Of a stretch of 64,000 bases of DNA, positions 1 through 64,000 are shown one piece after another. The first letter of the stretch is position 1, and every line of letters begins with the position of its first letter. The DNA is taken from contig JAJPHC010000060.1 in assembly GCA_021325515.1 (NCBI GenBank), positions 1 through 64,000 on the forward strand, written 5' to 3'. A model generated the notes under the pieces. That model did not search any database and was not told where the DNA came from. It saw nothing but the letters and a program-made list of their open reading frames with translations. This DNA comes from Acidobacteriota bacterium. GTDB lineage: Bacteria; Acidobacteriota; Thermoanaerobaculia; Gp7-AA8. A program made the translations under genes and the position numbers.

Positions 1-104
1 GGTGGAACGACCGCGTTCTACCTCTGGCCAATAAGACCTATGGGCGGAACGACTGCGTTCTGCCTATAGGTCCCATAGGTCCCATAGGTCCCATCGTCCC
101 ATCC
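1..104. repeat. hairpin and 9-base tandem repeats downstream of smpB
   Basis: The segment 35-72 forms a near-perfect hairpin: the arm at 35-51 pairs with 56-72 at 15 of 17 positions around a 4-base loop. An imperfect direct copy of its core (GGAACGACNGCGTTCT) lies at about 4-19. The right arm runs into tandem 9-base units of the form GTCCCATAG up to about 97. It sits just past the smpB stop, so it may end smpB transcription. The same 9-base unit recurs at 35.4 kb and 57.0 kb. Confidence 0.7.
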
Positions 105-575
105 CTAACCTCGCAGCTTTTTGGCTGCTGCGGCCTCGCGGTCGGCTTCCCGCCGCTTTTCTGTCTCGCGCTTGTCGTACTGCTTCTTTCCGCGCACGAC
201 TGCGATCTCGGCCTTCACCCGGCTGCCCTTGAAGTAGAGCCGCAGCGGAACGACGGTGAGGCCCTTCTCGACGATCTGGCCGGTGAGCTTTTCGATCTCG
301 CGCTTGTGCAGGAGCAGCTTGCGCGTCCGCTCCGGCTCGTGGTTTTCCCGATTGCCGTGCGAATACGGCGAGATGTGCGCGCCGTGGAGAAACGCCTCGC
401 CGCCCTTCACCTCGACGTAGCTGTCCTTGAAATTCACCCGTGCATCGCGCAGCGACTTCACCTCGGTGCCCGTCAGGGCGATGCCCGCCTCGAACTTGTC
501 GAGCACGAAATAGTCGTGAAACGCCTTCTTATTCGAGGCGATCACCTTTTCACCGCTGTCTGGCTTCTTCGCCAT
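105..575 (-). CDS. smpB: SsrA-binding protein SmpB
   Basis: SmpB binds tmRNA (SsrA) and delivers it to stalled ribosomes for trans-translation; it acts in the cytosol. The 156-residue product has the normal family length and typical blocks: an N-terminal [18 protein letters not shown] stretch, GTEVKSLR, and a lysine/arginine-rich C-terminal tail ([19 protein letters not shown]) that in the family enters the mRNA channel. The start is the ATG complementary to 573-575. The gene is divergent from the S9 peptidase gene, with 79 bases between them. The ssrA gene itself is not in this window. Confidence 0.96.
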
Positions 576-654
576 GGGGGCGCGATTCTACCCGCAACTA
601 ACGCACCATTCGTGCGTATAGTCCCTCCGAAGGAAATCTTCAGAAGGAGTCTTC

Positions 655-2625
655 ATGCACCATCGACTGCAGTCGATCGCTCGAGCTGTGACGCTCGCGG
701 CAATCACCATCGCTCCTGCGGCGGCCACGCTCGCCGAATTGCCACCGCTCATTCCTCGCGAGACGCTCTTCGGAAATCCGGAGCGCACGTCGCCCAAGCT
801 CTCGCCGGACGGCACGAAGCTGGCGTGGATCGCACCCGACAAGAAAAACGTCCTGCAGGTCTGGGTGAAGACCCTCGGCAAGGATGACGACAAGGTCATC
901 ACCGCGGACAAGAAGCGCGGAATCCGCCAGTACTCCTGGGCCGAGGACAACAAGACGATCCTCTACGCGCAGGACAATGACGGCGACGAGAACTTCCACA
1001 TCTACGGAGTCGATCTCGAGACCGGCACGATTCGCGATTACACCCCGTTCATCGGAGCACGCGCCACGCCGGAAGCGACCGACGTGTCTCATCCGGACGA
1101 GATGCTGGTGACGATCAACGCGCGCGACCGGCGACTGTTCGACGTCTACCGCCTGACGCTCTCCACCGGCGCTCTCGTCCTCGAGGCGAAGAATCCTGGC
1201 GATCTCGCCGGCTGGATCACCGACAAAGACCTGCACGTGCGCGGCGGACAGGCATCGACGCCCGACGGCGGCACCGAGATCCGCATCTACGACAACGGCA
1301 CCTGGAAGACGTGGCTGACCGCATCCGCAGAAGACGATGTGAACGTCGTCGATGTCACGCCGGACGGCAAGGGATTCGTGATCCAGTCATCGCTCGGAAG
1401 AGACACCTCCGCCGTCGTCATTCGCAACATCGCGGACAAGAGCGAGAAGGTCGTCGCCTCCTCGCCTGAATCGGACGCCGAGGAAGTGCAGATCAATCCC
1501 AACACGCACACGATCGAGGCGGTCTCCTTCGCGCCGGGGCGGAAGAACTGGACCGTCGTCGACCCGAGCGTGAAGCCGGACTTCGAGGCGCTGGCGAAGG
1601 TGAACGACGGCGACTTCTCGATCGTGAATCGCGATCGCGCCGACAAGACGTGGCTCGTTGCGTACACGTCCGATCACGGCCCGGTGCGCTTCTACTCGTA
1701 CGACCGCACGGCCCGGAAAGCCACGTTCCTCTTCACCGCACGTCCGAAGCTGGAGAACGTGCAGCTCGCATCGATGAAGCCGGTGGTCATCACGGCACGC
1801 GACGGTCTCAAGCTGCACTCGTACCTCACGCTGCCGGCCGGCGTCGAGCCGAAGAACCTGCCGATGGTGCTCTTCGTTCATGGCGGCCCGTGGGCCCGCG
1901 ACACGTGGGGCTACAGCGGCATGACGCAGTGGCTCGCGAATCGCGGCTACGCCGTTCTGCAGGTCAACTTCCGTTCGTCGACCGGCTTCGGCAAGAAGTT
2001 TCTGCACGCCGGCGACAAGCAGTGGGGCCTGAAGATGCAGGACGATCTGACCGATGCCGTGAACTGGGCAGTCAAACAGGGCTATGCGGATCCGAAGAAA
2101 GTCGCGATCCTCGGCGGCTCCTACGGCGGCTACGCCACACTCGCCGGACTCGCATTCACACCTGAGGTCTACGCCTGCAGCGTGGACATCGTCGGCCCAT
2201 CGAACCTCAAGACGCTCATCGGCTCGATCCCACCGTACTGGAAACCGCTGCGCGCGATCTTCGACGCACGCATGGGCAACGTCGATGATCCGAAGGAAGC
2301 GGAGCTCGTGAAGAACGCGTCGCCGCTGTTCAAGGCGGACCGGATCACGAAGCCTCTGCTCATCGGACAGGGTGCAAACGATCCGCGCGTGAACCACGCG
2401 GAGTCAGAGCAGATCGTCAGCGCGATCGAGAAGAACAACGGCAGCGTGACCTACGTCGTCTATTCGGATGAGGGGCACGGATTCGCGCGTCCCGAGAACT
2501 CGATTGACTTCAACGCCCGCGCCGAGCAGTTCCTCTCGCAATGCCTCGGCGGCCGCTTCGAGCCGCTCAATGGCGAGAAGATCCCGGGATCGACCGCCAG
2601 CGTCAAGGTCGTCACGAAGAAATAG
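655..2625 (+). CDS. secreted prolyl oligopeptidase-family (S9) serine peptidase
   Basis: A 656-residue S9 peptidase, expected to cleave oligopeptides in the periplasm. Residues 1 to about 27 form a signal peptide ending in an Ala-rich stretch. Residues about 40-370 carry WD/PD40-like propeller repeats (for example SPKLSPDGTKLAWI). The C-terminal alpha/beta hydrolase has FVHGGPWARDTWGY, the nucleophile elbow GGSYGG (Ser489), Asp576 in GANDPRVNH and His608 in DEGHGF, so the triad looks complete. The start ATG follows a good ribosome site (AGAAGGAG, 641-648). A strong terminator lies just after the stop, so it is probably monocistronic. The exact S9 subfamily is not assigned. Confidence 0.92.
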   Translation: MHHRLQSIARAVTLAAITIAPAAATLAELPPLIPRETLFGNPERTSPKLSPDGTKLAWIAPDKKNVLQVWVKTLGKDDDKVITADKKRGIRQYSWAEDNKTILYAQDNDGDENFHIYGVDLETGTIRDYTPFIGARATPEATDVSHPDEMLVTINARDRRLFDVYRLTLSTGALVLEAKNPGDLAGWITDKDLHVRGGQASTPDGGTEIRIYDNGTWKTWLTASAEDDVNVVDVTPDGKGFVIQSSLGRDTSAVVIRNIADKSEKVVASSPESDAEEVQINPNTHTIEAVSFAPGRKNWTVVDPSVKPDFEALAKVNDGDFSIVNRDRADKTWLVAYTSDHGPVRFYSYDRTARKATFLFTARPKLENVQLASMKPVVITARDGLKLHSYLTLPAGVEPKNLPMVLFVHGGPWARDTWGYSGMTQWLANRGYAVLQVNFRSSTGFGKKFLHAGDKQWGLKMQDDLTDAVNWAVKQGYADPKKVAILGGSYGGYATLAGLAFTPEVYACSVDIVGPSNLKTLIGSIPPYWKPLRAIFDARMGNVDDPKEAELVKNASPLFKADRITKPLLIGQGANDPRVNHAESEQIVSAIEKNNGSVTYVVYSDEGHGFARPENSIDFNARAEQFLSQCLGGRFEPLNGEKIPGSTASVKVVTKK

Positions 2626-2633
2626 GCAACAGA

Positions 2634-2712
2634 CAGAAGCAGGCAGCAGGGCCGGGAGCGAATCCCGGCCTTTTCTTTCCTGCTGCCTGCTGTCTGCTGC
2701 CTGCTGCCTGTC
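2634..2712. repeat. nested inverted repeats of CTGCCTG-type heptamers
   Basis: The left arm (about 2634-2649, CAGAAGCAGGCAGCAG) and the right arm (about 2679-2711, four or five CTGCCTG/CTGTCTG heptamers) are inverted relative to each other and enclose the intrinsic terminator at 2650-2677. Transcription of the region would give a long two-storey hairpin. Related CAGGCAG/GGCAACA units occur at 22195-22231 and 34242-34292. Confidence 0.7.
2650..2677 (+). terminator. rho-independent terminator after the S9 peptidase gene
   Basis: A perfect 8-bp stem GGCCGGGA (2650-2657) and TCCCGGCC (2663-2670) with a 5-base loop, followed by TTTTCTTT. It lies 24 bases past the S9 stop codon and separates it from the GAPDH gene. 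Confidence 0.85.
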
Positions 2713-2749
2713 ATACAATCGCCCCGAAAATCCGAAATCGGGAGTTTCC

Positions 2750-3808
2750 ATGGCTGCGAAGAAGCACATCGTTCATGTTGTCGGTACCGGTACGATCGGC
2801 GAGCCGCTGATCGGAATGTTCACGGAGTTCAAGGACAAGTGGGGCATCGACGAAGTCACGTTCCACAAGCGGACGCCGAACTCGGACGACCGCGCCATGA
2901 TCAACTCTCTGCTGAACCGCGGAGCGCGGCTCGCGGCTGACGAGCAGGCGCGCGATGATTTCGCGCGGCTTGGCCATCGCGTCTCCTACACCGCCGAAGA
3001 AGCGGTCGAGCGCGCGACGGTCGTCGTCGACTGCTCGCCGGCGGGCAACGACAACAAGCACTTCTACCAGAGCGTCAAGGGTCCGAAGGGATTCATGGCG
3101 CAGGGCTCGGAGTTCGGCTTCGGCAAGCCGTATGCGCGCGGCATCAACGATGAAGTGCAGTCGCCCGACGAGCGCTTCGTGCAGATCGTTTCCTGCAACA
3201 CGCACAACATCTCCGTCCTGTTGAAGACGATCGCCACCCACAACGGAAAAATGTCGCTGGAGTCAGGACAGTTCGTCTGCATGCGCCGCGCGAACGACGT
3301 CTCCGACGCGAAGTCGTTCCTGGCAGCGCCGCAGGCCGGCAGACACGACGATCATGAGTTCGGCACGCATCACGCGCGCGATGCGCATCATCTCTTCCAG
3401 ACCGTCGGCGAGAAGCTGAACCTCTTCTCCTCCGCGATCAAGATCAACACGCAGTACATGCACACGCTCTGGTTCAACCTCGAGCTGAAGCACGACACGT
3501 CGCTCGAAGAAGTCAAGAACGCGCTGCGCGCGAATCCACGCGTGGCGTGCACGAACAAGCGGTCGGTCAACCAGATCTTCTCGTTCGGCCGTGATCATGG
3601 CTACTACGGCCGCATCCTCTCCCAGACCGTCATGCCGATGTCGACGCTCACCGTGCCGCGGCCGCGCAAAGTCGTCGGCTTCTGCTACACGCCGCAGGAC
3701 GGCAACTCGCTCCTCTCATCGGTTGCGGCAACGCTCCGTTACCTCGACGCGAACAAGATGGAAGAGCGGCTCGACGTGTTGCGTCCGTACATCTTCCGTG
3801 AGATCTGA
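2750..3808 (+). CDS. type II (archaeal-like) glyceraldehyde-3-phosphate dehydrogenase family protein
   Basis: A 352-residue protein with an N-terminal dinucleotide-binding turn (IVHVVGTGTIGEPL) and a catalytic-type motif SCNTHN, with Cys149 as the expected thiol. This is the position and setting of the type II GAPDHs of archaea (SCNTTGL), not of the usual bacterial type I enzyme. A later His-rich block (RHDDHEFGTHHARD) resembles their HHGPD region. The start ATG at 2750 follows GGGAG at 2740-2744; the open frame extends upstream only through terminator and repeat DNA. The role would be oxidation of glyceraldehyde 3-phosphate in the cytosol, inferred from family. The Thr-Gly after SCNT is His-Asn here, so activity and cofactor need testing. 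Confidence 0.75.
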   Translation: MAAKKHIVHVVGTGTIGEPLIGMFTEFKDKWGIDEVTFHKRTPNSDDRAMINSLLNRGARLAADEQARDDFARLGHRVSYTAEEAVERATVVVDCSPAGNDNKHFYQSVKGPKGFMAQGSEFGFGKPYARGINDEVQSPDERFVQIVSCNTHNISVLLKTIATHNGKMSLESGQFVCMRRANDVSDAKSFLAAPQAGRHDDHEFGTHHARDAHHLFQTVGEKLNLFSSAIKINTQYMHTLWFNLELKHDTSLEEVKNALRANPRVACTNKRSVNQIFSFGRDHGYYGRILSQTVMPMSTLTVPRPRKVVGFCYTPQDGNSLLSSVAATLRYLDANKMEERLDVLRPYIFREI

Positions 3809-4247
3809 TCCGGGCGAGCGGACCTCGCGTCCGCTCCTCTATTTCTTCATCGCCGCGCTGACCATCGCCGTCTGCGTGATCCAGTATCTGCGCGGCGGCC
3901 CTTACTTCGCCCGCGCCGCGACTGTGTTCTCGCACCCGCGCAAGGGCCAGATCGACGCGGCCGACACGATCGTGCTCTGCCAGCGCGTCGTGAAGATGCT
4001 GCCGCGCGGCGCTTCGGTGACCTGTGTCCGTCCGGTGGAAGGTGTGACGAGATCGGAATACAGCAACTTCCTGATCGCGGCCGGCATGCTGCCGCGGCAG
4101 AACGTGGTTCCGCCGGAGTATGCCGGCCTGATGACGCCTCCCGAACAGATGTGCGATTACGTAATCGCGATTCGCGATCCGCTCGATCACCCCCGCTACA
4201 AGCTCGTCGCTGAGTGGCCCGAGGGCCGCCTTTATCACCGGCAATGA
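3798..4247 (+). CDS. small membrane-anchored hypothetical protein
   Basis: I do not recognise this 149-residue protein. The proposed GTG start lies inside the end of the GAPDH gene (11-base overlap), which suggests translational coupling. Residues about 11-28 (RPLLYFFIAALTIAVCVI) form one membrane segment, followed by a roughly 120-residue soluble part with three cysteines and no known motif. The stop overlaps the ATG of the next gene (ATGA), so it is probably cotranslated with the polytopic membrane protein and may be its accessory subunit; that pairing is inference. Confidence 0.65.
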   Translation: MRSDPGERTSRPLLYFFIAALTIAVCVIQYLRGGPYFARAATVFSHPRKGQIDAADTIVLCQRVVKMLPRGASVTCVRPVEGVTRSEYSNFLIAAGMLPRQNVVPPEYAGLMTPPEQMCDYVIAIRDPLDHPRYKLVAEWPEGRLYHRQ

Positions 4248-5476
4248 CCCTGTTCCTCTTTCTCGCCGCGATCCTCCTGCTTACGCTCGAAGGGCTCGTC
4301 ATCTGCTTCGTACCGCTGATGCAGCGGATCGCGATCGGCGGCCGGCTCGCGGTGGCGTTCGCGACCGGGCTCGTCATCAACGCTCTGCTTCTCAGTTTCG
4401 AATCCGTGCTGCGAATCCCCTGGTCGCGGTCCGCGCTGCTGATTCCGTCGATTCTGATTGCAGCGGCCGGAATCGTCGCTGCGCGCAGGCTGTCGTGGAC
4501 AATGGAGCGTCCATCACGCGACTGGATTCCGGCCGCCGTGATCATGGTGATCATGATCTACGGCGCGGCAACCGCGCGCCTGACCTGCGGCGATCTGATC
4601 CTCTTCTGGGGCCCGAAGGCCGTCCGCTTCGCAACTGCCGGAACGATCGATGTCGCGTATCTCGGCAGCGGGCACTACTACCTCGCGCATCCCGACTATC
4701 CGCCGCTCCTCCCTCTCACCTACGCCTGGGGCATCAATGCGGCGCGCACGATGTCGTGGTTCGGCGCGGTAGTCCTCACGCAGTTCCTTCTCCTCGCGAG
4801 CATCCTTGTCGTGGGGGCGTTCACGCGTAAGCCGCTCTATGCGTCGCTGTTCGCCGCCGTGCTCGGGGCGGGAGCGGCCGTCGCGATGATCGCCGGCGCA
4901 GCCGACATGTTGCTCGTCTTCTTCGAGATCGTCGCCGTCTGCGCGCTGACATTCGAAGAAGAGGATCGCAGCTCGCTGATCGTTGCCGCGGTCGCACTCC
5001 TCGGTGCCGCGATGACGAAGGTCGAGGGTGCATCGCTGTCGGCGATCATCGTGCTCGCCTTCGCGATCACCCGCCGCCGCTTCCTCGCATCCGCGGCGAT
5101 GTTCATCCCCCCAGCCGCCTTCCTCGCGGTGTGGGTCGCGTGCATGCGGCGATTCCAGCTCTTCGATAGCTACAACCCGTCGAAGCCGCTGCGACTCGAC
5201 CACCTCGGCATCGTGTTCCGCGAGATGGTGAGGGAGACGTCGTATCGGACGTTTTACCTGCCGTGGATCGCGGCCATCGGCCCGATGTTCACCGGGCGGA
5301 ACGTCCGCCGCGCGGCCTTTCCGCTGCTCGTCGGAATCTTCGTCATCGGCTGCACGGCGTGGTTCTATCTCCACACGGATGCCGACCCGACTTTCTGGGT
5401 CCGTACCTCGGCAACTCGCGTCCTTTTGACCTCGCTTGCTCCATTCGTGGTTGCCACGGCGGCGGCGAATGAGTAG
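4244..5476 (+). CDS. polytopic membrane protein, GT-C glycosyltransferase-like
   Basis: A 410-residue protein with many hydrophobic segments from the first residues onward. The first extramembrane loop contains LTCGDLILFWGPKAVRF and HPDYPPLLPLTYAWG. An acidic residue after the first or second membrane helix followed by a YPPL-type loop is typical of GT-C enzymes that use polyprenyl-phosphate sugars. No close family can be named from sequence alone. The start at 4244 gives a 4-base overlap with the upstream gene; a further in-frame ATG at 4214 lies inside that gene. accD follows after 11 bases. Confidence 0.7.
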   Translation: MTLFLFLAAILLLTLEGLVICFVPLMQRIAIGGRLAVAFATGLVINALLLSFESVLRIPWSRSALLIPSILIAAAGIVAARRLSWTMERPSRDWIPAAVIMVIMIYGAATARLTCGDLILFWGPKAVRFATAGTIDVAYLGSGHYYLAHPDYPPLLPLTYAWGINAARTMSWFGAVVLTQFLLLASILVVGAFTRKPLYASLFAAVLGAGAAVAMIAGAADMLLVFFEIVAVCALTFEEEDRSSLIVAAVALLGAAMTKVEGASLSAIIVLAFAITRRRFLASAAMFIPPAAFLAVWVACMRRFQLFDSYNPSKPLRLDHLGIVFREMVRETSYRTFYLPWIAAIGPMFTGRNVRRAAFPLLVGIFVIGCTAWFYLHTDADPTFWVRTSATRVLLTSLAPFVVATAAANE

Positions 5477-5487
5477 AGTCGCCCACC

Positions 5488-6333
5488 GTGGCGTGGTTCC
5501 GTAAAGAGAAGAAGCCGAAGGAAGCGGTCGAAAAGTCGACCGCGATCCCTGAGGGCCTGTGGGTCAAGTGCGATGACTGCAAGGAGATCGTCTACCGGAA
5601 GGAAGTCGAGCAGAACCTCAGCGTCTGCCCGAAGTGCAGCTATCACTTCCGCTTGAGCGCGCGCGAGCGCTTCTCGATGCTGTTCGACGACGCGCAGTAC
5701 AAAGAGTTCGCGACGAATATCAAGTCGGGCGATCCTCTCGAATTCAAGGACACGAAGCGCTATCGCGACCGCCTCAAGGTGTACGAGGCACGCGTCGGCA
5801 AGGGCGACGCCGTTCTCTGCGCCGAGGGAAAACTCGAAGGAGTGAACGTCGTGATCTCCGCCATGGAGTACGCCTTCATGGGCGGCTCGATGGGCTCGGT
5901 CGTCGGCGAGAAGCTGACGCTCGCCGCGGAGCGCGCGCTCGACAAGGGTGAGCCGCTGATCATCGTCTCCTGCTCGGGCGGCGCGCGCATGCAGGAAGGC
6001 ATCCTGTCGCTGATGCAGATGGCGAAGATCTCTGCCGCACTGGCGCGTCTCGCCGAGGCTCGCCTGCCCTACATCTCGGTGCTGACCGACCCGACGACGG
6101 GCGGCGTGACGGCGTCGTACGCAATGCTGGGCGATCTCAACATCGCGGAGCCCAAGGCGCTGATCGGATTCGCCGGACCGCGCGTCATCGAGCAGACGAT
6201 CCGGCAGACGCTGCCTGAGGGATTCCAGCGCGCCGAATTCCTCGTGGAGCACGGCATGGTGGACCTCATCACGCATCGCGCGGAGATGAAGGCGACGCTC
6301 GGCCGTTTCCTCCGCTGCTTCCTCGCGAAGTAG
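5488..6333 (+). CDS. accD: acetyl-CoA carboxylase carboxyltransferase subunit beta
   Basis: AccD pairs with AccA to transfer the carboxyl group from biotin to acetyl-CoA, the first step of fatty acid synthesis. The 281 residues match the family: an N-terminal zinc ribbon (CDDC and CPKC, about residues 29-51), then the crotonase-type core with EYAFMGGSMGSVVGEK, SCSGGARMQEG and DPTTGGVTASYAMLGD. The start is a GTG at 5488 (GTGGCGTGGTTCCG), giving the usual V/MAWFRK beginning. folC begins 11 bases downstream, the common accD-folC arrangement. accA is not in the window. Confidence 0.97.
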   Translation: MAWFRKEKKPKEAVEKSTAIPEGLWVKCDDCKEIVYRKEVEQNLSVCPKCSYHFRLSARERFSMLFDDAQYKEFATNIKSGDPLEFKDTKRYRDRLKVYEARVGKGDAVLCAEGKLEGVNVVISAMEYAFMGGSMGSVVGEKLTLAAERALDKGEPLIIVSCSGGARMQEGILSLMQMAKISAALARLAEARLPYISVLTDPTTGGVTASYAMLGDLNIAEPKALIGFAGPRVIEQTIRQTLPEGFQRAEFLVEHGMVDLITHRAEMKATLGRFLRCFLAK

Positions 6334-6343
6334 CCGCGGCTGA

Positions 6344-7552
6344 ATGCGAGAGGCGCTCGAGTATCTCGATTCGCTCCAGGCATCGGGCATTCGCCCCGGG
6401 CTCGGCCGTATGCGGGCGATGCTCCGCTCGCTTCGCCATCCCGAGCGCACGTACCCCTCGATCATCGTCGCGGGAACGAACGGCAAGGGATCGACTTCGG
6501 CGACGATCGCATCCGTCCTCCAGGAGTCGGGCTACCGCACCGGCTTCTACACGTCGCCGCATCTCGTCGACATTCGCGAGCGCTGGAAGATCGGCGGCTC
6601 GATGATCGAGCCCGAGCTGCTGCAACGCTCGGTTGAGATGCTGCGCGACGCCGCAGACCGCGTCGCAATCACGCCGACCTACTTCGAGGCACTCACGATC
6701 GTCGCCTTCATCGCCTTCGATCTCGCCGGCTGCGAGGTGGCCGTGCTCGAGGTGGGAATGGGCGGGCGCCTCGACGCAACGAACGTCATCCGCCCGATCG
6801 CCTCCGTCATCACGCCCATCGGCATGGATCACATGGAGTACCTCGGCAGCACCCTCCGCAAAATCGCCGCGGAAAAAGCCGGCATCATCCATCGCGGATC
6901 CATCGTGCTCACCTCCAACGATGATCCGAAGATCCTCGAAGTCCTTCGCCGCCGCGCCGCGCAGTTCGACAATCGCTTCATTCATGTCATGGAAGAACAT
7001 GACTCCGTCCTGGCCGGCGAGTTTCAGCGCCGCAACACCGGACTCGCCGTGCGCACCGCGCGCGAACTGCAAACGATCCTTCCGCAGATCACCGACGAGA
7101 GCATCGAGCGCGGCGTAGCGAAGACACGCTGGCGCGGACGCCTCGAGAAATTCGAGATCGGCGAAACGAACATCTGGGTCGACGGTTGCCACAACCCGCA
7201 CGCGGTGCAGGCCGTGATTCCTTTCATCATGGACTCGCTCGCGAGGCCGCGGCTGCTCGTGTTCGGCATCATGAGCGACAAGGCAGTCATGCCGGTGGTC
7301 GAGGAGCTCTTCCCGCTGTTCGATCACGTCATCGTCACCGAGCCTTATCCGCCGCGCTCCATGCGTACGGATGTGCTCCTCGATGCGGCGCGCACGCTCG
7401 GCGTCAGCGCTACGGCGGAGAAGCAGCCGGACGACGCGATGCGCAGCGCGCTCGCGTCAGACTACCGCTCGATCTTCGTCGGCGGCTCGCTCTACCTCGC
7501 CGGCGCTGCCGTCGGATTTCTCGACGCGCAGCACGAAGAGCGCGGTCAGTAG
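6344..7552 (+). CDS. folC: bifunctional folylpolyglutamate/dihydrofolate synthase
   Basis: A Mur-ligase-family enzyme that adds glutamate to folates (and possibly to dihydropteroate). The 402 residues include the P-loop VAGTNGKGSTSATIA near residue 45, the YFEALT and EVGMGGRLDATN blocks, HMEYLG, and the C-terminal domain motif VDGCHNPHAV. It ends in the usual GSLYLAG region. It follows accD at 11 bases and is probably cotranscribed with it. The last 96 bases overlap the end of the convergent membrane-protein gene. Confidence 0.96.
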   Translation: MREALEYLDSLQASGIRPGLGRMRAMLRSLRHPERTYPSIIVAGTNGKGSTSATIASVLQESGYRTGFYTSPHLVDIRERWKIGGSMIEPELLQRSVEMLRDAADRVAITPTYFEALTIVAFIAFDLAGCEVAVLEVGMGGRLDATNVIRPIASVITPIGMDHMEYLGSTLRKIAAEKAGIIHRGSIVLTSNDDPKILEVLRRRAAQFDNRFIHVMEEHDSVLAGEFQRRNTGLAVRTARELQTILPQITDESIERGVAKTRWRGRLEKFEIGETNIWVDGCHNPHAVQAVIPFIMDSLARPRLLVFGIMSDKAVMPVVEELFPLFDHVIVTEPYPPRSMRTDVLLDAARTLGVSATAEKQPDDAMRSALASDYRSIFVGGSLYLAGAAVGFLDAQHEERGQ

Positions 7553-9232
7553 CGTCAGCGACGAGAGCAGCCACGCGGCAACCGTCAGCGCACGGCGCCG
7601 CCCGAAGCGCAACTCGAGATGATGCGTGCCGGGCGGAACGACCACACCAAGCCGGTCGAGATCCACGGCTTCGGTGCGGAATCGTGTTGCGCCTTCCACG
7701 GCGGTCCAGGAGCGGAAGTAACTCTGATTCAACATGACCAGCGCCGGCCCGGCGACGTCGACGTAGATCGTCTGCCCCTTGCGCCTGTACGAAAGGATCC
7801 GCGCATCCGGCGCGGAGTCGAAGGCATTTCTCGCGATGTGGCCGGCTTCCGACTCGATCCTGTTCACCGCCTCGCCGATCGTCTTCACCGCGACGGTGCG
7901 CGGAATGATCATCGCCGGCGGTGCCGTCGCGATCGCGAGCCATCGCGGATTCTTCGTCGTGGACCAGCGCTCGATCGCGATGCGGCTCAGAATCGAATGC
8001 ATGTCGTCCGGCGACCGCGTGAGTGCGTACTGCAGGCCGGCGACCATCCCAAAGAGTGCGTCGCGATGCTGCGCGCGAAGACGATAGTCGGTGCGCGAAG
8101 CCACCTGTCCTCCCGGCAGCCCCTGCACGACCACGCGCTGTTCCGATGGCGTAACACGCGGCACGCCATAAGGCGCGTAGAGATCGATGAAGAGATTCAG
8201 CGGCAGCCAGACGAGCAGCGGAATGAACGTGCCCAGAAGCCAGTAGCGCTTCTCTTTCGAGCGCTCGTAAACGATCGCGCTGAGCACGATCAGCGCGGGA
8301 ATGCAGACCAGCATGAATTTCTCGGGATAGCGGCCGATGCGAATCCATGGCATAGCCTTCACGAGGAAGACGACCAGAGGGTTGTAGCGCCCCAGCGCCA
8401 GAAACAGCATCAGCAGCGCGATGATGCGGTAGCGCGAACGGATGAAGAGCGCCGGCAGCACGATGACACCGACGAACATCGTGAGGAAGAGATGCTGCGG
8501 AGGCGGCGGAAAGACCGGCCCGACGACGAGCTCGATCAGCCGTTGAGGAGCGAGCGACGCGTTGAGCGTCGTCGCGGCCGAGAACCCGCGCACCCGCTCG
8601 ACCTCAGAGGCGATCTCCGAATACGCGATCAACTGCGGCGAGGCAATCAGGACCGCGATGCCGATCGCAGCCAGCATGCTGCTCATGCGCATCCGGCCGA
8701 AGGCGAGGATTCCGACGGCGAGCGTGGCCGCGAGAATCGTCACCGGCTCGGTCGACAGCGCCATCAGACCGAACGCGGTGCCCAGCATGAGCGCGCTTCG
8801 CCGCTGGACGGCCCAGAACGCGAACGGGATCAAGGCCACGGCAGTGATGAGCGTGTAGAACGCGGTCGCGCTCAAGGCGAGACCGGAGAGCACATACAGC
8901 CACGCCCCGAAACGATTCCCCAGCGCGCGCATCGCGAACCATGCCGCGGCGAGGTGCAGCAGAAAGTGGAGATTGAACGCGACGTGCGCCGGCAGGAACA
9001 GGTAAAGAACGTTGTCGGGATAGAACGTCAGCGTGTTCGGATTGCCGGCCAGAGGCTGCCCGCCGCCGTCCGCGAAGTTCCACCATGGCAGTTCGCCCGC
9101 GCGGAACGTCTCCGCGGAAAAGACCTTGATCGGATAGTGCGTCGAGAAGTTGTCGCGGAAATAGAAGAAGCCGAATACGGACACCAGACAGCAGAGAACG
9201 GACAGGAGGATAGGTATGGCGACACGCCGCAT
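7457..9232 (-). CDS. YfhO-like polytopic membrane protein (GT-C type)
   Basis: A 591-residue protein with an N-terminal membrane helix, then a periplasmic-type loop with ELPWWNFADGGGQPLAGNP and FYPDNVLYLF. This W-N...G...NP...FYP pattern recurs in the products at 13657 and 50902, as does an RYPEKF signature. About ten hydrophobic segments precede a soluble C-terminal region ending in one or two more helices, the architecture of the YfhO family linked to glycosylation of envelope polymers. The start ATG (complement of 9230-9232) follows GGGGACC weakly; longer in-frame upstream sequence covers the divergent glyA start and is rejected. The 3' end overlaps folC by 96 bases. Confidence 0.8.
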   Translation of the reverse strand: MRRVAIPILLSVLCCLVSVFGFFYFRDNFSTHYPIKVFSAETFRAGELPWWNFADGGGQPLAGNPNTLTFYPDNVLYLFLPAHVAFNLHFLLHLAAAWFAMRALGNRFGAWLYVLSGLALSATAFYTLITAVALIPFAFWAVQRRSALMLGTAFGLMALSTEPVTILAATLAVGILAFGRMRMSSMLAAIGIAVLIASPQLIAYSEIASEVERVRGFSAATTLNASLAPQRLIELVVGPVFPPPPQHLFLTMFVGVIVLPALFIRSRYRIIALLMLFLALGRYNPLVVFLVKAMPWIRIGRYPEKFMLVCIPALIVLSAIVYERSKEKRYWLLGTFIPLLVWLPLNLFIDLYAPYGVPRVTPSEQRVVVQGLPGGQVASRTDYRLRAQHRDALFGMVAGLQYALTRSPDDMHSILSRIAIERWSTTKNPRWLAIATAPPAMIIPRTVAVKTIGEAVNRIESEAGHIARNAFDSAPDARILSYRRKGQTIYVDVAGPALVMLNQSYFRSWTAVEGATRFRTEAVDLDRLGVVVPPGTHHLELRFGRRRALTVAAWLLSSLTLLTALFVLRVEKSDGSAGEVERAADEDRAVV

Positions 9233-9281
9233 CGGTCCCCTGATTATCGAGTAAGATCGCCTCTTCTGGAGAAGGCAATCT

Positions 9282-10562
9282 ATGTCGATCATCGAAGAGC
9301 AGCGCGCAGCCACGGGACACGATTTTCTCGAGAGGAGCATCGACAGCGTCGACAAGGAAATCGCTGATGCGATCCGCCTCGAGACGCAGCGTCAGAACGA
9401 CACGCTCGAGCTGATCGCGTCCGAGAATCACGTCTCGAAGGCCGTGCTCACGGCGATGGGCTCGGTGTTCACGAACAAGTACGCCGAGGGCTATCCCGGC
9501 AAGCGCTACTACGGCGGCTGCGGCCCGACCGACATCGTCGAGACCATCGCCATCGAGCGCGCGAAGAAACTCTTCGGCGCGGAACATGCCAACGTGCAGC
9601 CCCACTCCGGCTCGCAGGCCAACATGTCCGTCTACTTCACCGTGCTGAAGCCGGGCGACACGATCATGGGCATGGACCTCTCGCACGGCGGGCATCTCAC
9701 GCACGGCCATCCGTTGTCGTATTCGGGACGGGACTTCAAGGTCATCGCGTATCACGTCCGCCAGGAAGACGAGCGGATCGACTACGACGAGATGGAGCGT
9801 CTGGCTGACGAGCACAAGCCGCGGCTCATCATCTGCGGCGCATCCGCCTACTCGCGCGTCATCGACTTCAAGCGCATTCGCGAGATCTGCGATCGCAACG
9901 GGTCGCTGATGATGGCCGACATCGCGCACATCGCCGGCCTCGTCGCCGCCGGTCTGCATCCCTCACCGGTTCCCTTCGCCGACTTCGTCACGACCACCAC
10001 GCACAAGACGCTGCGCGGACCGCGCGCGGGACTCATCCTCTGCAAGGAGCAGTACGCGAAGGACCTCGACCGCTCCGTGTTCCCCGGCGTGCAGGGAGGA
10101 CCGCTCGTACACATCATCGCGGCGAAGGCCGTGGCATTTGCCGAGGCGGCCACTGCGGAGTTTCGCGAGTATCAGGCGCAGATCATCCGCAACGCGAAGG
10201 CTCTCGCGCAGGCATTCGCCGACACCGGCTTCCGCGTCGTTTCCGGCGGAACCGACAATCACATGTTCCTCACCGACGTCTTCGCGAAGGGCATCACCGG
10301 CAAGGACGGGCAGAACGTGCTCGAGGCGGCGAACATCACCGTCAACAAGAACACGATTCCCTTCGACACGCAGAAGCCGATGGTTGCCTCAGGGCTCCGC
10401 CTCGGCACACCCGCGGTCACCACGCGCGGCCTGCGCGAGCCGGAGATGAAGACGATCGCCGGACTGATCGCTCGCGTGCTCGAAGCGAAAGGCGATGCTG
10501 CGACGACCGAGGCGGTGAAAAAAGAGGTGAAGGAATTGTGTGACCGCTTCCCCATCTATTGA
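9282..10562 (+). CDS. glyA: serine hydroxymethyltransferase
   Basis: GlyA converts serine and tetrahydrofolate to glycine and 5,10-methylene-THF, a PLP enzyme of one-carbon metabolism in the cytosol. The 426-residue product is full length: [36 protein letters not shown], and the PLP lysine in [11 protein letters not shown] (Lys242). A ribosome site GGAGAAGG (9268-9275) precedes the ATG, and a TAAGAT at 9252-9257 could be its -10 box. The first 14 residues before the family core look slightly extended. It is divergent from the YfhO-like gene, with 49 bases between. Confidence 0.97.
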
Positions 10563-10613
10563 GTGATGGCCGGCACAATCACAGGCCGGCGTGATCAAGA
10601 GACACTTCGTCTC

Positions 10614-11297
10614 GTGAACAAGAAATATCCGTACTACCCGATCTACCTCGACATCGAAGGCCGCAGCGTCGTCATCATCGGCGGCGGCAACGTCTGCGCG
10701 CGCAAAGCGGAGACGATGATGAAGTATGGCGCGCGAGTCACAGTTGTCGCGCCTGAGATGACGGACGAGATCGAAGCGTGGGAGCGTGAAGGCTGCCTCG
10801 CGACGAAGCGCAAACACTACGAGGCCTCCGATCTCGAGGGCGCAAACATCGTCATCGCCTCGACGGATGACCAGCGCGTCAATGAACAGATTGCGGCCGA
10901 CTGCCGCGAGCGGCGCATTCCGGTGAACGTCGTCGACGTGACTCCGCTGTGCGAGTTCATCGTCCCGGCGATCATCGAGAAAGGCTCGATTCAGATCGCG
11001 GTGTCGACGGGCGGCAAGTCGCCGGCGCTCGCACGAACGCTGAAGGAAGATCTGCAGCGCGCGATCGGCCCCGAATATACGGAAGTGAACGACGTGCTCG
11101 GCACGCTTCGCGATGATGCGAAGAGAGTGCTGCCGACGGATGTCGACCGGAAACGATTCTTCGACGGCATCATCGCGCGCGGCATCCTCGGCATGCTGCG
11201 CGACGGACAGCGGCGCGAGGCGTATCAGGCGATCGCGGATGCATGTCTGGAAGCAGGCGTGCCGCTGAGCGACGCCGTCCGCGCGGAACTCGGATGA
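10614..11297 (+). CDS. precorrin-2 dehydrogenase / sirohydrochlorin ferrochelatase-type protein (Met8p/CysG-N family)
   Basis: A 227-residue protein starting with YPYYPIYLDIEGRSVVIIGGGNVCARKAETMMKYGARVTVVAPE, the NAD-binding start of siroheme-synthase N-terminal proteins. STDDQRVNEQIAADC and VNVVDVTPLCEFIVPAII follow, then the STGGKSPALARTLKEDL dimerisation block. The family oxidises precorrin-2 (NAD+) and often inserts iron to make siroheme. I chose GTG 10614 because it gives the normal family N-terminus; an ATG at 10566 would add 16 residues coming from hairpin-like DNA (GCCGGC repeats, about 10570-10591). No methyltransferase (CobA/CysG-C) domain is fused. The stop overlaps the next ATG. 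Confidence 0.88.
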   Translation: MNKKYPYYPIYLDIEGRSVVIIGGGNVCARKAETMMKYGARVTVVAPEMTDEIEAWEREGCLATKRKHYEASDLEGANIVIASTDDQRVNEQIAADCRERRIPVNVVDVTPLCEFIVPAIIEKGSIQIAVSTGGKSPALARTLKEDLQRAIGPEYTEVNDVLGTLRDDAKRVLPTDVDRKRFFDGIIARGILGMLRDGQRREAYQAIADACLEAGVPLSDAVRAELG

Positions 11298-12850
11298 CGA
11301 AAAGGTCCACTGCCGCGCTCATCGGCGTGTGGGCCTTGTCGGCGCTGTTCTGGCTCCAGCCCGGCATTCTGATTCCGGACGGCGCGGGCTACTTCGTCTA
11401 TCTCCCGTCGCTCACCCTCGATCACGATCTCGTCTTCTTCGACGAGTGGCAGCGTTTCGGAATGATCCGCAACGGCGAGCTCGGATTCAAGGATGTGACC
11501 GCGAACGGCCATCTCGCGAATCACTGGACCGTCGGTTCCGCCATCGCCTGGGAGCCGGCCTATCTCCTCGGGCATTTCGCGGCGAAGCTGATGCGCTTCC
11601 CGCGTAATGGCATCTCGCTTCCCTACAACGTGCCGGTCGTATTCACCAGCGCCGTCGCCGGACTGATTGCATTGCTCCTCGGCCTGCGCGCGGCGTCGCG
11701 TTACGGCAGCAACGCGCTCGTTGCCGCGATCGGCGTCTGGTTCGGATCGCCGCTCATCTGGTATTCGCTGCGGCACGCAACGATGTCGCACGCGATCGGA
11801 GCGGCCGCGTGCGCGGCTGTCGTCGCTCTATCGTTGCGGCTCCGCGAAGAGATCACCACGGAGAGGCTCGTCGCCACAGGCCTTGCAGCAGGATTCGCAT
11901 TCGCCGTGCGGCCCCAGAACGCGCCATTCATCCTCGTGCCGCTGCTGCTCGCGCCAACGAAGAGGTTCGGATGGGTGATCGCCGGCGCGCTGCTCGGCGG
12001 ATTGCCGCAGGTGATCGTCAGCCAGGTGCTCTGGGGATCGCCGCTCGCGTTTGCGAATGTCGGAGCGGTGGGAAATGACTGGCAGGCGTTCACGCACGTC
12101 CGTCTGATCGAGACGATCTTCTCCCCGTATCACGGCCTCGCGCCATGGACGCCGCTGCTCGTGTTCGCACTCGCCGGTTTCGTTTTCATCTATCGCGATG
12201 ACCGCCGTCTGGGAACGGCTGCGATCACGATGTTCGTCATCCAGTGGGTGATGGTGTCGACGCTCGACCGCGCATTCTGGGGAGGGGCCGCCTTCGGCCA
12301 GCGCCGCTTCGACAACTGCACGATCTTCTTCATCCTCGGCCTGGCGGCGCTCTTCTCGCGCATTCCACGGTGGGCGGCGATCGCGGTCTCAACCATCTGC
12401 TGCACCTGGACTCTCGCTCTCTTCTTCGCACCGCTCGATCTGAATCTTCCTCAGACGGCGGAGCAGCTCGTGAGTGCAGCGATGCATGGACCGTGGCGCC
12501 TCAGCTTCGTCCCACCCGCCGCGCGGCTGACTGTGTGGACGATGATGCTCGCAACCGCGTTGTTCCTTCTCGCACTCGGAGCTGCCGTGCGAAAGCATGC
12601 GACCGTGGCCGCCGCGGTCTATCTGGCCTCGTGCAGCGTCTTCCTCGCGTTCTGCGGATTGCGCGATGACACCACTCCGTGGAACGATCTGATCGCAAGG
12701 AATCGCGCGCATCCGACAGGCACCGTTAGGACGACGGTGCTGGTCATCCGCAACGAGGCGCGCTGGCTTCGATCCGAGGGACGGATCGAGGAGGCGCAGC
12801 GGGCCGAAGCCGAAGCGGCGAAGGTGGCCGGCCGGGCTGGAATCCAGTGA
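11294..12850 (+). CDS. polytopic membrane protein, GT-C glycosyltransferase-like
   Basis: A 518-residue protein with about ten hydrophobic segments. The first loop (LIPDGAGYFVYLPSLTLDHDL) has the acidic residue expected in GT-C enzymes; later FAVRPQNAPFIL resembles the RPQN motif in the two GT39-like proteins at 24.3-27.8 kb. It ends in a basic cytosolic tail rich in Glu/Ala/Arg. The ATG overlaps the upstream stop (ATGA). With the following GT2 gene it may form a unit in which GT2 makes the lipid-linked sugar donor and this protein uses it; that is inference. Confidence 0.7.
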   Translation: MTKRSTAALIGVWALSALFWLQPGILIPDGAGYFVYLPSLTLDHDLVFFDEWQRFGMIRNGELGFKDVTANGHLANHWTVGSAIAWEPAYLLGHFAAKLMRFPRNGISLPYNVPVVFTSAVAGLIALLLGLRAASRYGSNALVAAIGVWFGSPLIWYSLRHATMSHAIGAAACAAVVALSLRLREEITTERLVATGLAAGFAFAVRPQNAPFILVPLLLAPTKRFGWVIAGALLGGLPQVIVSQVLWGSPLAFANVGAVGNDWQAFTHVRLIETIFSPYHGLAPWTPLLVFALAGFVFIYRDDRRLGTAAITMFVIQWVMVSTLDRAFWGGAAFGQRRFDNCTIFFILGLAALFSRIPRWAAIAVSTICCTWTLALFFAPLDLNLPQTAEQLVSAAMHGPWRLSFVPPAARLTVWTMMLATALFLLALGAAVRKHATVAAAVYLASCSVFLAFCGLRDDTTPWNDLIARNRAHPTGTVRTTVLVIRNEARWLRSEGRIEEAQRAEAEAAKVAGRAGIQ

Positions 12851-12880
12851 AATCGGCTGTGTTATGCTCCGCCGTCTCTC

Positions 12881-13660
12881 ATGCCCCTGCACGAGAAAAA
12901 AGTCGTCGCGGTCCTTCCCGCCTATAACGCGGAACAGACACTGAAGGCGACGTTCGACGATATTCCGAAAGACTGGGTCGACGAGATCCTGCTCGTCGAC
13001 GACTGCTCGCGCGACAACACCGTCGCGCTGTCGCGTTCACTCGGCATCAAGACGGTGGTCCACCAGAAGAATCGCGGCTACGGCGGCAATCAGAAGACCT
13101 GCTACCGCACGGCCATGGATGAGATGGGCGGCGAGATCATGGTCATGGTTCACCCCGACCATCAGTACGACCCGACGATCATTCCGCATCTCGTCGCCCC
13201 GCTGCAGGCGGGAGAGTGCGATGCCGTCTTCGGCTCTCGCATGCTCGGCGGGCGGCCGATCGAAGGCGGCATGCCGAAGTGGAAGTACTTCGCGAACCTT
13301 TTCCTGACGATGGTGGAGAACGCGACGTTCTACATCTTCCTCTCCGAATATCACTCAGGATTTCGCGCGTATACGAAGCGCTACCTCGACGCGGTGAACT
13401 TCGAAGGCAACTCCGATGACTTCGTCTTCGACACCGAGATCATCGCGCAGGGAGTCGCGAAGGGAATGCGGATCCGCGAAGTTCCGATCTCGACGCGCTA
13501 TTTCGACGAGGCCTCGCAGATCGGCTTCTGGCGGTCGGTCCGCTATGGTCTGGAGATTCTGAAGACGATGGTGCTCTACAAATTGCACAAGAAGGGGATC
13601 TACTCCCATCCGATCTTCCGCGATCCTGCGCCATCGCTTCGTCCGGCTGCACAGGGATGA
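12881..13660 (+). CDS. family 2 glycosyltransferase, dolichyl/polyprenyl-phosphate sugar synthase-like (DPM1 type)
   Basis: A 259-residue soluble GT2: KVVAVLPAYNAEQTLKATFDDIP at the start, the nucleotide-binding acidic motif LLVDDCSRDNT, NRGYGGNQKTCY, a metal-binding-type MVHPDHQYDP in place of the usual DxD, then FGSRMLGGRP and EYHSGFRAY. This is the organisation of enzymes that transfer a sugar from a nucleotide donor to polyprenyl phosphate at the cytosolic face. It lacks the C-terminal membrane helices of some relatives. Its stop overlaps the ATG of the YfhO-like gene, fitting a donor-maker/donor-user pair. Confidence 0.85.
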   Translation: MPLHEKKVVAVLPAYNAEQTLKATFDDIPKDWVDEILLVDDCSRDNTVALSRSLGIKTVVHQKNRGYGGNQKTCYRTAMDEMGGEIMVMVHPDHQYDPTIIPHLVAPLQAGECDAVFGSRMLGGRPIEGGMPKWKYFANLFLTMVENATFYIFLSEYHSGFRAYTKRYLDAVNFEGNSDDFVFDTEIIAQGVAKGMRIREVPISTRYFDEASQIGFWRSVRYGLEILKTMVLYKLHKKGIYSHPIFRDPAPSLRPAAQG

Positions 13661-16101
13661 GCTCCCGCCGCGCTGATCTCCTCGCGATCTGCGCCCTCGT
13701 TGCGCTGGCGACGATCTTCTTCGCCGATGTCCTCTTCGGCTTCAACCAGCTCTACATGCGCGACATGACGCGCTATTACTACCCAGCGAAACAGATCCTT
13801 CGCGAAATCGTGCAGCATGGCGAATTTCCCTACTGGAACCGCTACTTCTCGGGCGGACAGCCCATCGCAGCGAATCCGGAACACGAAGTCTTCTATCCGC
13901 TGACGTGGCTCATCCTGTTGCCGAATTACGATCTCGGATACAGGCTGCACATCCTCCTTCACATCTACATCGGACTGCTGGGGATGTACGCGCTGCTGCG
14001 GTCGATGGAGATTCGCCCCTATGCCTCGTTCATCGGCGCGATCACGTTCGGCTTCGGCGGCCTCTATCTCTCCTACATCAACCTGCTGCCGATTCTCTTC
14101 TGCGTCGCGTGGCTGCCGCTGACATGTCTCTACGTCCGCCGGTTTCTTCTTCACCATCACGCGCGTGACTTTGCGCTCGGCGCGTTGTTTCTCGGCCTGC
14201 AGTTCCTCGTCGGCGAGCCGACGACCGTTCTCCAGACAGGATTTCTCCTCGGCATGTACGCGCTGTACCGCGCGTGGTATTCGAAGCCACGCGTGTCGAA
14301 GTCGATCACGCGCGTGCTCTGGATCGGCGTCCTGTCGGTGTGCGGACTTGCCGTCGGAGCGGCGCAGATTCTCCCCGCGCTGGATCACGTCCGCGACTCC
14401 GCGCGCGCACGGCCCTTCGACTTCAGCCTCGTCGAAGCGTGGAGCATGCCCTGGGCGAAGCTCGCGGAGACGTTCTATCCGAACATCCTCGGCCACATCT
14501 CGATCAACCGCGTGATGTGGTACTGGGGCGGCGGTCTCTATCCCGGAATGGGCTCGCCGTTCATCTTCAGCATCTACTCGGGACTCTTCGTCGTGGCGCT
14601 GCTCGCGGGCGCACTGTTCATCAGGCCGCGCGGTGGACGCTTCGTTCTGCTGATCGCGATCTTTTCGATCGTCGTTGCGCTGGGAGGACATCTCCCCTTC
14701 CTGCGCATGCTGTACAACGCCGGCATCATCACGTCGATCCGCTATCCGGAGAAGTTCATCCTGATGGCTGTCTTCGCGACGATCGTGTTCGGCGCGCAGC
14801 TGCTCGATCGTCTGTTGCAGGGTGACGACGAGCTCGCGGCCGGCGCACTCGGATTTCTGATCGCGGCCACGATGGTCGCCACCCTGATCTGGATCACCGG
14901 TTTCACGCCCTATTACGGTCAGGCGATGACGAAGGTCTGGTCGCTCTCGCCCCCGTCGCAGGCCAGGACGATCATCCGGCTGTCGCACAACGACTGGCTC
15001 TTCGCCGCGCTGCGCGGCGCGGCGTTCATGGGACTGCTTCTGACGATCCGCACCCGCCGCCGGCAGCTCTGGCTCGTCCTGTTCGCAGTTGCCGTCTGCG
15101 CTGATCTGGGAAGTGTCGTGTACGAGCTGAACCCGCGCATGCCGCGGAAGTTTTTCGACGTCGCGCCGGCGGCCGCGCAGTTCCCCTCGAACCGCGCCAG
15201 CTTTCGCATCTTTCACGAAGCCGACTGGTACGGGCAGGAAGAGACCGCCCGGAAATACTTCTCCACGGGCGAAGCCGTCTACTGGATGGTGCGCGACGGC
15301 CTCTTTCCGATGACGCCGGCCGGCGCCGGGTTGCGATCGGTGATGGAGCGCGATTACGACAAGACCAACCTTGTGCCGTCGATCGACTTCGTCGACTCCG
15401 TGTGGGACGTCAAACGATCGGGGAAAAGCGACTGGTACGCGCCCTTCATGGCGATGTCGAATGCCTGGTATCGCGGCGTCTACCGCGACTTCGAGACCGA
15501 GAAGAAACGCGTCCATGGAAAACTGCACGACATGCAGCCGGTCGAGTTCATCGAAGGGCCGCATTCGCCGCGCTACTACTTCGCCAGCCAGATCGTGACG
15601 ATCAAGAATCGTCAGGAGTTCGTCGACGACCTCTCGCACAAGAGCTATCCGCCCACGGTGGCCTTCATCAACCAACCGTCGTTCACGCCGGCGCCGGGAG
15701 TCGTGAAGAGTGTCACCGAGTCTGCCAATCGAGCTGCGATCGAAGTCGAGAGCCTCGGCCAGTCATTCCTCGTGATGAGCGTGACGCCGCACAAGTACTG
15801 GCGCATCATGATCGACGGCCGCGAAGTGCCGGCGATCGTGACGAACATCGGATACCAGGGAGTTACCCTCACCCCCGGGCATCACCGCGTGGTGATGAAG
15901 TATCGGAATGAGCTCGTTCGCGTGGGCCTGCTCGTGTCGCTGCTCTCCATTCTCATGCTGGCGACGCTGGCCGTGCTGAAGCCTCGAGCGGAACCTCTGT
16001 CGGCAACTGCGTACGAGGAACCTGTGCACGTGGTGGCCGACGAAGCCGGGGTCCATGTGGAGCCCGCGGTAACGGAGCCTGACGATGCAACTCACACCTG
16101 A
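13657..16101 (+). CDS. large YfhO-like membrane protein
   Basis: An 814-residue member of the YfhO family, known or proposed to glycosylate envelope polymers from polyprenyl-linked sugars. It has an N-terminal helix, then the DMTRYYYPAKQ loop, EFPYWNRYFSGGQPIAANP and EVFYPLTWLI, about a dozen membrane helices, the RYPEKF signature, and a C-terminal extracytoplasmic beta-rich domain (about residues 500-750) with NIGYQGVTLTPGHHRV before a last helix. Of the three paralogs here it is the longest. The start overlaps the GT2 stop by 4 bases; the end overlaps the M20 peptidase start by 17 bases, so translation is probably coupled. Confidence 0.85.
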   Translation: MSSRRADLLAICALVALATIFFADVLFGFNQLYMRDMTRYYYPAKQILREIVQHGEFPYWNRYFSGGQPIAANPEHEVFYPLTWLILLPNYDLGYRLHILLHIYIGLLGMYALLRSMEIRPYASFIGAITFGFGGLYLSYINLLPILFCVAWLPLTCLYVRRFLLHHHARDFALGALFLGLQFLVGEPTTVLQTGFLLGMYALYRAWYSKPRVSKSITRVLWIGVLSVCGLAVGAAQILPALDHVRDSARARPFDFSLVEAWSMPWAKLAETFYPNILGHISINRVMWYWGGGLYPGMGSPFIFSIYSGLFVVALLAGALFIRPRGGRFVLLIAIFSIVVALGGHLPFLRMLYNAGIITSIRYPEKFILMAVFATIVFGAQLLDRLLQGDDELAAGALGFLIAATMVATLIWITGFTPYYGQAMTKVWSLSPPSQARTIIRLSHNDWLFAALRGAAFMGLLLTIRTRRRQLWLVLFAVAVCADLGSVVYELNPRMPRKFFDVAPAAAQFPSNRASFRIFHEADWYGQEETARKYFSTGEAVYWMVRDGLFPMTPAGAGLRSVMERDYDKTNLVPSIDFVDSVWDVKRSGKSDWYAPFMAMSNAWYRGVYRDFETEKKRVHGKLHDMQPVEFIEGPHSPRYYFASQIVTIKNRQEFVDDLSHKSYPPTVAFINQPSFTPAPGVVKSVTESANRAAIEVESLGQSFLVMSVTPHKYWRIMIDGREVPAIVTNIGYQGVTLTPGHHRVVMKYRNELVRVGLLVSLLSILMLATLAVLKPRAEPLSATAYEEPVHVVADEAGVHVEPAVTEPDDATHT

Positions 16102-17503
16102 GCGGCGTGCGCGCATCCGCAAAGAACGGATTTTCTTCTCTGCGATCCTGGTGATCGTCTGTCTCGCGTCCAGCGCGCTCGTCCTTGTGAACCTCTGGCT
16201 CAAGGAAAGCGATCGCGACACGACCTACATCCCGAAACAGACGAAGCTCACGCCTGAGCTGACGCGGCTGCAGGAATACGTTCGCATCGACACGTCCCAT
16301 CACAATGAGATCGATGGCGCGCGCTGGCTCGCCGCGCAACTGAGCCGCGAACACGTTCCCTTCGAGATCGTCGAGGCGGCTCCCGGGCGAGCAAGCATCT
16401 ACTCGCGAATCCGAGGAAAACATGCGGGGGACGGGCTGCTGCTGTTGAGTCATATGGATGTCGTCCCCGCGCCGCCGGAGCACTGGACGCGGCCGCCGTT
16501 TTCCGGCGCTGTCTATCTCAATCAGGTGTGGGGACGCGGAACGCTCGACATGAAGAGCGTCACGATCTGCCAGCTCGAGGCGTTTCTGGAGCTGGCGCGT
16601 TCACGCCGGCAACCGGAACATGACGTGGCCTTCCTCGCGGTTGCCGACGAGGAATCGGGCAGCGCGTACGGCATCCGCTGGATCATCGACCATCGGCGCG
16701 ACATGATCGATGGAATCCGCTACGCGTTGAATGAGGGAGGCGTGACGGAGACTCTCGCGGAGCGCGTCACGTACTTCGGAATCGAAATCGGAGCCAAGCA
16801 ACTCGTGATGTTCGATCTCATCGCTCCGACACGCGAACAGTTGCAGAAGGCGCGCATCGCACTCGAGCCCTACTCCGGCAACGGAGATGCCGACCTCGTG
16901 CTGCCGGAAGTCGTTCGCTATTTCCACGCGATCGCTCCGTTCCGGCTCGAGCCGCGCGAGGATCTCGACGATCTCCGCCGCACGATTCGTGAAGGAAATC
17001 TCTGGCGGCTTCCGCGGCCGTATCGCGAGCTCGTCCAGAACATCGCCTGGGCTGGTGCGATTCGCCGGGAGGGTGATCACTGGGCGATGCGAACGTCGCT
17101 TTTCAATCTCCCGAACGTCGAGCCGGGACCGCGGATCGAGTGGCTGAAAAAGACGGTCGCTCCGTTCGGCGTGACGATGGGACCGCTGCTCGTCAACGAT
17201 CCTCCATCGCGACTCAGCTCGGATCAAACGCCGCTCTTTGCGCTGATCGCGAAAGAAGTCCGCAAGCAGTACAACGTGACGACCGGCAGCCAGATCCTCG
17301 TCAAGTCGACCAACGACTCACGGTTTCTCCGCCCGCTGGGAATCGTTTGTTATGGGATGTGGCCTTTCCCTGTCGATTTTTATCAGACCGAGGGGATTCA
17401 CCACATCGATGAACGGGTGCGGGCAGACTGGTTTCAGAGCGGCGTGAAAGTCGTGCGGGACATCGTGCTGGAGTATGCCCTTTCCGAGGCACCGGTGACC
17501 TGA
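16085..17503 (+). CDS. membrane-anchored M20-family metallopeptidase
   Basis: A 472-residue M20 peptidase with one N-terminal membrane helix (about residues 18-37, FFSAILVIVCLASSALVLV), so the catalytic part is probably periplasmic. The metal-site motifs are present: SHMDVVPAPPEHW, GRGTLDMKS, and VADEESGSAYG with the catalytic and ligand acids. Members hydrolyse peptide or acyl-amino-acid bonds; the substrate here is unknown. It ends the run that began at 11294. Its stop codon forms part of the TGACAA dyad upstream of the first pilin gene. A second, distinct M20 gene lies at 52.7 kb. Confidence 0.88.
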   Translation: MQLTPERRARIRKERIFFSAILVIVCLASSALVLVNLWLKESDRDTTYIPKQTKLTPELTRLQEYVRIDTSHHNEIDGARWLAAQLSREHVPFEIVEAAPGRASIYSRIRGKHAGDGLLLLSHMDVVPAPPEHWTRPPFSGAVYLNQVWGRGTLDMKSVTICQLEAFLELARSRRQPEHDVAFLAVADEESGSAYGIRWIIDHRRDMIDGIRYALNEGGVTETLAERVTYFGIEIGAKQLVMFDLIAPTREQLQKARIALEPYSGNGDADLVLPEVVRYFHAIAPFRLEPREDLDDLRRTIREGNLWRLPRPYRELVQNIAWAGAIRREGDHWAMRTSLFNLPNVEPGPRIEWLKKTVAPFGVTMGPLLVNDPPSRLSSDQTPLFALIAKEVRKQYNVTTGSQILVKSTNDSRFLRPLGIVCYGMWPFPVDFYQTEGIHHIDERVRADWFQSGVKVVRDIVLEYALSEAPVT

Positions 17504-17627
17504 CAAATATTGTCGAGCGAATTCCGGGTCGCCGGACTCTTTTTTGTCACAGCAACGTCGCCTGACATGCGTAACTGGTTGAAAACTAAGGAACTTTTAA
17601 CAGTCCCGGATCGGCAGGCACATTGCT
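17501..17627 (+). promoter_or_regulatory. sigma54-type promoter of pilin gene 1 with upstream activator-type dyad
   Basis: The -24/-12 element is CGGCAGG (17612-17618), 4 bases, TTGCT (17623-17627), with GG and GC exactly 10 bases apart as RpoN requires; transcription would start near 17637. A dyad TGACAAATATTGTCG (17501-17515) is centred 117 bases upstream of the -12 G. More TGTCA/TGACA half-sites lie at 17545-17549 and 17563-17567. In other bacteria PilR-type activators use TGTC-containing sites to drive RpoN-dependent pilin genes; assigning PilR here is inference. Confidence 0.75.
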
Positions 17628-17665
17628 CTTAGGAGCGCATGTCGCAATTTTCAGGAAGGAGCAAT

Positions 17666-18151
17666 ATGAAGAGACAGAAGGGTTTCACTCTGATCGAGCT
17701 GCTGATCGTCGTCGCGATCATCGGCATTCTCGCGGCCATCGCGATTCCGAACCTGCTGACCGCAATGCAGCGTTCGAAGCAGAAACGCACCATGGCCGAT
17801 ATGCGTTCGATCGCCACCGCGTGGGAAGCACGCGCGACCGATACGAACAAGTACAACGCAGCAGGCGTCACGCTGCCGGGCACGTCAGTCACACTGGCGC
17901 AGCTCCAAAACGGTCTGCAGCCGACCTACATCAAGCGGCTGCCGGCGAAGGACGGTTGGAGCAACAACTGGGAGTTCGCAGCGGACAAGTCCTGGGGCGG
18001 TGCAACGGCTGCTCAGGTCTACATGGTCCGTTCGTACGGCAAGGACGGCGCAGCGGATACGCCGGTCGCCGGACCCACCACCAGCTTCAACTCCGACATC
18101 ATCTACTCGAACGGCTCGTTTGTTCAGTATCCGGAAGGCGTGCAGCAGTAA
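17666..18151 (+). CDS. type IV pilin / GspG-like pseudopilin, copy 1
   Basis: A 161-residue prepilin: a short basic leader (MKRQKG), then the class III cleavage site G^FTLIELLIVVAIIGILAAIAIP with Glu at mature position 5, followed by a soluble domain. The middle part (LPAKDGWSNNWEF) resembles the DPWGNPY region of GspG-type major pseudopilins. It is processed by a prepilin peptidase and assembled in a pilus or pseudopilus. The start ATG 17666 follows AGGAAGGA at 17653-17660. It is about 97% identical to copy 2 after the leader. It has its own promoter and terminator, so it should be a monocistronic unit. Confidence 0.93.
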   Translation: MKRQKGFTLIELLIVVAIIGILAAIAIPNLLTAMQRSKQKRTMADMRSIATAWEARATDTNKYNAAGVTLPGTSVTLAQLQNGLQPTYIKRLPAKDGWSNNWEFAADKSWGGATAAQVYMVRSYGKDGAADTPVAGPTTSFNSDIIYSNGSFVQYPEGVQQ

Positions 18152-18183
18152 GTCTGTAGAGCCAATCCCGGAAAAAACGCGAA

Positions 18184-18212
18184 AGGCGCCCTAAACAGGG
18201 CGCCTTTTTTAT
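18184..18212 (+). terminator. rho-independent terminator after pilin copy 1
   Basis: A perfect 9-bp stem AGGCGCCCT (18184-18192) and AGGGCGCCT (18197-18205) with a 4-base loop, followed by a run of six T. It lies 33 bases past the stop and insulates the two pilin copies. Confidence 0.93.
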
Positions 18213-18339
18213 TGACAATCAGCGTCACTCCCTGCTGTCAAATTGGGGTAAAAGAAGCGTCAAGACGTTCGGGTTGAGAACAGTAAGTTTATTGATTGTG
18301 GCTACTTACCGAAACAACACCCTTGGCACTTGCGTTGCG
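18213..18339 (+). promoter_or_regulatory. sigma54-type promoter of pilin gene 2 with upstream activator-type dyad
   Basis: A near-consensus RpoN element: TGGCACT (18324-18330), 4 bases, TTGCG (18335-18339), with GG and GC 10 bases apart. The predicted start is near 18349, leaving about 20 bases before the ATG that hold the ribosome site AAGGAGGT. A degenerate dyad TGACAATCAGCGTCA (18213-18227) is centred 117 bases upstream of the -12 G, the same distance as for copy 1. A further TGTCA lies at 18236-18240. Confidence 0.82.
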
Positions 18340-18368
18340 GTTTCCGTGGCCTCAAGGAGGTACCCTAA

Positions 18369-18860
18369 ATGAGGTCCAGACAACAGGAGGGTTTCACCCT
18401 GATCGAGCTGCTGATCGTCGTCGCGATCATCGGCATTCTCGCGGCGATCGCGATTCCGAACCTGCTGACCGCAATGCAGCGTTCGAAGCAGAAACGCACC
18501 ATGGCCGATATGCGTTCGATCGCCACCGCCTGGGAAGCACGCGCGACCGATACGAACAAGTACAACGCAGCGGGCGTCACGCTGCCCACCACGTCAGTCA
18601 CACTGGCACAGCTTCAGAACGGTCTGCAGCCGACTTACATCAAGCAGCTGCCGGCGAAGGACGGTTGGAGCAACAACTGGGAGTTTGCGGCTGACCAGTC
18701 ATGGGGCGGCGCAACGGCCGCTCAGATCTACATGGTCCGTTCATACGGCAAGGACGGCGCAGCGGATACGCCGGTCGCCGGACCCACTACCAGCTTCAAC
18801 TCCGACATCATCTACTCGAACGGCTCGTTTGTTCAGTATCCGGAAGGCGTGCAGCAGTAA
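18369..18860 (+). CDS. type IV pilin / GspG-like pseudopilin, copy 2
   Basis: A 163-residue prepilin with leader MRSRQQEG and the same FTLIELL N-terminal helix as copy 1. After the cleavage site it differs from copy 1 at only four residues that I can see (Gly to Thr, Arg to Gln, Lys to Gln, Val to Ile). A strong ribosome site AAGGAGGT (18354-18361) precedes the ATG. The two genes are nearly identical also at DNA level, while the flanks, leader and promoter differ, which points to tandem duplication followed by gene conversion or recent divergence. Confidence 0.93.
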   Translation: MRSRQQEGFTLIELLIVVAIIGILAAIAIPNLLTAMQRSKQKRTMADMRSIATAWEARATDTNKYNAAGVTLPTTSVTLAQLQNGLQPTYIKQLPAKDGWSNNWEFAADQSWGGATAAQIYMVRSYGKDGAADTPVAGPTTSFNSDIIYSNGSFVQYPEGVQQ

Positions 18861-18884
18861 GCCGCATCCCAGCTCTGAACCAAA

Positions 18885-18914
18885 AAGGGCGCCCGACAGG
18901 CGCCCTTCTTGTTT
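18885..18914. terminator. bidirectional terminator between pilin copy 2 and the zinc-ribbon gene
   Basis: A 9-bp stem AAGGGCGCC (18885-18893) and GGCGCCCTT (18899-18907) with a 5-base loop, followed by CTTGTTTT on the plus strand and preceded by a run of A that gives T on the minus strand. It sits between the convergent pilin copy 2 and the zinc-ribbon gene. Confidence 0.88.
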
Positions 18915-19564
18915 TACGAGTGCAAGGTCTTGATCACCGAATTCATGCTCGCATAGAGCCGTTCGTGATACCCGTGCGCATCGCGATAGATCTGCGGAAA
19001 CGCGGGAAGATCCTTCAGCGCCACGACGAGATTGACTCCGTAAAGGAACGCCGCATTTCCATCGAGCGTCCGGAGATTGTCCGCAAAGAGAATGAAGAAC
19101 GCCCTGCGCCGATCCGCCGGTGTCATCGAGATCAGCGGCTGCATCGACTCCAGCGGCGGAGGGCTCATCTGCGGCGGATTGATCATCACCACCTGCGGAT
19201 ACTCCTGCATGTAGAAGTCGCGCGCTTCCTGCGCGGTCGCAAAGTACACCGGCATGAAACCGATCAACTTCGCCGCCTGGCGGAGATTCGCGTTGTCATT
19301 CCCCACCAGCACCGCTTTCGATCCGAACCCGTCGTGGTCGTCCTCATGACGCTCGGCCGCGCTTCCGTTCTCAGGAGGAGGAGCAGCAGCAGCGGGAACG
19401 CTCGGAGCCGGCTCAGCCTCCTCTGCTCCTCCGGCCAGCTTCCGGCGGTCGATGCTCAGCTTGGTCTTGCAGACCGGACATGGAAAGGACACTTCCTTGT
19501 CGGGCAGCTTCGTTTCATCGAGTGAAAGCGGCTTCTGACAGTTCGTGCAGACGATCCTGATCAT
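18914..19564 (-). CDS. zinc-ribbon protein with a receiver-like C-terminal domain, next to pilT
   Basis: A 216-residue protein. Residues 1-35 form a treble-type zinc ribbon with Cys6-x2-Cys9 and Cys29-x2-Cys32 (MJ0042-like). A low-complexity Pro/Ala/Glu linker follows (about 45-80), then a domain starting KAVLVGNDNANLRQAAKLIGF and QYPQVVMINPPQ that looks like a CheY-type fold without an obvious phospho-acceptor Asp (VMINPP where a receiver has an Asp). It starts 8 bases after the PilT-family gene stop, so it is cotranscribed with it and may adjust the pilus motor. That role is inference; I know no named family for the whole protein. Confidence 0.75.
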   Translation of the reverse strand: MIRIVCTNCQKPLSLDETKLPDKEVSFPCPVCKTKLSIDRRKLAGGAEEAEPAPSVPAAAAPPPENGSAAERHEDDHDGFGSKAVLVGNDNANLRQAAKLIGFMPVYFATAQEARDFYMQEYPQVVMINPPQMSPPPLESMQPLISMTPADRRRAFFILFADNLRTLDGNAAFLYGVNLVVALKDLPAFPQIYRDAHGYHERLYASMNSVIKTLHS

Positions 19565-19572
19565 GGTCGAAA

Positions 19573-20712
19573 TTACTCCAGCATCGACATCATCGACGAG
19601 TCTTCTTCATTCTTCTTCTCCGGCTCATCGGTTAGCCGCAGCGCGAGATTCGTCGGATTCGACGCATAGGCGAGTGCCGTCTCTTTCGAGATCGTCCCCG
19701 CGTTCCACAGCTTTTCGATCTCATCATCGAACGTCTGCATCCCGTCGACGGAGCCGTCGTGCATGGCATCCGTCAGCGAGCGCCCCTCGGTTTCGCCTTT
19801 GAGAACGTAGTCGCGCGTACGCATCGTCGACTTCAGGATCTCGAGCGCGGCGACACGCCCGCCGCCGACTTTCGGCAGCAGCCGTTGGGAGATCACGTAG
19901 CGGAACGACTGCGAGAAGCGCGTCCGCACCTGCGGCTCCTGATCCTTGGGAAAGACGCCGACGATACGGTCGACCGTCTTCGCCGCGTCGATCGTATGCA
20001 GCGTCGACAGCACGAGGTGGCCCGTTTCCGCGGCTTCCATCGCGATCTCGATCGTCTCCACGTCGCGCATCTCGCCGATGAGGATGACCTTGGGCGCCTG
20101 ACGCAGTGCCGCGCGCAGTGCCAGCGAGAACGTCTTCGTATCGCTTCCCACCTCGCGCTGGTTCACCGTCGACTTGACGTGACGGTGCATGTACTCCACC
20201 GGATCTTCGATCGTGATGATGTGATACGCGTAGTCGTGATTGATCTGATTGATGATCGCGGCGAGCGTCGTCGACTTGCCGGAGCCCGTCGGCCCGGTCA
20301 CGAGCACGATGCCGTTCTTCAGCAGCGGCACGTTGTGAAGCTCCTGCGGCATCCCCAGCTTCTCCAGCGTCGGAATGCCCTCGGGAATCACGCGCAGAAC
20401 GATCGCGTAGGTGCCACGCTGCGAGAAGATGTTGACGCGGAAGCGCGTCTTCATCGGAATCGAGTACGAGAGGTCGACCGAGCCGTTCACCATCAGCGTG
20501 CGCGTCAGTTCCCGGTCGCCGCGAAGCATGTGCATCGCGATCATCTCGGTCTGATAAGGCGTCAGGCGCGGGAGTCCGGGGAAATTCACCGGCGTCAACT
20601 GGCCATCGATTTCCACCTGCGGCTGACGCCCGACGGAGAAGTTGAGGTCCGACACGCGGTCAGACATCTTGAGCATCGCCTCGAGGATGGCGTCGAGATT
20701 GAAGTTCTTCAT
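19573..20712 (-). CDS. pilT: PilT/PilU-family type IV pilus retraction ATPase
   Basis: A 379-residue secretion-superfamily ATPase. It has an N-terminal PAS-like domain, the Walker A motif VTGPTGSGKSTTLA, the Asp box (HIITIEDPVEYMHRH), Walker B (VILIGEMRDVET) and the His box (TGHLVLSTLHTIDAAKT). It powers pilus retraction at the inner membrane. The AIRNLIRE motif of canonical PilT is not evident in the C-terminal part (TRDYVLKGETEGRSL), so a PilU or PilT2-like paralog is possible. I took the ATG at 20712 (MKNFNLDAIL); a GTG at 20748 would add 12 residues. It is divergent from ruvX (38 bases). Confidence 0.88.
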   Translation of the reverse strand: MKNFNLDAILEAMLKMSDRVSDLNFSVGRQPQVEIDGQLTPVNFPGLPRLTPYQTEMIAMHMLRGDRELTRTLMVNGSVDLSYSIPMKTRFRVNIFSQRGTYAIVLRVIPEGIPTLEKLGMPQELHNVPLLKNGIVLVTGPTGSGKSTTLAAIINQINHDYAYHIITIEDPVEYMHRHVKSTVNQREVGSDTKTFSLALRAALRQAPKVILIGEMRDVETIEIAMEAAETGHLVLSTLHTIDAAKTVDRIVGVFPKDQEPQVRTRFSQSFRYVISQRLLPKVGGGRVAALEILKSTMRTRDYVLKGETEGRSLTDAMHDGSVDGMQTFDDEIEKLWNAGTISKETALAYASNPTNLALRLTDEPEKKNEEDSSMMSMLE

Positions 20713-20750
20713 ATGGAAGGCCTCAGCGACATTGTAGTTAGAATCCACCC

Positions 20751-21152
20751 GTGTCGATCATCGGAATCGATCTCGGCGCCAGGAGAATCGGAATCGCGGT
20801 TTCGGATTCAGGCATCATGGCGACGCCTCACTCAGTCATGCGCAACGAAGGAGACGTCATCGAAAAGCTCTCGCGCCTCGGCCAGCAGCTCGAGGCCGAG
20901 ACCTTCGTCGTCGGCGTACCGCGCCGTCCCGGTGCCAGCGAACAACGCTTCCACGACTTCGCGGAGCGGCTGCGGCAAAAGACCTGCAAAGAAGTCGTTC
21001 TTTGGGATGAATCGCTGAGCACGGTGGAGGCTGCCGAGCAGCTCCGAACCACAGGCCGCAGCCGGCGCGATTCCCAGCAAGTCATCGATATGCATGCAGC
21101 AGCAGTGATTCTTCAGTCGTGGCTCGATGATCGCGCCAGGAGGACGTCATAG
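20751..21152 (+). CDS. ruvX: putative pre-16S rRNA nuclease / Holliday junction resolvase YqgF
   Basis: A 133-residue RNase H-fold protein. It starts at a GTG (20751) with IIGIDLGARRIGIAVSD, carrying the first catalytic Asp; VVGVPRRPGASEQR, LWDESLSTVEAAEQL and the C-terminal DMHAAAVILQSWLD complete the YqgF pattern. Members process 16S rRNA precursors and are often annotated as resolvases. The end of the gene (AGGAGG, 21138-21143) doubles as a Shine-Dalgarno site for mltG. Confidence 0.93.
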   Translation: MSIIGIDLGARRIGIAVSDSGIMATPHSVMRNEGDVIEKLSRLGQQLEAETFVVGVPRRPGASEQRFHDFAERLRQKTCKEVVLWDESLSTVEAAEQLRTTGRSRRDSQQVIDMHAAAVILQSWLDDRARRTS

Positions 21153-21223
21153 CCTCGCGCGGCCGGGCACGCCGAGGATGCGGCAAGGCGCTGCAATCGC
21201 TCGGAACGATTCTGCTGTTCGGC

Positions 21224-22240
21224 GTGCTTCTTCTCATCGCCGGCGGCTGGTTCTTCATCCGCGCGCTCACCTCTCCCTACAAGGGCTTCGAGGAGCCGAA
21301 GAAGGATGTCGAAGTGCGCCACGGCCTCCGAACCTCGACGATTCTCCGCCACCTGCAGGCCGCGGGAGTGATTCGCGATCCCTACGTACCGCTCATCTAC
21401 ATGAAGCTTGTGCGGCGCAATGACTCGCTCAAAGCAGGCGTGTATGAATTCGACAAGCCGCTCTCCGCAGCACAGGTTCTCGAAAAACTGATTCGCGGCG
21501 ACGTCATCCTGCGAAGCGTCACCGTGCGCGAAGGACTCGACCGGTTTGCCGTCGCTCACCTCTTCGTCGCTGAGCGATTCGGCACGCAACAGCTCTGGGA
21601 CAAGCTGACCGCCGACACGGAATTGATTCGCGACATCGCTCCCGAAGCGAAGTCGCTCGAGGGATATCTCTTCCCCGACACCTACAAGTTCAACCCGGGA
21701 ACGCCGCCCGCGGTGATCGTCAAGGCGATGGTCGAGAACTTCCGGAAGCATTTCAGCGGAGAGATGGCGTACATCACGACCGGTCTCGACGTGCACAAGA
21801 CCGTGACGCTCGCCTCGATCGTGGAGACCGAGGCGAAGCTGCCGGCGGAGAGGCCGCTGGTGGCTGCGGTGTACCTCAACCGGCTCCAGCGCCACATGCT
21901 TCTCGGTGCGGATCCAACGGTCATCTACGCGCTGAAGCTCGCCGGCCGGTGGGATGGCAACATCCATAAGGCCGATCTGCAGATCGAGTCGCCGTACAAC
22001 ACCTATCGCTTCCCCGGCCTGCCGCCGGGTCCGATCGCGAATCCCGGAATCGCCTCGCTTCGCGCGGCGGCTGCACCTGCCTCGACGGGCTATCTCTATT
22101 TCGTCGCACGCCACGATGGCTCCCACGCCTTCTCCTCGACCCTCGCCGAGCACAACAAAAACGTCGAGATCTATCAGCGGCAGTGGTATCGGGACCGGCA
22201 GCAGGCAACAGGCACCGGGCAGCAGGGCGGAACGCCGTAA
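21224..22240 (+). CDS. mltG: endolytic murein transglycosylase MltG
   Basis: MltG is an inner-membrane lytic transglycosylase that cuts nascent peptidoglycan. The coordinates use the first canonical in-frame start (GTG 21224; 338 residues), but this truncates the membrane helix (TILLFGVLLLIAGGWFFIRAL). A better biological start is the ATA at 21149, five bases after the perfect AGGAGG at 21138-21143 and overlapping the ruvX TAG; it adds a basic leader typical of the family. Core motifs are EGLDRFAVA, LEGYLFPDTYKF, the catalytic region LASIVETEAKLPAERP with VYLNRL, LGADPTVIYAL, and YNTYRFPGLPPGPIANPG. The C-terminal tail is encoded by CAGCAGGCAACAGG-type repeat DNA. Confidence 0.93.
   Translation: MLLLIAGGWFFIRALTSPYKGFEEPKKDVEVRHGLRTSTILRHLQAAGVIRDPYVPLIYMKLVRRNDSLKAGVYEFDKPLSAAQVLEKLIRGDVILRSVTVREGLDRFAVAHLFVAERFGTQQLWDKLTADTELIRDIAPEAKSLEGYLFPDTYKFNPGTPPAVIVKAMVENFRKHFSGEMAYITTGLDVHKTVTLASIVETEAKLPAERPLVAAVYLNRLQRHMLLGADPTVIYALKLAGRWDGNIHKADLQIESPYNTYRFPGLPPGPIANPGIASLRAAAAPASTGYLYFVARHDGSHAFSSTLAEHNKNVEIYQRQWYRDRQQATGTGQQGGTP
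22195..22231. repeat. CAGGCAG/GGCAACA heptamer repeat inside the mltG 3' end
   Basis: Direct units of about 7 bases (GGCAGCAGGCAACAGGCACC...) encode the odd MltG tail RDRQQATGTGQQGGTP. They belong to the same family as the repeats at 2634-2712 and 34242-34292. A short complementary stretch (CCCTGTTGCC, about 22270-22279) lies downstream, so the transcript could fold past the stop codon. Confidence 0.6.
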
Positions 22241-22339
22241 AAAACCTCAAGACGGTATTTCTCCCCGCTCCCTGTTGCCGCGGTCTTCTCTGCTATCCTT
22301 TCGGGATTCCAGCAAACCCCTGGGGGTCCGTTTCACACT

Positions 22340-24241
22340 ATGGCCGCGAAGAACAAGCCGTACGAACAGTTCGGTCAGTACATACTCTTCAAGAAACTCG
22401 AGAGTGATCCCCTGGGAGAGCTCTGGCGCGCGGGGCGAATCGACGGTAGCCAGCTCGGGCCCATCGTCGCACTGCGCAAGTTGACGGGCGGCGATCGCGC
22501 AGCATTGACGCAGAGCGTGGCCGTCGCGCACAACATCGTTCCGCAGCTCACCGGCGTGACGTTTGCGCGCAATCAGGTGATCGACGTCGCGGGAGAGATT
22601 CCGTACATCGCTCACGACTACGCGGGCGGCCGTTCGCTGCGGCACATCATGAATCGCGCGCGCGGGGGGCAGGGACTCACCCCGAATCCTCTGCCGCTCG
22701 ATCAGGCGATTGTGATCGCGGAGAGAGTGGCGCTATGCCTCGCGACGACGGCCGAGCTGCGCAACGGCGAAGGAGCGCGGCTCGCACATGGCGCACTCAT
22801 TCCGCAGTTCATCTGGATCGATGATGGTGGCGAGATTCGCGTTGCCGGTCAGCAGCTTGGGCGCGGCCTCGTCGCGTCATTCAAGGATGCGAAAGTCTCC
22901 AACGACATCGGCCGCTATTTCCCGCCCGAGTACCGCAACTCGGGGGAGACGACCAAGACCACCGATATCTTCTCCATGGGTGCGATCCTCTATCTGCTGG
23001 TGACAGGAGTCGAGCCGCCGGACGCGGTCACCAGCAGCGCCTTCGCGCAGACGGTCGGCGCGGCGCGTACTGCGAGCGGCTCGCCGCTTCCCGATGACAT
23101 CCGCACGATTCTGACGAAGTCGCTCGATCCAGATCCGAATGGCCGGTACGCGTCGATGAGCGACATGAAGCAGGCCATCGCCGCGCTCGCCGCGAGCGGC
23201 AAGTATTCGGCGACGACGTTCAACCTCGCGTTCTATCTCAGCAACCTGCTGAAGAAGGAGATGGAGAGCGAGGCGATCGATCGCGACAAGGAATCGAAGG
23301 TCAATGTCGCAGCGTATGTCGAAGCGCCGGCGGCAGCCGCGCCGCGCGCTGCCGCTCCCGCCGAAGCAGCGCGTCCGCTGCACGAAACGCCGATGTTCGG
23401 CTCGATGACGGAACAACCGAAGAAGAGCAAGGCACCGCTCGCGATCGCTGCGGCCGTGCTCGTCGCAGCAGGCATCGGCGGCGCCGTCTTCATGACGAGC
23501 AGGAAGGCGGCTCCGGCGCAGGCGAAACCTGTGCAGGCAGCGGCCATTCCGGCCGCGCCGAAACCAAAGATCGAACTGCAGCCCGTCGTCGCCCAGGCGT
23601 CGACCTCCACCGCTCCGGCGACATCGACGGCCGATCAGCAGAAGGCCTTCGAAGATGCCGTCAAAGCGAAATACCAGGAAGAGCTGATGAAACTGCAGGC
23701 CGACTACACGAAGCGCCTGCAGCAGTCGCAATCCAAGAACGCACCGTTGCCTGCCGCGGCCGCCGCGCCTGCTCCCGCAACTCCGGCGCCGGCCTCCGAC
23801 GACAAGACACCATCCGCCGCGGCGCTCGACGCCCAGCGGCAGCCCGCTCCGCAACCGGCGGCATCGCAGCCTGCGGCGCAGCCGGCGGTCGCAGCAGCCC
23901 AACCAGCCGTTGCAGCACCGGTCACCGCACAGGTGGCGACGGTTCGTGAAGGCGATGTCATCGACGTCAACGAGCTCGATGCCGTGCCGCGCGCCCTCAC
24001 CGTGATCCGCCCCGTCTACTCCCCCATCGCACAAAGGCAGCGGATCGAAGGAACTGTCCTCCTCACCGCACTGATCTCGGAGACCGGTCAGGTGATGGAC
24101 GTCAAGGTCCTCAAGGGTGTCGGCTTCGGCCTCGATGAAGCCGCGACCCGAGCCATGCGCAGCACCCGCTTCTCCCCCGGAATGAAGGACGGGAAGCATG
24201 TGAAGACCTGGTTCCCGCAATCGATCACGTTCAAGCTATAG
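22340..24241 (+). CDS. membrane-anchored pseudokinase with C-terminal TonB-type domain
   Basis: A 633-residue fusion. Residues about 10-270 follow the Ser/Thr kinase fold: the VAxK position reads VALRK (Arg46), the HRD-x-K-x-x-N loop reads HGALIPQFI (150-158), the DFG region reads RVAGQQLG, yet PPEY and DIFSMGAILYLLVTG are kept. Both catalytic Asp residues are missing, so it is probably an inactive pseudokinase. A transmembrane helix lies at about 371-391, then a long Ala/Pro/Gln linker, and a TonB C-terminal domain at about 545-633 (VIRPVYSPIAQRQRIEGTVLLTALI, VLKGVGFGLDEAATRAMRSTRFSPG). The role may be linking a cytosolic binding signal to an envelope partner; this is inference. Confidence 0.8.
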   Translation: MAAKNKPYEQFGQYILFKKLESDPLGELWRAGRIDGSQLGPIVALRKLTGGDRAALTQSVAVAHNIVPQLTGVTFARNQVIDVAGEIPYIAHDYAGGRSLRHIMNRARGGQGLTPNPLPLDQAIVIAERVALCLATTAELRNGEGARLAHGALIPQFIWIDDGGEIRVAGQQLGRGLVASFKDAKVSNDIGRYFPPEYRNSGETTKTTDIFSMGAILYLLVTGVEPPDAVTSSAFAQTVGAARTASGSPLPDDIRTILTKSLDPDPNGRYASMSDMKQAIAALAASGKYSATTFNLAFYLSNLLKKEMESEAIDRDKESKVNVAAYVEAPAAAAPRAAAPAEAARPLHETPMFGSMTEQPKKSKAPLAIAAAVLVAAGIGGAVFMTSRKAAPAQAKPVQAAAIPAAPKPKIELQPVVAQASTSTAPATSTADQQKAFEDAVKAKYQEELMKLQADYTKRLQQSQSKNAPLPAAAAAPAPATPAPASDDKTPSAAALDAQRQPAPQPAASQPAAQPAVAAAQPAVAAPVTAQVATVREGDVIDVNELDAVPRALTVIRPVYSPIAQRQRIEGTVLLTALISETGQVMDVKVLKGVGFGLDEAATRAMRSTRFSPGMKDGKHVKTWFPQSITFKL

Positions 24242-24245
24242 AAGC

Positions 24246-24325
24246 AGTGACGAGTGATGAGTGACGAGTGATGAGTAAAGACTCTTCACTCTTCACTCTT
24301 CACTCTTCACTCTTCACTCTTCACT
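24246..24325. repeat. inverted heptamer repeats between convergent genes
   Basis: The left arm has about four GTGAYGA units (GTGACGAGTGATGAG...) and the right arm about seven CTTCACT units up to the minus-strand gene. The arms are complementary at six of every seven positions around an AAAG loop. The array sits between the pseudokinase gene and the convergent GT39-like gene and would give a long imperfect hairpin on either strand; probable bidirectional terminator. Confidence 0.75.
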
Positions 24326-25961
24326 GCCCCGCGCCGCACTCTATGCCGTTCAGGCGCAAGCCCAGCTCGCGAGGATCGCCCGCGTTCTGCACGACACGAT
24401 CGGTCTCGATCACGAGCTCGCGCGGCGATTGCACCGCGTAGGTCCGCGGAAACTCCGATGACGCGGGCAGGCGGTCGAGGCGGCGCCCGTCGGCGAACAT
24501 CGTGATCGACGCGGTCCGATCGGGAGCATAGAAGTCGATCGAGAGCGACCGGCACGGAGCCGTGATCGTGATCCGCGATCGCGATCTCATCCAGCGCCAG
24601 ACTTCCTTCCGATCGGACTCCATCCCATACCAGCCGTCGCCGAAGATGAACGGCGAGACCGCCGGCGATATGGACACTTCGAAGTAGCGCCGCCGCGCAA
24701 GATTCCAGAGATGCCCATGCAGGCGTGAGAACGTGATGACACCTCTTCCCTCGCGGAGAAGCACGTCTCCATCTGCCGCGCTCCAGACTCCTGTTCGCAG
24801 AGTCTTCTCCGGCGCCAGCACCTCCGCGAATGCCGTCAGCCCGGGCTCCGCGCACACCGCACCGGTCGTATGTTCCCGCAGCCACATCGCGGCGGCGAAA
24901 GGCGGCGATACGGTCGAATGCACGATCTGAAGCGCAGGCCAGGTCCAGACGATCATCAGCCCCACGTAGATCGCGGCAAACGCGTATCGGCCCCGGCGTC
25001 CCATGGCCGCGAGTCCTTCGGCTGCCAGCATCGCGAAGAGCGGCGCATAGCCGACTGCGAAACGGCTCACGCTGAAGCGGTCGAGCATCAGCCACGCGAT
25101 CAGACAGAAGGGCCCGAACGCAGCCAGCGCCATGAGCGCCGCCCGCCGGTGCCGGAGCAGCGCGACGGCCGCCAGCACGGACGTCACGGCATTGATCAAC
25201 TGCGCCCGATACGGCCTGATGAAGAAATCGTCGACGAGGTGCGTCAGTGGAGGGCGATTCGGACTCGTCCAGGCATCGACGCGCGAAAGGTATTCGCGGT
25301 GCCGCCTCAGCGCCTCGGCGAACACAGCCCAACCACCCGTTGCAGCAATCGCAGCCCCATAGCTCGCGACCACGATCGACGCGGTGAGAAGGACCGGTCC
25401 GATCGCGCGCATGCGGTGGCGAGCGATGGCCAGCAGGAACGGCACGGCGACGATGACGAGGTTCTGCGGCCGGATGCCGATCGCGATTCCGGCCGCGATT
25501 GCACCGCCGTACATCGCCAGACGTTCGCTCCGCAACAGCAGCGCGATCGCGATGACGACTGCGGTCATCGAAGGCACGTCGCTCAGCGCCGTCCCGCCGT
25601 AGAACCAGACGTTCGGGAAAAATGCCAGCACGATGCCCGCCGTGAGCGCCGTCGCAAACTCGGCACCTGCGGCGAGCGCGAACGCGGTCATCGCCGGCAC
25701 GATCAGCACCGCTGCCGCGAGACTCACTGCCTGCAACGCGTGAAACGAGTCAAGACCGGCGATCTGCAGCAGCTTCGCCGCGCCGATGAACAGCGGAAAT
25801 CCGGGCGGATGCGGATGGTGCGCCGCGACATCAAAATGACGCAGCGCGAGAATGAACTGCGCCTCGTCCCAATCCCAGAACGTGCGGGACAACGCCGGCC
25901 ATCGCGATACAGCCACGATCGCCGTCGCGATCGCAACCGCAAGACCCTGCCGTCGGGTCAC
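24321..25961 (-). CDS. GT39/PMT-like polytopic glycosyltransferase
   Basis: A 546-residue GT-C protein. The first loop reads TFWDWDEAQFILALRHFDVAAH and HPHPPGFPLFIG: the WDWDE acidic motif and HHPHPPG are typical of PMT_2/GT39 enzymes, which move a sugar from polyprenyl phosphate to a protein or glycan outside the cytosol. IGIRPQNLVIV follows a later helix, and the last about 180 residues form a soluble domain. I chose the GTG at 25961, which overlaps the upstream stop (GTGA) and follows GGAGA; an in-frame GTG at 25982 is the alternative. It is the second gene of a tandem pair. Confidence 0.83.
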   Translation of the reverse strand: MTRRQGLAVAIATAIVAVSRWPALSRTFWDWDEAQFILALRHFDVAAHHPHPPGFPLFIGAAKLLQIAGLDSFHALQAVSLAAAVLIVPAMTAFALAAGAEFATALTAGIVLAFFPNVWFYGGTALSDVPSMTAVVIAIALLLRSERLAMYGGAIAAGIAIGIRPQNLVIVAVPFLLAIARHRMRAIGPVLLTASIVVASYGAAIAATGGWAVFAEALRRHREYLSRVDAWTSPNRPPLTHLVDDFFIRPYRAQLINAVTSVLAAVALLRHRRAALMALAAFGPFCLIAWLMLDRFSVSRFAVGYAPLFAMLAAEGLAAMGRRGRYAFAAIYVGLMIVWTWPALQIVHSTVSPPFAAAMWLREHTTGAVCAEPGLTAFAEVLAPEKTLRTGVWSAADGDVLLREGRGVITFSRLHGHLWNLARRRYFEVSISPAVSPFIFGDGWYGMESDRKEVWRWMRSRSRITITAPCRSLSIDFYAPDRTASITMFADGRRLDRLPASSEFPRTYAVQSPRELVIETDRVVQNAGDPRELGLRLNGIECGAGQ

Positions 25962-27760
25962 TGTGTCTCCGCCGGACGCCACGACAACGTCAGCAACTGC
26001 AGCCCGAGATCGCGAGCATCCCCGCCCTTGTGCAGCGCGGACGGATTCACGACTTCATCGACGTCGATCGTGACCTCGTTGCGCACGCCGTTGCGCGAAG
26101 GGACGACCCAGCGTTTTTCCATCGCCGCATCGGCGGAAAACCGTTCGATCATCACGCCATTGAACATGATGGTAATCACCGGCTTCCTCGGTTCCGAGTC
26201 GAGAGGAACGTTGAACTTCATCGACAGCTCACCGTTTCCTCCAATCGCCGGAACGTACAGCGTCGAGTGCCGCCCCATCCAGCGCCACGCAGACGCCGGA
26301 TCGCCTTCCTGGCCATACCATCCATCGGCGAACGCGACCGACGAGCTCAAGGGGCGGACGAAGACATCGAAGTACCGCTTGCGCGAGATCGACCAGAGGT
26401 GACCCCGAGGCCGTGTGAAATTGAGTCCGTCCTTCGCATTCGTGACGCCTTCGCTGATCAGCCAGCAGTGACTCACATCTCCCAGCGACAGCGGCGAAAA
26501 GTTGTCTACGACTGCCACCTGCCGGTAGTCCTTCAGCAGATACTCCGCCCACGGCCCCATGCTTCCGTGAACGTAGAGCGTCGTCGTTGCGCGATCGAGA
26601 TGCCGGTGAATCCAGCGTTCCGCTTCAATGACCGGCGCGTCGTGAACGCGCACTTCACGCAGCGCAGAAGCAGACCATCGGATGAGACGCGTCACGATGA
26701 GCGCGCAGACGAGGCATTGCAATGCGATCGCGGCAATCGCTGAGCGCCGCTCGACAGCAGCAGCGATCCAGCGCAAACCCTCCGCACAACAGATCATGAG
26801 CAATGCCATCGACGTGGTTGCATAACGCCCGCCGGCCTCCGTGTTCAACATGAACATCGAGAAGAGAACGAAAGGGCCGAAGATCACCAGAGCCTCTCGC
26901 ACTGGCCGGCGGAATCTCAGTAAGCCGGCGAGCGCGATGGCCGCGATGATCCCGGAGATCCTTCCCGCCTCGTACGGATCGAGCAGCATCGCCCAGTATG
27001 TGCGATACCAGACGGGCCGCTCGGGATTCATGTACGAATCGACCTTCATCACATATTCGCCATGCATCTTCACGGCGGTCCGATAAGCATCGAAGCCGGT
27101 CATCAGCGCCGCGCCGAAGAAAAATCCCCCGACCACGAGCACGAGAATCGCCGCACCGAAAATCGGATCGAGCTTCCGCTCTTTCCACCTCGGCCACGAT
27201 GCCGCGAGCCAGGGATAAATGCCGAGGAGGACGTTCTGCGGCCGCATGACGCAGGCCGCGGCCATCAGAACGCAGCCTGCGAAATACGCAGCGCGGCTTC
27301 TCCTCCCACGCAGCAGCAGTGCGATCCCGAACAGCAGCATCGCCAGCGCCGGGATGTCGCTGAACGCCGTTCCGCCGTAGAACCAGATGTTCGGCGCGAA
27401 GCACGTCAGGAGTGCCGCGATCATCGCCGGCACTGCTTCCATCCGCAGCTCGCGGGCGACGAAGTAGACGCCGGGAAAGATCGTCATCGAACAGAGGAGA
27501 TTGATGGCGCGCAGCGCGCGGAAGTCGTCGTGCACGAAGAGGCGGAAGAAACGGCCGAGAACGACGTAGAGCGGGAATCCGGGCGGATGAGGATGATGCG
27601 CCGCGACATTGAAGTCGTGCAGCGACAGGCAGAAGAGCGTCTCATCCCACTCCCAGAGGCTGTGCGCGGCAGCCAGCAGGCGAGTGAGAGCGACAGCGAG
27701 GGCGAGCGTGACGAAGAGGAGTCGGGTCTGGCGAGCGGACAAGCGGCACCATTCTCGCAA
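25958..27760 (-). CDS. GT39/PMT-like polytopic glycosyltransferase
   Basis: A 600-residue paralog of the next gene: SLWEWDETLFCLSLHDFNV followed by AAHHPHPPGFPLYVVLG, a CVMRPQNVLLG motif, about ten membrane helices and a C-terminal soluble domain of about 180 residues. The two proteins share the same plan and their genes overlap by 4 bases, so they arose by tandem duplication and probably act in the same pathway on different sugars or acceptors. No ATG lies near the N-terminus; the coordinates use a TTG at 27760, with another TTG at 27742. It is divergent from the topoisomerase gene with only 14 bases between. Confidence 0.83.
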   Translation of the reverse strand: MREWCRLSARQTRLLFVTLALAVALTRLLAAAHSLWEWDETLFCLSLHDFNVAAHHPHPPGFPLYVVLGRFFRLFVHDDFRALRAINLLCSMTIFPGVYFVARELRMEAVPAMIAALLTCFAPNIWFYGGTAFSDIPALAMLLFGIALLLRGRRSRAAYFAGCVLMAAACVMRPQNVLLGIYPWLAASWPRWKERKLDPIFGAAILVLVVGGFFFGAALMTGFDAYRTAVKMHGEYVMKVDSYMNPERPVWYRTYWAMLLDPYEAGRISGIIAAIALAGLLRFRRPVREALVIFGPFVLFSMFMLNTEAGGRYATTSMALLMICCAEGLRWIAAAVERRSAIAAIALQCLVCALIVTRLIRWSASALREVRVHDAPVIEAERWIHRHLDRATTTLYVHGSMGPWAEYLLKDYRQVAVVDNFSPLSLGDVSHCWLISEGVTNAKDGLNFTRPRGHLWSISRKRYFDVFVRPLSSSVAFADGWYGQEGDPASAWRWMGRHSTLYVPAIGGNGELSMKFNVPLDSEPRKPVITIMFNGVMIERFSADAAMEKRWVVPSRNGVRNEVTIDVDEVVNPSALHKGGDARDLGLQLLTLSWRPAETQ

Positions 27761-27774
27761 AATTGCCCCGCATC

Positions 27775-28824
27775 ATGCCTGCAAAGGGAGTGCGGAGGCG
27801 CTGGTATCTCGACCTGCATGGAATCCGCCGCGAAGGATCGAAAGAAGCCGGCTTCACCTACCGCCATGCGGATGAACGGCCCGTCGAGGACGGCAAAGTT
27901 CTCGCCCGCATTCAGAAGCTTCGCATTCCTCCCGCGTGGAAAGACGTGCGGATCGCACGCGGAGAGAATGCTCCGCTGCAGGCCGTCGGCGTCGACAGCA
28001 AAGGACGGACGCAGTACCTCTACCATCCACGCTTCCGCGCACAACGCGAGGAAGCGAAGTTTCGCCATGTCGTCGAATTCGGCGAGAAGCTGCCGAAGCT
28101 TCGGGCGCGCGTTCGCGCCGATCTGCAGCGCGGCACACTCGACCGCGAGCGCGTGCTCGCGGCGATGATCCGCCTCATCGATCAGGCCTTCTTCCGCATC
28201 GGCAATGACAAGAGCGCCGCGCAGGAATCGACGTACGGTCTGAGCACCGTGCTCGGGCGCCACGTCGAGATCGATGGTGACGTGGTCCGCTTCGATTACA
28301 TCGGCAAATGGAAGAAGCAGAACAAGCGGACGATTCGCGATGCCGAGGTGGCGAAGCTCGCGGCGACGCTCAAGAAGATGAAGGGGGGAGAGCTCTTCAA
28401 ATTCATCAGCAACGGACGCGTGATCGACGTGAAGGACCGCCACGTCAACGACTACATCCAATCGATCATCGGCCCGGATTTCACGGCGAAGGATTTCCGG
28501 ACGTGGGCCGGCACCCTGCTCTGCTCCATCGCGCTCGCGATGCAGGGCGAAGCGGCATCGAAGATGGAGCGGAAGCGGAAGATTCGCAAGGCGATCACAG
28601 CGACCGCGGAACAACTCGGCAACACGCCGGCGGTCTGCCGCAAGTCGTACGTCTGTCCGCGCCTGCTCGACGACTATCTGGAAGGCCGCACGTTCGAATC
28701 GCTGCGCAAGACGCGGCGCGGAAGCCCGGTCGTACGCGTCGGACTTTCAAAAGAAGAGAAAGCGCTGCTGAAGTTTCTGCGCGAAACGATTGCGGACCGC
28801 AGGCGCTCCCCTCGCGCCGCGTAA
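27775..28824 (+). CDS. DNA topoisomerase IB
   Basis: A 349-residue poxvirus/bacterial-type topoisomerase IB, which relaxes supercoils through a 3'-phosphotyrosine. Visible motifs: RIPPAWKDVRIA, QYLYHPRFRAQREEAKF, the RLIDQAFFRIGNDKSA..STYGLSTVLGRH block with the first catalytic Arg, KDFRTWAGTLL, and the active-site tyrosine in CRKSYVCPRLL (Tyr292). The ATG at 27775 gives the usual N-terminus. Type IB enzymes are scattered among bacteria and often horizontally acquired. Confidence 0.93.
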   Translation: MPAKGVRRRWYLDLHGIRREGSKEAGFTYRHADERPVEDGKVLARIQKLRIPPAWKDVRIARGENAPLQAVGVDSKGRTQYLYHPRFRAQREEAKFRHVVEFGEKLPKLRARVRADLQRGTLDRERVLAAMIRLIDQAFFRIGNDKSAAQESTYGLSTVLGRHVEIDGDVVRFDYIGKWKKQNKRTIRDAEVAKLAATLKKMKGGELFKFISNGRVIDVKDRHVNDYIQSIIGPDFTAKDFRTWAGTLLCSIALAMQGEAASKMERKRKIRKAITATAEQLGNTPAVCRKSYVCPRLLDDYLEGRTFESLRKTRRGSPVVRVGLSKEEKALLKFLRETIADRRRSPRAA

Positions 28825-28829
28825 CTCCT

Positions 28830-28875
28830 CCGCCGCAAGGCGGGGCGCGGGCCCGCGCAACCGCGAGCCCGCGAT
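28830..28875. repeat. GC-rich palindromes between convergent genes
   Basis: A hairpin CCGCC-GCAA-GGCGG (28830-28843) is followed by a perfect 14-base palindrome GCGCGGGCCCGCGC (28845-28858) and AACCGCGAGCCCGCG. The last part matches the GCGGGCTCGCGG family at 59.9 and 62.5 kb. It lies between topoisomerase IB and the convergent protease/barrel gene; probable terminator region. Confidence 0.7.
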
Positions 28876-28879
28876 GGAT

Positions 28880-31813
28880 CTAGAACGTCTCGCCGATCCA
28901 GAACTCCGTCTTCGTCTTGCCCACCGTGTGCTTGCCATCGAAGCGGCGTGCAAAGTCCCAGTGCAGTTCCAGGCCGAGGAAGTTGAACGAGAACCCGTAT
29001 CCGAGTGAGGCCTTGCCGTCGACCAGGCGATGGTTCTGCGCGAAGTTGAACGGTTGTCCCTTGAAGTTCGCCGCGCCGATGTCGAAGAAGAGATTTCCGC
29101 GCACCTGCTGGAAGACCATGATCGGCGTGGCCAGCACATCGACCAGCGGGAATCGGTACTCGAAATTCGCAAACGCGGCTCGCGTTCCGATCAGCGAACG
29201 GAAGTCATAGCCGCGCAGCGTGTTCAGTCCGCCGAAGTAGTAGAAGTTCGGCAGATTGCCGGTCGAATAGCCTGCAAAGAGGCGCGCGGCGAGCAGCGAG
29301 CGCGACGTCACCTGCACGTACTTGCGCGCGTCGACCGTGACGTCCTGCGACAGCGTGCCGTGGTTCTTCATGTCGGGCGCATAGGTGAAGGACAGATCGT
29401 AGCGATGTCCCGCGATCGGGCCGAACTGGCGGAAGATCGTCGTGTCGCCGCTGAAGTCGGAGGTGACCAGTGGGAAGTTGTCGCGGCGATTGAAGATCGT
29501 GATACCGACGGTTCCGTCGCTCAGCGGCACCAGCGTCGGATAGTTGATCTCGCGGCTCTCGTATCCGCTGCCGACATCGATGCGGTGATAACGCGTGAAG
29601 GGATAGCTGATCAGGCCGATCGCACCGGTCTCGCGATAGATCTGATGCCGGTCGAGCGTGAACGAATCCTGAGCAGAGGTCGAATAGAACGAGCGGTTGT
29701 CGAAGACACGGACGCCCCAGTTCATCCGGTGCTGCAGGTCGAAATAGAGGAAGTCGAAGTTCGAGAACGACGAAACCGAATCGAGAGACGCGATGAAACG
29801 CCGCCCGCCGAGCATGTCGCTCATGTAGATGACGGAGCGCGACACGATCAACTGATCGGAGCTGATGCCTGCATTGACTTCGACATCATCGACGAACAGC
29901 TTGCGGCTGCGCGCGGACTCGATCTTCTCCGGATCGATCGCCACCTCCACCGGCGGCTGGAACGCCGCCCGCGCCTCGGCCTGCAGCGGCGCGGATGGCA
30001 GCGCAATCTTCTCCGCCGGGTGCAACGGCTTGTCAGTCGGCGTCGAGAAAAGCTGCCAGCGATGTTTGTAGTACGAGGAGAAAACCATCTTCTCCTTGTT
30101 GTTCGTGCCGGTGAAGACCACCGGAGTGAAGCAGCCGCCCACGACATCGGTGTACTGGATGACGTCGCCCGTCTCGAGATTCAGCGAGTAGATGTTGTAG
30201 GCGGCGAAGTTCGTCGGATCGGGAGGCGGCGTATCGCCCTGGCGCTTTGCCTTGTCCTCCGCAGCCTCCAGGATCCTCGATGCCTCTTCGATATTTCTTC
30301 CCGTCTGTTTGTCCGATGAGAAGAAGATGCGTTTCCCGTCCGGAGCGAAGTAGGCGTCGATGTCGTTCCACTGTCCCGTCGTGAGCTGATAGCGCTCCGA
30401 GGGATTCTCCAGATTCAGCTTGAAGAGCTTCGCGTAACCGCCGACGACCGAGGAGTAGACGAGCCACTTGCCATCGCGCGAGAACACGGGAGAGGCGTCG
30501 AAGAACTTGTCGTTCGTCAGATTCGTGACTGCGCCGCTTTCGAGATCGAAGAGGAAGATGTCGGGCTGGTTGCCGAGGAATCCGGAGAACGCGATCTTGC
30601 GGCCGTCGGGTGAATAGGCCGGGTTGAGCTGCTGCTCGACCTTCATCGGAATCGACTTGATCAGCGTGCCGGTCAGCGGATGAATGATGAGCAGGTTGCG
30701 GCCGCGCTCCTTCTTCGCGAACACCGCGATCTGATCGCCATTCGGCGCCCACGCGATGTCGCGCCCCATCACCGGCCCCACCGTGAACGCCTGCACGATC
30801 GGATATTCGTATTTGCTGGTGAATCCCGGCGTCAGGTTCTTCAGCAGTTTCCTCTCCGGGATGTTGAAGACGGCGATGTCGACGTCGTCGTTGTAGTCGG
30901 TGAAGCCGGCCAGAAGATCGCCGGACGGCGAAGGCACGGGCGAGATCTCGTCGCTCGGAATCTCCGGGCGGATCTTGAACGGGTCGCCGTACTCGATCGG
31001 CTCACCCTTGGCGACGAGCGCCGGCAGATACTGCTTGCGCAGCCACGTCCGGAAGTGCGTGTCGAATTCGTCGGGAGCGACATCGAACGCGCGCTTCAAC
31101 GCCTTGTCGACGGAGCTGCCGAGCGTGTTTCGATATTCGTAGATGAAGTCGCGGATCCCCTCCCATCCGTACTTCGCCTGGATGTACTTGAACACCGCAT
31201 GTCCGAATCGATATGCGAAATAGCCCTGCGGATTCTTGGTGATCGCCGGGATGTCGTCGTTGACCACCGCATCGCGAAGCACCATGCGGTCCTTCGAGTC
31301 CTCATCGCTGGCCATGAACGACGCGAGGCCTTCCATCAGCCACGTCGGCGGATTCGCCGTCAGCGTCTTGCCGAGTTTCCCCTGAAAGAGAATTTCGTAC
31401 TCGAAGATGTGCGTCAGCTCGTGCTGGATGACCTGCGCGTTCTTCTCATCCGTGTTGTCGATCGGCACGACCATGCGGTTGCGCGCCGGCTCCGCGAATG
31501 CGCCGACCCCTTCCGGGATGAAGTTGAGATCGACGTTGGTCTGTTCGAACGCCGAGTGCGTCGCGTAGAAGATGAGCGGGATCTTCTTCGAGATCTGGTA
31601 GTTGAACTTGCGCGAGAGATCGTCGTACGCACTCTCGGCGGCATCGGCGACCTTCTGCAGCGACGGCTTCTCTTCGTCGTAGAAGTACACGTCGAAATGC
31701 GTGGAGTGGTAGATGTTCCAGTTGAAGCGGTCGTAAACGATCTTGTTCTGACCAAACGGATAGGCGGGCACAGCCGCGAGGACAATGACAAACAGCGCGA
31801 TGAGACGCTTCAC
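28880..31813 (-). CDS. secreted metallopeptidase / beta-propeller / outer-membrane beta-barrel fusion
   Basis: A 977-residue protein with three parts. After a signal peptide (1 to about 19) comes a gluzincin-type domain with HELTHIFEYE (HExxH at 131-135) and WLMEGLASF (Glu161). Residues about 280-600 carry TolB/PD40-like propeller repeats (SPSGDLLAGFTDY, NPAYSPDGRKIAFSG, PVFSRDGKWLVYSS). The C-terminal about 330 residues look like an Omp85/surface-antigen barrel, with YYFGGLNTLRGYDFRSLIG near the end and a terminal aromatic Phe (WIGETF). It should sit in the outer membrane with protease and propeller in the periplasm or outside. It is the last gene of a three-gene minus-strand group. Confidence 0.85.
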   Translation of the reverse strand: MKRLIALFVIVLAAVPAYPFGQNKIVYDRFNWNIYHSTHFDVYFYDEEKPSLQKVADAAESAYDDLSRKFNYQISKKIPLIFYATHSAFEQTNVDLNFIPEGVGAFAEPARNRMVVPIDNTDEKNAQVIQHELTHIFEYEILFQGKLGKTLTANPPTWLMEGLASFMASDEDSKDRMVLRDAVVNDDIPAITKNPQGYFAYRFGHAVFKYIQAKYGWEGIRDFIYEYRNTLGSSVDKALKRAFDVAPDEFDTHFRTWLRKQYLPALVAKGEPIEYGDPFKIRPEIPSDEISPVPSPSGDLLAGFTDYNDDVDIAVFNIPERKLLKNLTPGFTSKYEYPIVQAFTVGPVMGRDIAWAPNGDQIAVFAKKERGRNLLIIHPLTGTLIKSIPMKVEQQLNPAYSPDGRKIAFSGFLGNQPDIFLFDLESGAVTNLTNDKFFDASPVFSRDGKWLVYSSVVGGYAKLFKLNLENPSERYQLTTGQWNDIDAYFAPDGKRIFFSSDKQTGRNIEEASRILEAAEDKAKRQGDTPPPDPTNFAAYNIYSLNLETGDVIQYTDVVGGCFTPVVFTGTNNKEKMVFSSYYKHRWQLFSTPTDKPLHPAEKIALPSAPLQAEARAAFQPPVEVAIDPEKIESARSRKLFVDDVEVNAGISSDQLIVSRSVIYMSDMLGGRRFIASLDSVSSFSNFDFLYFDLQHRMNWGVRVFDNRSFYSTSAQDSFTLDRHQIYRETGAIGLISYPFTRYHRIDVGSGYESREINYPTLVPLSDGTVGITIFNRRDNFPLVTSDFSGDTTIFRQFGPIAGHRYDLSFTYAPDMKNHGTLSQDVTVDARKYVQVTSRSLLAARLFAGYSTGNLPNFYYFGGLNTLRGYDFRSLIGTRAAFANFEYRFPLVDVLATPIMVFQQVRGNLFFDIGAANFKGQPFNFAQNHRLVDGKASLGYGFSFNFLGLELHWDFARRFDGKHTVGKTKTEFWIGETF

Positions 31814-31832
31814 GATGCCTCCCGATGCAGCT

Positions 31833-32519
31833 CTATTCAGTAAAGACGTAGCGGCTGGCCGACGTTTCCTGCGATACGAAGATCCCGGTCAGTTGCGTCT
31901 CGAGTGACCTGAGGTTCTCGAAGAGGCCGAGGATCTCGTCGTAGTTGCGCTGGTCGAATTCCTTGAAGTCGCGGAAGTTCTCTTCCAGCACTTTCTCACC
32001 CGTATCGCCGTTGAAAACCGCAATGTCGATGTCGAAGACGAAGCCGGTGGTCTCCACGAGTACCTGCCGGTAGTACGTGCGGCCATCGGCGGGCGAGGTG
32101 TACTCCTCGGTGCGATAGCCCGACTTGTCGTTGATATCGAAATCGACGATGCCGGAGACGATGTAGTCCGCCCCGGTCTTTGCGCCGAGGTCCTTCCAGA
32201 AATCGCGATTCACTTCGAGCGACTTCATGTCGGTTCCCGGAAGCTTCGCCGGCGGACAGTCGACGATCTTCAGCTTCGTGGTCTTCGTGAGCTGCTTGCG
32301 GAGGTAGCGCTGAAACTCCGACTGCACGTCGACCTTCGAAGCGCGGTCGTTCTTGCGCTCACCGTTGTTGGCGATGACGAACGGAGCGATGGCGATCTTC
32401 TCGTCGCCCGTGATCTGCAGTTTCGGTTTCACCGGGAGCTTGAGTTTCACTTCGAGCACGCCGGCGACGGCAGCCAGCGGCACGAGTGCGACGAGAAACA
32501 TGGCTGCGACACGTTTCAT
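31833..32519 (-). CDS. secreted hypothetical protein, CsgG/LpoB-like pattern
   Basis: A 228-residue protein with a signal peptide (MKRVAAMFLVALVPLAAVAG) and no lipobox. The text IAIAPFVI, LRKQLTKTTKLKIVD, LGAKTGADYIVSGIVDFDIND and ETTGFVFDIDIAVFNGDTGEKV follows the pattern of periplasmic CsgG/LpoB-type or FlgO-like domains, where a conserved hydrophobic AxYxxxGxV strand recurs. This is a fold-level guess. It lies between the TPR lipoprotein and the protease/barrel gene, 19 bases from the latter, so it is likely to serve the same envelope function. Confidence 0.7.
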   Translation of the reverse strand: MKRVAAMFLVALVPLAAVAGVLEVKLKLPVKPKLQITGDEKIAIAPFVIANNGERKNDRASKVDVQSEFQRYLRKQLTKTTKLKIVDCPPAKLPGTDMKSLEVNRDFWKDLGAKTGADYIVSGIVDFDINDKSGYRTEEYTSPADGRTYYRQVLVETTGFVFDIDIAVFNGDTGEKVLEENFRDFKEFDQRNYDEILGLFENLRSLETQLTGIFVSQETSASRYVFTE

Positions 32520-33059
32520 CTACACACCTCCGTGCGGCGGAACAGGTGGATTCGGAGCTGCCGGTTGCGGAAGACCTGGCGCGGTGGGCGGCGGCGCCAT
32601 CGTATCGGGCGGTGTGTTCGGCGCGGGTGGCTGCGTCGCAGTCGCCGTCGGGGGCGGTGCGGCGGGCGACGCCGGCGCAGTCGAGGACGCAGCCTTCGCA
32701 GGCGTGCGCTTCTTGTTGCGCGACGTGAACTCGACGAAGCGGCTGTAGTTCTTCTGAATGTACTGGTTGCCTTTGTCGAGCTTCAGCGCCTCCAGATACT
32801 CACGCCGCGCCTTCTCGAAATCTCCGTTCGCTTCGTAAGCAACGGCGAGATTGCTGTGCGCCATCGCGTCGTTGGGACTCGTTTCCACGGCGCGCTGGAA
32901 GCGGAACATCGCCTCACGCCAGAGATTCATCTGCGCCATCTTCACGCCGAAGTTCTCCTGGTCGCGCGGCGAGTCGGCCGTGGGTGAGGAATGAGAACAG
33001 GAGCTGAGGAGAACGGCGATCGCGAGGACGGCCGTAGGGAACCGTAAATCCCGCATCAT
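32520..33059 (-). CDS. TPR-containing lipoprotein with proline-rich tail
   Basis: A 179-residue protein with a lipoprotein signal (LAIAVLLSSC, lipidated Cys about residue 21). Two TPR units follow: WREAMFRFQRAVETSPNDAMAH and NLAVAYEANGDFEKARREYLEALKLDKGN. The C-terminal about 60 residues are almost entirely Pro, Ala, Thr and Gly. It resembles small outer-membrane TPR lipoproteins that scaffold envelope complexes. Two adjacent ATG codons can serve as start. The stop abuts the ATG of the next gene (position 32519), so the three minus-strand genes form one operon. Confidence 0.82.
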   Translation of the reverse strand: MMRDLRFPTAVLAIAVLLSSCSHSSPTADSPRDQENFGVKMAQMNLWREAMFRFQRAVETSPNDAMAHSNLAVAYEANGDFEKARREYLEALKLDKGNQYIQKNYSRFVEFTSRNKKRTPAKAASSTAPASPAAPPPTATATQPPAPNTPPDTMAPPPTAPGLPQPAAPNPPVPPHGGV

Positions 33060-33164
33060 GAGTATGTTTCTCCTGGTGAGTGAGCCCGGATTATAATCGC
33101 AATCGTTTGGCGCTCCACTGCGCTTCCCTCCTCGCCTGACGGCACTTCAGCACCCGCACGTCTC

Positions 33165-34241
33165 ATGAACGAGAACCCGCGCGATCTTCTGATCGCATGG
33201 TCATTGCTGCCCTATCTGACACCGAACCGGACACGCCTGCTGCTCGAGAATTTTGGAAATCCGCCCCTCGCTGCCTGCAAAGCCTCTTCCACTGCACTCG
33301 CATCACTCCTAAGCATCAATCAAGTGCAGGCCGGTGAGGTCAGGAATCCGTTACAAGTAAACGGCGAACAGGTCGCAACTCTGCGCGATTCGGTGATCAC
33401 ACTCGCCGATGCCGGCTACCCCGCGCTGCTGCGCGAGATCATCGATCCGCCACTTGCGCTGCATGTGCGCGGTGATCGATCGCTGCTGGCGAAGCCGGCG
33501 ATCGCGATCGTCGGCTCACGGCGCGCGTCGCCCTATGCGATCAACGTCGCGCGCAAGTTGAGCGACGAGCTCTCGCGCGCCGGCCTCCTCGTGATCTCCG
33601 GCATGGCGCGCGGCGTCGATACCGCGGCCCACGAAGCGGCGCTCGATGCCTCGCTGCCCACCGCCGCGGTCCTCGGCACCGGGATCGACATCGCCTATCC
33701 GAAATCGAATCGCGCGCTGCATCGCCGCATCGGCGAGCAGGGATTGCTGATCAGCGAGTTCGCGCCCCGCACGCCGCCGCTCGCTCTCAACTTCCCGATC
33801 CGCAATCGCGTGATCTCCGGCCTCACACTGGGCACGATCATCATCGAGGCCACGGGCCGCAGCGGATCACTGATCACCGCACGGACCGCGGCGGAACAGG
33901 GGCGCGAAGTGTTCGCAGTTCCCGGCTCCATCTTTTCCGCCGGATCCGAAGGAACCCATCGCCTCATTCAATACGGAGCGAAGCTCGTGCACGATGTGAA
34001 CGACGTTCTCGAGGAATTGCCCATCGCACTGCGCGCGGCGATCGAGGAGAAGCCGCCGGAGCCCGGCTCGCCTCTGCGCGAAGTGCTGGCGCTGCTCACT
34101 CGCGACGAAGCCACCGGCGTCGAGGACCTCGCGCACCGCCTCGGCCGCGCTCCGTCGGCGCTCGCCGAGCCACTCCTGCAACTCGAGTTGACGGGCTGGA
34201 TCCGAGCACTGCCCGGTGCGCGATACGTAAGAGCGAGGTGA
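33165..34241 (+). CDS. dprA: DNA processing protein DprA
   Basis: DprA loads RecA on incoming single-stranded DNA during natural transformation. The 358-residue product has an N-terminal SAM-like segment, the Rossmann core VGSRRASPYAINVARKL, ISGMARGVDTAAHEAAL, TAAVLGTGIDIAYP, SEFAPRTPPLALNFPIRNRVISGL, and EATGRSGSLITARTAAEQGREVFAVPGS, then a C-terminal winged-helix (DLAHRLGRAPSALAEPLLQLEL). With type IV pilus genes in the window this fits a transformable organism, although no comE-type genes are seen here. Confidence 0.96.
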   Translation: MNENPRDLLIAWSLLPYLTPNRTRLLLENFGNPPLAACKASSTALASLLSINQVQAGEVRNPLQVNGEQVATLRDSVITLADAGYPALLREIIDPPLALHVRGDRSLLAKPAIAIVGSRRASPYAINVARKLSDELSRAGLLVISGMARGVDTAAHEAALDASLPTAAVLGTGIDIAYPKSNRALHRRIGEQGLLISEFAPRTPPLALNFPIRNRVISGLTLGTIIIEATGRSGSLITARTAAEQGREVFAVPGSIFSAGSEGTHRLIQYGAKLVHDVNDVLEELPIALRAAIEEKPPEPGSPLREVLALLTRDEATGVEDLAHRLGRAPSALAEPLLQLELTGWIRALPGARYVRAR

Positions 34242-34292
34242 GACGAGGCGACAGGCGACAGGCTACGTGCCTGTTGCCTGCTGCCAGTCGTC
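34242..34292. repeat. hairpin of 7-base units between dprA and its convergent neighbour
   Basis: The left arm GACGAGGCGACAGGCGACAG... (34242-34263) pairs with the right arm (34269-34292) around the loop TACGT. Both arms are built from GGCGACA/GGCAACA-type heptamers. It begins directly after the dprA stop and contains the last codons of the minus-strand gene at 34263 (DWQQATGT). Confidence 0.75.
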
Positions 34293-34568
34293 TGGAATGC
34301 TCTGCTTCACTTTCCAGGCGATGAGACCGAGAGGAACGCCGATCTGGATCAGGCGCCGCAGCGGCTTCGGAAAGCCGAAGCCGATCAGGAGGCCGAGCAC
34401 CGCACCGCCGGCGACGATCTGCACCGCATGCTCGGCGACGAATTGCTTCGCATCGTACTGCGTGCGAATTCGCTGATCGAGCTCGTCGATCCGCGTGCTG
34501 ATGCCGTCTCGCGCCCGCGCGATGGCGCGCTCGACATGCTGCTTCTCCCGCTGAATGTCATCCGGCAT
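34263..34568 (-). CDS. small membrane-anchored protein (YqjD/ElaB-like organisation)
   Basis: A 101-residue protein: a charged helical N-terminal part (REKQHVERAIARARDGISTRIDELDQRIR), then a membrane segment with VAGGAVLGLLIGFGFPKPLRRL and a second hydrophobic stretch (IQIGVPLGLIAWKV). This resembles DUF3618/ElaB-type inner-membrane proteins, often next to YqjE/holin-like genes, as here. The start overlaps the upstream stop by one base (TAATG). Function unknown. The C-terminal residues are encoded in repeat DNA. Confidence 0.72.
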   Translation of the reverse strand: MPDDIQREKQHVERAIARARDGISTRIDELDQRIRTQYDAKQFVAEHAVQIVAGGAVLGLLIGFGFPKPLRRLIQIGVPLGLIAWKVKQSIPDDWQQATGT

Positions 34569-34987
34569 TAATGGCTCCTGATCCGTGCGATGTCGGATTT
34601 GATCGACTCGATGTCCGTCTTGATCTGCTGCACCGAATCGTTAGGGACGAATTCGATGGCGGCGAACTTCTTCCTGCCCATGAAGGCCAGGACCGCGGCC
34701 GCGCCGAAGAGCACGATGGTGACGATGAGGCTCGACAGCCACGCCGGCACTCCGAGGGCGACGAGCCCGAGGGTGATCGTCACGAAGAGGAAGGCGAGAC
34801 CGAAGAGTCCGAGAAAGAGAGCACCCGCAAAGAGGGCCGATCCGCCGCCCAGCTTCGTGACGGTATCCTTGACCTCCAGCTTGAGGAGGGCGACCTCACT
34901 CCGGAACAGCGTGGAAAAATCAGCGCTGAGATCCTTGATGATCTGTCCCAGCGAACGGTAGTCTTCATTCATCTGTGCTGCGCTCAT
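34568..34987 (-). CDS. YqjE/phage-holin-like membrane protein (DUF1469 type)
   Basis: A 139-residue protein with a cytosolic helix (SLGQIIKDLSADFSTLFRSEVALLKLEVKD), two membrane helices (LFAGALFLGLFGLAFLFVTI and LIVTIVLFGAAAVLAFMG) and a short coiled tail (VQQIKTDIESIKSDIARIRSH). This is the pattern of the YqjE/actinobacterial holin-X superfamily. Despite the name, no phage genes are near. It is cotranscribed with the gene at 34263 and divergent from queD, whose region starts 49 bases away. Confidence 0.78.
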   Translation of the reverse strand: MSAAQMNEDYRSLGQIIKDLSADFSTLFRSEVALLKLEVKDTVTKLGGGSALFAGALFLGLFGLAFLFVTITLGLVALGVPAWLSSLIVTIVLFGAAAVLAFMGRKKFAAIEFVPNDSVQQIKTDIESIKSDIARIRSH

Positions 34988-35036
34988 GCTGCGTCATTGG
35001 GAGCAAAACAGGTACCTGATGCGTTGTGCGGACCCG

Positions 35037-35447
35037 ATGCAATCACATTTCGTCGAACTGGTGAAGGACTTTCGCTTCGAGGCGGCACACTGGCTGCCCA
35101 ATGTGCCCGAGGGGCACAAGTGCCGCCGCATGCACGGACATTCGTTTCGGGGAGAGGTTGCCGTGCGCGGCGAAATCGATCCTCGCACCGGCTGGCTCAT
35201 CGACTTCGCCGATCTCCGCCGCGCCGTCGATCCGATCGTGCACCAGCTCGATCACTACTGCCTCAACGAGATCGAAGGACTCGAGAATCCGACGGCGGAG
35301 ATGGTCGCCGTCTGGATCTGGAAGAAGCTGGCGCCGCAGGTGCCGGGGCTGGCGCGCGTCACGATCGAGGAGACGTGCACGTCGCGGTGTCATTATTTTG
35401 GGGATGGGACGAATGGGACGGATGGGACCGATGGGACGGATGGCTAA
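35037..35447 (+). CDS. queD: 6-carboxy-5,6,7,8-tetrahydropterin synthase / PTPS family
   Basis: A 136-residue PTPS-family enzyme; QueD makes 6-carboxytetrahydropterin from dihydroneopterin triphosphate in queuosine synthesis. Zinc ligands and catalytic Cys are visible: FEAAHWLP, HKCRRMHGHSF (Cys then HGH) and LDHYCLNE; ENPTAEMVAVWIW and RVTIEETCTSRCHYF follow. ATG 35037 gives the family N-terminus; an upstream start would add 17 residues. The last 15 residues (GDGTNGTDGTDGTDG) are translation of the 9-base repeat, not family sequence. Other queuosine genes are not in the window. Confidence 0.9.
   Translation: MQSHFVELVKDFRFEAAHWLPNVPEGHKCRRMHGHSFRGEVAVRGEIDPRTGWLIDFADLRRAVDPIVHQLDHYCLNEIEGLENPTAEMVAVWIWKKLAPQVPGLARVTIEETCTSRCHYFGDGTNGTDGTDGTDG
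35397..35446. repeat. ATGGGACNG 9-base tandem repeat covering the queD tail
   Basis: About five units (ATGGGACGA, ATGGGACGG, ATGGGACCG, ATGGGACGG, ATGGC) run through the last codons and stop of queD. Because the unit is 9 bases, the frame is kept and gives GTD repeats. It lies between queD and the convergent pcm gene. The same unit occurs at 1-104 (as its complement) and at 57013-57133 in both orientations. Confidence 0.8.
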
Positions 35448-35461
35448 CTCCCTTTTCTTCA

Positions 35462-36094
35462 TTACCTCAAGGGGACGAATCTTACGGCTGCCACTTCGGT
35501 CCTTACCACTTTGCCCCCCTTCTTCTCGATCAGCCATAGCGTCTGGTTTTCCTGCTCGCCGACCGGCATGACGCACCGGCCTCCTTCGGCGAGTTGATCG
35601 AGCAGCGCTTCGGGGAATCTCGCGGGTGCGGCGGCAGCGAGGATGGCGTCGAACGGCGCTTCGCTGGAGAACGCGTCGAGGCCGCTGCCGGTCCTGATCG
35701 TCACGTTGTCGAAGCCGAGGCGCGCGAGCCGCTCCGCAGCCGTGCGCGAGAGCTCGGGCTGCAGCTCGGCGCCGTACACATGCCGCACGAGCCGCGCGAG
35801 AATCGCCGTCTGATATCCGGAACCGACGCCGATCTCCAGCACACGCTCGTGTCCTTTCAGCTTCAGCAACTCGGTCATCAGCGCGACGATGTACGGCTGA
35901 GAGATCGTCTGATTGTGCTCGAGTGGAAGCGGCGTGTCGTCGAACGCCGACGCGCGATGCTGCGGCGGCACGAACTCCTGGCGCGGCACGGATCGAAAGG
36001 CGTCGAGCACACGCGGATTGGAGATTCCACGTGCCTCGATCTGCGAACGGATCATCCGTTCGTTCTCGTCCCTATCGCTCTGCGACTGCGGCAC
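35462..36094 (-). CDS. pcm: protein-L-isoaspartate O-methyltransferase
   Basis: Pcm methylates isoaspartyl residues in aged proteins with S-adenosylmethionine. The 210 residues contain MIRSQIEARGI, VPRQEFVPPQ, TISQPYIVALMTELL, the SAM motif VLEIGVGSGYQTAILA, VYGAELQPEL, FDAILAAAAPARFP and the LAEGGRCVMPVG strand, all family hallmarks. The N-terminal 23 bases overlap the upstream gene. It is the last gene of the long minus-strand run from 42.1 kb. The last residues lie 14 bases from the queD repeat. Confidence 0.94.
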   Translation of the reverse strand: MPQSQSDRDENERMIRSQIEARGISNPRVLDAFRSVPRQEFVPPQHRASAFDDTPLPLEHNQTISQPYIVALMTELLKLKGHERVLEIGVGSGYQTAILARLVRHVYGAELQPELSRTAAERLARLGFDNVTIRTGSGLDAFSSEAPFDAILAAAAPARFPEALLDQLAEGGRCVMPVGEQENQTLWLIEKKGGKVVRTEVAAVRFVPLR

Positions 36095-37121
36095 GCGGGC
36101 GCTCCTTGACGACGCGGAGCTTGAGGACGCGATCTTCGTTTTGTCCGAGCGAGCGAAGCGAGACGGAGCATGCCGTCTCGTCGGGGTCGGCCCGCAACAC
36201 TGCGCCCCGTTTCATGATGAGATCGCCGGCGAGCTCCACCTGACTCACGTTCGGCGGCAACCAAACTTTCACCGTCGGATTCTCCAGCGGCAGCGTACCG
36301 CGATTCGTCATGCGGATCGAGAGCAGCCGCGGATTCGCCAGTCGGTCCGCACTGAACGCAAACCGCTCCTCCCGCGCCTTCTTCCGCGCCTCAGGCCCGA
36401 ACTGCGCCGCAACGGCCGGCGCACCGACCGCGCCGTCGGAGACCGGCTGCCCCGCCGCCCAGCGGAACGCCGTGCGGATCAGGAGCAGCAGATGAGGATC
36501 GTCGGCGGCGGCGAGCGAATCGGGATCGAAACCGAACCAGACGCAGCGCGAAGTGCCGTCGTCGAGATGCATGATCGCCGCACGCGCGCTCGTCCGCCAT
36601 CGCGCGTCGACCATCATGTGCGGCGTCTCTTTCAGCAAGGCTACCGGTCCGCGCCGCGTCGCCACTTCGGTGCCCGGCGTCAGACGCGCGAGCACCGGAG
36701 AGGCCGACTCCGCGAGGTGCAGCGCATCGTCAGACATCCCGCTGTCGGCCGCGAGCTGGAAAGGTCCGACATGTCCGGCCGGTGGCGCGCCGGCAATCAC
36801 AATGGCATGTCCGAGCCGTGCCGGAACCGCTCCGCTGTCGCATAGAACGACGACGCCCTCGGCCTCATCGAAGGCATCGATGCTGACGAGATTCGGAGAG
36901 AGTTCCGCTCTCGTCAGCAATCGCACCCACGCCGCCGCGAGCCGCGAATTCGGATCGCGCGTGACCACCGTGACTTTCGGCAACGGCTCGTTGACGATCA
37001 CCAGCGACTGGCGCTCGATGAAGGACCAGATGGCCAGCGCCCCGGCAGCGATCGCAATGACCGCAATGGCGCCATAAGCCCCCAGATGCTTCCAGTCGAC
37101 ATGATGATGATGAAGGGACAT
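36072..37121 (-). CDS. membrane-anchored hypothetical protein in the exopolysaccharide locus
   Basis: I do not recognise this 349-residue protein. Residues 1-8 include a run of four His, then one membrane helix (about 13-32, LGAYGAIAVIAIAAGALAIW). The next about 200 residues resemble a GATase1/ThuA-like alpha/beta domain (VTVVTRDPNSRLAAAWVRLL, GVVVLCDSGAVP, CVWFGFDPDSL, LLLLIRTAFRWAAGQPV). The C-terminal about 90 residues look like an Ig-like beta domain (SIRMTNRGTLPLENPTVKVWLP). It is extracytoplasmic and follows the small membrane protein by 9 bases. A role in polymer export or modification is inferred only from context. Confidence 0.65.
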   Translation of the reverse strand: MSLHHHHVDWKHLGAYGAIAVIAIAAGALAIWSFIERQSLVIVNEPLPKVTVVTRDPNSRLAAAWVRLLTRAELSPNLVSIDAFDEAEGVVVLCDSGAVPARLGHAIVIAGAPPAGHVGPFQLAADSGMSDDALHLAESASPVLARLTPGTEVATRRGPVALLKETPHMMVDARWRTSARAAIMHLDDGTSRCVWFGFDPDSLAAADDPHLLLLIRTAFRWAAGQPVSDGAVGAPAVAAQFGPEARKKAREERFAFSADRLANPRLLSIRMTNRGTLPLENPTVKVWLPPNVSQVELAGDLIMKRGAVLRADPDETACSVSLRSLGQNEDRVLKLRVVKERPRAAVAER

Positions 37122-37130
37122 TGTCCGGTA

Positions 37131-37352
37131 CTACGCCTTGGTCTCCGGCGCCTCGGCCGGTACTGCGTCGCCCGGCTTGTACTGCTCGAAGAAGGCCTTC
37201 ATCTGTCCCTCACGCCGCAGCTCCGCGGCGCTCTTGGGACGCCGCGCCTCCCTCACTTTGTATGCGAAGTACGAGGCCACCGCGAGAATCAGCGTCACGA
37301 CGATCGAGACGAAAATGATGGTTGCGAGAATGTTCACCCAGTCGAATCGCAT
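37131..37352 (-). CDS. small single-helix membrane protein
   Basis: A 73-residue protein with one membrane helix (about residues 8-30, ILATIIFVSIVVTLILAVASYFAY) and a basic, then acidic cytosolic tail (REARRPKSAAELRREG). Its place directly after the processive GT2 recalls PgaD/IcaD, the small membrane partner of PgaC/IcaA, but it is shorter and has one clear helix where PgaD has two. Treat the PgaD analogy as a hypothesis. Confidence 0.65.
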   Translation of the reverse strand: MRFDWVNILATIIFVSIVVTLILAVASYFAYKVREARRPKSAAELRREGQMKAFFEQYKPGDAVPAEAPETKA

Positions 37353-37376
37353 GGTCTTGTCCTTTGATTGAAGAGA

Positions 37377-38696
37377 TCAGATGCGGCCTCTGCGGGCCAG
37401 CTTTCCCCACGACATGTCGAGGCCGATGAGCTCCTCCAGCGTCGCGAAGAGTTTCGTCACGTCGATGATGAGAATGTAGAAGAAGCGGTAGAGAACTGCA
37501 TAAGGAACGAGGCGAAGATCCTCTTTCTCCATCAGCGTTGCATGAACTGCGATCAGGAGATCGAGAACCGTGAGCAACATCCACCACAGGACGAGAAGCT
37601 TCGTCATGCCGTACAGCAGTGCCACCCAGACGAAGAACAGATTGGCGAAGATGTTCATCGCCGGCCACACCAACCCTTCGAAAATCATGTACCAGAGCGA
37701 TAATGGAGTCGTAATGACGCCGCTGGTCTCTGTAAGCAGATGTCTCTGCTTGCGCAGCGCCTGCAAAATTCCGCGGCACCAGCGATAGCGCTGCTTGATG
37801 ATGTCCAGCAGTTCCTCCGGAGCTTCGGTATACGCAATGGCCTTCGGCTCGTAATTGATCTTCCACCCATCGGCGAGGATTTTCACAGTCATGTCGAAAT
37901 CCTCGGCGAACGTGTCACTGTCATAGCCGCCGGTGCCCTCGATGGCCTTGCGGCGGAAGATTCCGATCGGGCCCGGAATGACGTTCACAGAGCGGAAGAA
38001 CGCCTGGGCATTGCGCACGATATTCAGACCTTCGATGTATTCGAGGGCTTGCAGTTTCGTCCAGATATTGTGACGGTTGATGACCTTCACGTTGCCGGCG
38101 ACTGCGCCGACGTGCGGATCCCGGAAGTGATAGACCGCATACCGCAATGCCTCGGCGGTGAGACGCGAGTCGCTGTCCATACAGACCACGATTGGCGCTT
38201 TCGACCGTCTGATCCCGTAGTTGAGGGCCTCGGCCTTGCCGGAGTTCTCCTTCCGGTAAACCGACACACGCACGCCATAGTGATTGCCTTCGAACTCCTT
38301 CATCTTCTCGAACGTGCCGTCCGTCGAGCCGTCATCGACCGCGATGATCTCGTAATACGGATAGCGCAGCTCGAGCAGTGACGCGAGCGACGACTGGATC
38401 ACTTCCGCCTCATTGAAGGCCGGAACGATGATCGAGACGAAGGGATAGTTTTCGTAGACGCCGCCCTGGGACAGTTCACGCTGATGCAGGTAGCTGAACC
38501 AGATGACGAGGAAGTGGCGCAGGATGAGTAGCAGAAGGAAGCTGGCCAGCGTGACGACGAGCGCGCCAACGAACACCGGCCCGAATCTCTGCGGATAGCG
38601 GAACAGTACGATGGTCAAGACGACGACGGCGATGATGACTGCGATCGAAATGACGATCTGCAGCCGCGGATTCATGGGCTTCTTGACGGTAGCCAT
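37377..38696 (-). CDS. processive family 2 glycosyltransferase, PgaC/IcaA-like
   Basis: A 439-residue membrane GT2. Two N-terminal helices (about 10-29 and 36-62) precede the catalytic domain: VSIIVPAFNEAEVIQ, the UDP-binding VDDGSTDGT, the metal site CMDSDSRL (DxD), the catalytic base region FAEDFDMT, and the polymer-holding QRYRWCRG (Q(Q/R)xRW). Four or so C-terminal helices follow. This set defines synthases of beta-linked polymers such as poly-N-acetylglucosamine, cellulose or hyaluronan. The ATG overlaps the upstream stop (TAATG), so it is coupled to the PgaA-like gene. The polymer is not determined by sequence. Confidence 0.87.
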   Translation of the reverse strand: MATVKKPMNPRLQIVISIAVIIAVVVLTIVLFRYPQRFGPVFVGALVVTLASFLLLLILRHFLVIWFSYLHQRELSQGGVYENYPFVSIIVPAFNEAEVIQSSLASLLELRYPYYEIIAVDDGSTDGTFEKMKEFEGNHYGVRVSVYRKENSGKAEALNYGIRRSKAPIVVCMDSDSRLTAEALRYAVYHFRDPHVGAVAGNVKVINRHNIWTKLQALEYIEGLNIVRNAQAFFRSVNVIPGPIGIFRRKAIEGTGGYDSDTFAEDFDMTVKILADGWKINYEPKAIAYTEAPEELLDIIKQRYRWCRGILQALRKQRHLLTETSGVITTPLSLWYMIFEGLVWPAMNIFANLFFVWVALLYGMTKLLVLWWMLLTVLDLLIAVHATLMEKEDLRLVPYAVLYRFFYILIIDVTKLFATLEELIGLDMSWGKLARRGRI

Positions 38697-41221
38697 TAGT
38701 GGGTCTCCGGAATGACGGGCGAACCGGTGAGCACAGTGTTGTCGAAGTAGTAGGGATTGACCGCATGCCGGTCGTCATTCGAGAAGAGGCGCTTCACGCG
38801 AATGCCGACATAGAAGTGACGCTGCCAGTAATTCACCAGATCCGAGGGGCGGTTGCCCAGGACCGAATCGAGGCGGCCGCTTTTGCCATATCCATAGTTG
38901 CCGACGATGTCGAACGCATCGGAAACCGGCACGGTAGCCGTCAGGTCGTACGCGCGCAGATCGGAACTGCGGCTGCCCTCCCACGACCGTCCATATTTCA
39001 CCTCCGCATTCCAGAAAAATCGGTCGTGCACGTTCTGCCCTACTTGTACGATTCCTGCGAGCGAGCGATAGTCGTTCGGCGACCAGTAGCGGTTGGAGCG
39101 GAAGTCGTACGACAGCCAGCGGCCGTCGCCTTTCACCGCCAGAAATGGCGCTTTCAGAATGCGAAAACTGACGACACCGTGCGCTGCGGCACGGCGATTG
39201 TCGTCGGAGATGAATCCGTAAGACGCATCGGCGAGATAGGCGAGATGCCCGCCTGTGTTGTAGTCGTAATGCCCGCGGAAGTCGTCAATGGAGATCGGCC
39301 GCGTGGAATTCGTAAGGGCAGGCGTCTGCAGCGATTGAATCGTGAAGACGTCGTAGATCAGATCGTAGCGGTTGTAATCGAGCGCGGCGCGGCTCTGCAG
39401 ATTGGGCATCCACTCGCCGCCAAGGCCCCAGAAGGGACGCGTGCCGAGTCCGCGATCGTAGAAGTTGGCACCGAGGCGGCCACGGACCAGCATGTTGTCG
39501 TTGTATCGATAGAGTGCACCGGCGCTCAGCGCGTTCGCATGGACATCGTCTCCGCCATGCTCGAACTGATGACGCCCGACACCGAGTTGAAAGGCCGTGC
39601 GGCCCGATGTCCACTTCGCGGCGTCGAGATCGGCGCGCTTCATCGTGAAATCGTTTGAATCGGTGACGTATGTGTAGCGCGCGTCGAGCGTCGACGTCGG
39701 CCGCGTGTGACGGGCGAGGTCGAGCTCCTGCTGGGCTGCCGCATAGCCGCTGTCCATCGACAGCGCCATGTTCTGGTCGAGGACATCGTGATCCGTCCAA
39801 CCGAACCAGCGATAGATCTGGCCGCGATTGAAGTACGCGCGCGATGGAACGTCGGAATAGAGCTCGCGCCGCGGATTGGAAGTCAGATCGGTGATCGAGC
39901 TGAACATATGCAGTGCGTCAGCGAACTGCGCATCATAAGAAAGCGTCTGGCCGTATTCGAGCTTCAGATCGGCGCGATCCGGGTATTGTGCGATCAACTT
40001 CTCGTACTGGCGCTCCGCCGCCGGATACCGGCGGTCCCAGCTCAGCACTCGCGCGTATTGAATCCTCGCGTCGGTATCGTCAGGACGAACCTTCAGGTAA
40101 CGTTCATACAGAGCAATGGCATTGTCATAGTCGCCGAGTCCGACGTAGGCCTTCGCAAGAGACAGCATCTCGTCGGCATTCGTCGGGTTCGTCTCTTTCA
40201 GTGCGTCCAGCCGCGGTTGGAGCGCCTTCAATTCCGCCTGCCGGCGCTGTTCCGCCTGTGTGGCGATCTCGTCGAGCCCCTCGACGTTCTGCTTCGTATG
40301 CTCGCGCACGAAACGGACGTCGTTCAGCGCTTCGTTGTAATGGGCCCGATCGAGATTCAGCCGCGCACGTTCGACGCGGAGCGCCAGGTTGTAGGGCTCG
40401 GCCTCGATGAGGCGATTTACATGCTCGATTCGAAGATCGGGCGATGACCGGAGATCGGTGAGCAGCGCGCCCGCCTGTGAAGCATCCGCATGGCTGCCCG
40501 TGTACTCCGTCAGAAGCCGGATCGCGCCTTCGCGACTTCCGGCCAGAGCCTCGGCGTTCGCCAGCGCAATTGCGTTTTCCTCGCTCGGGCTCTGGTCAAA
40601 GAGCGTCTGCAGCCGCGCCACCGCGGCCTTGCTCGCGCCCATCCATGACAGCAGCCGTCCGTATTCCAGTTGCAGGTCAGGCGACTGACCTTCCTGCAGC
40701 AATGCCGAATACGCACGCTCTGCAGCATCGAGATGGCCTGACCAGGCAAGTGCGCGCGCCTGCCGGATGCGCACATCGCGGGTGCGCAATGAATCCGGAA
40801 GTGCTGCGTAAGTGTCAAACGCCGCGGCATAGCGGCCGGCGGCGAAATATGCGTCCGCCAGTGCGAGCCTGTCCTGATCCGTGGCTCCTGCAGCATTCGC
40901 GGTGCGCTCCGCGTCGGCGACCTTCTGATTGGCAACCGCGCGAAGGTGCGAGGCGGCCTCGTCGCGGATGGCAATGGCATCCGCGTCGGACGCATTGAGC
41001 GAGGTCAGCCTTCCCGCGATCTGCGACGCTTCATAGTACCGGCCCGCCTGCATGTACAAGCGAGCCAGTTCGATTTGCTGTTCACGGGTTGCGGTATTGG
41101 ACTTCAGTGCGGATTCGAGTGGACTGATGCGGCTATAAACATCGCTCTGTGCGCGAGCGTCAATAGCGCAGAGCGCCGACAGCGACAGAGCCAGGACGGA
41201 AAGAAACTTTCCAGACCTCAT
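38696..41221 (-). CDS. TPR / beta-barrel outer-membrane exporter, PgaA-like
   Basis: An 841-residue protein with a signal peptide (to about residue 25, DARAQS). About 470 residues of TPR-like helical pairs follow (REQQIELARLYMQAGRYYEASQ, DRLALADAYFAAGRYAAAFDTY, NADEMLSLAKAYVGLGDYDNA, DTDARIQYARVLSWDRRYPAAE). The C-terminal about 300 residues look like an outer-membrane barrel (alternating strands such as STLDARYTYVTDSNDF, AFQLGVGRHQFEHGG, SAGALYRYNDNMLVRG). PgaA and BcsC have this plan. Together with the downstream PgaC-like synthase it suggests a synthase-dependent exopolysaccharide exporter. Confidence 0.85.
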   Translation of the reverse strand: MRSGKFLSVLALSLSALCAIDARAQSDVYSRISPLESALKSNTATREQQIELARLYMQAGRYYEASQIAGRLTSLNASDADAIAIRDEAASHLRAVANQKVADAERTANAAGATDQDRLALADAYFAAGRYAAAFDTYAALPDSLRTRDVRIRQARALAWSGHLDAAERAYSALLQEGQSPDLQLEYGRLLSWMGASKAAVARLQTLFDQSPSEENAIALANAEALAGSREGAIRLLTEYTGSHADASQAGALLTDLRSSPDLRIEHVNRLIEAEPYNLALRVERARLNLDRAHYNEALNDVRFVREHTKQNVEGLDEIATQAEQRRQAELKALQPRLDALKETNPTNADEMLSLAKAYVGLGDYDNAIALYERYLKVRPDDTDARIQYARVLSWDRRYPAAERQYEKLIAQYPDRADLKLEYGQTLSYDAQFADALHMFSSITDLTSNPRRELYSDVPSRAYFNRGQIYRWFGWTDHDVLDQNMALSMDSGYAAAQQELDLARHTRPTSTLDARYTYVTDSNDFTMKRADLDAAKWTSGRTAFQLGVGRHQFEHGGDDVHANALSAGALYRYNDNMLVRGRLGANFYDRGLGTRPFWGLGGEWMPNLQSRAALDYNRYDLIYDVFTIQSLQTPALTNSTRPISIDDFRGHYDYNTGGHLAYLADASYGFISDDNRRAAAHGVVSFRILKAPFLAVKGDGRWLSYDFRSNRYWSPNDYRSLAGIVQVGQNVHDRFFWNAEVKYGRSWEGSRSSDLRAYDLTATVPVSDAFDIVGNYGYGKSGRLDSVLGNRPSDLVNYWQRHFYVGIRVKRLFSNDDRHAVNPYYFDNTVLTGSPVIPETH

Positions 41222-41274
41222 GGCGGCGACCTTCCTTTTGCGGGAGCATTTGAGAATGCTATGCAGCCGTTGCT

Positions 41275-42102
41275 TTACTGCCTCTCCGGCGCGGCTTTGT
41301 GCAATGTGGATTCCAGGACGGGATTACAAGGGACGAAATCGGTGCGTTTGATCACTGCGATGTGATTGCCGACGCGGCGCTCCACGCCGTCGCTTACGCG
41401 ATTCACGATGTGGTCACCGACCCACATCGCCGCCGATCCGCCGCCATCCAGATTGATCGCCGCACACACACCGAGCTCATCGCGCATGAATACTGCGAGC
41501 TGCTGCAGCGTAAGTCCGGGAACTCCTGTACGGCGTCCTTCGGCAATGACGAAGTACAACTGTGTATGATCCTGTGAGAGTCCGACCGCCGTGCGCGGGT
41601 GCGGCGACGCCGTGAATGCCGGGCTGCCGGGCAGCGGCTTGACGAGCTCACAATTGGCGACGAGCATCGGCCAGCCGGAAATTGCCGACACGACCCAGTC
41701 CTCGGGCGGCTCCATCACTTCCGACTGTTTCCTGATCGACGCCTTGTGCTCCCCGACCGCGACAACGCCTTCGCGCGACGTGTCCTTCGAGCCCTGCCAC
41801 CGCCCGCAAGGACCAACGGTCAGGCCAATCGGATTGAACTTGTCGTCGAAGTAGTCGCCATTGATCGCAACAATCGCCTTGTTGTTCTTCGCATAATCGC
41901 TCACCTTCAGGCCGCGCTCGCTTTCACGGCTCACGACGATCTGCAGCGCGTCGTTCGTCAGGTCGACGCGTGTGACATGGACGTCCATGTTGTCCGATGT
42001 GTATTCCTGATAGTCGACGCCGGGGGTCACGCTCTTCCAGTCGGCAAGAGCCGGTGCCACACAGAGCAATACAAACGCAATGAGGGGGATGGATCGATTC
42101 AT
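41275..42102 (-). CDS. secreted phosphodiester glycosidase-family (NAGPA domain) protein
   Basis: A 275-residue protein with a signal peptide (MNRSIPLIAFVLLCVAPALA). The remaining part has the NAGPA/phosphodiester glycosidase pattern: VAINGDYFDDKFNPIGLTVGPCG, ASPHPRTAVGLSQDHTQLYFVIAEGR, LTLQQLAVFM and AINLDGGGSAAMWV. Family members remove GlcNAc from phosphodiesters or trim envelope/exopolysaccharide polymers. It begins the minus-strand run into the PgaA-like gene (53 bases gap). The start ATG is the complement of 42100-42102; the frame extends upstream but the signal peptide fixes this start. It is divergent from the LCP-family gene. Confidence 0.88.
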   Translation of the reverse strand: MNRSIPLIAFVLLCVAPALADWKSVTPGVDYQEYTSDNMDVHVTRVDLTNDALQIVVSRESERGLKVSDYAKNNKAIVAINGDYFDDKFNPIGLTVGPCGRWQGSKDTSREGVVAVGEHKASIRKQSEVMEPPEDWVVSAISGWPMLVANCELVKPLPGSPAFTASPHPRTAVGLSQDHTQLYFVIAEGRRTGVPGLTLQQLAVFMRDELGVCAAINLDGGGSAAMWVGDHIVNRVSDGVERRVGNHIAVIKRTDFVPCNPVLESTLHKAAPERQ

Positions 42103-42172
42103 GCGGCACCGCGGCTTCAAAAGAGATGCCGGGAGAAAGCGGAATCCGCCTTGCAGAACCGCCGGGCACACA

Positions 42173-43231
42173 ATGGCTCGCTATACCCGGTTCAGGAATG
42201 TCAACAGCGACGGCAGCGGCAGGCCTCAGTCGAAGGAACAGCCTCCCGCGAGGCCGACGCGTTCACAATCGCTGCTGGAATATGCACTGTTCATCATTTT
42301 CGGGGCTCTGATCATTCTCGGCGGATTCGCCATCTACTCCGCCTACTCTCCCTCGCACGGCCGCGTGCCGAACCACATTGCGGAAGGGTTGAAGGACGAT
42401 CGGATCAACATCCTGATCATCGGCGTCGGCGGCGATTCCCATCCCGGCGGCGGCAAGGATCTGGCGGACTCGATTCTGCTGATGAGCCTGAAGCCATCGA
42501 CGAAGCAGGCTGCCGTCATTTCCATCCCGCGTGACTTATGGGTACCCATCGGAAAACATGGCACGCACCGCCTCAATGCGGCGCACGCCATGGGCGACGA
42601 TGGCGGTTATCCTGGTAAAGGTGCCGGCCTCCTCTGCGACACGGTATCCAAGGTGTTCAATCTTCCCATCCACGGATTCGTGCGTGTCGACTTTGCGGCG
42701 TTCGAGAAAGTCATCGACACCCTCGGCGGAGTCGATGTCTTCGTAGAGCGCGGTTTTTACGACTACCTATTTCAGGATGGCTTTCCGCGTGGATGGCAGC
42801 ACCTCAATGGCCGCCGCGCACTTGCCTACGCCCGTTATCGCTACATCCTGGGGCCGGAAGGGGACAACTTCGCGCGCGAGTTCCGCCAGCAGCAGGTGAT
42901 CGCCGCACTGCGGCAGCGCCTGGCCAGGCGCGACTCTTCGGATGTCGTGCGTCTGGCCGAGGCCGCGAAAAAACTTTCCGATTACACCGATACGAATCTC
43001 ACGACGGCGCAGATCGTGACGCTCTATCGCACCTTCCATACGATCGATGACCGCTCTATTCGCCACATATCGCTGAAGCCGTTCTGTGAGGTCTTCGACG
43101 TCACGCGCATTGCGGAGCCCGGCGAGGCCGTAAGACCGCGCACGGGCGACTATCGCGAGATCCAGTCTGTGGTTCGCGGCGCGTTCAATGGCCGCGGCGA
43201 AGTCGCTTCCGAGGATCAAATCAAATTCTGA
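42173..43231 (+). CDS. LytR-CpsA-Psr (LCP) family protein
   Basis: A 352-residue LCP protein; the family transfers polyprenyl-linked glycopolymers to the cell wall or other acceptors outside the membrane. A cytosolic basic N-terminus, one helix (about 37-57, YALFIIFGALIILGGFAIYSA), then the core: INILIIGVGGDSHPGG, LADSILLMSLKP, AAVISIPRDLWVPIG, HRLNAAHAMG, VRVDFAAFEKVIDTLGGVDVFV, LNGRRALAYARYRY and DNFAREFRQQQVI. The conserved Asp/Arg residues of the pyrophosphate site are present. The ATG at 42173 (MARYTRF) was chosen. It faces the exopolysaccharide run and may attach its product. Confidence 0.9.
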   Translation: MARYTRFRNVNSDGSGRPQSKEQPPARPTRSQSLLEYALFIIFGALIILGGFAIYSAYSPSHGRVPNHIAEGLKDDRINILIIGVGGDSHPGGGKDLADSILLMSLKPSTKQAAVISIPRDLWVPIGKHGTHRLNAAHAMGDDGGYPGKGAGLLCDTVSKVFNLPIHGFVRVDFAAFEKVIDTLGGVDVFVERGFYDYLFQDGFPRGWQHLNGRRALAYARYRYILGPEGDNFAREFRQQQVIAALRQRLARRDSSDVVRLAEAAKKLSDYTDTNLTTAQIVTLYRTFHTIDDRSIRHISLKPFCEVFDVTRIAEPGEAVRPRTGDYREIQSVVRGAFNGRGEVASEDQIKF

Positions 43232-43273
43232 TCTGGCCCACTCGTTGCTTCCGCCTCGCCAGACGCAGAAGAG

Positions 43274-44947
43274 ATGGAGAGCCCAATGAACAGATCCACA
43301 GAAGTGAGCTCGAGTGGCGACGCACCCCGCCGCGACGGCCGCACTGATGTTCCGCTGCCGCTCGAGACGCCGGTGGCGGAAGTCGCTCCCAAGCGCAACG
43401 TGACACAGACAACCGATCGCATTGTGAGTGGCATCGACCTGATCGATTACGGCGCCGGCGGACTGCTGCCCAATCACGTCTACGTCGTCAAAGGCGGGAT
43501 GGGCGTAGGAAAGTCGATCGCCGGACTGCAGTTCCTTACACGAGGACTGGAGCATGACGAGCCTGGCGTTCTGATCACCGATCAGAAGCCTGAGACGGTG
43601 CTCGCCCAGGCGCGGAGTATCGGCTTTCAGCTCGACGCCGCGGTCCGCCGCGAGCAGCTCGCGATCCTCAGCCCATCGGCCCGCTATTTCGAACTGGTCG
43701 AGAGCCCCTCGGACATCCTCGCAATCGTCGAAGAGCTCGGCGACTGCATCCGCCGCATCGGCGCCCGGCGGCTCGTCGTCGACCCCGTGTTCGCTCTCGT
43801 CAACACGGCCTATTCGAGCCACTTCGCGCTCACGCTGACCCAGTCGCTCATGAATGCGCTGGAAGAGTTGCCGGTCACGACGCTGCTCGTGGCGGAAGAC
43901 GACAATGATCCGGAGCGCAATCCGATTCTCCGCACGCTCGAACAAAGCTCGTTCGGCGTAATCGATCTCTCGCACGACACGGCGACCGGCGGACGGCTGA
44001 TGCGCCTGTCGAAGCTCCGCTACGCAAACAGCGACAATCTCTCCGCGCACTACCGCATCCTCGATGGACGCGGCCTGATCAATTACCGCGGCGAGGGCGA
44101 GCGTGTCGCCGACGTCACGAAGCCGTGGGAAGAGACCGCGCCGCTGCGCCGCACCGTGCTGCTGATCAGCGCGCAGCCGGAGACGATCCGCCGCGTGACC
44201 GACGCTCTCGGCAAGGACTACACCGTGGTCGCCGAGGCCGACGTGCAGGCGGGAGTGGAGCGCGCGCGGAAGGAGAAGCCGGGACTCGTTCTCGTCTCGC
44301 CGTCGCGCAGCGCGGCCGCCGTCAGCGCGATTCTCGACCTCGCGAACACGTCGGATTCCTCGCTCGCATTGATCTCGCCGTACGCGAACCGCCATTCCGA
44401 CAAAGTGCTCTATCTGCGCGCCGGCGCCGACGACTTCATCGCCGAGCCGTTCCATCCCCAGGAGTTCCGCGCTCGCGTGGAGGCATTGATCCGCCGCAGC
44501 GGCCGGCGGCTAACCACGCGCGACAGCGGCATCGCCATCAGCTCCGATGACCTCATGCTGCTGATGAAATCGGGCGACACCGCCACGCAGCCGAAGAACC
44601 GCTCGCTGCTGCGGCAGGATGGCAACGACATCAGCTTCGACCCGGAATTCAACGACCGCATGCAGCGCAACATCGACACCGTGTCGAAGTTCAATCAGCC
44701 CTTCGCCGTCTACTGGATCAAGGCGCAGGACGGCGATCCCGAACTGCAGCGCGAGATGGTGTCCGCCTGCAGACAGGAGGACATCGTCTGCCACAACGCG
44801 AACGGCGAATTCGTCTGCATTCTCACCGGGGCGGATCAGGCAGGAGTGCAGGGATTCGAAAGCCGTCTCGCGAACCGGCTCGGCGACCGAATCGCACGGA
44901 CGAACGTCCGCCGCGGTTACAAGCTATACGACAGCGGCACAGTTTAG
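43274..44947 (+). CDS. KaiC-like ATPase / pseudo-receiver / degenerate GGDEF protein
   Basis: A 557-residue three-module protein. Residues about 45-275 are a RecA/KaiC-type domain with P-loop GGMGVGKS (74-81) and LVVDPVFALV as Walker B; the KaiC catalytic Glu-Glu pair (FEE) reads TDQK (Gln104-Lys105). Residues about 293-405 form a receiver fold whose phospho-Asp is Ser342 (LVLVSPS) and whose Lys is replaced (IAEPF). Residues about 450-557 look like a diguanylate cyclase relic: ANGEF (509-513) where GGDEF should be. All three modules have lost key residues, so a binding or scaffold role is likely. It precedes a receiver-PP2C gene by 39 bases. Confidence 0.78.
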   Translation: MESPMNRSTEVSSSGDAPRRDGRTDVPLPLETPVAEVAPKRNVTQTTDRIVSGIDLIDYGAGGLLPNHVYVVKGGMGVGKSIAGLQFLTRGLEHDEPGVLITDQKPETVLAQARSIGFQLDAAVRREQLAILSPSARYFELVESPSDILAIVEELGDCIRRIGARRLVVDPVFALVNTAYSSHFALTLTQSLMNALEELPVTTLLVAEDDNDPERNPILRTLEQSSFGVIDLSHDTATGGRLMRLSKLRYANSDNLSAHYRILDGRGLINYRGEGERVADVTKPWEETAPLRRTVLLISAQPETIRRVTDALGKDYTVVAEADVQAGVERARKEKPGLVLVSPSRSAAAVSAILDLANTSDSSLALISPYANRHSDKVLYLRAGADDFIAEPFHPQEFRARVEALIRRSGRRLTTRDSGIAISSDDLMLLMKSGDTATQPKNRSLLRQDGNDISFDPEFNDRMQRNIDTVSKFNQPFAVYWIKAQDGDPELQREMVSACRQEDIVCHNANGEFVCILTGADQAGVQGFESRLANRLGDRIARTNVRRGYKLYDSGTV

Positions 44948-44986
44948 ATAAGGTTGCCGGGTTTCGTAGTGCGCGAGGCAGCCGTC

Positions 44987-46138
44987 ATGCAGGAGACCTC
45001 ACAGAAACCCGGCAATCAACCTCCCCGCATCGTCCTCATCGACGACAACACGAACGACGTGACGGTGACACGGCGCGTGCTGGAGCGCCGCGGTTACGAC
45101 GTCGTCCCCGCGACATCGGGTGAAGAGGGACTTCGTCTCGCGTCGCAGGTGAATCCCGACGCGATCGTCGTCGACTATCGGATGCCCGTCATGGACGGCT
45201 TCGAAGTCACGCGGCGCGTGAAGTCCGATGCAAGGCTTCAGACGATTCCGGTGCTGATGCTGACCGGAGCCGACACGCCGCAGCACGTCGTCGACGGACT
45301 CGGCGCAGGCGCGGACGACTTCGTCACGAAAGGTTCCGACGCCGAAGTCCTCTTCGCGCGCCTCGGTGCCTTGCTGCGCGTGAAGGCGTATCAGGACGAG
45401 CTCCGCCGCGTGAACCAGCGCATGTCGCGCGACCTGCAGATCGCGAGGCGCGTGCAGGAAGCGCTCGTTCCGGCCGCGTCGTTCGACGCCCCCCGAATCG
45501 AAGCGCGCTCCGCCTACATCCCGAGCGAAACCCTCTCGGGCGACTTCTACGATTACTTCGTCCAGGAGGGACTCACCTATCTCTTCGTCGCGGACGTCTC
45601 GGGGCACGGCCTGCCGGCAGCGATTCTCGTTTCACTTTTGAAGAGCTACCTGCGCACCGAAGCGCCGACGGAGTCCTCCCCCGCGGCCTTCATGTCGCGC
45701 CTGAACGACTTCCTCTTCACGGTCAGCCTGCCCGCGCAGTTCGCGACGGCGCAGCTTCTTCGGATCGACGAGGAAGGCTGCCTCGTCTACGCGAATGCGG
45801 CCCATCCCCCCTTCCTCCTCTATCGCCACAAAGATCGCCGGACCGACATCGTCGAATATCCCAGCCACCTCCTCGGGGCGCTTCCGGGGATGGCCTACGA
45901 GGACTGCCGCCTCGCGATCGAGCCCGGCGATACGCTGTTCATCTATACCGACGGCCTGACCGATCGCCGTACTGCCGGCGGGGAGTTCTACTCCATCGAG
46001 CGCGTCGCGAGGCTGCTGGAGGAGTCCTCCGGCACCGTCGGCGAGGTCTACGATCGGATCTACGCCGACATCTGCTCGTTCGCGGCAACGGAAGAATTCA
46101 AGGATGACATCGCTTTTGTCGTAACGCGCTTCCACTGA
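44987..46138 (+). CDS. receiver-PP2C (SpoIIE/RsbU-type) response-regulator phosphatase
   Basis: A 383-residue protein. The receiver (about 14-132) is intact: LIDDNTND, phospho-Asp63 in VVDYRMPVMDG, LTGAD and FVTKG. A coiled linker (QDELRRVNQRMSRDLQIARRVQEALVP) leads to the PP2C domain with SGDFYDYF, FVADVSGHGLPAA, YANAAHPPFLLY, FIYTDGLTDRR and FKDDIAFVV, all metal-site acids present. Such enzymes dephosphorylate anti-anti-sigma proteins in partner switching. I chose ATG 44987; a TTG at 44954 is upstream. It is probably cotranscribed with the KaiC-like gene. No anti-sigma or STAS gene is nearby. Confidence 0.88.
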   Translation: MQETSQKPGNQPPRIVLIDDNTNDVTVTRRVLERRGYDVVPATSGEEGLRLASQVNPDAIVVDYRMPVMDGFEVTRRVKSDARLQTIPVLMLTGADTPQHVVDGLGAGADDFVTKGSDAEVLFARLGALLRVKAYQDELRRVNQRMSRDLQIARRVQEALVPAASFDAPRIEARSAYIPSETLSGDFYDYFVQEGLTYLFVADVSGHGLPAAILVSLLKSYLRTEAPTESSPAAFMSRLNDFLFTVSLPAQFATAQLLRIDEEGCLVYANAAHPPFLLYRHKDRRTDIVEYPSHLLGALPGMAYEDCRLAIEPGDTLFIYTDGLTDRRTAGGEFYSIERVARLLEESSGTVGEVYDRIYADICSFAATEEFKDDIAFVVTRFH

Positions 46139-46158
46139 CGCGCGTCTAAGGACGACGA

Positions 46159-47187
46159 ATGCGTACTACATCTCTGATTGCCGCTCTTCTCTTCGTGTCA
46201 ACTGCCGCGGTCGCTCAGCAGAGCTCCCGCCCCACGTTTCCCGACGACTACACACCGAGCCCATGCGCACCGGCGACCTCCTGCCGCAGCTACATCCGGT
46301 CGGAGCTGCCCAACGCCGCGTTCGCGCAGCTCGGCCTCCAGCTCGATCTGAAGTGGATCGACAAGCACTACGACGAGATGACGGGCTACTTCGCCCCCAT
46401 CTGCCGGAAGCACGCGACGTGTCTCGCCACTCCCGGCAACAACTTCCTATTCTGCGACGACATCCTGGTGCGCGAGTTCCGGGAGGTCTGCGACCGCCAC
46501 TTCCCGAAAGCGAAAGACGCGAAGGAAGCGGAAGAGTGCCGGAACTTCACGGAAATCTGGGCGCTCGGGATGGACATGAACGCGAACTTCTTCGCCGAGC
46601 CGGCGCAGAAGTGCGCACGTGAGAACCGCCTCGACCGCATGCACGCGAAGCCGCCGGTCGTCTGGATGGAGCCCGCATCCCTGCCACGCGGATACAAGGG
46701 AGACATCTACATCTATGCGATCGACGCCGACACGCACGTGCCGGTTCAAGCCGATATCAAGGTCGGCAATCAGATCATCTACGCTCCTGCGAATCCCGCC
46801 GGCTCGCTGTCGACCGGTTATCCGTTCAAATGGCCGGTCAAGTACGTGCGCGTGAAGAACAGCGAGGGGCACGAAGACATCGTGCCGCCGGTCGTGAAGG
46901 TGATCTCGCCCTACTACCCCGAGGTCTCGTTTCCGATGCCGTCGAAACCGGGAAAGATGATCGTATCGATGACTCCGGCAAAGCTGCGGCCGGGAAAGAA
47001 CACGATCACCGTGACGGCCAAAGATGCGGAGACGGGCGAGCCGGTCGAAGCGCGCGTGATGGCGAACGACCAGATGATCGGCGACACCAATCAGGTCATC
47101 GAATTCGAGGTGCCCAAAGGCAAGCTTCCGGAAATCTGGGCGACCTCGCTGTTCGACATGTACTCGGACGTGGTCGTCGCGAAGTAG
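46159..47187 (+). CDS. secreted Cys-rich hypothetical protein with C-terminal beta domains
   Basis: I do not recognise this 342-residue protein. Residues 1-20 form a signal peptide (ending TAAVAQQ). The N-terminal about 150 residues hold ten cysteines (for example PCAPATSC, CRKHATC, FCDD, CDRHF, CRNF, KCARE), likely disulfide bonded. The rest looks like two Ig/carboxypeptidase-regulatory-type beta units (DIYIYAIDADTHVPVQADIKVGN and NTITVTAKDAETGEPVEARVMAN). It is a secreted or periplasmic binding protein by appearance. It follows the PP2C gene by 20 bases and converges on the TPR gene 4 bases away. Confidence 0.7.
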   Translation: MRTTSLIAALLFVSTAAVAQQSSRPTFPDDYTPSPCAPATSCRSYIRSELPNAAFAQLGLQLDLKWIDKHYDEMTGYFAPICRKHATCLATPGNNFLFCDDILVREFREVCDRHFPKAKDAKEAEECRNFTEIWALGMDMNANFFAEPAQKCARENRLDRMHAKPPVVWMEPASLPRGYKGDIYIYAIDADTHVPVQADIKVGNQIIYAPANPAGSLSTGYPFKWPVKYVRVKNSEGHEDIVPPVVKVISPYYPEVSFPMPSKPGKMIVSMTPAKLRPGKNTITVTAKDAETGEPVEARVMANDQMIGDTNQVIEFEVPKGKLPEIWATSLFDMYSDVVVAK

Positions 47188-47191
47188 GCGT

Positions 47192-48262
47192 CTACATCCG
47201 CGCCAGCAGTTCTTCAGCCTGAGGCTTCTTCGCGTAGCGCACGTCGGAGGCGGTGATCTTCTGCAGATATCCGCGCGCCGCCGCGGCGTCGTTGCGCTTC
47301 AGGTGCGCCCGGGCGATGAGGAACCACGTGTCGGCGACGTACTCGTTCTCGCTCATCTTCTGGCTGCGGAGCGCGCGCTCCAGCACTTCGACCGCCTGGT
47401 CGTACCGCTGGCTCGCGTAGTGAATGCGGCCGAGGTGTGCGAGCGCGTCGAAGTAGTCGTATGAGGTCTGCTCGACGGTCTCCGCCACGCGCTCGTAGAA
47501 CTCCGCGGCCTTCACGTAGTCCTTCCGGTCGAAGTGAATCGCGCCGCAGAACAGCATTGCGTTGCGATAGAAGTACGAATTGAAGAACGGCTGGGCCGGA
47601 TCGAAGAGCGTCAGCGCTTCCTGGAAATGCGCCAGTGCCTCGTCGTAATCGCCGAGGGCATAGGAGTTCAGCGCCTTGAGCGCGAGTGCCTGAGCGGTCA
47701 CGTTGTTGTTGGACGAATAGCGCAGCGACTGATCGTGAAGCTCGCGCGCCTGCGCGTAATCGCGCTCCTCGTGCGAGAGATTGCCGAGGATCACAAACGA
47801 CTTGTATTTGATGTCGTTCGCTTCATCGGACTGTTCCGATGCGCACGCTTCGCGAAAGCCGGCGGCGGCCCGTCCGGCGTCGCCTGAGTACAACGCGGCG
47901 ACGGCGCGATAGTAGATCGCCTCCAGCGAAGTCAGAATCGGCGAGTGGCTGCGCGCGAGCTCATCGATGAACTGCGTGACGAGTTGCGCCAGCATGCGGT
48001 TGTCGGATGTGGGATCGACGGTGAAGTTCTGCAGATAGACGAGCCGGTTCTCGAGAATTCGCATCATCTCCAGCATCGCCACGATGCGCTCGTGCTCGTC
48101 CTCGGATTTGCGGAAGAGCCCTGCGAGCTCGCGCTGCAGATCCGAATACTCCTTCTCGTATCCGCGGACCGCTGATTCGGACGGCTCACCCTTCTCGTGC
48201 TGCAGCCTCGTTTCGAGCGCCACGCGGCGGTCGACCAGTTCGTTCAGTTTGCCTCGAGTCAT
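47192..48262 (-). CDS. cytosolic TPR-repeat protein
   Basis: A 356-residue protein without a signal peptide. The first about 90 residues are charged and coiled-coil-like (KLNELVDRRVALETRLQHEKGE, YEKEYSDLQRELAGLFRKSEDEHERIVAMLEMM). Then come five or more TPR units (ILGNLSHEERDYAQARELHDQ, ALNSYALGDYDEALAHFQEALTL, MLFCGAIHFDRKDYVKAAEFYERV, HLGRIHYASQRYDQAVEVLERAL, FLIARAHLKRNDAAAARGYLQKI). The ATG overlaps the rnr stop (ATGA), so it is translationally coupled to RNase R. The frame continues upstream inside rnr, which I reject. Partner unknown. Confidence 0.83.
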   Translation of the reverse strand: MTRGKLNELVDRRVALETRLQHEKGEPSESAVRGYEKEYSDLQRELAGLFRKSEDEHERIVAMLEMMRILENRLVYLQNFTVDPTSDNRMLAQLVTQFIDELARSHSPILTSLEAIYYRAVAALYSGDAGRAAAGFREACASEQSDEANDIKYKSFVILGNLSHEERDYAQARELHDQSLRYSSNNNVTAQALALKALNSYALGDYDEALAHFQEALTLFDPAQPFFNSYFYRNAMLFCGAIHFDRKDYVKAAEFYERVAETVEQTSYDYFDALAHLGRIHYASQRYDQAVEVLERALRSQKMSENEYVADTWFLIARAHLKRNDAAAARGYLQKITASDVRYAKKPQAEELLARM

Positions 48263-50466
48263 GACTGCCGTTCGCGTCGTGCAATCGGAGTTCCAGCAGC
48301 CTCGAGGAGGCGGAATTCGATCTGATGGCGATCCTCGTCGATCGACTTCACCTCGATCTTCACGCGATCGCCGAGGCGCAGTTCGCGCCCGGTCGCGTCG
48401 CCGCGAAGGCGGTGCGCGCGCTCGTTGAAGACCCAGAAGTCGCCGCCGATGGTCGCCACCGGCACCATGCCCGTCACGAATACCTCTTCCAGGTCGACGA
48501 AGAGGCCGAAGGGGGCGACGCCGGTGACGATTCCGTGGAACGCGTGCCCGACCTTGTCGCGCATGAAGATGACCTTCTTCCACTCCAGCACTTCGCGCTC
48601 CGCCTCTTCCGCCCGGCGTTCCCGCTCGCTCGACTGGATCGCAATGCCGGGCATCACCGCCTCGATGTTCGTGCGCCGCTCGCCGTACAGCGCGCCGCTC
48701 GCCACGAGCTCGGCCAGACGGCGATGCACGATGAGGTCGGGATAGCGGCGGATCGGCGAGGTGAAGTGGCAGTAGTGCTCGAGCGCCAGGGCGAAGTGGC
48801 CGGTGTCCTCTTCCGAATAGAACGCGCGCTTCATCGAGCGCAGCACGATGTTCGTGAGGAAACGCTCCTCGGGCGTGCCGGCGACCGATTTGAGAATCCG
48901 CTGCAGTTCGGAGGGGCGCATCTCTTCGACATCGCCGCGAAGCGCGAGCTTGAACTCCTTGAGCACCTCGCGAAGATCCTCGAGCTTCTGCGGATCTGGC
49001 TGCTGATGCACGCGGAAGATGCCCGGTTGCCCGCCGAAGACGAGCTCCTGCGCGACAGCCTCGTTCGCGGCCAGCATGAACTCCTCGATCAGCCGATGAG
49101 CCACGTTGCGCTCGCTGGGAAGAATCGCCGAGATTTCTCCGCTCTCCGCGAGCACGACCGAAGCTTCGGGCAGATCGAAATCGATCGAGCCGCGCGCCTC
49201 GCGGCGCTTGCGCAGGATCTCGTAGAGCGCGTGCATGCGCTCGAACTCGGGATAGAGATAGCCGTATCGCTCGCGGAGTGCGGACGCGCCTTCTCCGGAA
49301 TCAGCGGTGAGAATCGCGTTGACGTCCGTGTAGGTCATCCGCTCTTTCGTGCGGATCACGGACTTGTAGACCTTGCGCGAAAGCACGCGCCCACGAGGGT
49401 CGATCTCGAGGTCGACGGAAAACGTCAGCCGCTCGACGCGCGGATTGAGCGAGCAGATGCCGTTCGACAGACGCTCCGGCAGCATCGGGACCGCGCGGCC
49501 GGGAAAGTAAACGGACGTGCCGCGCTCGAATGCCTCTTCGTCGAGCGCGCTTCCCTCGGTGACGTAGTGGGCGACGTCCGCGATGTGCACGCCGAGGAGG
49601 TAGTTGCCGTTCGGGAGGAGCCGGACTTCGACTGCATCGTCGAAGTCCTTCGCGGTCTCGCCATCGATGGTGACGATGTTGTGCTCGCGCAGATCGATGC
49701 GCCGCGCGAGCTCCTCCGGATGCACTTCCGTCGGGATGTCTTCAGCCTCGCGTAGGACTTCCGGAGGGAAGTGATGCGGGATGTGAAACTTCCGAATGAC
49801 GACTTCGATGTCGACGCCCGGCTCGCCGATGAAGCCGAGGACTTCGGCGATGCTGCCATAGGCGAACTGCGAAGAGCGATCGGGATACCGATCGATCTCG
49901 ACGTTCACCATCTGCCCGTCTTTGGCATCCATCGTGGCGCCGGGTTCGATGAAGATGTCGGTATCGATGCGCACGTCGTAGGGGACGACGAACGGCTCAC
50001 CTTCGTTTTCGTGGAAGCGGCCGACGACGGTGCGGTGCGCGCGCCGGAGGACCTGCGTCACCTCGCCGGCGATGTAGTCGCGATTGTGGATGCGGCGGAA
50101 GCTGGGCTTGCGCTTCTCGACGCGGACGACGACGAGGTCGCCGTTCATCGCTCCCTTCATCGAGCGGCGGTCGATGTAGATGTCGGGCTCGTCTCCGCCG
50201 TGCAGCACGGTGCCGTAGCCGTCGGGATGCACGCGCACGCGTCCGGCGTGGTAGGGCGTGAACTCGAGCAGCGAATAGCGCTTGCCGCGAAGGGCGATGA
50301 CGCCGCCGTCGGCCTCGAGCTCTTCCACGGCGCGTTCGACACGCTCGCGCGTCGCGTCGGCATCGCCGAGGCGCTCCGCGATTTCGGAGATGGAGAGGAG
50401 GCGGTTCCCTTTGGAGCGCAGCAGATCGATGATCGACCGCTGCAGCTCCGATGGTTGGGTGCTCAC
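48259..50466 (-). CDS. rnr: ribonuclease R
   Basis: RNase R is a 3'-5' exoribonuclease that degrades structured RNA; it also works in tmRNA-linked quality control together with SmpB, encoded at the left end. The 735-residue product has an N-terminal winged-helix (SIIDLLRSKGNRLLSISEIAERLG), cold-shock domains, the RNB catalytic block (TIDGETAKDFDDAVEVR, GVHIADVAHYV, LSNGICSLNPRVERL), SIDFDLPE, HYCHFTSPIRRYPDLIVHR, and a C-terminal S1 domain (GVAPFGLFVDLEEVFVTG). I take the GTG at 50466, 4 bases after the Fis-type gene; the open frame runs on inside that gene. Confidence 0.94.
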   Translation of the reverse strand: MSTQPSELQRSIIDLLRSKGNRLLSISEIAERLGDADATRERVERAVEELEADGGVIALRGKRYSLLEFTPYHAGRVRVHPDGYGTVLHGGDEPDIYIDRRSMKGAMNGDLVVVRVEKRKPSFRRIHNRDYIAGEVTQVLRRAHRTVVGRFHENEGEPFVVPYDVRIDTDIFIEPGATMDAKDGQMVNVEIDRYPDRSSQFAYGSIAEVLGFIGEPGVDIEVVIRKFHIPHHFPPEVLREAEDIPTEVHPEELARRIDLREHNIVTIDGETAKDFDDAVEVRLLPNGNYLLGVHIADVAHYVTEGSALDEEAFERGTSVYFPGRAVPMLPERLSNGICSLNPRVERLTFSVDLEIDPRGRVLSRKVYKSVIRTKERMTYTDVNAILTADSGEGASALRERYGYLYPEFERMHALYEILRKRREARGSIDFDLPEASVVLAESGEISAILPSERNVAHRLIEEFMLAANEAVAQELVFGGQPGIFRVHQQPDPQKLEDLREVLKEFKLALRGDVEEMRPSELQRILKSVAGTPEERFLTNIVLRSMKRAFYSEEDTGHFALALEHYCHFTSPIRRYPDLIVHRRLAELVASGALYGERRTNIEAVMPGIAIQSSERERRAEEAEREVLEWKKVIFMRDKVGHAFHGIVTGVAPFGLFVDLEEVFVTGMVPVATIGGDFWVFNERAHRLRGDATGRELRLGDRVKIEVKSIDEDRHQIEFRLLEAAGTPIARRERQS

Positions 50467-50470
50467 GGCG

Positions 50471-50785
50471 TCAGCGCGCGCGCCCGTTTCCCTTCGATGC
50501 GCGATTCGGGCTCGAAGCAGCCACGCGTTTGTGCGACACGTGACGGCGGTTGGGGCGAATGGATTCAGCGAAGCCATTGAGCAGCGTCTGGCTGCGCAGC
50601 TTGTTGTGCAGAGTATTCCTGTGCACACCGAGCTTCTTCGAAGCTTGTGTGACATTGCCGCGACTCGCCGTCATGGCTGCCACGATGTACTTCCCCTCGA
50701 ACGCTTCGACTGCCTGCTCCAGGGTGATGCCATTGCCGATCAACTCGCGAATGATTGCATTCAGGCGGTCGTCGATACTTACCAT
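50471..50785 (-). CDS. Fis-type helix-turn-helix DNA-binding protein
   Basis: A 104-residue protein. Residues about 1-30 are a helical dimerisation-type region (DDRLNAIIRELIGNGITLEQAVEAFEGKYI). Residues about 36-66 form the Fis/HTH_8 motif (MTASRGNVTQASKKLGVHRNTLHNKL), and the C-terminal about 35 residues are basic and disordered. Such proteins act as nucleoid factors or regulators; the same motif ends sigma54 activators, but there is no AAA domain here. It leads into rnr with a 4-base gap, so it may be cotranscribed. A TATATT on the minus strand (complement of 50852-50857) could be its -10 box. Confidence 0.85.
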   Translation of the reverse strand: MVSIDDRLNAIIRELIGNGITLEQAVEAFEGKYIVAAMTASRGNVTQASKKLGVHRNTLHNKLRSQTLLNGFAESIRPNRRHVSHKRVAASSPNRASKGNGRAR

Positions 50786-50901
50786 CGATTCAACCTCGTG
50801 ATGTAACGGGCTCGTTTGCGGAGGAGCGAGATTCTACTACCGCGCACTTCGAATATATCCACATCTTTTACTCGCACGCGAAGAAAATTTTTTCGTGCCG
50901 A

Positions 50902-52701
50902 TCATCGCTTGACAGAAGACGGTCTGAGCGCTACTGCGAGAAGAGTCATCAGTGTCACGCACGCGCCGGCGAGCAGCGAAAATGGGCGAAAAGTCCACAA
51001 AATCTCATGTTTTCCGGGACTCACACGCACCGCGCGAAAGTATCGATCGAAAATTTCCGAGCGCGCTTCGCGCTCGTCGACGAAAACACGCCAGCCGGGA
51101 GCATCACGCTGCATGAGGACCAGCAACCCTCCCTGCGGAGTGTCGGCACTCACACGCGCGTGTGCGCTGTCGAGTGAGAGCGCTTGTGCGGGAACCACTC
51201 GCCCATCCGGTTCAATGACGCGCGCCATCGGCTGCACATGCAGCGAATGCCACGCGTAGACTCCGCGCGCTCGAGCATCGAGGCGGTAGTAGTCGAGCGG
51301 CAGGCCGCGATCGGTGAGCACCCAGCCGACACCCGTCGAGTCGAGATGACCGATGTCCGGAGTGCGCACGTCGTTGCGCAGCGTCATCGAATAGCCATAC
51401 GGCGCAACAGGCGCAGGAGTCGCCGCATCGAATCGATGTGAATAGAGATTGAGATATCCGCCCATCCACGCGGCGCGATCCGCGGTCGGAACTCCGAGCC
51501 TGACGACCTTCGCATCCCTTCCGACGAACGGCGGAAACGGTACACGCTGCAGATCGAGCGGCTCGACGAGGCGCAGAGGCACGGTGCGCGGGACGAGATC
51601 CGCGAGGAGAAGAAGCAGCACGGCGGCATCCACCCACACCCTCCGCTTCGGCAGGCGATCGAGCCCGATCACCATGAGGCAGATCACGGCGAAAGCGCCG
51701 AACGGAATGAGCCGCGCGGGATAACGGAAAATCGTCAGCGGCGCGCGCGCGATCCATTCTCCGGTCGGCAGATCGTTCCCCGCCGCCACGATGATCGATG
51801 CACACAACAGCAGCAGCCATGGCCACGCCTTCCGCAGGGCGGTCAAACCGATCACCGCGAGAAGCACCGTCGCGATTCCCACGTAGACGACGGGAATGAA
51901 CTGCTGCGACATCGATGGGTCGAATCCGTGCGGAGGAATCGCGAGACGAACCCAGTCGCTGATCTTCATCGAATGGCGGAAGATCACTTCGCGCTCGAAA
52001 CCGGCGCGGCGGTCGCTCTCGTGCAGCAGCTCGAGGAACGGAAAGAGCTGGATTGCGGAGAGACCGATGGCAATCAGGGCGGCCTGGAGTAACTGCTTCA
52101 TGCCACCGGAACGGGGAGCGTTCCTGAAATACGCGATGGCGAACAGGAATGCCGCAATCGCCGCGAAAAATGGTTCGCCTCCGAGAAAAGCCAGCGCCAG
52201 CACGGCACCACCGAGGCGCGGACGCCGCTCGAGGCCGCACCAGATCGCGAGCGGCACCCAGGCCAGCGTCGCGAGGTTGTTGTTCACGTCCCACAGCGAC
52301 ACCGTCGGACCGCAGAGCATCAGCGCCGTCGCACCAAGGGCCGCAGCGCGCCGCGTCGCGCTGCGCACCAGCAGCGTGTAGGCATTCACCCCCAGCAGCA
52401 CGACGTGCAGCATCACATACGACATGTACGCCGCCGCGAACGGCATCGCGATGAAGAGCCACGTGGGCGGATAGAAGACGCCCGTCTGCGGATTCGCGAG
52501 CCACGCCTCACCCGAGGCGTTGTACGGATTCCAGAGCGGGAGCCGTCCCGCGCGCAGATGAAGTGCCGTGTAGAAACGGAGCGGCTGGAAGTAATCGGTG
52601 TGATCGCGAAAGGTGAAGACTTCGTGATGCAGGATCGCAGGAACGAAGAGCGTTGCGGCAATGACCGCGATCAGCGTGACCGGAAAGGCATGGCGTCGCA
52701 T
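50902..52701 (-). CDS. YfhO-like polytopic membrane protein
   Basis: A 599-residue paralog of the proteins at 7457 and 13657. N-terminal helix, FRDHTDYFQPLRFYTALHLR, then RLPLWNPYNASGEAWLANP and FYPPTWLF (the shared W-N...G...NP...FYP pattern), about ten helices, IFRYPARLIPFGAF in place of RYPEKF, and a soluble C-terminal domain ending in a last helix (FSLLAGACVTLMTLLAVAL). The ATG at 52701 forms TGATG with the upstream stop; a GTG three bases earlier is possible. It is coupled to an M20 peptidase, as is the paralog at 13657, but in reversed gene order. Confidence 0.82.
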   Translation of the reverse strand: MRRHAFPVTLIAVIAATLFVPAILHHEVFTFRDHTDYFQPLRFYTALHLRAGRLPLWNPYNASGEAWLANPQTGVFYPPTWLFIAMPFAAAYMSYVMLHVVLLGVNAYTLLVRSATRRAAALGATALMLCGPTVSLWDVNNNLATLAWVPLAIWCGLERRPRLGGAVLALAFLGGEPFFAAIAAFLFAIAYFRNAPRSGGMKQLLQAALIAIGLSAIQLFPFLELLHESDRRAGFEREVIFRHSMKISDWVRLAIPPHGFDPSMSQQFIPVVYVGIATVLLAVIGLTALRKAWPWLLLLCASIIVAAGNDLPTGEWIARAPLTIFRYPARLIPFGAFAVICLMVIGLDRLPKRRVWVDAAVLLLLLADLVPRTVPLRLVEPLDLQRVPFPPFVGRDAKVVRLGVPTADRAAWMGGYLNLYSHRFDAATPAPVAPYGYSMTLRNDVRTPDIGHLDSTGVGWVLTDRGLPLDYYRLDARARGVYAWHSLHVQPMARVIEPDGRVVPAQALSLDSAHARVSADTPQGGLLVLMQRDAPGWRVFVDEREARSEIFDRYFRAVRVSPGKHEILWTFRPFSLLAGACVTLMTLLAVALRPSSVKR

Positions 52702-54104
52702 CACGGCTCACGCGCAGCGAAGTCGCGCACGATCTTCCGCACCAGCCGCACCCCTTCCGTGAAGAAGCGCACGCGGATCCGCTCGTCGGGCGCATGCACG
52801 GTGTCGGCGTCGTAGTAGTTCACCTTGAATGGCGCGATGCCGTACGCGACGACGCCGCGTGCGCGAAAGAAACGGCTGTCGGAGGTTCCCGCTCCGACGA
52901 TCGGCCCGAGCTTCGAGCCGGGCTCCGACTTCAGCATGTTCGAGGCAACCACGCGAAAGAGCTCGGTGTCGGAGCTCGTCTCGGCCACCGGCTCTCCGGC
53001 GAGCAGCACGTCGAGTGTCGCGTTCTTTCCCGCGGCGGCACGCACTCTCTCGATCATCGGCTCCGGGCGCTCATCGGGCAGAAGGCGGATGTCGAGATCG
53101 GCGCTGGCCCGTGCGGGAATCGAGTTGACCGATGCGCCGCCTCCGATGCGCGTGATCGCGATCGTGTCGTGCAGCAGTGCGCGATAGCCGGGCGTGAGCA
53201 CGCGCCGCACTCGCTCCGTCTCCAGCGGCTCGCGAATGCCGCGCAGAATCTCGCCGCGCTCATCGACTCGCGCGCTTCCCGCCGCGTGGAAATGGCGCTG
53301 GACCGCAGGAGTCAGCCGGTACGGCGTCTCGATCTTCTCCACCTCCGCGAGCGCGCGCACCAGGCGGGCGACACTCCCTCCATCATCCGGCGGGGCAGCG
53401 CCATGGCCCGCCTGCCCCTTCGCCTCGAGGCGGATCCAGAGCGGCACTTTCTGCTGCACCTCGATGCCCCAGAAGGAAACGTGGTCGACGATCGTCTCCG
53501 CGTAGCCGCCTTCGTTCAGCACATAGCCGACGTTCGCGAAGAGCTCTGGATGCTGCTTCAGGAGCTCGTCGCATCCATGAAGACCTCCGAGCTCCTCGTC
53601 CGCTACGGCGAGGAAGATCACGTCGCGGCGAAGCGGCAGCTTGCGGCGCTGGATCTCGATGACCGACATCAGCTCCGCAACGCCAAGCGATTTGATGTCG
53701 AGCACACCGCGGCCGAAGAGATAGCCCCCCTGCGTGACGCCGTCGAACGGAGGCTTCGTCCATTCCGAGCGGATCGCAGGAACGACATCGATGTGATGGA
53801 GGAGCAGCAGCGCCTTCTCGTTCGTTCCCGACACGAGACGCGCGTAGAGCGACTGGCGGTCCGGATTCGAGCCGATCAACTGCGAGGGAATCCCTTCCTT
53901 CGCAAGAAGCTGCTGGAGATATTTCGCGCCGGCGGATTCATTGCCCGGCGGATTCGAGGTATCGATGCGGACGTAGGCGGTCAGCGCGTCGAGCGCCTCG
54001 CGGTCGAGAGGATCAACCGCGACGCCGGTGGCCCGGCGGCATTGAAGCGAAGCGGCGAACGAGAGAATCAGCGCGAGCGCAGCGACAGACCGACGAGCCG
54101 GCAT
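52701..54104 (-). CDS. secreted M20-family metallopeptidase
   Basis: A 467-residue M20 peptidase with a signal peptide or N-terminal anchor (RRSVAALALILSFAASLQC; a Cys at the end could be a poor lipobox). Metal-site motifs: LLHHIDVVPAIRSEW, GRGVLDIKSLG, VADEELGGLHG with acids, then a dimerisation domain starting LEAKGQAGHGAAPPDDGG, and GTSDSRFFRARG near the C-terminus with Asp. It is more like carboxypeptidase-type (PM20D1/CPS1-like) members than the copy at 16085. It follows the third pilin gene by 22 bases without a terminator, so read-through from the pilin promoter is possible. Confidence 0.88.
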   Translation of the reverse strand: MPARRSVAALALILSFAASLQCRRATGVAVDPLDREALDALTAYVRIDTSNPPGNESAGAKYLQQLLAKEGIPSQLIGSNPDRQSLYARLVSGTNEKALLLLHHIDVVPAIRSEWTKPPFDGVTQGGYLFGRGVLDIKSLGVAELMSVIEIQRRKLPLRRDVIFLAVADEELGGLHGCDELLKQHPELFANVGYVLNEGGYAETIVDHVSFWGIEVQQKVPLWIRLEAKGQAGHGAAPPDDGGSVARLVRALAEVEKIETPYRLTPAVQRHFHAAGSARVDERGEILRGIREPLETERVRRVLTPGYRALLHDTIAITRIGGGASVNSIPARASADLDIRLLPDERPEPMIERVRAAAGKNATLDVLLAGEPVAETSSDTELFRVVASNMLKSEPGSKLGPIVGAGTSDSRFFRARGVVAYGIAPFKVNYYDADTVHAPDERIRVRFFTEGVRLVRKIVRDFAAREP

Positions 54105-54126
54105 TTCGTGCGCGCGAGTATAGCGA

Positions 54127-54639
54127 CTACTGCGTGCTGTTTTGCGTCTGGACCTGCGTGCCTTCCGGATACGCGAGGAAGACGCCGTTCGTGTAGATGA
54201 TGTCGCAATCGAAATTCGAGAACGGCCCCTGAACGACATTCGCCGCCACGACGCCGTCAGCGCCGGCGGACACGATCATGTATCGCGCTGCCGGCGTAGA
54301 ACTTCCCCAGGTCTGATCCGTGCTGAGCACGAAGTTGTTGCCCCAGCCATCATGCTGAGGAAGCATTTTCGAGTACGTGGGCTGAAGTGCGGATTGAAGT
54401 TGAGTCAAGGTTACCGGAGTCGAGACGCCATCGATTCCTGCTGCGTTGTAGCGATTCATGTCCGTAGCACGCGCTTCCCAAGCCATCGCGATGGTGCGAA
54501 TGTCGCTGACGGACCGTTTCTGCTTTGCCTTGGCGATTGCAGTGAGAAGATTCGGAATCGCGATCGCTGCCAGAATGCCGATGATGGCGAGAACCATAAG
54601 AAGCTCTACGAGCGTGAATCCGCTCATTCTTCGTTTCAC
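54127..54639 (-). CDS. type IV pilin / pseudopilin-like protein, third paralog
   Basis: A 170-residue prepilin with leader (V/M)KRRMSG, cleavage before FTLVELLMVLAIIGILAAIAIPNLLTA, and a body clearly related to the two tandem pilins (KQKRSVSDIRTIAMAWEARATDMNRYNAAGID; LPQHDGWGNNFVL; IIYTNGVFLAYPEG). It is more divergent than they are from each other. The GTG start (54639) follows GGAGG by 4-5 bases; an ATG at 54627 is less well placed. It has a sigma54-type promoter of the same design but no evident terminator before the M20 gene. Confidence 0.9.
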   Translation of the reverse strand: MKRRMSGFTLVELLMVLAIIGILAAIAIPNLLTAIAKAKQKRSVSDIRTIAMAWEARATDMNRYNAAGIDGVSTPVTLTQLQSALQPTYSKMLPQHDGWGNNFVLSTDQTWGSSTPAARYMIVSAGADGVVAANVVQGPFSNFDCDIIYTNGVFLAYPEGTQVQTQNSTQ

Positions 54640-54666
54640 GTTTCCTCCGGAACCCTGGTCCCTAAG

Positions 54667-54795
54667 CGCAATTCCAGTACCAAGCACCCAAATCGACTTA
54701 AGTCTCTGATCTCAAAGAAACTTGGGTGCAACGGACGTGATCGCGATCACGTCCGCGATGACGCGTTCAGTTAGGGGGTCTGACAAACTTTGTCA
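54667..54795 (-). promoter_or_regulatory. sigma54-type promoter of pilin gene 3 with upstream dyad
   Basis: Read on the minus strand: TGGTACT (complement of 54676-54682), 4 bases, TTGCG (complement of 54667-54671), GG and GC 10 bases apart; start expected near 54656, 17 bases before the GTG. A perfect dyad TGACAAACTTTGTCA (54781-54795) is centred 119 bases upstream of the -12 G, against 117 for each of the other two pilin genes. The dyad overlaps the tdk stop codon. Confidence 0.8.
54732..54755. promoter_or_regulatory. perfect 24-base palindrome, CRP/FNR-like operator candidate
   Basis: CGGACGTGATCG is followed directly by its exact reverse complement. The core GTGA-N6-TCAC matches the arrangement of CRP-family sites (TGTGA-N6-TCACA) except for the outer T to C. 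It lies about 76-99 bases upstream of the predicted start of pilin gene 3, between the far dyad and the promoter. It has no following T run, so it is not an intrinsic terminator. The regulator is not identified. Confidence 0.65.
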
Positions 54796-55407
54796 GCCCG
54801 CGGCGGCCGGGGAAGGCATAGTCAACTGGACAGCCAGCTCCTCGTCCGGCTGCTCCGCCTTGTAGCGCTCGTAGCACGCACGGCATCGCGCTTCGTACGA
54901 AGAGTCGCCGACTTCGACCTGCGCGTCTCCTCCCGAAACGCGCTGCGAATAATGCGCAGCGCCGCGGCAGCGAACGCAGACCGCGTGCATCTTCGACACT
55001 TCTTCCGCAACCGCAAGCAGCGCGGGCATTGGCCCGAACGGCCGCCGCATGTAGTCCTGATCGAGTCCCGCGGCGATCACGCGAATGCCCGCATCCGCGA
55101 GCTGCATCGCCACGTCGACGACGCCCGCATCGAAGAACTGCACCTCGTCGATGCCGACGACCTGCACGCCGATCTCCACGCGCGACAGAAGCTCCGCGCT
55201 CGTGGCCACTGCGTGGGCCTTCAATCTCCGGTCATCGCGCGATACGACTTCGTCCGTCGCGAAGCGGTCGTCGATGACCGGCTTGAACACCTGCACCCGC
55301 TGCCGTGCAATCACCGCCCGCCGCAATCTCCGAATCAGTTCTTCCGACTTTCCGGAGAACATGCCTCCGGCAATGATCTCGATCCAGCCGCCGCGATGAC
55401 TGTCCAA
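54793..55407 (-). CDS. tdk: thymidine kinase (type II)
   Basis: Tdk phosphorylates thymidine with ATP for nucleotide salvage. The 204-residue product has the P-loop IIAGGMFSGKSEELIRRLRRA, VFKPVIDDRF, VVGIDEVQFFD with the catalytic acid, AAGLDQDYMRRPFGPM, and the zinc lobe with CVRC and CRAC cysteines. The start is a TTG (complement of 55405-55407), eight bases after a GGAGGG site. Its 5' end sits 38 bases from the chosen start of the divergent Omp85-like gene. Confidence 0.94.
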   Translation of the reverse strand: MDSHRGGWIEIIAGGMFSGKSEELIRRLRRAVIARQRVQVFKPVIDDRFATDEVVSRDDRRLKAHAVATSAELLSRVEIGVQVVGIDEVQFFDAGVVDVAMQLADAGIRVIAAGLDQDYMRRPFGPMPALLAVAEEVSKMHAVCVRCRGAAHYSQRVSGGDAQVEVGDSSYEARCRACYERYKAEQPDEELAVQLTMPSPAAAG

Positions 55408-55445
55408 TGGGAAACCCTCCGTGGTTAACTAACGTCAGGATACCA

Positions 55446-55520
55446 ATGAGAAATGCAAAATGCAGAATGCAAAATGCAAATCTGAAAGCCGTCTTTCTTT
55501 TCTCATTCTGCATTCTGCAG
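55446..55520. repeat. inverted AATGCAA heptamer repeat encoding a signal peptide
   Basis: The left arm has units AAATGCA, AAATGCA, GAATGCA, AAATGCA (about 55449-55478); the right arm has the complementary CATTCTG, CATTCTG, CAGTCTG units (about 55504-55526). The middle encodes the hydrophobic core. The hairpin would include the start codon region of the messenger, so it may affect initiation. Confidence 0.75.
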
Positions 55521-57011
55521 TCTGCGTTTCCCGCCGCTGCCGCCGACGCGCTCAGGATCGGCAGAATCACGATCGAAAGCATCGATGTCTACTCGAAGAG
55601 CGAAGCCGCCAAAGGCCGCTTCTATCGCGCCGCGGACGCGCTGCACATCGAGACGCGCGACTCGGTGATCCGCAAGTTTCTTCTCTTCCGCGAAGGCGAT
55701 GAATACCATCCGGAGCGCCTGGCGGAGACGGAGCGGATCCTCCGCACGCTGCATTTCCTCAAGTCCGCCAGCGTCACCGCTTCCGAGCCGCATGACGGCG
55801 TCGTCGACATCCTCGTGAAGACCCAGGACGCCTGGTCGATCGCGCCGGAGACGCAGGCCGGCAACAAAGGAGGCGAGAGCACCTACGGCGCCAGCATCAC
55901 CGATTCCAATCTGCTCGGCCTCGGCAAGGAAGTGTCGCTGAGCTGGGACAAGACGATCGACCGCACCCGGCTCGCAATCGATTACCAGGATCCCGCGCTC
56001 AACTCGCAATTCTGGTCGGCACATCTCGCCTACGGACACAACTCCGATGGCTACGATCACCGCTTCATTCTCCGCCGCCCGTTCTATTCGTTCGCGACGC
56101 CGTGGGCTGCCGAGGTGTCGTGGCTCGCGTTTCAGCAGGACGACCGGATCTACGCCAATGGCCGCACTGCCGCGCGTTTTCAGCAGGAGCACAAGATGAT
56201 CGTGCTCGATTACGGAAGCGCACTCCATCCGAACGACGTCCGCGCGAATCGCATCACCGGCGGCATCCGCTTCATCGACGACGAATTCTCGAGCGTCGCC
56301 GCGGATCACCACTTCCGCTACCTGTTCGCGCGCTGGGACAAAGTCGAGAACGAATTCGTGAAGCTCAACTTCGTCAACAAGGACCTCCGCTACGAAGACT
56401 TCAACCTCGGCGAGCAGACATCGATCGAGACCGCGCTCGCGCGCAATGCCGGGTACGTGCGAGCATCGACGGCGAGCGGCCACGCCTTCGGACCGTCATC
56501 GTTCATCGCGCCGTTCGCCGCAGTCGAGAGCCGCTTCGAGTCCGGTCCGCAGAACAGCATCGCGACCGGCAGCATGCTGTTCGTCAGCCGCTACGGAGAT
56601 GAACATCCTCAGGCGACGGTGGCGCGGATGGTGATGAACTACGGCTGGCGCCTCGACCGCCAGTTGCAGTTTTTTGCGGATGGCTTCACCGGACTGCGCG
56701 GCTATCGCGTGCATGCCTTTGCCGGCTCGCGCGCCGTCGTGATGAATGCCGAACAGCGCCTCTATCTCGGCCGCGAGATCCTGCAGCTCGCATCGCCCGC
56801 AATCGTCGCCTTCGCCGACGCAGGCAACGCAACCGACGGCGGCTTCACCACGCTGATGCGCCTCAAGAGCGACGTAGGAATCGGAATCCGTATCGGACTG
56901 CCCCGCACACCGAAGAATCTGCTGCGCATCGATCTCGCCTACGCGCTGCAGCGCGACGCGAGGGGACACAAGGGGCTGTTGCTGTCAGTGTCGAGCGGCC
57001 AGGCGTTCTAG
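55446..57011 (+). CDS. Omp85-like outer-membrane protein with one POTRA-type domain
   Basis: A 521-residue surface protein. The N-terminus (MRNAKCRMQNANLK, then AVFLFSFCILQSAFPAAAA) works as a signal peptide although it is encoded by an inverted heptamer repeat. Residues about 36-125 look like one POTRA unit (LRIGRITIESIDVYS, EGDEYHPERLAETERILRTLHFLKSASVTASE, VVDILVKTQDAW). The rest is a 16-strand-type barrel, with GFTGLRGYRVHAFAG as the LRGY-like motif and a terminal Phe. It may insert or export an outer-membrane substrate. I chose ATG 55446 after CAGGA; an ATG at 55407 would overlap the tdk start codon. Confidence 0.85.
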   Translation: MRNAKCRMQNANLKAVFLFSFCILQSAFPAAAADALRIGRITIESIDVYSKSEAAKGRFYRAADALHIETRDSVIRKFLLFREGDEYHPERLAETERILRTLHFLKSASVTASEPHDGVVDILVKTQDAWSIAPETQAGNKGGESTYGASITDSNLLGLGKEVSLSWDKTIDRTRLAIDYQDPALNSQFWSAHLAYGHNSDGYDHRFILRRPFYSFATPWAAEVSWLAFQQDDRIYANGRTAARFQQEHKMIVLDYGSALHPNDVRANRITGGIRFIDDEFSSVAADHHFRYLFARWDKVENEFVKLNFVNKDLRYEDFNLGEQTSIETALARNAGYVRASTASGHAFGPSSFIAPFAAVESRFESGPQNSIATGSMLFVSRYGDEHPQATVARMVMNYGWRLDRQLQFFADGFTGLRGYRVHAFAGSRAVVMNAEQRLYLGREILQLASPAIVAFADAGNATDGGFTTLMRLKSDVGIGIRIGLPRTPKNLLRIDLAYALQRDARGHKGLLLSVSSGQAF

Positions 57012-57012
57012 G

Positions 57013-57133
57013 ATGGGATGGGACTATGGGACGGATGGGACCGATGGGACGGATGGGGAGAACGGTTTCCACCCATCGGTCCCATCGGTCCCATCGGTCC
57101 CATCCGTCCCATTTGTCCCATCCGTCCCATCCA
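57013..57133. repeat. large inverted array of ATGGGACNG 9-base units between convergent genes
   Basis: Right after the Omp85-like stop come about five ATGGGACNG-type units (to about 57053), a short non-repeat loop (GGGGAGAACGGTTTCCACC), and about eight units of the complementary CCCATCGGT/CCCATCCGT type to about 57130. The aminotransferase gene ends at 57134 on the other strand. The two arms could pair over about 40 bp. No T run is needed for such a long hairpin to block polymerase or stabilise RNA ends. Confidence 0.85.
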
Positions 57134-58315
57134 TCAATCAAACACTTCTGCCAGTCGCTTGATCCCTTCCTGAATTCTCTCGTCGGTTTCCTTCGCGAAT
57201 GTCAGGCGCATCGTGTTCCTGCCACTGCCGTCGACGAAGAAGGGGCCGCCGGGGATGAACGCGACACCGCGCGCGACGGCATCGGCGACGCGGCTCGCTG
57301 TATCGATGTCGTCATGCATCGTCACGAATGTGAAGAGGCCGCCGGCGGCACTCGTCCACTCCGCGCGTCCGCTGAAATGCCGCGAGAGCGCATCGATCAG
57401 CGTTGCGCGCTTGCCGCGATAGAACGCGCGCACTTTCTCGATCTGCGGGGCGAGGGCGCCGGTCGCGCAGAATTCATCCACGATCGATTGATCGAGCATG
57501 CCCGAGCAGAGATCCGCCGCCTGCTTCGCGATCTCGAGTTGCGTCGAGAGCGCGCCCGGCGCGAGGATCCATCCGCACCGCAGGCCCGGCGCGAGCACTT
57601 TCGAGAACGAGCCGAGGTAGATGACGCGGCCTTCTTCGTCGCGGGACTTCATCGGGGTCGTGTCGGCCCCTTCGACGTAGAGAAGCTCTCCGTAAGGATC
57701 GTCTTCGATGATGAGGAAGCCGTGCTTCGACGCGAGCTTCAGCACGGCATCGCGCCGCGCCTGCGTCATCAGCCGTCCCGACGGATTCTGAAAATTCGGG
57801 ATCGTGTAGAGAAGCTTCGGTTTCGTGCGCGACGCGACTTCGTCCAGCGACTCGGGAACGATCCCCTCATCGTCTTGCGCCACGCCGGCGAGCACCGCAC
57901 TTCGCGCGAAGAATGACGCCGAGCCGCCGATGTACGTCGGCAACTCGACCAGCACCACGTCGCCGGGATCGAGCAGAGTGTGCGCGATGAGATCGAGCGC
58001 CTGCTGCGAGCCGGTCGTCACCATGACGCCGGCCGTCGTGCAGGCGATCCTCCGCTCTTCGCAGATGCGCGCAATTCCCTCGCACAACCGCGGCAGCCCG
58101 CGCGTCGGCCCGTACTGCAGCGAGACCTCGCGCCGGTCGCGAATCACTCGCGCCGCAATTTCCGACATCGCCTCCGCGGGAAAAGTCTCGGGACTCGGGA
58201 CGCCGCCCGCGAACGAGATGATGTTCGGATCGTTGATCAGCTTTGCGAAGGCGCGAATCGCGGAGGGGCGGAAGTTCGCCGCGTCGCGCGAGAAGAATGT
58301 GGAGTAGTCCGTCAC
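57134..58315 (-). CDS. PLP-dependent aminotransferase, class I/II (aminoadipate/MocR-like group)
   Basis: A 393-residue fold type I aminotransferase: NIISFAGGVPSPETFPAEAM, LQYGPTRGLPRLCEGIA, VTTGSQQALDLIAHTLLDPGD, YTIPNFQNPSGRLM, IIEDDPYGELLY, the PLP lysine in LGSFSKVLAPGLRCGWILA, and MRLTFAKET near the end. The pattern matches LysN/2-aminoadipate and other broad-specificity transaminases; the amino donor is uncertain. There is no N-terminal GntR helix-turn-helix, so it is not a MocR regulator. It starts with a GTG (58315), one base after the membrane protein gene ends. Confidence 0.9.
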   Translation of the reverse strand: MTDYSTFFSRDAANFRPSAIRAFAKLINDPNIISFAGGVPSPETFPAEAMSEIAARVIRDRREVSLQYGPTRGLPRLCEGIARICEERRIACTTAGVMVTTGSQQALDLIAHTLLDPGDVVLVELPTYIGGSASFFARSAVLAGVAQDDEGIVPESLDEVASRTKPKLLYTIPNFQNPSGRLMTQARRDAVLKLASKHGFLIIEDDPYGELLYVEGADTTPMKSRDEEGRVIYLGSFSKVLAPGLRCGWILAPGALSTQLEIAKQAADLCSGMLDQSIVDEFCATGALAPQIEKVRAFYRGKRATLIDALSRHFSGRAEWTSAAGGLFTFVTMHDDIDTASRVADAVARGVAFIPGGPFFVDGSGRNTMRLTFAKETDERIQEGIKRLAEVFD

Positions 58316-58316
58316 T

Positions 58317-59198
58317 TCAGTGCTCCGACAATTTGATGTACGAGGCGAGGAACCAGCTCTCGACGCCGGCGGAGAAGATTCCCTGTACGACGCTGAGCAG
58401 CAGATGCGCAGGTGCGGTGACGATGGCCAGCGGCGATGCGTGCCCGGCCATCAGGATCGTGCTGATCGACCCGATCACGCCCGAGCCGCCGAGCCAGATC
58501 ACCATCATCACGAACGCGACTGCGAAATGCAGTCCGAACGACGCACGGATCTCTTTGCGTGCGTCGCGCAGTGATTCGCGCGCGGTCACGCCGCGCGTCA
58601 TCACGATGGCGGTCGCCTTCGTCGTCCAGGCGACGGTCAACAGCGCGACGATCGCCGCGAAGAACGCCCACAGCACGAGCAACGCGCAGCCGGCGACGAT
58701 CGCGCCCGTGGCTCCCTGGCTCGCGATGATGATCAAAGGAATCGGCGCGATCGGAATCAGGATCACGACGCCCGCCACGACCCAGGCGAGGTTGTAAATC
58801 CAGAAGACCGGCAGCCAGCCGCGCTTCGCGCCCCGCAGAAAGCGCTCGCTCGTGAAGCTGTCCGCCGCGTAGACCTCGGTTGCGCCGGCCTGCACGAAGG
58901 AGTGGATCACGACGAAGACGCCGAGGACGGCCGTGATGACGAGGAGGATGAAGCCGAGGAGCTTCCAGTGCTCGAGAAGGGCGGCGACGATGATGTTCGC
59001 GCTCTCGTCGGGCGGCGCGCCCAGATCGATCCGGCCCAGACCGATGCCGACGAAGATGGGAACGATGATGGCGATGATGGCCGCGACGCTGATCGCCACC
59101 ATCGCGAGATGCTCCGCAATCCGGAAGAGCAGAACCTGCCAGTTCCTGACCGTGGTGTCGAAGCCGCCGCGGAGAACATCGGTCGCCGAACGGCTCAC
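58317..59198 (-). CDS. polytopic membrane protein of unknown function
   Basis: A 293-residue protein with about six hydrophobic segments (LAMVAISVAAIIAIIVPIFVGI, LLGFILLVITAVLGVFVVIHSF, WIYNLAWVVAGVVILIPI, IVAGCALLVLWAFFAAIVALL and others) and a conserved-looking amphipathic part (TRGVTARESLRDARKEIRASFGLHF). The fold recalls DUF4013/GlpM-like hypothetical membrane proteins, but I cannot name the family. The GTG start (59198) overlaps the DnaC-like stop by 4 bases; the upstream open frame inside that gene is rejected. Three-gene unit with the aminotransferase and DnaC-like gene. Confidence 0.75.
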   Translation of the reverse strand: MSRSATDVLRGGFDTTVRNWQVLLFRIAEHLAMVAISVAAIIAIIVPIFVGIGLGRIDLGAPPDESANIIVAALLEHWKLLGFILLVITAVLGVFVVIHSFVQAGATEVYAADSFTSERFLRGAKRGWLPVFWIYNLAWVVAGVVILIPIAPIPLIIIASQGATGAIVAGCALLVLWAFFAAIVALLTVAWTTKATAIVMTRGVTARESLRDARKEIRASFGLHFAVAFVMMVIWLGGSGVIGSISTILMAGHASPLAIVTAPAHLLLSVVQGIFSAGVESWFLASYIKLSEH

Positions 59199-59908
59199 AA
59201 CGTGTTCTGGCCTTTGCCGACGCGGTAATCGGGCACGCCGGTCAGGCGGACTTCTTCCGTCATCTCGTAAAGCCGGCTGCGCAGGCGCTCGCCGATGCGG
59301 TCCGCGAGATCGTCGATGTAGTTCGTCGTGAAGAGGGTGACGCGCTCGTCGTTGTAACGGCTGTTGACGATGTAATAGAGGATGTCCTGGACGAACGTGG
59401 TCGGCTTCTGCGATCCGAGCTCGTCGAGGACGAGGAGATCGCAATCGATGAGCGGCCGCAGCAACTCGGCCTTGGTCGTCTCCGCGTCGGCGTCGAACGA
59501 TGCCTGAATGTCCTGAATCAGATCCTGAAAATTCGAGAAGAGCAGACGGCCGCTCTTCCCGCTCTGAATGATCTCGAGGAGCGCCGCGACGGCGAGATGC
59601 GTCTTGCCGGCGCCGCAGCCGCCCATGAGCAGAAGCCCGCGTCCGTCGCGCTGCATCGGCCAGGAGTCGACGAACTCCTGAACCTTGCGCTTGGCCGCGA
59701 TGAGCGCGCCGGTGCCGCGATCATGGAAGTTCGCGATGCGGCAGTGGTAATAGCGGCGGGGAATACTGGCCGCGCTGATGCGCTGCCGCCGCCGCAGATC
59801 GCCCTGACACCCGCACGGCTCGACGCGCAGCGAGTCGGTATCGAGCGGGATCCACCCCGAGCCATTGCAGCGCGCACACGGTTTGGGATTGGGGGCAATC
59901 GAGGACAT
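59195..59908 (-). CDS. DnaC/IstB-like AAA+ ATPase with N-terminal zinc-finger
   Basis: A 237-residue protein. Residues about 11-35 form a Cys cluster (PCARCNGSGW and PCGCQGD), as in DnaI/DnaC-type helicase loaders. The AAA+ part has Walker A LMGGCGAGKTHLAVAALL, Walker B CDLLVLDELGSQKP, sensor-1 TLFTTNY and the Arg region IGERLRSRLYEM. It would load the replicative helicase onto DNA, acting in the cytosol. IstB of IS21 is similar, but no transposase or terminal repeats are present. The start ATG (complement of 59906-59908) gives the family length. Confidence 0.87.
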   Translation of the reverse strand: MSSIAPNPKPCARCNGSGWIPLDTDSLRVEPCGCQGDLRRRQRISAASIPRRYYHCRIANFHDRGTGALIAAKRKVQEFVDSWPMQRDGRGLLLMGGCGAGKTHLAVAALLEIIQSGKSGRLLFSNFQDLIQDIQASFDADAETTKAELLRPLIDCDLLVLDELGSQKPTTFVQDILYYIVNSRYNDERVTLFTTNYIDDLADRIGERLRSRLYEMTEEVRLTGVPDYRVGKGQNTL

Positions 59909-59942
59909 TGGCGGTAGTTTATCGCGTCGCTGGCGTGGTTGT

Positions 59943-60072
59943 GCGGGCTCGCGGTTGCGCGGGCTCGCGGTGATGGAACCCTGCTGATCCGGGTGCGGGT
60001 CTTTCGCGTCCAACTCCCTTGGTGCAACGCCCCGTTAGCCTCCCCACCGCGAGCCCGCGCGCCCGCAAGCCC
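59943..60072. repeat. GCGGGCTCGCGG-family inverted repeats in the spacer before the cyclase-like gene
   Basis: The 212-base divergent spacer (59909-60120) holds two direct copies of GCGGGCTCGCGG near 59943-59970 and the complementary CCGCGAGCCCGCG near 60047-60060, followed by a C-rich run (about 60070-60090). The 75 bases between the arms show no gene or motif I recognise. A similar pair lies on the other side of the cyclase-like gene (62460-62538). Confidence 0.65.
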
Positions 60073-60120
60073 CCGCCCCCCGCCCCATGTGCCCAAGGTA
60101 TACTCAACACCCCGTTCGCA

Positions 60121-62457
60121 ATGTCATCGCAGCTCCTCGCGTATCTCGCGCAGCGGCCGGACACGGCCACCTTCCTGCTCCCGAGCGAGCTGGCCCGGAC
60201 TGTCGATGAGCTCTTTCCGCGCATGGAGACGCTCCCCTCGCCCATCAAGATCTTCCCCGCGGACGAAGTCCAGCCGCCCATCCTCGGATTTCCGGTTGCC
60301 GACTCGCCCGCCATGCGCGATCTCGACGCCCGCCTCGACAACTGGCTCACCGTCGAATGCCTCTGGCAGGTGAAGCGCGACGCGCAGTCGAAGGAAAAAG
60401 CGCAGCTCGCGTTCGGCCAGTACACCGCGCAACTGACGAAGCTCGCCGAAAACGCGATGATGGCGAACGTCCTGTCCGACTATCACGCCGTTTTCTGGCT
60501 CGCACACTCGTTCGATCTCGCCCGCCAGTTCGCCAGCATTCCGCGCCGCGTGAGCACAGTCGACACGCAGGTCGGGCGGCTGCAGGGCGACGCGCTCAAA
60601 TACCGCATCTACCAACGCTGGGTCGCCGAGACGCGCGAGCTGATGACGCACGTCGCCGCGAAAGCGGCCCCTCTGCTCGATGGCGACGAACAGCGCTCGC
60701 TGCAGTTCATCCGCCTCCTTCAGGAAGACGTGCTGCTGCTCACCGAGGAATTCGTCGGGCCCGATCTGCGGGAGCTGCGCTCGTTCGTCACCGGCTATCT
60801 GCACCGCGAGTTCCAGGCCTTCCGCGACAGCTTCGAGCGTCTGAAGGCCGCGGCGAACGACCTGCTGCAGAAGGACCGCACGTTCCGCTCCACTCTTCCG
60901 CTCTTCGGCTGCAATCCCGATGCGGGTGTCACGATCGCGCTTCTCATGGACGCGCGATTCCAGACGTTCCTCTACGAGAACACCGCGATTCAGAATGCAG
61001 TCACGCGCGAGGACCGCGAGCAGTTCGCGCTGATCTCGAGGCGTCTTCGCGAATTCGCGATTCTCAATCAACTGCGCCGCGGCATCGTCTGGCTCACGAC
61101 ACTGCCCAATGGCCAGCTCGTCTCCGACCGCCGCACCGCCGGAAATTTCTCTCACTCGACGCGGCCGATGGACTTCGGCCGTCCCGGCGTCGTCGATCCG
61201 ATGGTGCACCGCTTCGGCCTCATCTACGACATCTCGGCCTTCACCGAGACGCTCGGCGCGATCAAGCGCGGCGGCGAAAAGGAGGAAGTGCGCTCCTATC
61301 GCCAGACCCTCCTCTTCCAGCGCAAGCTCGAATCCGTCGCGCAGCGCCACCGCCTCATGTTCGAGAAGTTCCTCGGCGACGGCGCGTTCTACACCACGCG
61401 CCGCGCGCTGCGCCTCGTGCGTGCCGCCGTCGAGATCCAGCGCTTCTACAGCGAGATGAAGCGCAAGGGCTTCGCCTTCAACAAAGGCCTCCGCATCGCG
61501 CTCAACTACGGCTACTACCGCCTCCTGCCGATGAAGGGCGGAACGGAGTCGAACGAGAAGATCACCGAGTTCTACGGCCCGGGCATCGTCGAGCTGTCGC
61601 GCCTGACCACGGGGAAGGCAAACAAGGAGATCGAGGAGATCGCCGCGTTTCTCATCGCACGCGGTTTCGATCAGACGAAGGTGCAGACGTTCTTCGCGCC
61701 GCTGTCGCGCGGCGTCGACGTCGTCGATCACGCCCAGCAGGCGCGCGAGTTCTACGCGTACATGAACGCCAACGGCAATCTGATCAACGAAGGCATCGTC
61801 GCGTCGATGCCGTTGATTCAGGAGCTCTCGACCGAGCTCGCCGCCGAAACGCAGCAGCTCTACAGGGTGAAGGCGCCATACGGGACCTACATCGGATTCA
61901 ATCCCGCGATCCCCGGCATCGAGTACATCGGCTTCCGTCTCCTCGGCATGGTTGCGCTGAAGGGCCTCGACAATCTCGAAGTGGCGGAGATGGTGCCGTT
62001 CTCATCGGGCGAAGCCGTCGCCACCCCGCTCGAAACGAGCGACCCGCTGGTGATCGTGCTCCGCGCGGAGTTCCATCGCGACGACGAGCCGGCACCGTTT
62101 CAATCGATCGATCCCCAGCAGGACGCGCGCGATCTCCACGACACGACGACGGAGCGCCTCATCGCGAGCGAGCTCGTCGTCTGCGTACCGCTGGCCGATT
62201 ATGAAGACGCCCTGATCGGCGAATGGGATCCGCTCTCCAACGACATCAACCGCCCGCTGCGCCTCCCCTGTGAAGATCTGAAGCATCTGCTCTCCACCAG
62301 GGGACGGCTCTCGCTCGAGATTCTGCAGACGCGCAAGGTGAGCCTGCGCGAGCTCTACGATCGCCTCGCCACCGACACGACACCTGTACCGCTGACGGAG
62401 TATCGCGGAGGATCGTACGAAGCGTTCATCGTCGGCGAGGTGGTGGAGAAGCTGTGA
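60121..62457 (+). CDS. large protein with a class III nucleotide-cyclase-like domain
   Basis: A 778-residue cytosolic protein, mostly helical in the first about 340 residues (LTKLAENAMMANVLSDYHAVFWLAHSF, LLQEDVLLLTEEFVG). Residues about 363-510 follow the class III cyclase pattern: RFGLIYDISAFTETL (metal Asp370), RLMFEKFLGDGAFYTT (Asp420), LRIALNYGYYRLL, and ITEFYGPGIVELSRL (Arg494). Both metal Asp are kept; the Asn before the transition-state Arg is not evident. The C-terminal about 250 residues match nothing I know. The ATG at 60121 was chosen. It could be a cyclase, a different nucleotidyl enzyme or an inactive sensor. Confidence 0.7.
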   Translation: MSSQLLAYLAQRPDTATFLLPSELARTVDELFPRMETLPSPIKIFPADEVQPPILGFPVADSPAMRDLDARLDNWLTVECLWQVKRDAQSKEKAQLAFGQYTAQLTKLAENAMMANVLSDYHAVFWLAHSFDLARQFASIPRRVSTVDTQVGRLQGDALKYRIYQRWVAETRELMTHVAAKAAPLLDGDEQRSLQFIRLLQEDVLLLTEEFVGPDLRELRSFVTGYLHREFQAFRDSFERLKAAANDLLQKDRTFRSTLPLFGCNPDAGVTIALLMDARFQTFLYENTAIQNAVTREDREQFALISRRLREFAILNQLRRGIVWLTTLPNGQLVSDRRTAGNFSHSTRPMDFGRPGVVDPMVHRFGLIYDISAFTETLGAIKRGGEKEEVRSYRQTLLFQRKLESVAQRHRLMFEKFLGDGAFYTTRRALRLVRAAVEIQRFYSEMKRKGFAFNKGLRIALNYGYYRLLPMKGGTESNEKITEFYGPGIVELSRLTTGKANKEIEEIAAFLIARGFDQTKVQTFFAPLSRGVDVVDHAQQAREFYAYMNANGNLINEGIVASMPLIQELSTELAAETQQLYRVKAPYGTYIGFNPAIPGIEYIGFRLLGMVALKGLDNLEVAEMVPFSSGEAVATPLETSDPLVIVLRAEFHRDDEPAPFQSIDPQQDARDLHDTTTERLIASELVVCVPLADYEDALIGEWDPLSNDINRPLRLPCEDLKHLLSTRGRLSLEILQTRKVSLRELYDRLATDTTPVPLTEYRGGSYEAFIVGEVVEKL

Positions 62458-62459
62458 TG

Positions 62460-62538
62460 ACGGGGTTGCGCGGTCATGCGGGCTCGCGGGCTCGCGGTGG
62501 ATTGAAGTAGCACCGCGCACCCGCGCAACCGCGAGCCA
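62460..62538. repeat. GCGGGCTCGCGG-family inverted repeats after the cyclase-like gene
   Basis: Left arm with GTTGCGCGG and two GCGGGCTCGCGG copies (about 62465-62500), right arm ACCGCGCACCCGCGCAACC (62512-62531). Same family as at 59.9-60.1 kb, so the cyclase-like gene is bracketed by related repeats. An AT-richer stretch (AAAGTAAAATAACC) follows just before the helicase start. Confidence 0.7.
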
Positions 62539-62553
62539 AAGTAAAATAACCCC

Positions 62554-64000
62554 GTGCGCGTCGACCACGACAAACGCGAGGTCCTCTGTTCCGTCGGAGA
62601 TCTCGTTTACGAATCCACCTACCGCCGCATCGGCGTCGAGCGTGGCGACGGGTTCCGGCGGATGTGGATCGGGCAGGACATCCACATGAAGCGCGCCGAG
62701 TTGCGCGCTGCGGAAGATCCGCACTATCGCGCCGAAGTCCACGTCGTGCATCGCACGCACATCGGCGGGTGGAACATCACCATCACCGGCCGCATCGACG
62801 GTCTCTCCGTCGACAAGGCCGCGCAGCGCGTCGTGATCGAGGAAGTGAAGTCGATTCACTTCGATCTCGAGCTCGAAGCGCTGATGCGCTCCGACAAACT
62901 GCAGCGGCATCTCTACCAGTTGCTGCTGTACTCGCTGTTCCTCGCGGCCCAGCCCGACTTCAACGGCTTCGCCTTCGTTCCGCAACTCGTGCTCATCGAT
63001 CTCGTCTCCAGCGAGACGAAGATCGTCGACACGGAATTCGACGTCTCGCGCGTCGCCTCGGCGCTGGAGCGCACGCTCGCGAATCTCATCGAGGAGATCG
63101 AGGCCGCGCACGCCCTCCGCGTCGCGAAGCGCGCGATCGCCGCCACGCTCCAGTTCCCCTACGACGCGATGCGCCCGTATCAGCCGGAGATGATCGCGGC
63201 CGTTGCGCGCGCCGTCGAACAGCAGGAGGCTCTGCTCGTCTCCGCGCCGACCGGCGTTGGCAAGACGATCGGCACGCTCTATCCCGCCCTGAAGCAGTCG
63301 CTGCGCCTCGGCAAGAAGCTCTTCTTCCTCACGTCGAAAACACTGCAGCAGGATGCGGCGATCGAAGCGCTTCGCCTGCTCAACGACGGCTCGTTCCGCG
63401 TGCTGCGCATCCGCTCCAAGCAGAAGATGTGCGCGCACTCCGAGATGATCTGCCACGAGGATTTCTGCCCCTATGCCGCGCAGTATTCGCAGAAGATGGA
63501 GAAGAGCGGGCTCAAGGAGCGCATCACCACGGAGATGAGCTACTTCGATCCCGACATCACGTTCGAGCTGGCCAGGTCGACGGAAGTCTGCCCCTTCGAA
63601 GTCTCCCTCGAGCTGATCGACGAGGCCGACGTCATCGTCTGCGACTACAACTACATCTTCGATCCGTACGTCGGCCTCAAGGCCTACGCGCAGGAGCACG
63701 ACTACGGCGACTGCGTGCTCGTCGTCGACGAGGCGCACAACCTCGTCGACCGCGGCCGCGGCTACTACTCGCCCGAGCTGCACGAGAAAACGCTCGACGA
63801 CGTGCGGACGCACCTGATGTCGCGCAACTGCTGGCTCGACGGATGGGAAGAGCTTCTCGAGATGCTGCGCGATCACATGCGCGACTTGTGTACGACCGGC
63901 GACCTCGCCGGTCCCGATGAGGACATGACCGGCGGCACCTGCCGCACTCATCTCTGCGAGCCGAGCCGCGAGCTCTTCGTCGAACAGCGGACGGAGTGGG
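62554..64000 (+). CDS. PD-(D/E)XK nuclease fused to XPD/DinG-type iron-sulfur helicase (partial)
   Basis: The gene starts at GTG 62554 and runs off the window after 482 codons. Residues about 60-130 look like a RecB/Cas4-type nuclease: GRIDGL (Asp82), IEEVKS (Glu97-x-Lys99), and HLYQLLLYSLFL (QxxxY). The helicase begins about residue 205: RPYQPEMIAAV, Walker A SAPTGVGKTIG (Lys237), FLTSKTLQQDA, four cysteines spaced like an Fe-S cluster (Cys293, Cys300, Cys305, Cys346), VCDYNYIFDP and VVDEAHNLVD (DEAH 392-395). It should unwind DNA 5'-3' and may cut it. The C-terminal helicase motifs lie outside the window. Confidence 0.85.
   Translation, partial: MRVDHDKREVLCSVGDLVYESTYRRIGVERGDGFRRMWIGQDIHMKRAELRAAEDPHYRAEVHVVHRTHIGGWNITITGRIDGLSVDKAAQRVVIEEVKSIHFDLELEALMRSDKLQRHLYQLLLYSLFLAAQPDFNGFAFVPQLVLIDLVSSETKIVDTEFDVSRVASALERTLANLIEEIEAAHALRVAKRAIAATLQFPYDAMRPYQPEMIAAVARAVEQQEALLVSAPTGVGKTIGTLYPALKQSLRLGKKLFFLTSKTLQQDAAIEALRLLNDGSFRVLRIRSKQKMCAHSEMICHEDFCPYAAQYSQKMEKSGLKERITTEMSYFDPDITFELARSTEVCPFEVSLELIDEADVIVCDYNYIFDPYVGLKAYAQEHDYGDCVLVVDEAHNLVDRGRGYYSPELHEKTLDDVRTHLMSRNCWLDGWEELLEMLRDHMRDLCTTGDLAGPDEDMTGGTCRTHLCEPSRELFVEQRTEW

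Follow-up and report, generated by a model that had tools for sequence, protein, structure and literature searches.

What might a protein kinase domain that has lost its catalytic residues do when it is joined, through a membrane helix and a long linker, to the C-terminal domain of TonB? The question is raised by a gene at 22340-24241 (+) in the window, the 64,000-nucleotide stretch of an Acidobacteriota contig (class Thermoanaerobaculia) analysed here. The gene is one ATG-started frame of 633 amino acids plus a stop, its start codon lying 99 bases past the stop of mltG, and it has orthologues across the class. The TonB_C domain at residues 557-633 (24008..24238, +) is matched by Pfam PF03544 with an E value of 3.5e-19 and 69.5 bits against a cut-off of 24.6. 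The kinase domain (residues about 9-286; 22364..23197, +) is matched by PF07714 at residues 67-270 with an E value of 2.4e-5, barely above the cut-off, and its PF00069 score falls under that family's cut-off, the sole case among 67 Pkinase matches in its own genome. Pfam finds a kinase and a TonB_C domain in this protein and nothing else, with neither FHA nor PASTA domains, and its score against NF033483, the PASTA Ser/Thr kinase model, is 62.5 bits where the cut-off is 450.

The kinase fold anticipated by the original prediction was nevertheless returned by structure modelling. AlphaFold2, run on residues 1-307 with an alignment of 40 homologues read from DNA, gave a mean pLDDT of 92.8 and a pTM of 0.92, with the N-lobe strands, helix C and a complete C-lobe in place. 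PknA, PknB, PknI and Stk1 were among the first matches of the model in a Foldseek search of the PDB, at probability 1.00. A bilobal protein kinase fold is thus predicted for the N-terminal domain with high confidence.

The loss of the active site was examined by aligning homologues against a profile built from 30 active kinases that this genome encodes. This confirmed that the VAIK lysine and the HRD and DFG aspartates are gone and that the APE glutamate and DxxSxG motif are kept; the three residues expected of an active Ser/Thr kinase are replaced here by Arg46, Ala152 and Gly170. Arg46 (22475..22477, +) stands at the VAIK lysine; of 41 class homologues aligned at this position, 37 have Arg and one has Lys. 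HGALIP (residues 150-155; 22787..22804, +) takes the place of HRDxKP, so that HRD reads H150-G-A, with Ala152 at the catalytic Asp, and the Asn that follows has become Phe. No active homologue emerged at this loop: the HRD aspartate is missing from every one of the 49 class homologues that align there, with Phe, Ala, Leu, Gly or Cys in its place, and the Asn after HRD is likewise replaced in all 49. At the DFG region, AGQQLG (residues 169-174; 22844..22861, +), Gly170 occupies the Asp position and is invariant in the 41-sequence alignment; across the 49 homologues the replacement is Gly in 48 and Tyr in one. The glycine loop reads E-x-D-x-x-G in this protein, with Asp at the middle Gly in most homologues, and the alpha-C Glu is mostly lost in the family. 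Retained are the APE glutamate (E197), its expected partner Arg269, and the DxxSxG aspartate (D209; Glu in a few homologues).

The degenerate site is itself conserved. His150, Gly151, Pro155 and Gly170 are invariant across the 41 sequences, giving the pattern H-G-x-x-x-P, and such conservation of replacement residues at a dead site indicates a maintained pseudokinase rather than a decaying gene; a replaced site with invariant residues of its own is what would be expected of a maintained non-catalytic domain. Judged by its residues, the domain probably no longer catalyses phosphotransfer, although it may still bind nucleotide or support an unusual catalysis, the VAIK lysine being kept in one aligned homologue.

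The remainder of the protein conforms to the proposed fusion, in which a membrane helix and an Ala/Pro linker lead to TonB_C, as seen in the PF03544 match, a hydropathy scan and a full-length AlphaFold2 model. In each of 44 homologues the scan found one hydrophobic helix past the kinase domain, placed at about 367-385 in this protein (23438..23494, +), and nothing strongly hydrophobic among residues 1-60. The full-length model has the kinase domain, helices to residue 318, a membrane helix at 371-383, a long periplasmic helix at 430-466 (23627..23737, +) that is possibly a coiled coil, low-confidence Ala/Pro linker stretches and a confident TonB_C domain, with pLDDT above 90 over most of 551-633. 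Since there is no signal peptide and Lys and Arg residues precede the helix, the likeliest arrangement has the kinase in the cytoplasm and TonB_C in the periplasm, which upholds by inference the topology first proposed; the numbers of Lys/Arg residues on either side of the helix, 2.4 before versus 2.1 after, are insufficient alone to fix it. Between the kinase domain and the membrane lies the best-conserved stretch of the protein, the juxta-kinase motif SGKYSATTFNLAFYL (residues 286-300; 23195..23239, +), which contains the conserved SPTTFNLAF, has conserved Thr residues at 292 and 293, and has an entropy of 0.85 bits versus 1.87 for the kinase domain. That conservation should peak at this point fits a coupling of the kinase and membrane parts.

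How widely the design occurs bears directly on its significance. The gene is present in about 50 of the 61 Thermoanaerobaculia genomes searched, with orthologues 43-66% identical within the family and about 30-37% identical across the class, levels that place the design beyond chance. A scan of contigs yielded two close relatives only, and the labels on close relatives' contigs read Thermoanaerobaculia and Acidobacteria; plasmid relatives were limited to distant kinase-like matches at about 25% identity. A profile search over 396 acidobacterial genomes, combined with examination of the DNA of 20 distant places, revealed this fusion in roughly ten more families of Acidobacteriota. Nearly all of the distant places have HG....P (or HN) at the catalytic loop, most have TTFN past the kinase, and 15 have a detectable TonB_C domain. 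A tree built from 113 kinase domains has one branch, with support of 100/100, that keeps all 60 pseudokinase domains together on the same side, consistent with a single origin; the tree is read without a known root, and several of its distant rows sit on long branches. Within Acidobacteriota, the phylum covered by our searches, pseudokinase-TonB_C proteins constitute an old, well-kept and apparently undescribed family. In one genome (G019) two tandem copies of the gene follow mltG (L050:544-2640 (+) and the next gene), the second lying far from the first in synteny clustering.

The genes around the pseudokinase offer a clue to function, at least in this class. In the window, ruvX (20751..21152, +; TIGR00250) is followed by mltG, encoding an endolytic transglycosylase (21224..22240, +; TIGR00247, E 8.8e-68), and then by the pseudokinase gene. 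This order recurs across the class: in 37 of 48 loci mltG is the gene directly upstream and shares the strand. ruvX precedes mltG, the matched parts of mltG and the pseudokinase are separated by a median of 142 bases, and in about ten genomes lptD is also a neighbour. The 11 exceptions comprise one adjacent mltG on the opposite strand, four loci with short or cut flanks or distant matches, and six loci from a single lineage, f10. Unlike the rest of the class, in which mltG is common, all six f10 genomes searched (G043, G037, G031, G058, G046 and G040; completeness at least 95%) lack a match to mltG (PF02618), yet they keep the pseudokinase gene, in some cases directly after ruvX, and this weakens the case for MltG as an obligate partner. 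In the loci examined from other classes mltG does not adjoin the gene, and the neighbours read from the sequences differ, GroEL/GroES-like or ATP-synthase-like genes for example, making the mltG link a feature of the class. A connection to type IV pili through pilT was also considered and set aside, as the adjacency is limited to close relatives (L118-L123) and does not extend to the rest of the class.

We propose, as a reading somewhat more probable than its negation, that the protein is bitopic in the inner membrane and acts as a non-catalytic scaffold or adaptor in the envelope of these bacteria. On the cytoplasmic side, the pseudokinase would serve as a binding platform, most likely for a protein of the Ser/Thr-kinase network or a cell-wall enzyme; its state would be relayed through the juxta-kinase helix and the single membrane helix to a flexible periplasmic arm, whose terminal TonB_C domain would bind an envelope partner. 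Fold prediction, residue loss, conservation, architecture and gene order are the computed elements of this proposal, and we infer the topology, the lack of catalysis, the partners, the direction of signalling and a role in the cell wall. In Thermoanaerobaculia the linked partner would probably belong to the peptidoglycan machinery, where MltG is the foremost candidate. MltG itself as the partner is a tentative suggestion that we consider less likely than not, and a gene placed beside mltG may simply share its promoter.

The presence of a genuine TonB_C domain raises a different reading, in which the protein is an ExbB/ExbD-driven transducer that powers TonB-dependent receptors and the pseudokinase acts as a cytoplasmic on/off or docking domain. 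ExbB and ExbD are encoded in the genome, a TonB-dependent receptor-like sequence (cluster 11) lies downstream in four class genomes, and the similarly built FHA-TonB_C protein GltG has been proposed to contact the ExbB-like AglR (PMC3169522). The search for a partner ExbB/ExbD suggested by the original prediction was unproductive, however: no exbB/exbD genes lie near the pseudokinase gene, and those found are on other contigs, the main sets (C45, C9 and C18) each having another TonB_C gene close by. Gene linkage of this kind is not strictly required of TonB energy transducers. In E. coli, Ser16 and His20 of SxxxH touch ExbB (PMC12215075), SxxxH being the ExbB-contacting part of the SHLS motif (PMC12215075; PMC12204202). 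The genome encodes five TonB-like proteins with SxxxH in their helix, whereas the motif is absent from the membrane helix of all 44 pseudokinase homologues. With linkage lacking and the motif missing, we rejected an ExbB/ExbD partnership deduced from gene neighbours, and a transducer of this type seems quite unlikely.

The kinase half of the protein invites two further explanations. It could act on a live kinase as activator, inhibitor or substrate, and the genome encodes a similarly built candidate, an unlinked protein with a receiver, an intact kinase, a membrane helix and TonB_C (C55:82283-; L056:2284-5193 (-)). This paralogue occurs in many class genomes, its relatives in the class keep their catalytic residues, and the pairing of a dead with a live kinase is a common principle. 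In genus g20 (14 class genomes) there is no match to a profile that detects both proteins, a joint absence that amounts to one event. In the kinase tree the paralogue groups with active kinases across the deepest branch, so the two are not a recent duplicate pair and the pseudokinase did not arise as a recent copy of its active counterpart. With the genes also unlinked, regulation of this paralogue or of another kinase appears unlikely. An atypical active enzyme, in which H-G-x-x-x-P and the Gly loop serve another chemistry, or a nucleotide-binding sensor, would account for the invariance of the replaced site. Some kinase-fold proteins that lack canonical residues are active, and metal-independent ATP binding has been raised for the DLHK pseudokinases (PMC12599244). 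Against this, most members have lost the VAIK Lys, alpha-C Glu, HRD Asp, the Asn and the DFG Asp altogether, and the glycine loop bears an Asp; we regard such an activity as improbable.

The plan of a cytoplasmic signalling domain, helix, linker and TonB_C is not confined to a single gene: other proteins of this genome follow it with an active kinase or with GGDEF. The GGDEF protein (C52:61337-; L007:1495-2760 (-)) has a membrane helix, a predicted helical linker and TonB_C, with E values of 4.6e-40 for PF00990 and 6.9e-19 for PF03544. Another protein (C5:1366-; L013:1357-2598 (-)) joins a zinc-ribbon-like CxxC...CxxC start to a membrane helix and TonB_C, a combination that recalls Myxococcus GltJ. 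The pseudokinase, GGDEF, zinc-ribbon and SH3 versions of TonB_C protein in this genome all lack SxxxH. The fusion described in the original prediction as unusual is real, but it is no single odd case, as the family is phylum-wide and its plan recurs; it may carry a signal or an anchor across the membrane, as that prediction proposed. It is possible, although we would put this below an even chance, that the family works across the phylum as a trans-membrane scaffold for signalling, with TonB_C as a generic output module in the periplasm that is attached to a dead kinase, a receiver and kinase, GGDEF or a zinc ribbon, and that it serves signalling between cytoplasm and cell wall, with neither transport nor a motor involved. 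Because several TonB_C proteins here carry cytoplasmic signalling domains and no motor motif, the habit of treating all TonB_C proteins as parts of ExbB-driven transport is open to question.

Bacterial Ser/Thr pseudokinases were divided into seven families, ActPs1-3, GLW, CP1, DYD and DLHK, in a 2025 review that mentions neither TonB nor Acidobacteria (PMC12599244). GLW is the nearest in build; its members, mainly from Proteobacteria, show GLW where HRD would stand and have a poly-Leu/Trp beta-3 (PMC12599244), whereas the acidobacterial family has H-G-x-x-x-P (H-G-(A/F/L)), Arg in beta-3 and TonB_C. CP1 and DLHK have no membrane region, in contrast to the one membrane helix of our 44 homologues, and ActPs1, ActPs2, ActPs3 and DYD are set apart by description, that is, by their reviewed taxonomy and fused domains (PMC12599244). 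On these comparisons the acidobacterial family appears distinct from each comparable family in residues, fused domain or membrane build. A precedent is MviN (MurJ-linked, ActPs3), whose pseudokinase is a scaffold in mycobacterial cell-wall control (PMC12599244): it too is a membrane-tied pseudokinase scaffold in cell-wall synthesis, but it is fused to a lipid II flippase, its extracytoplasmic part is not TonB_C, and PknB phosphorylation links it to FhaA. GltG (PglI), which belongs to the gliding machinery of Myxococcus xanthus, shares a length of about 640 amino acids, a cytoplasmic signalling domain, a membrane helix, a proline-rich periplasmic part and TonB_C, and differs in having a cytoplasmic FHA domain and working with the AglRQS motor (PMC3169522). 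E. coli TonB also ends a periplasm-spanning proline-rich linker with TonB_C; the pseudokinase protein differs in its large cytoplasmic domain, a helix that is not N-terminal, and the absence of SxxxH and of adjoining exbB/exbD. The PASTA kinases PknB, StkP and IreK likewise combine a cytoplasmic kinase fold, a single membrane helix and an envelope-facing extracytoplasmic domain, but they are catalytically active and have PASTA repeats in place of TonB_C. Along with MviN and GltG, precedents for the proposed scaffold are the phosphorylation of MltG by IreK (PMC12369325) and the shaping of septal peptidoglycan by the TonB-like SjdR (PMC8262864).

We found no description in the literature of a pseudokinase or kinase paired with TonB, although a paper or domain-database listing may exist elsewhere. 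What is new here, in our judgement, is that a family of pseudokinases has acquired a fusion partner of a new kind, is widely distributed and keeps steady gene neighbours. A function is known for few bacterial pseudokinases, and pseudokinase-TonB_C is not among the families already described; with its phylum-wide distribution, its conserved dead site and, in one class, its steady linkage to the gene of a cell-wall enzyme, the family is a clear target for studies of bacterial pseudokinase function.

Downstream of the gene, the window holds several other features. Short tandem repeats at 24245-24325, GTGATGAGTGACGAGTGATGAGT and then CTTCACT repeats, lie between the pseudokinase gene and the next gene. 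Two adjacent mannosyltransferase-like proteins (24321-25982 and 25958-27760 (-)) belong to one similarity cluster and are probably a tandem duplicate, and at 28880-31813 (-) a 976-amino-acid protein combines a Peptidase_MA-like domain, TolB-like propeller repeats and an Omp85 barrel.
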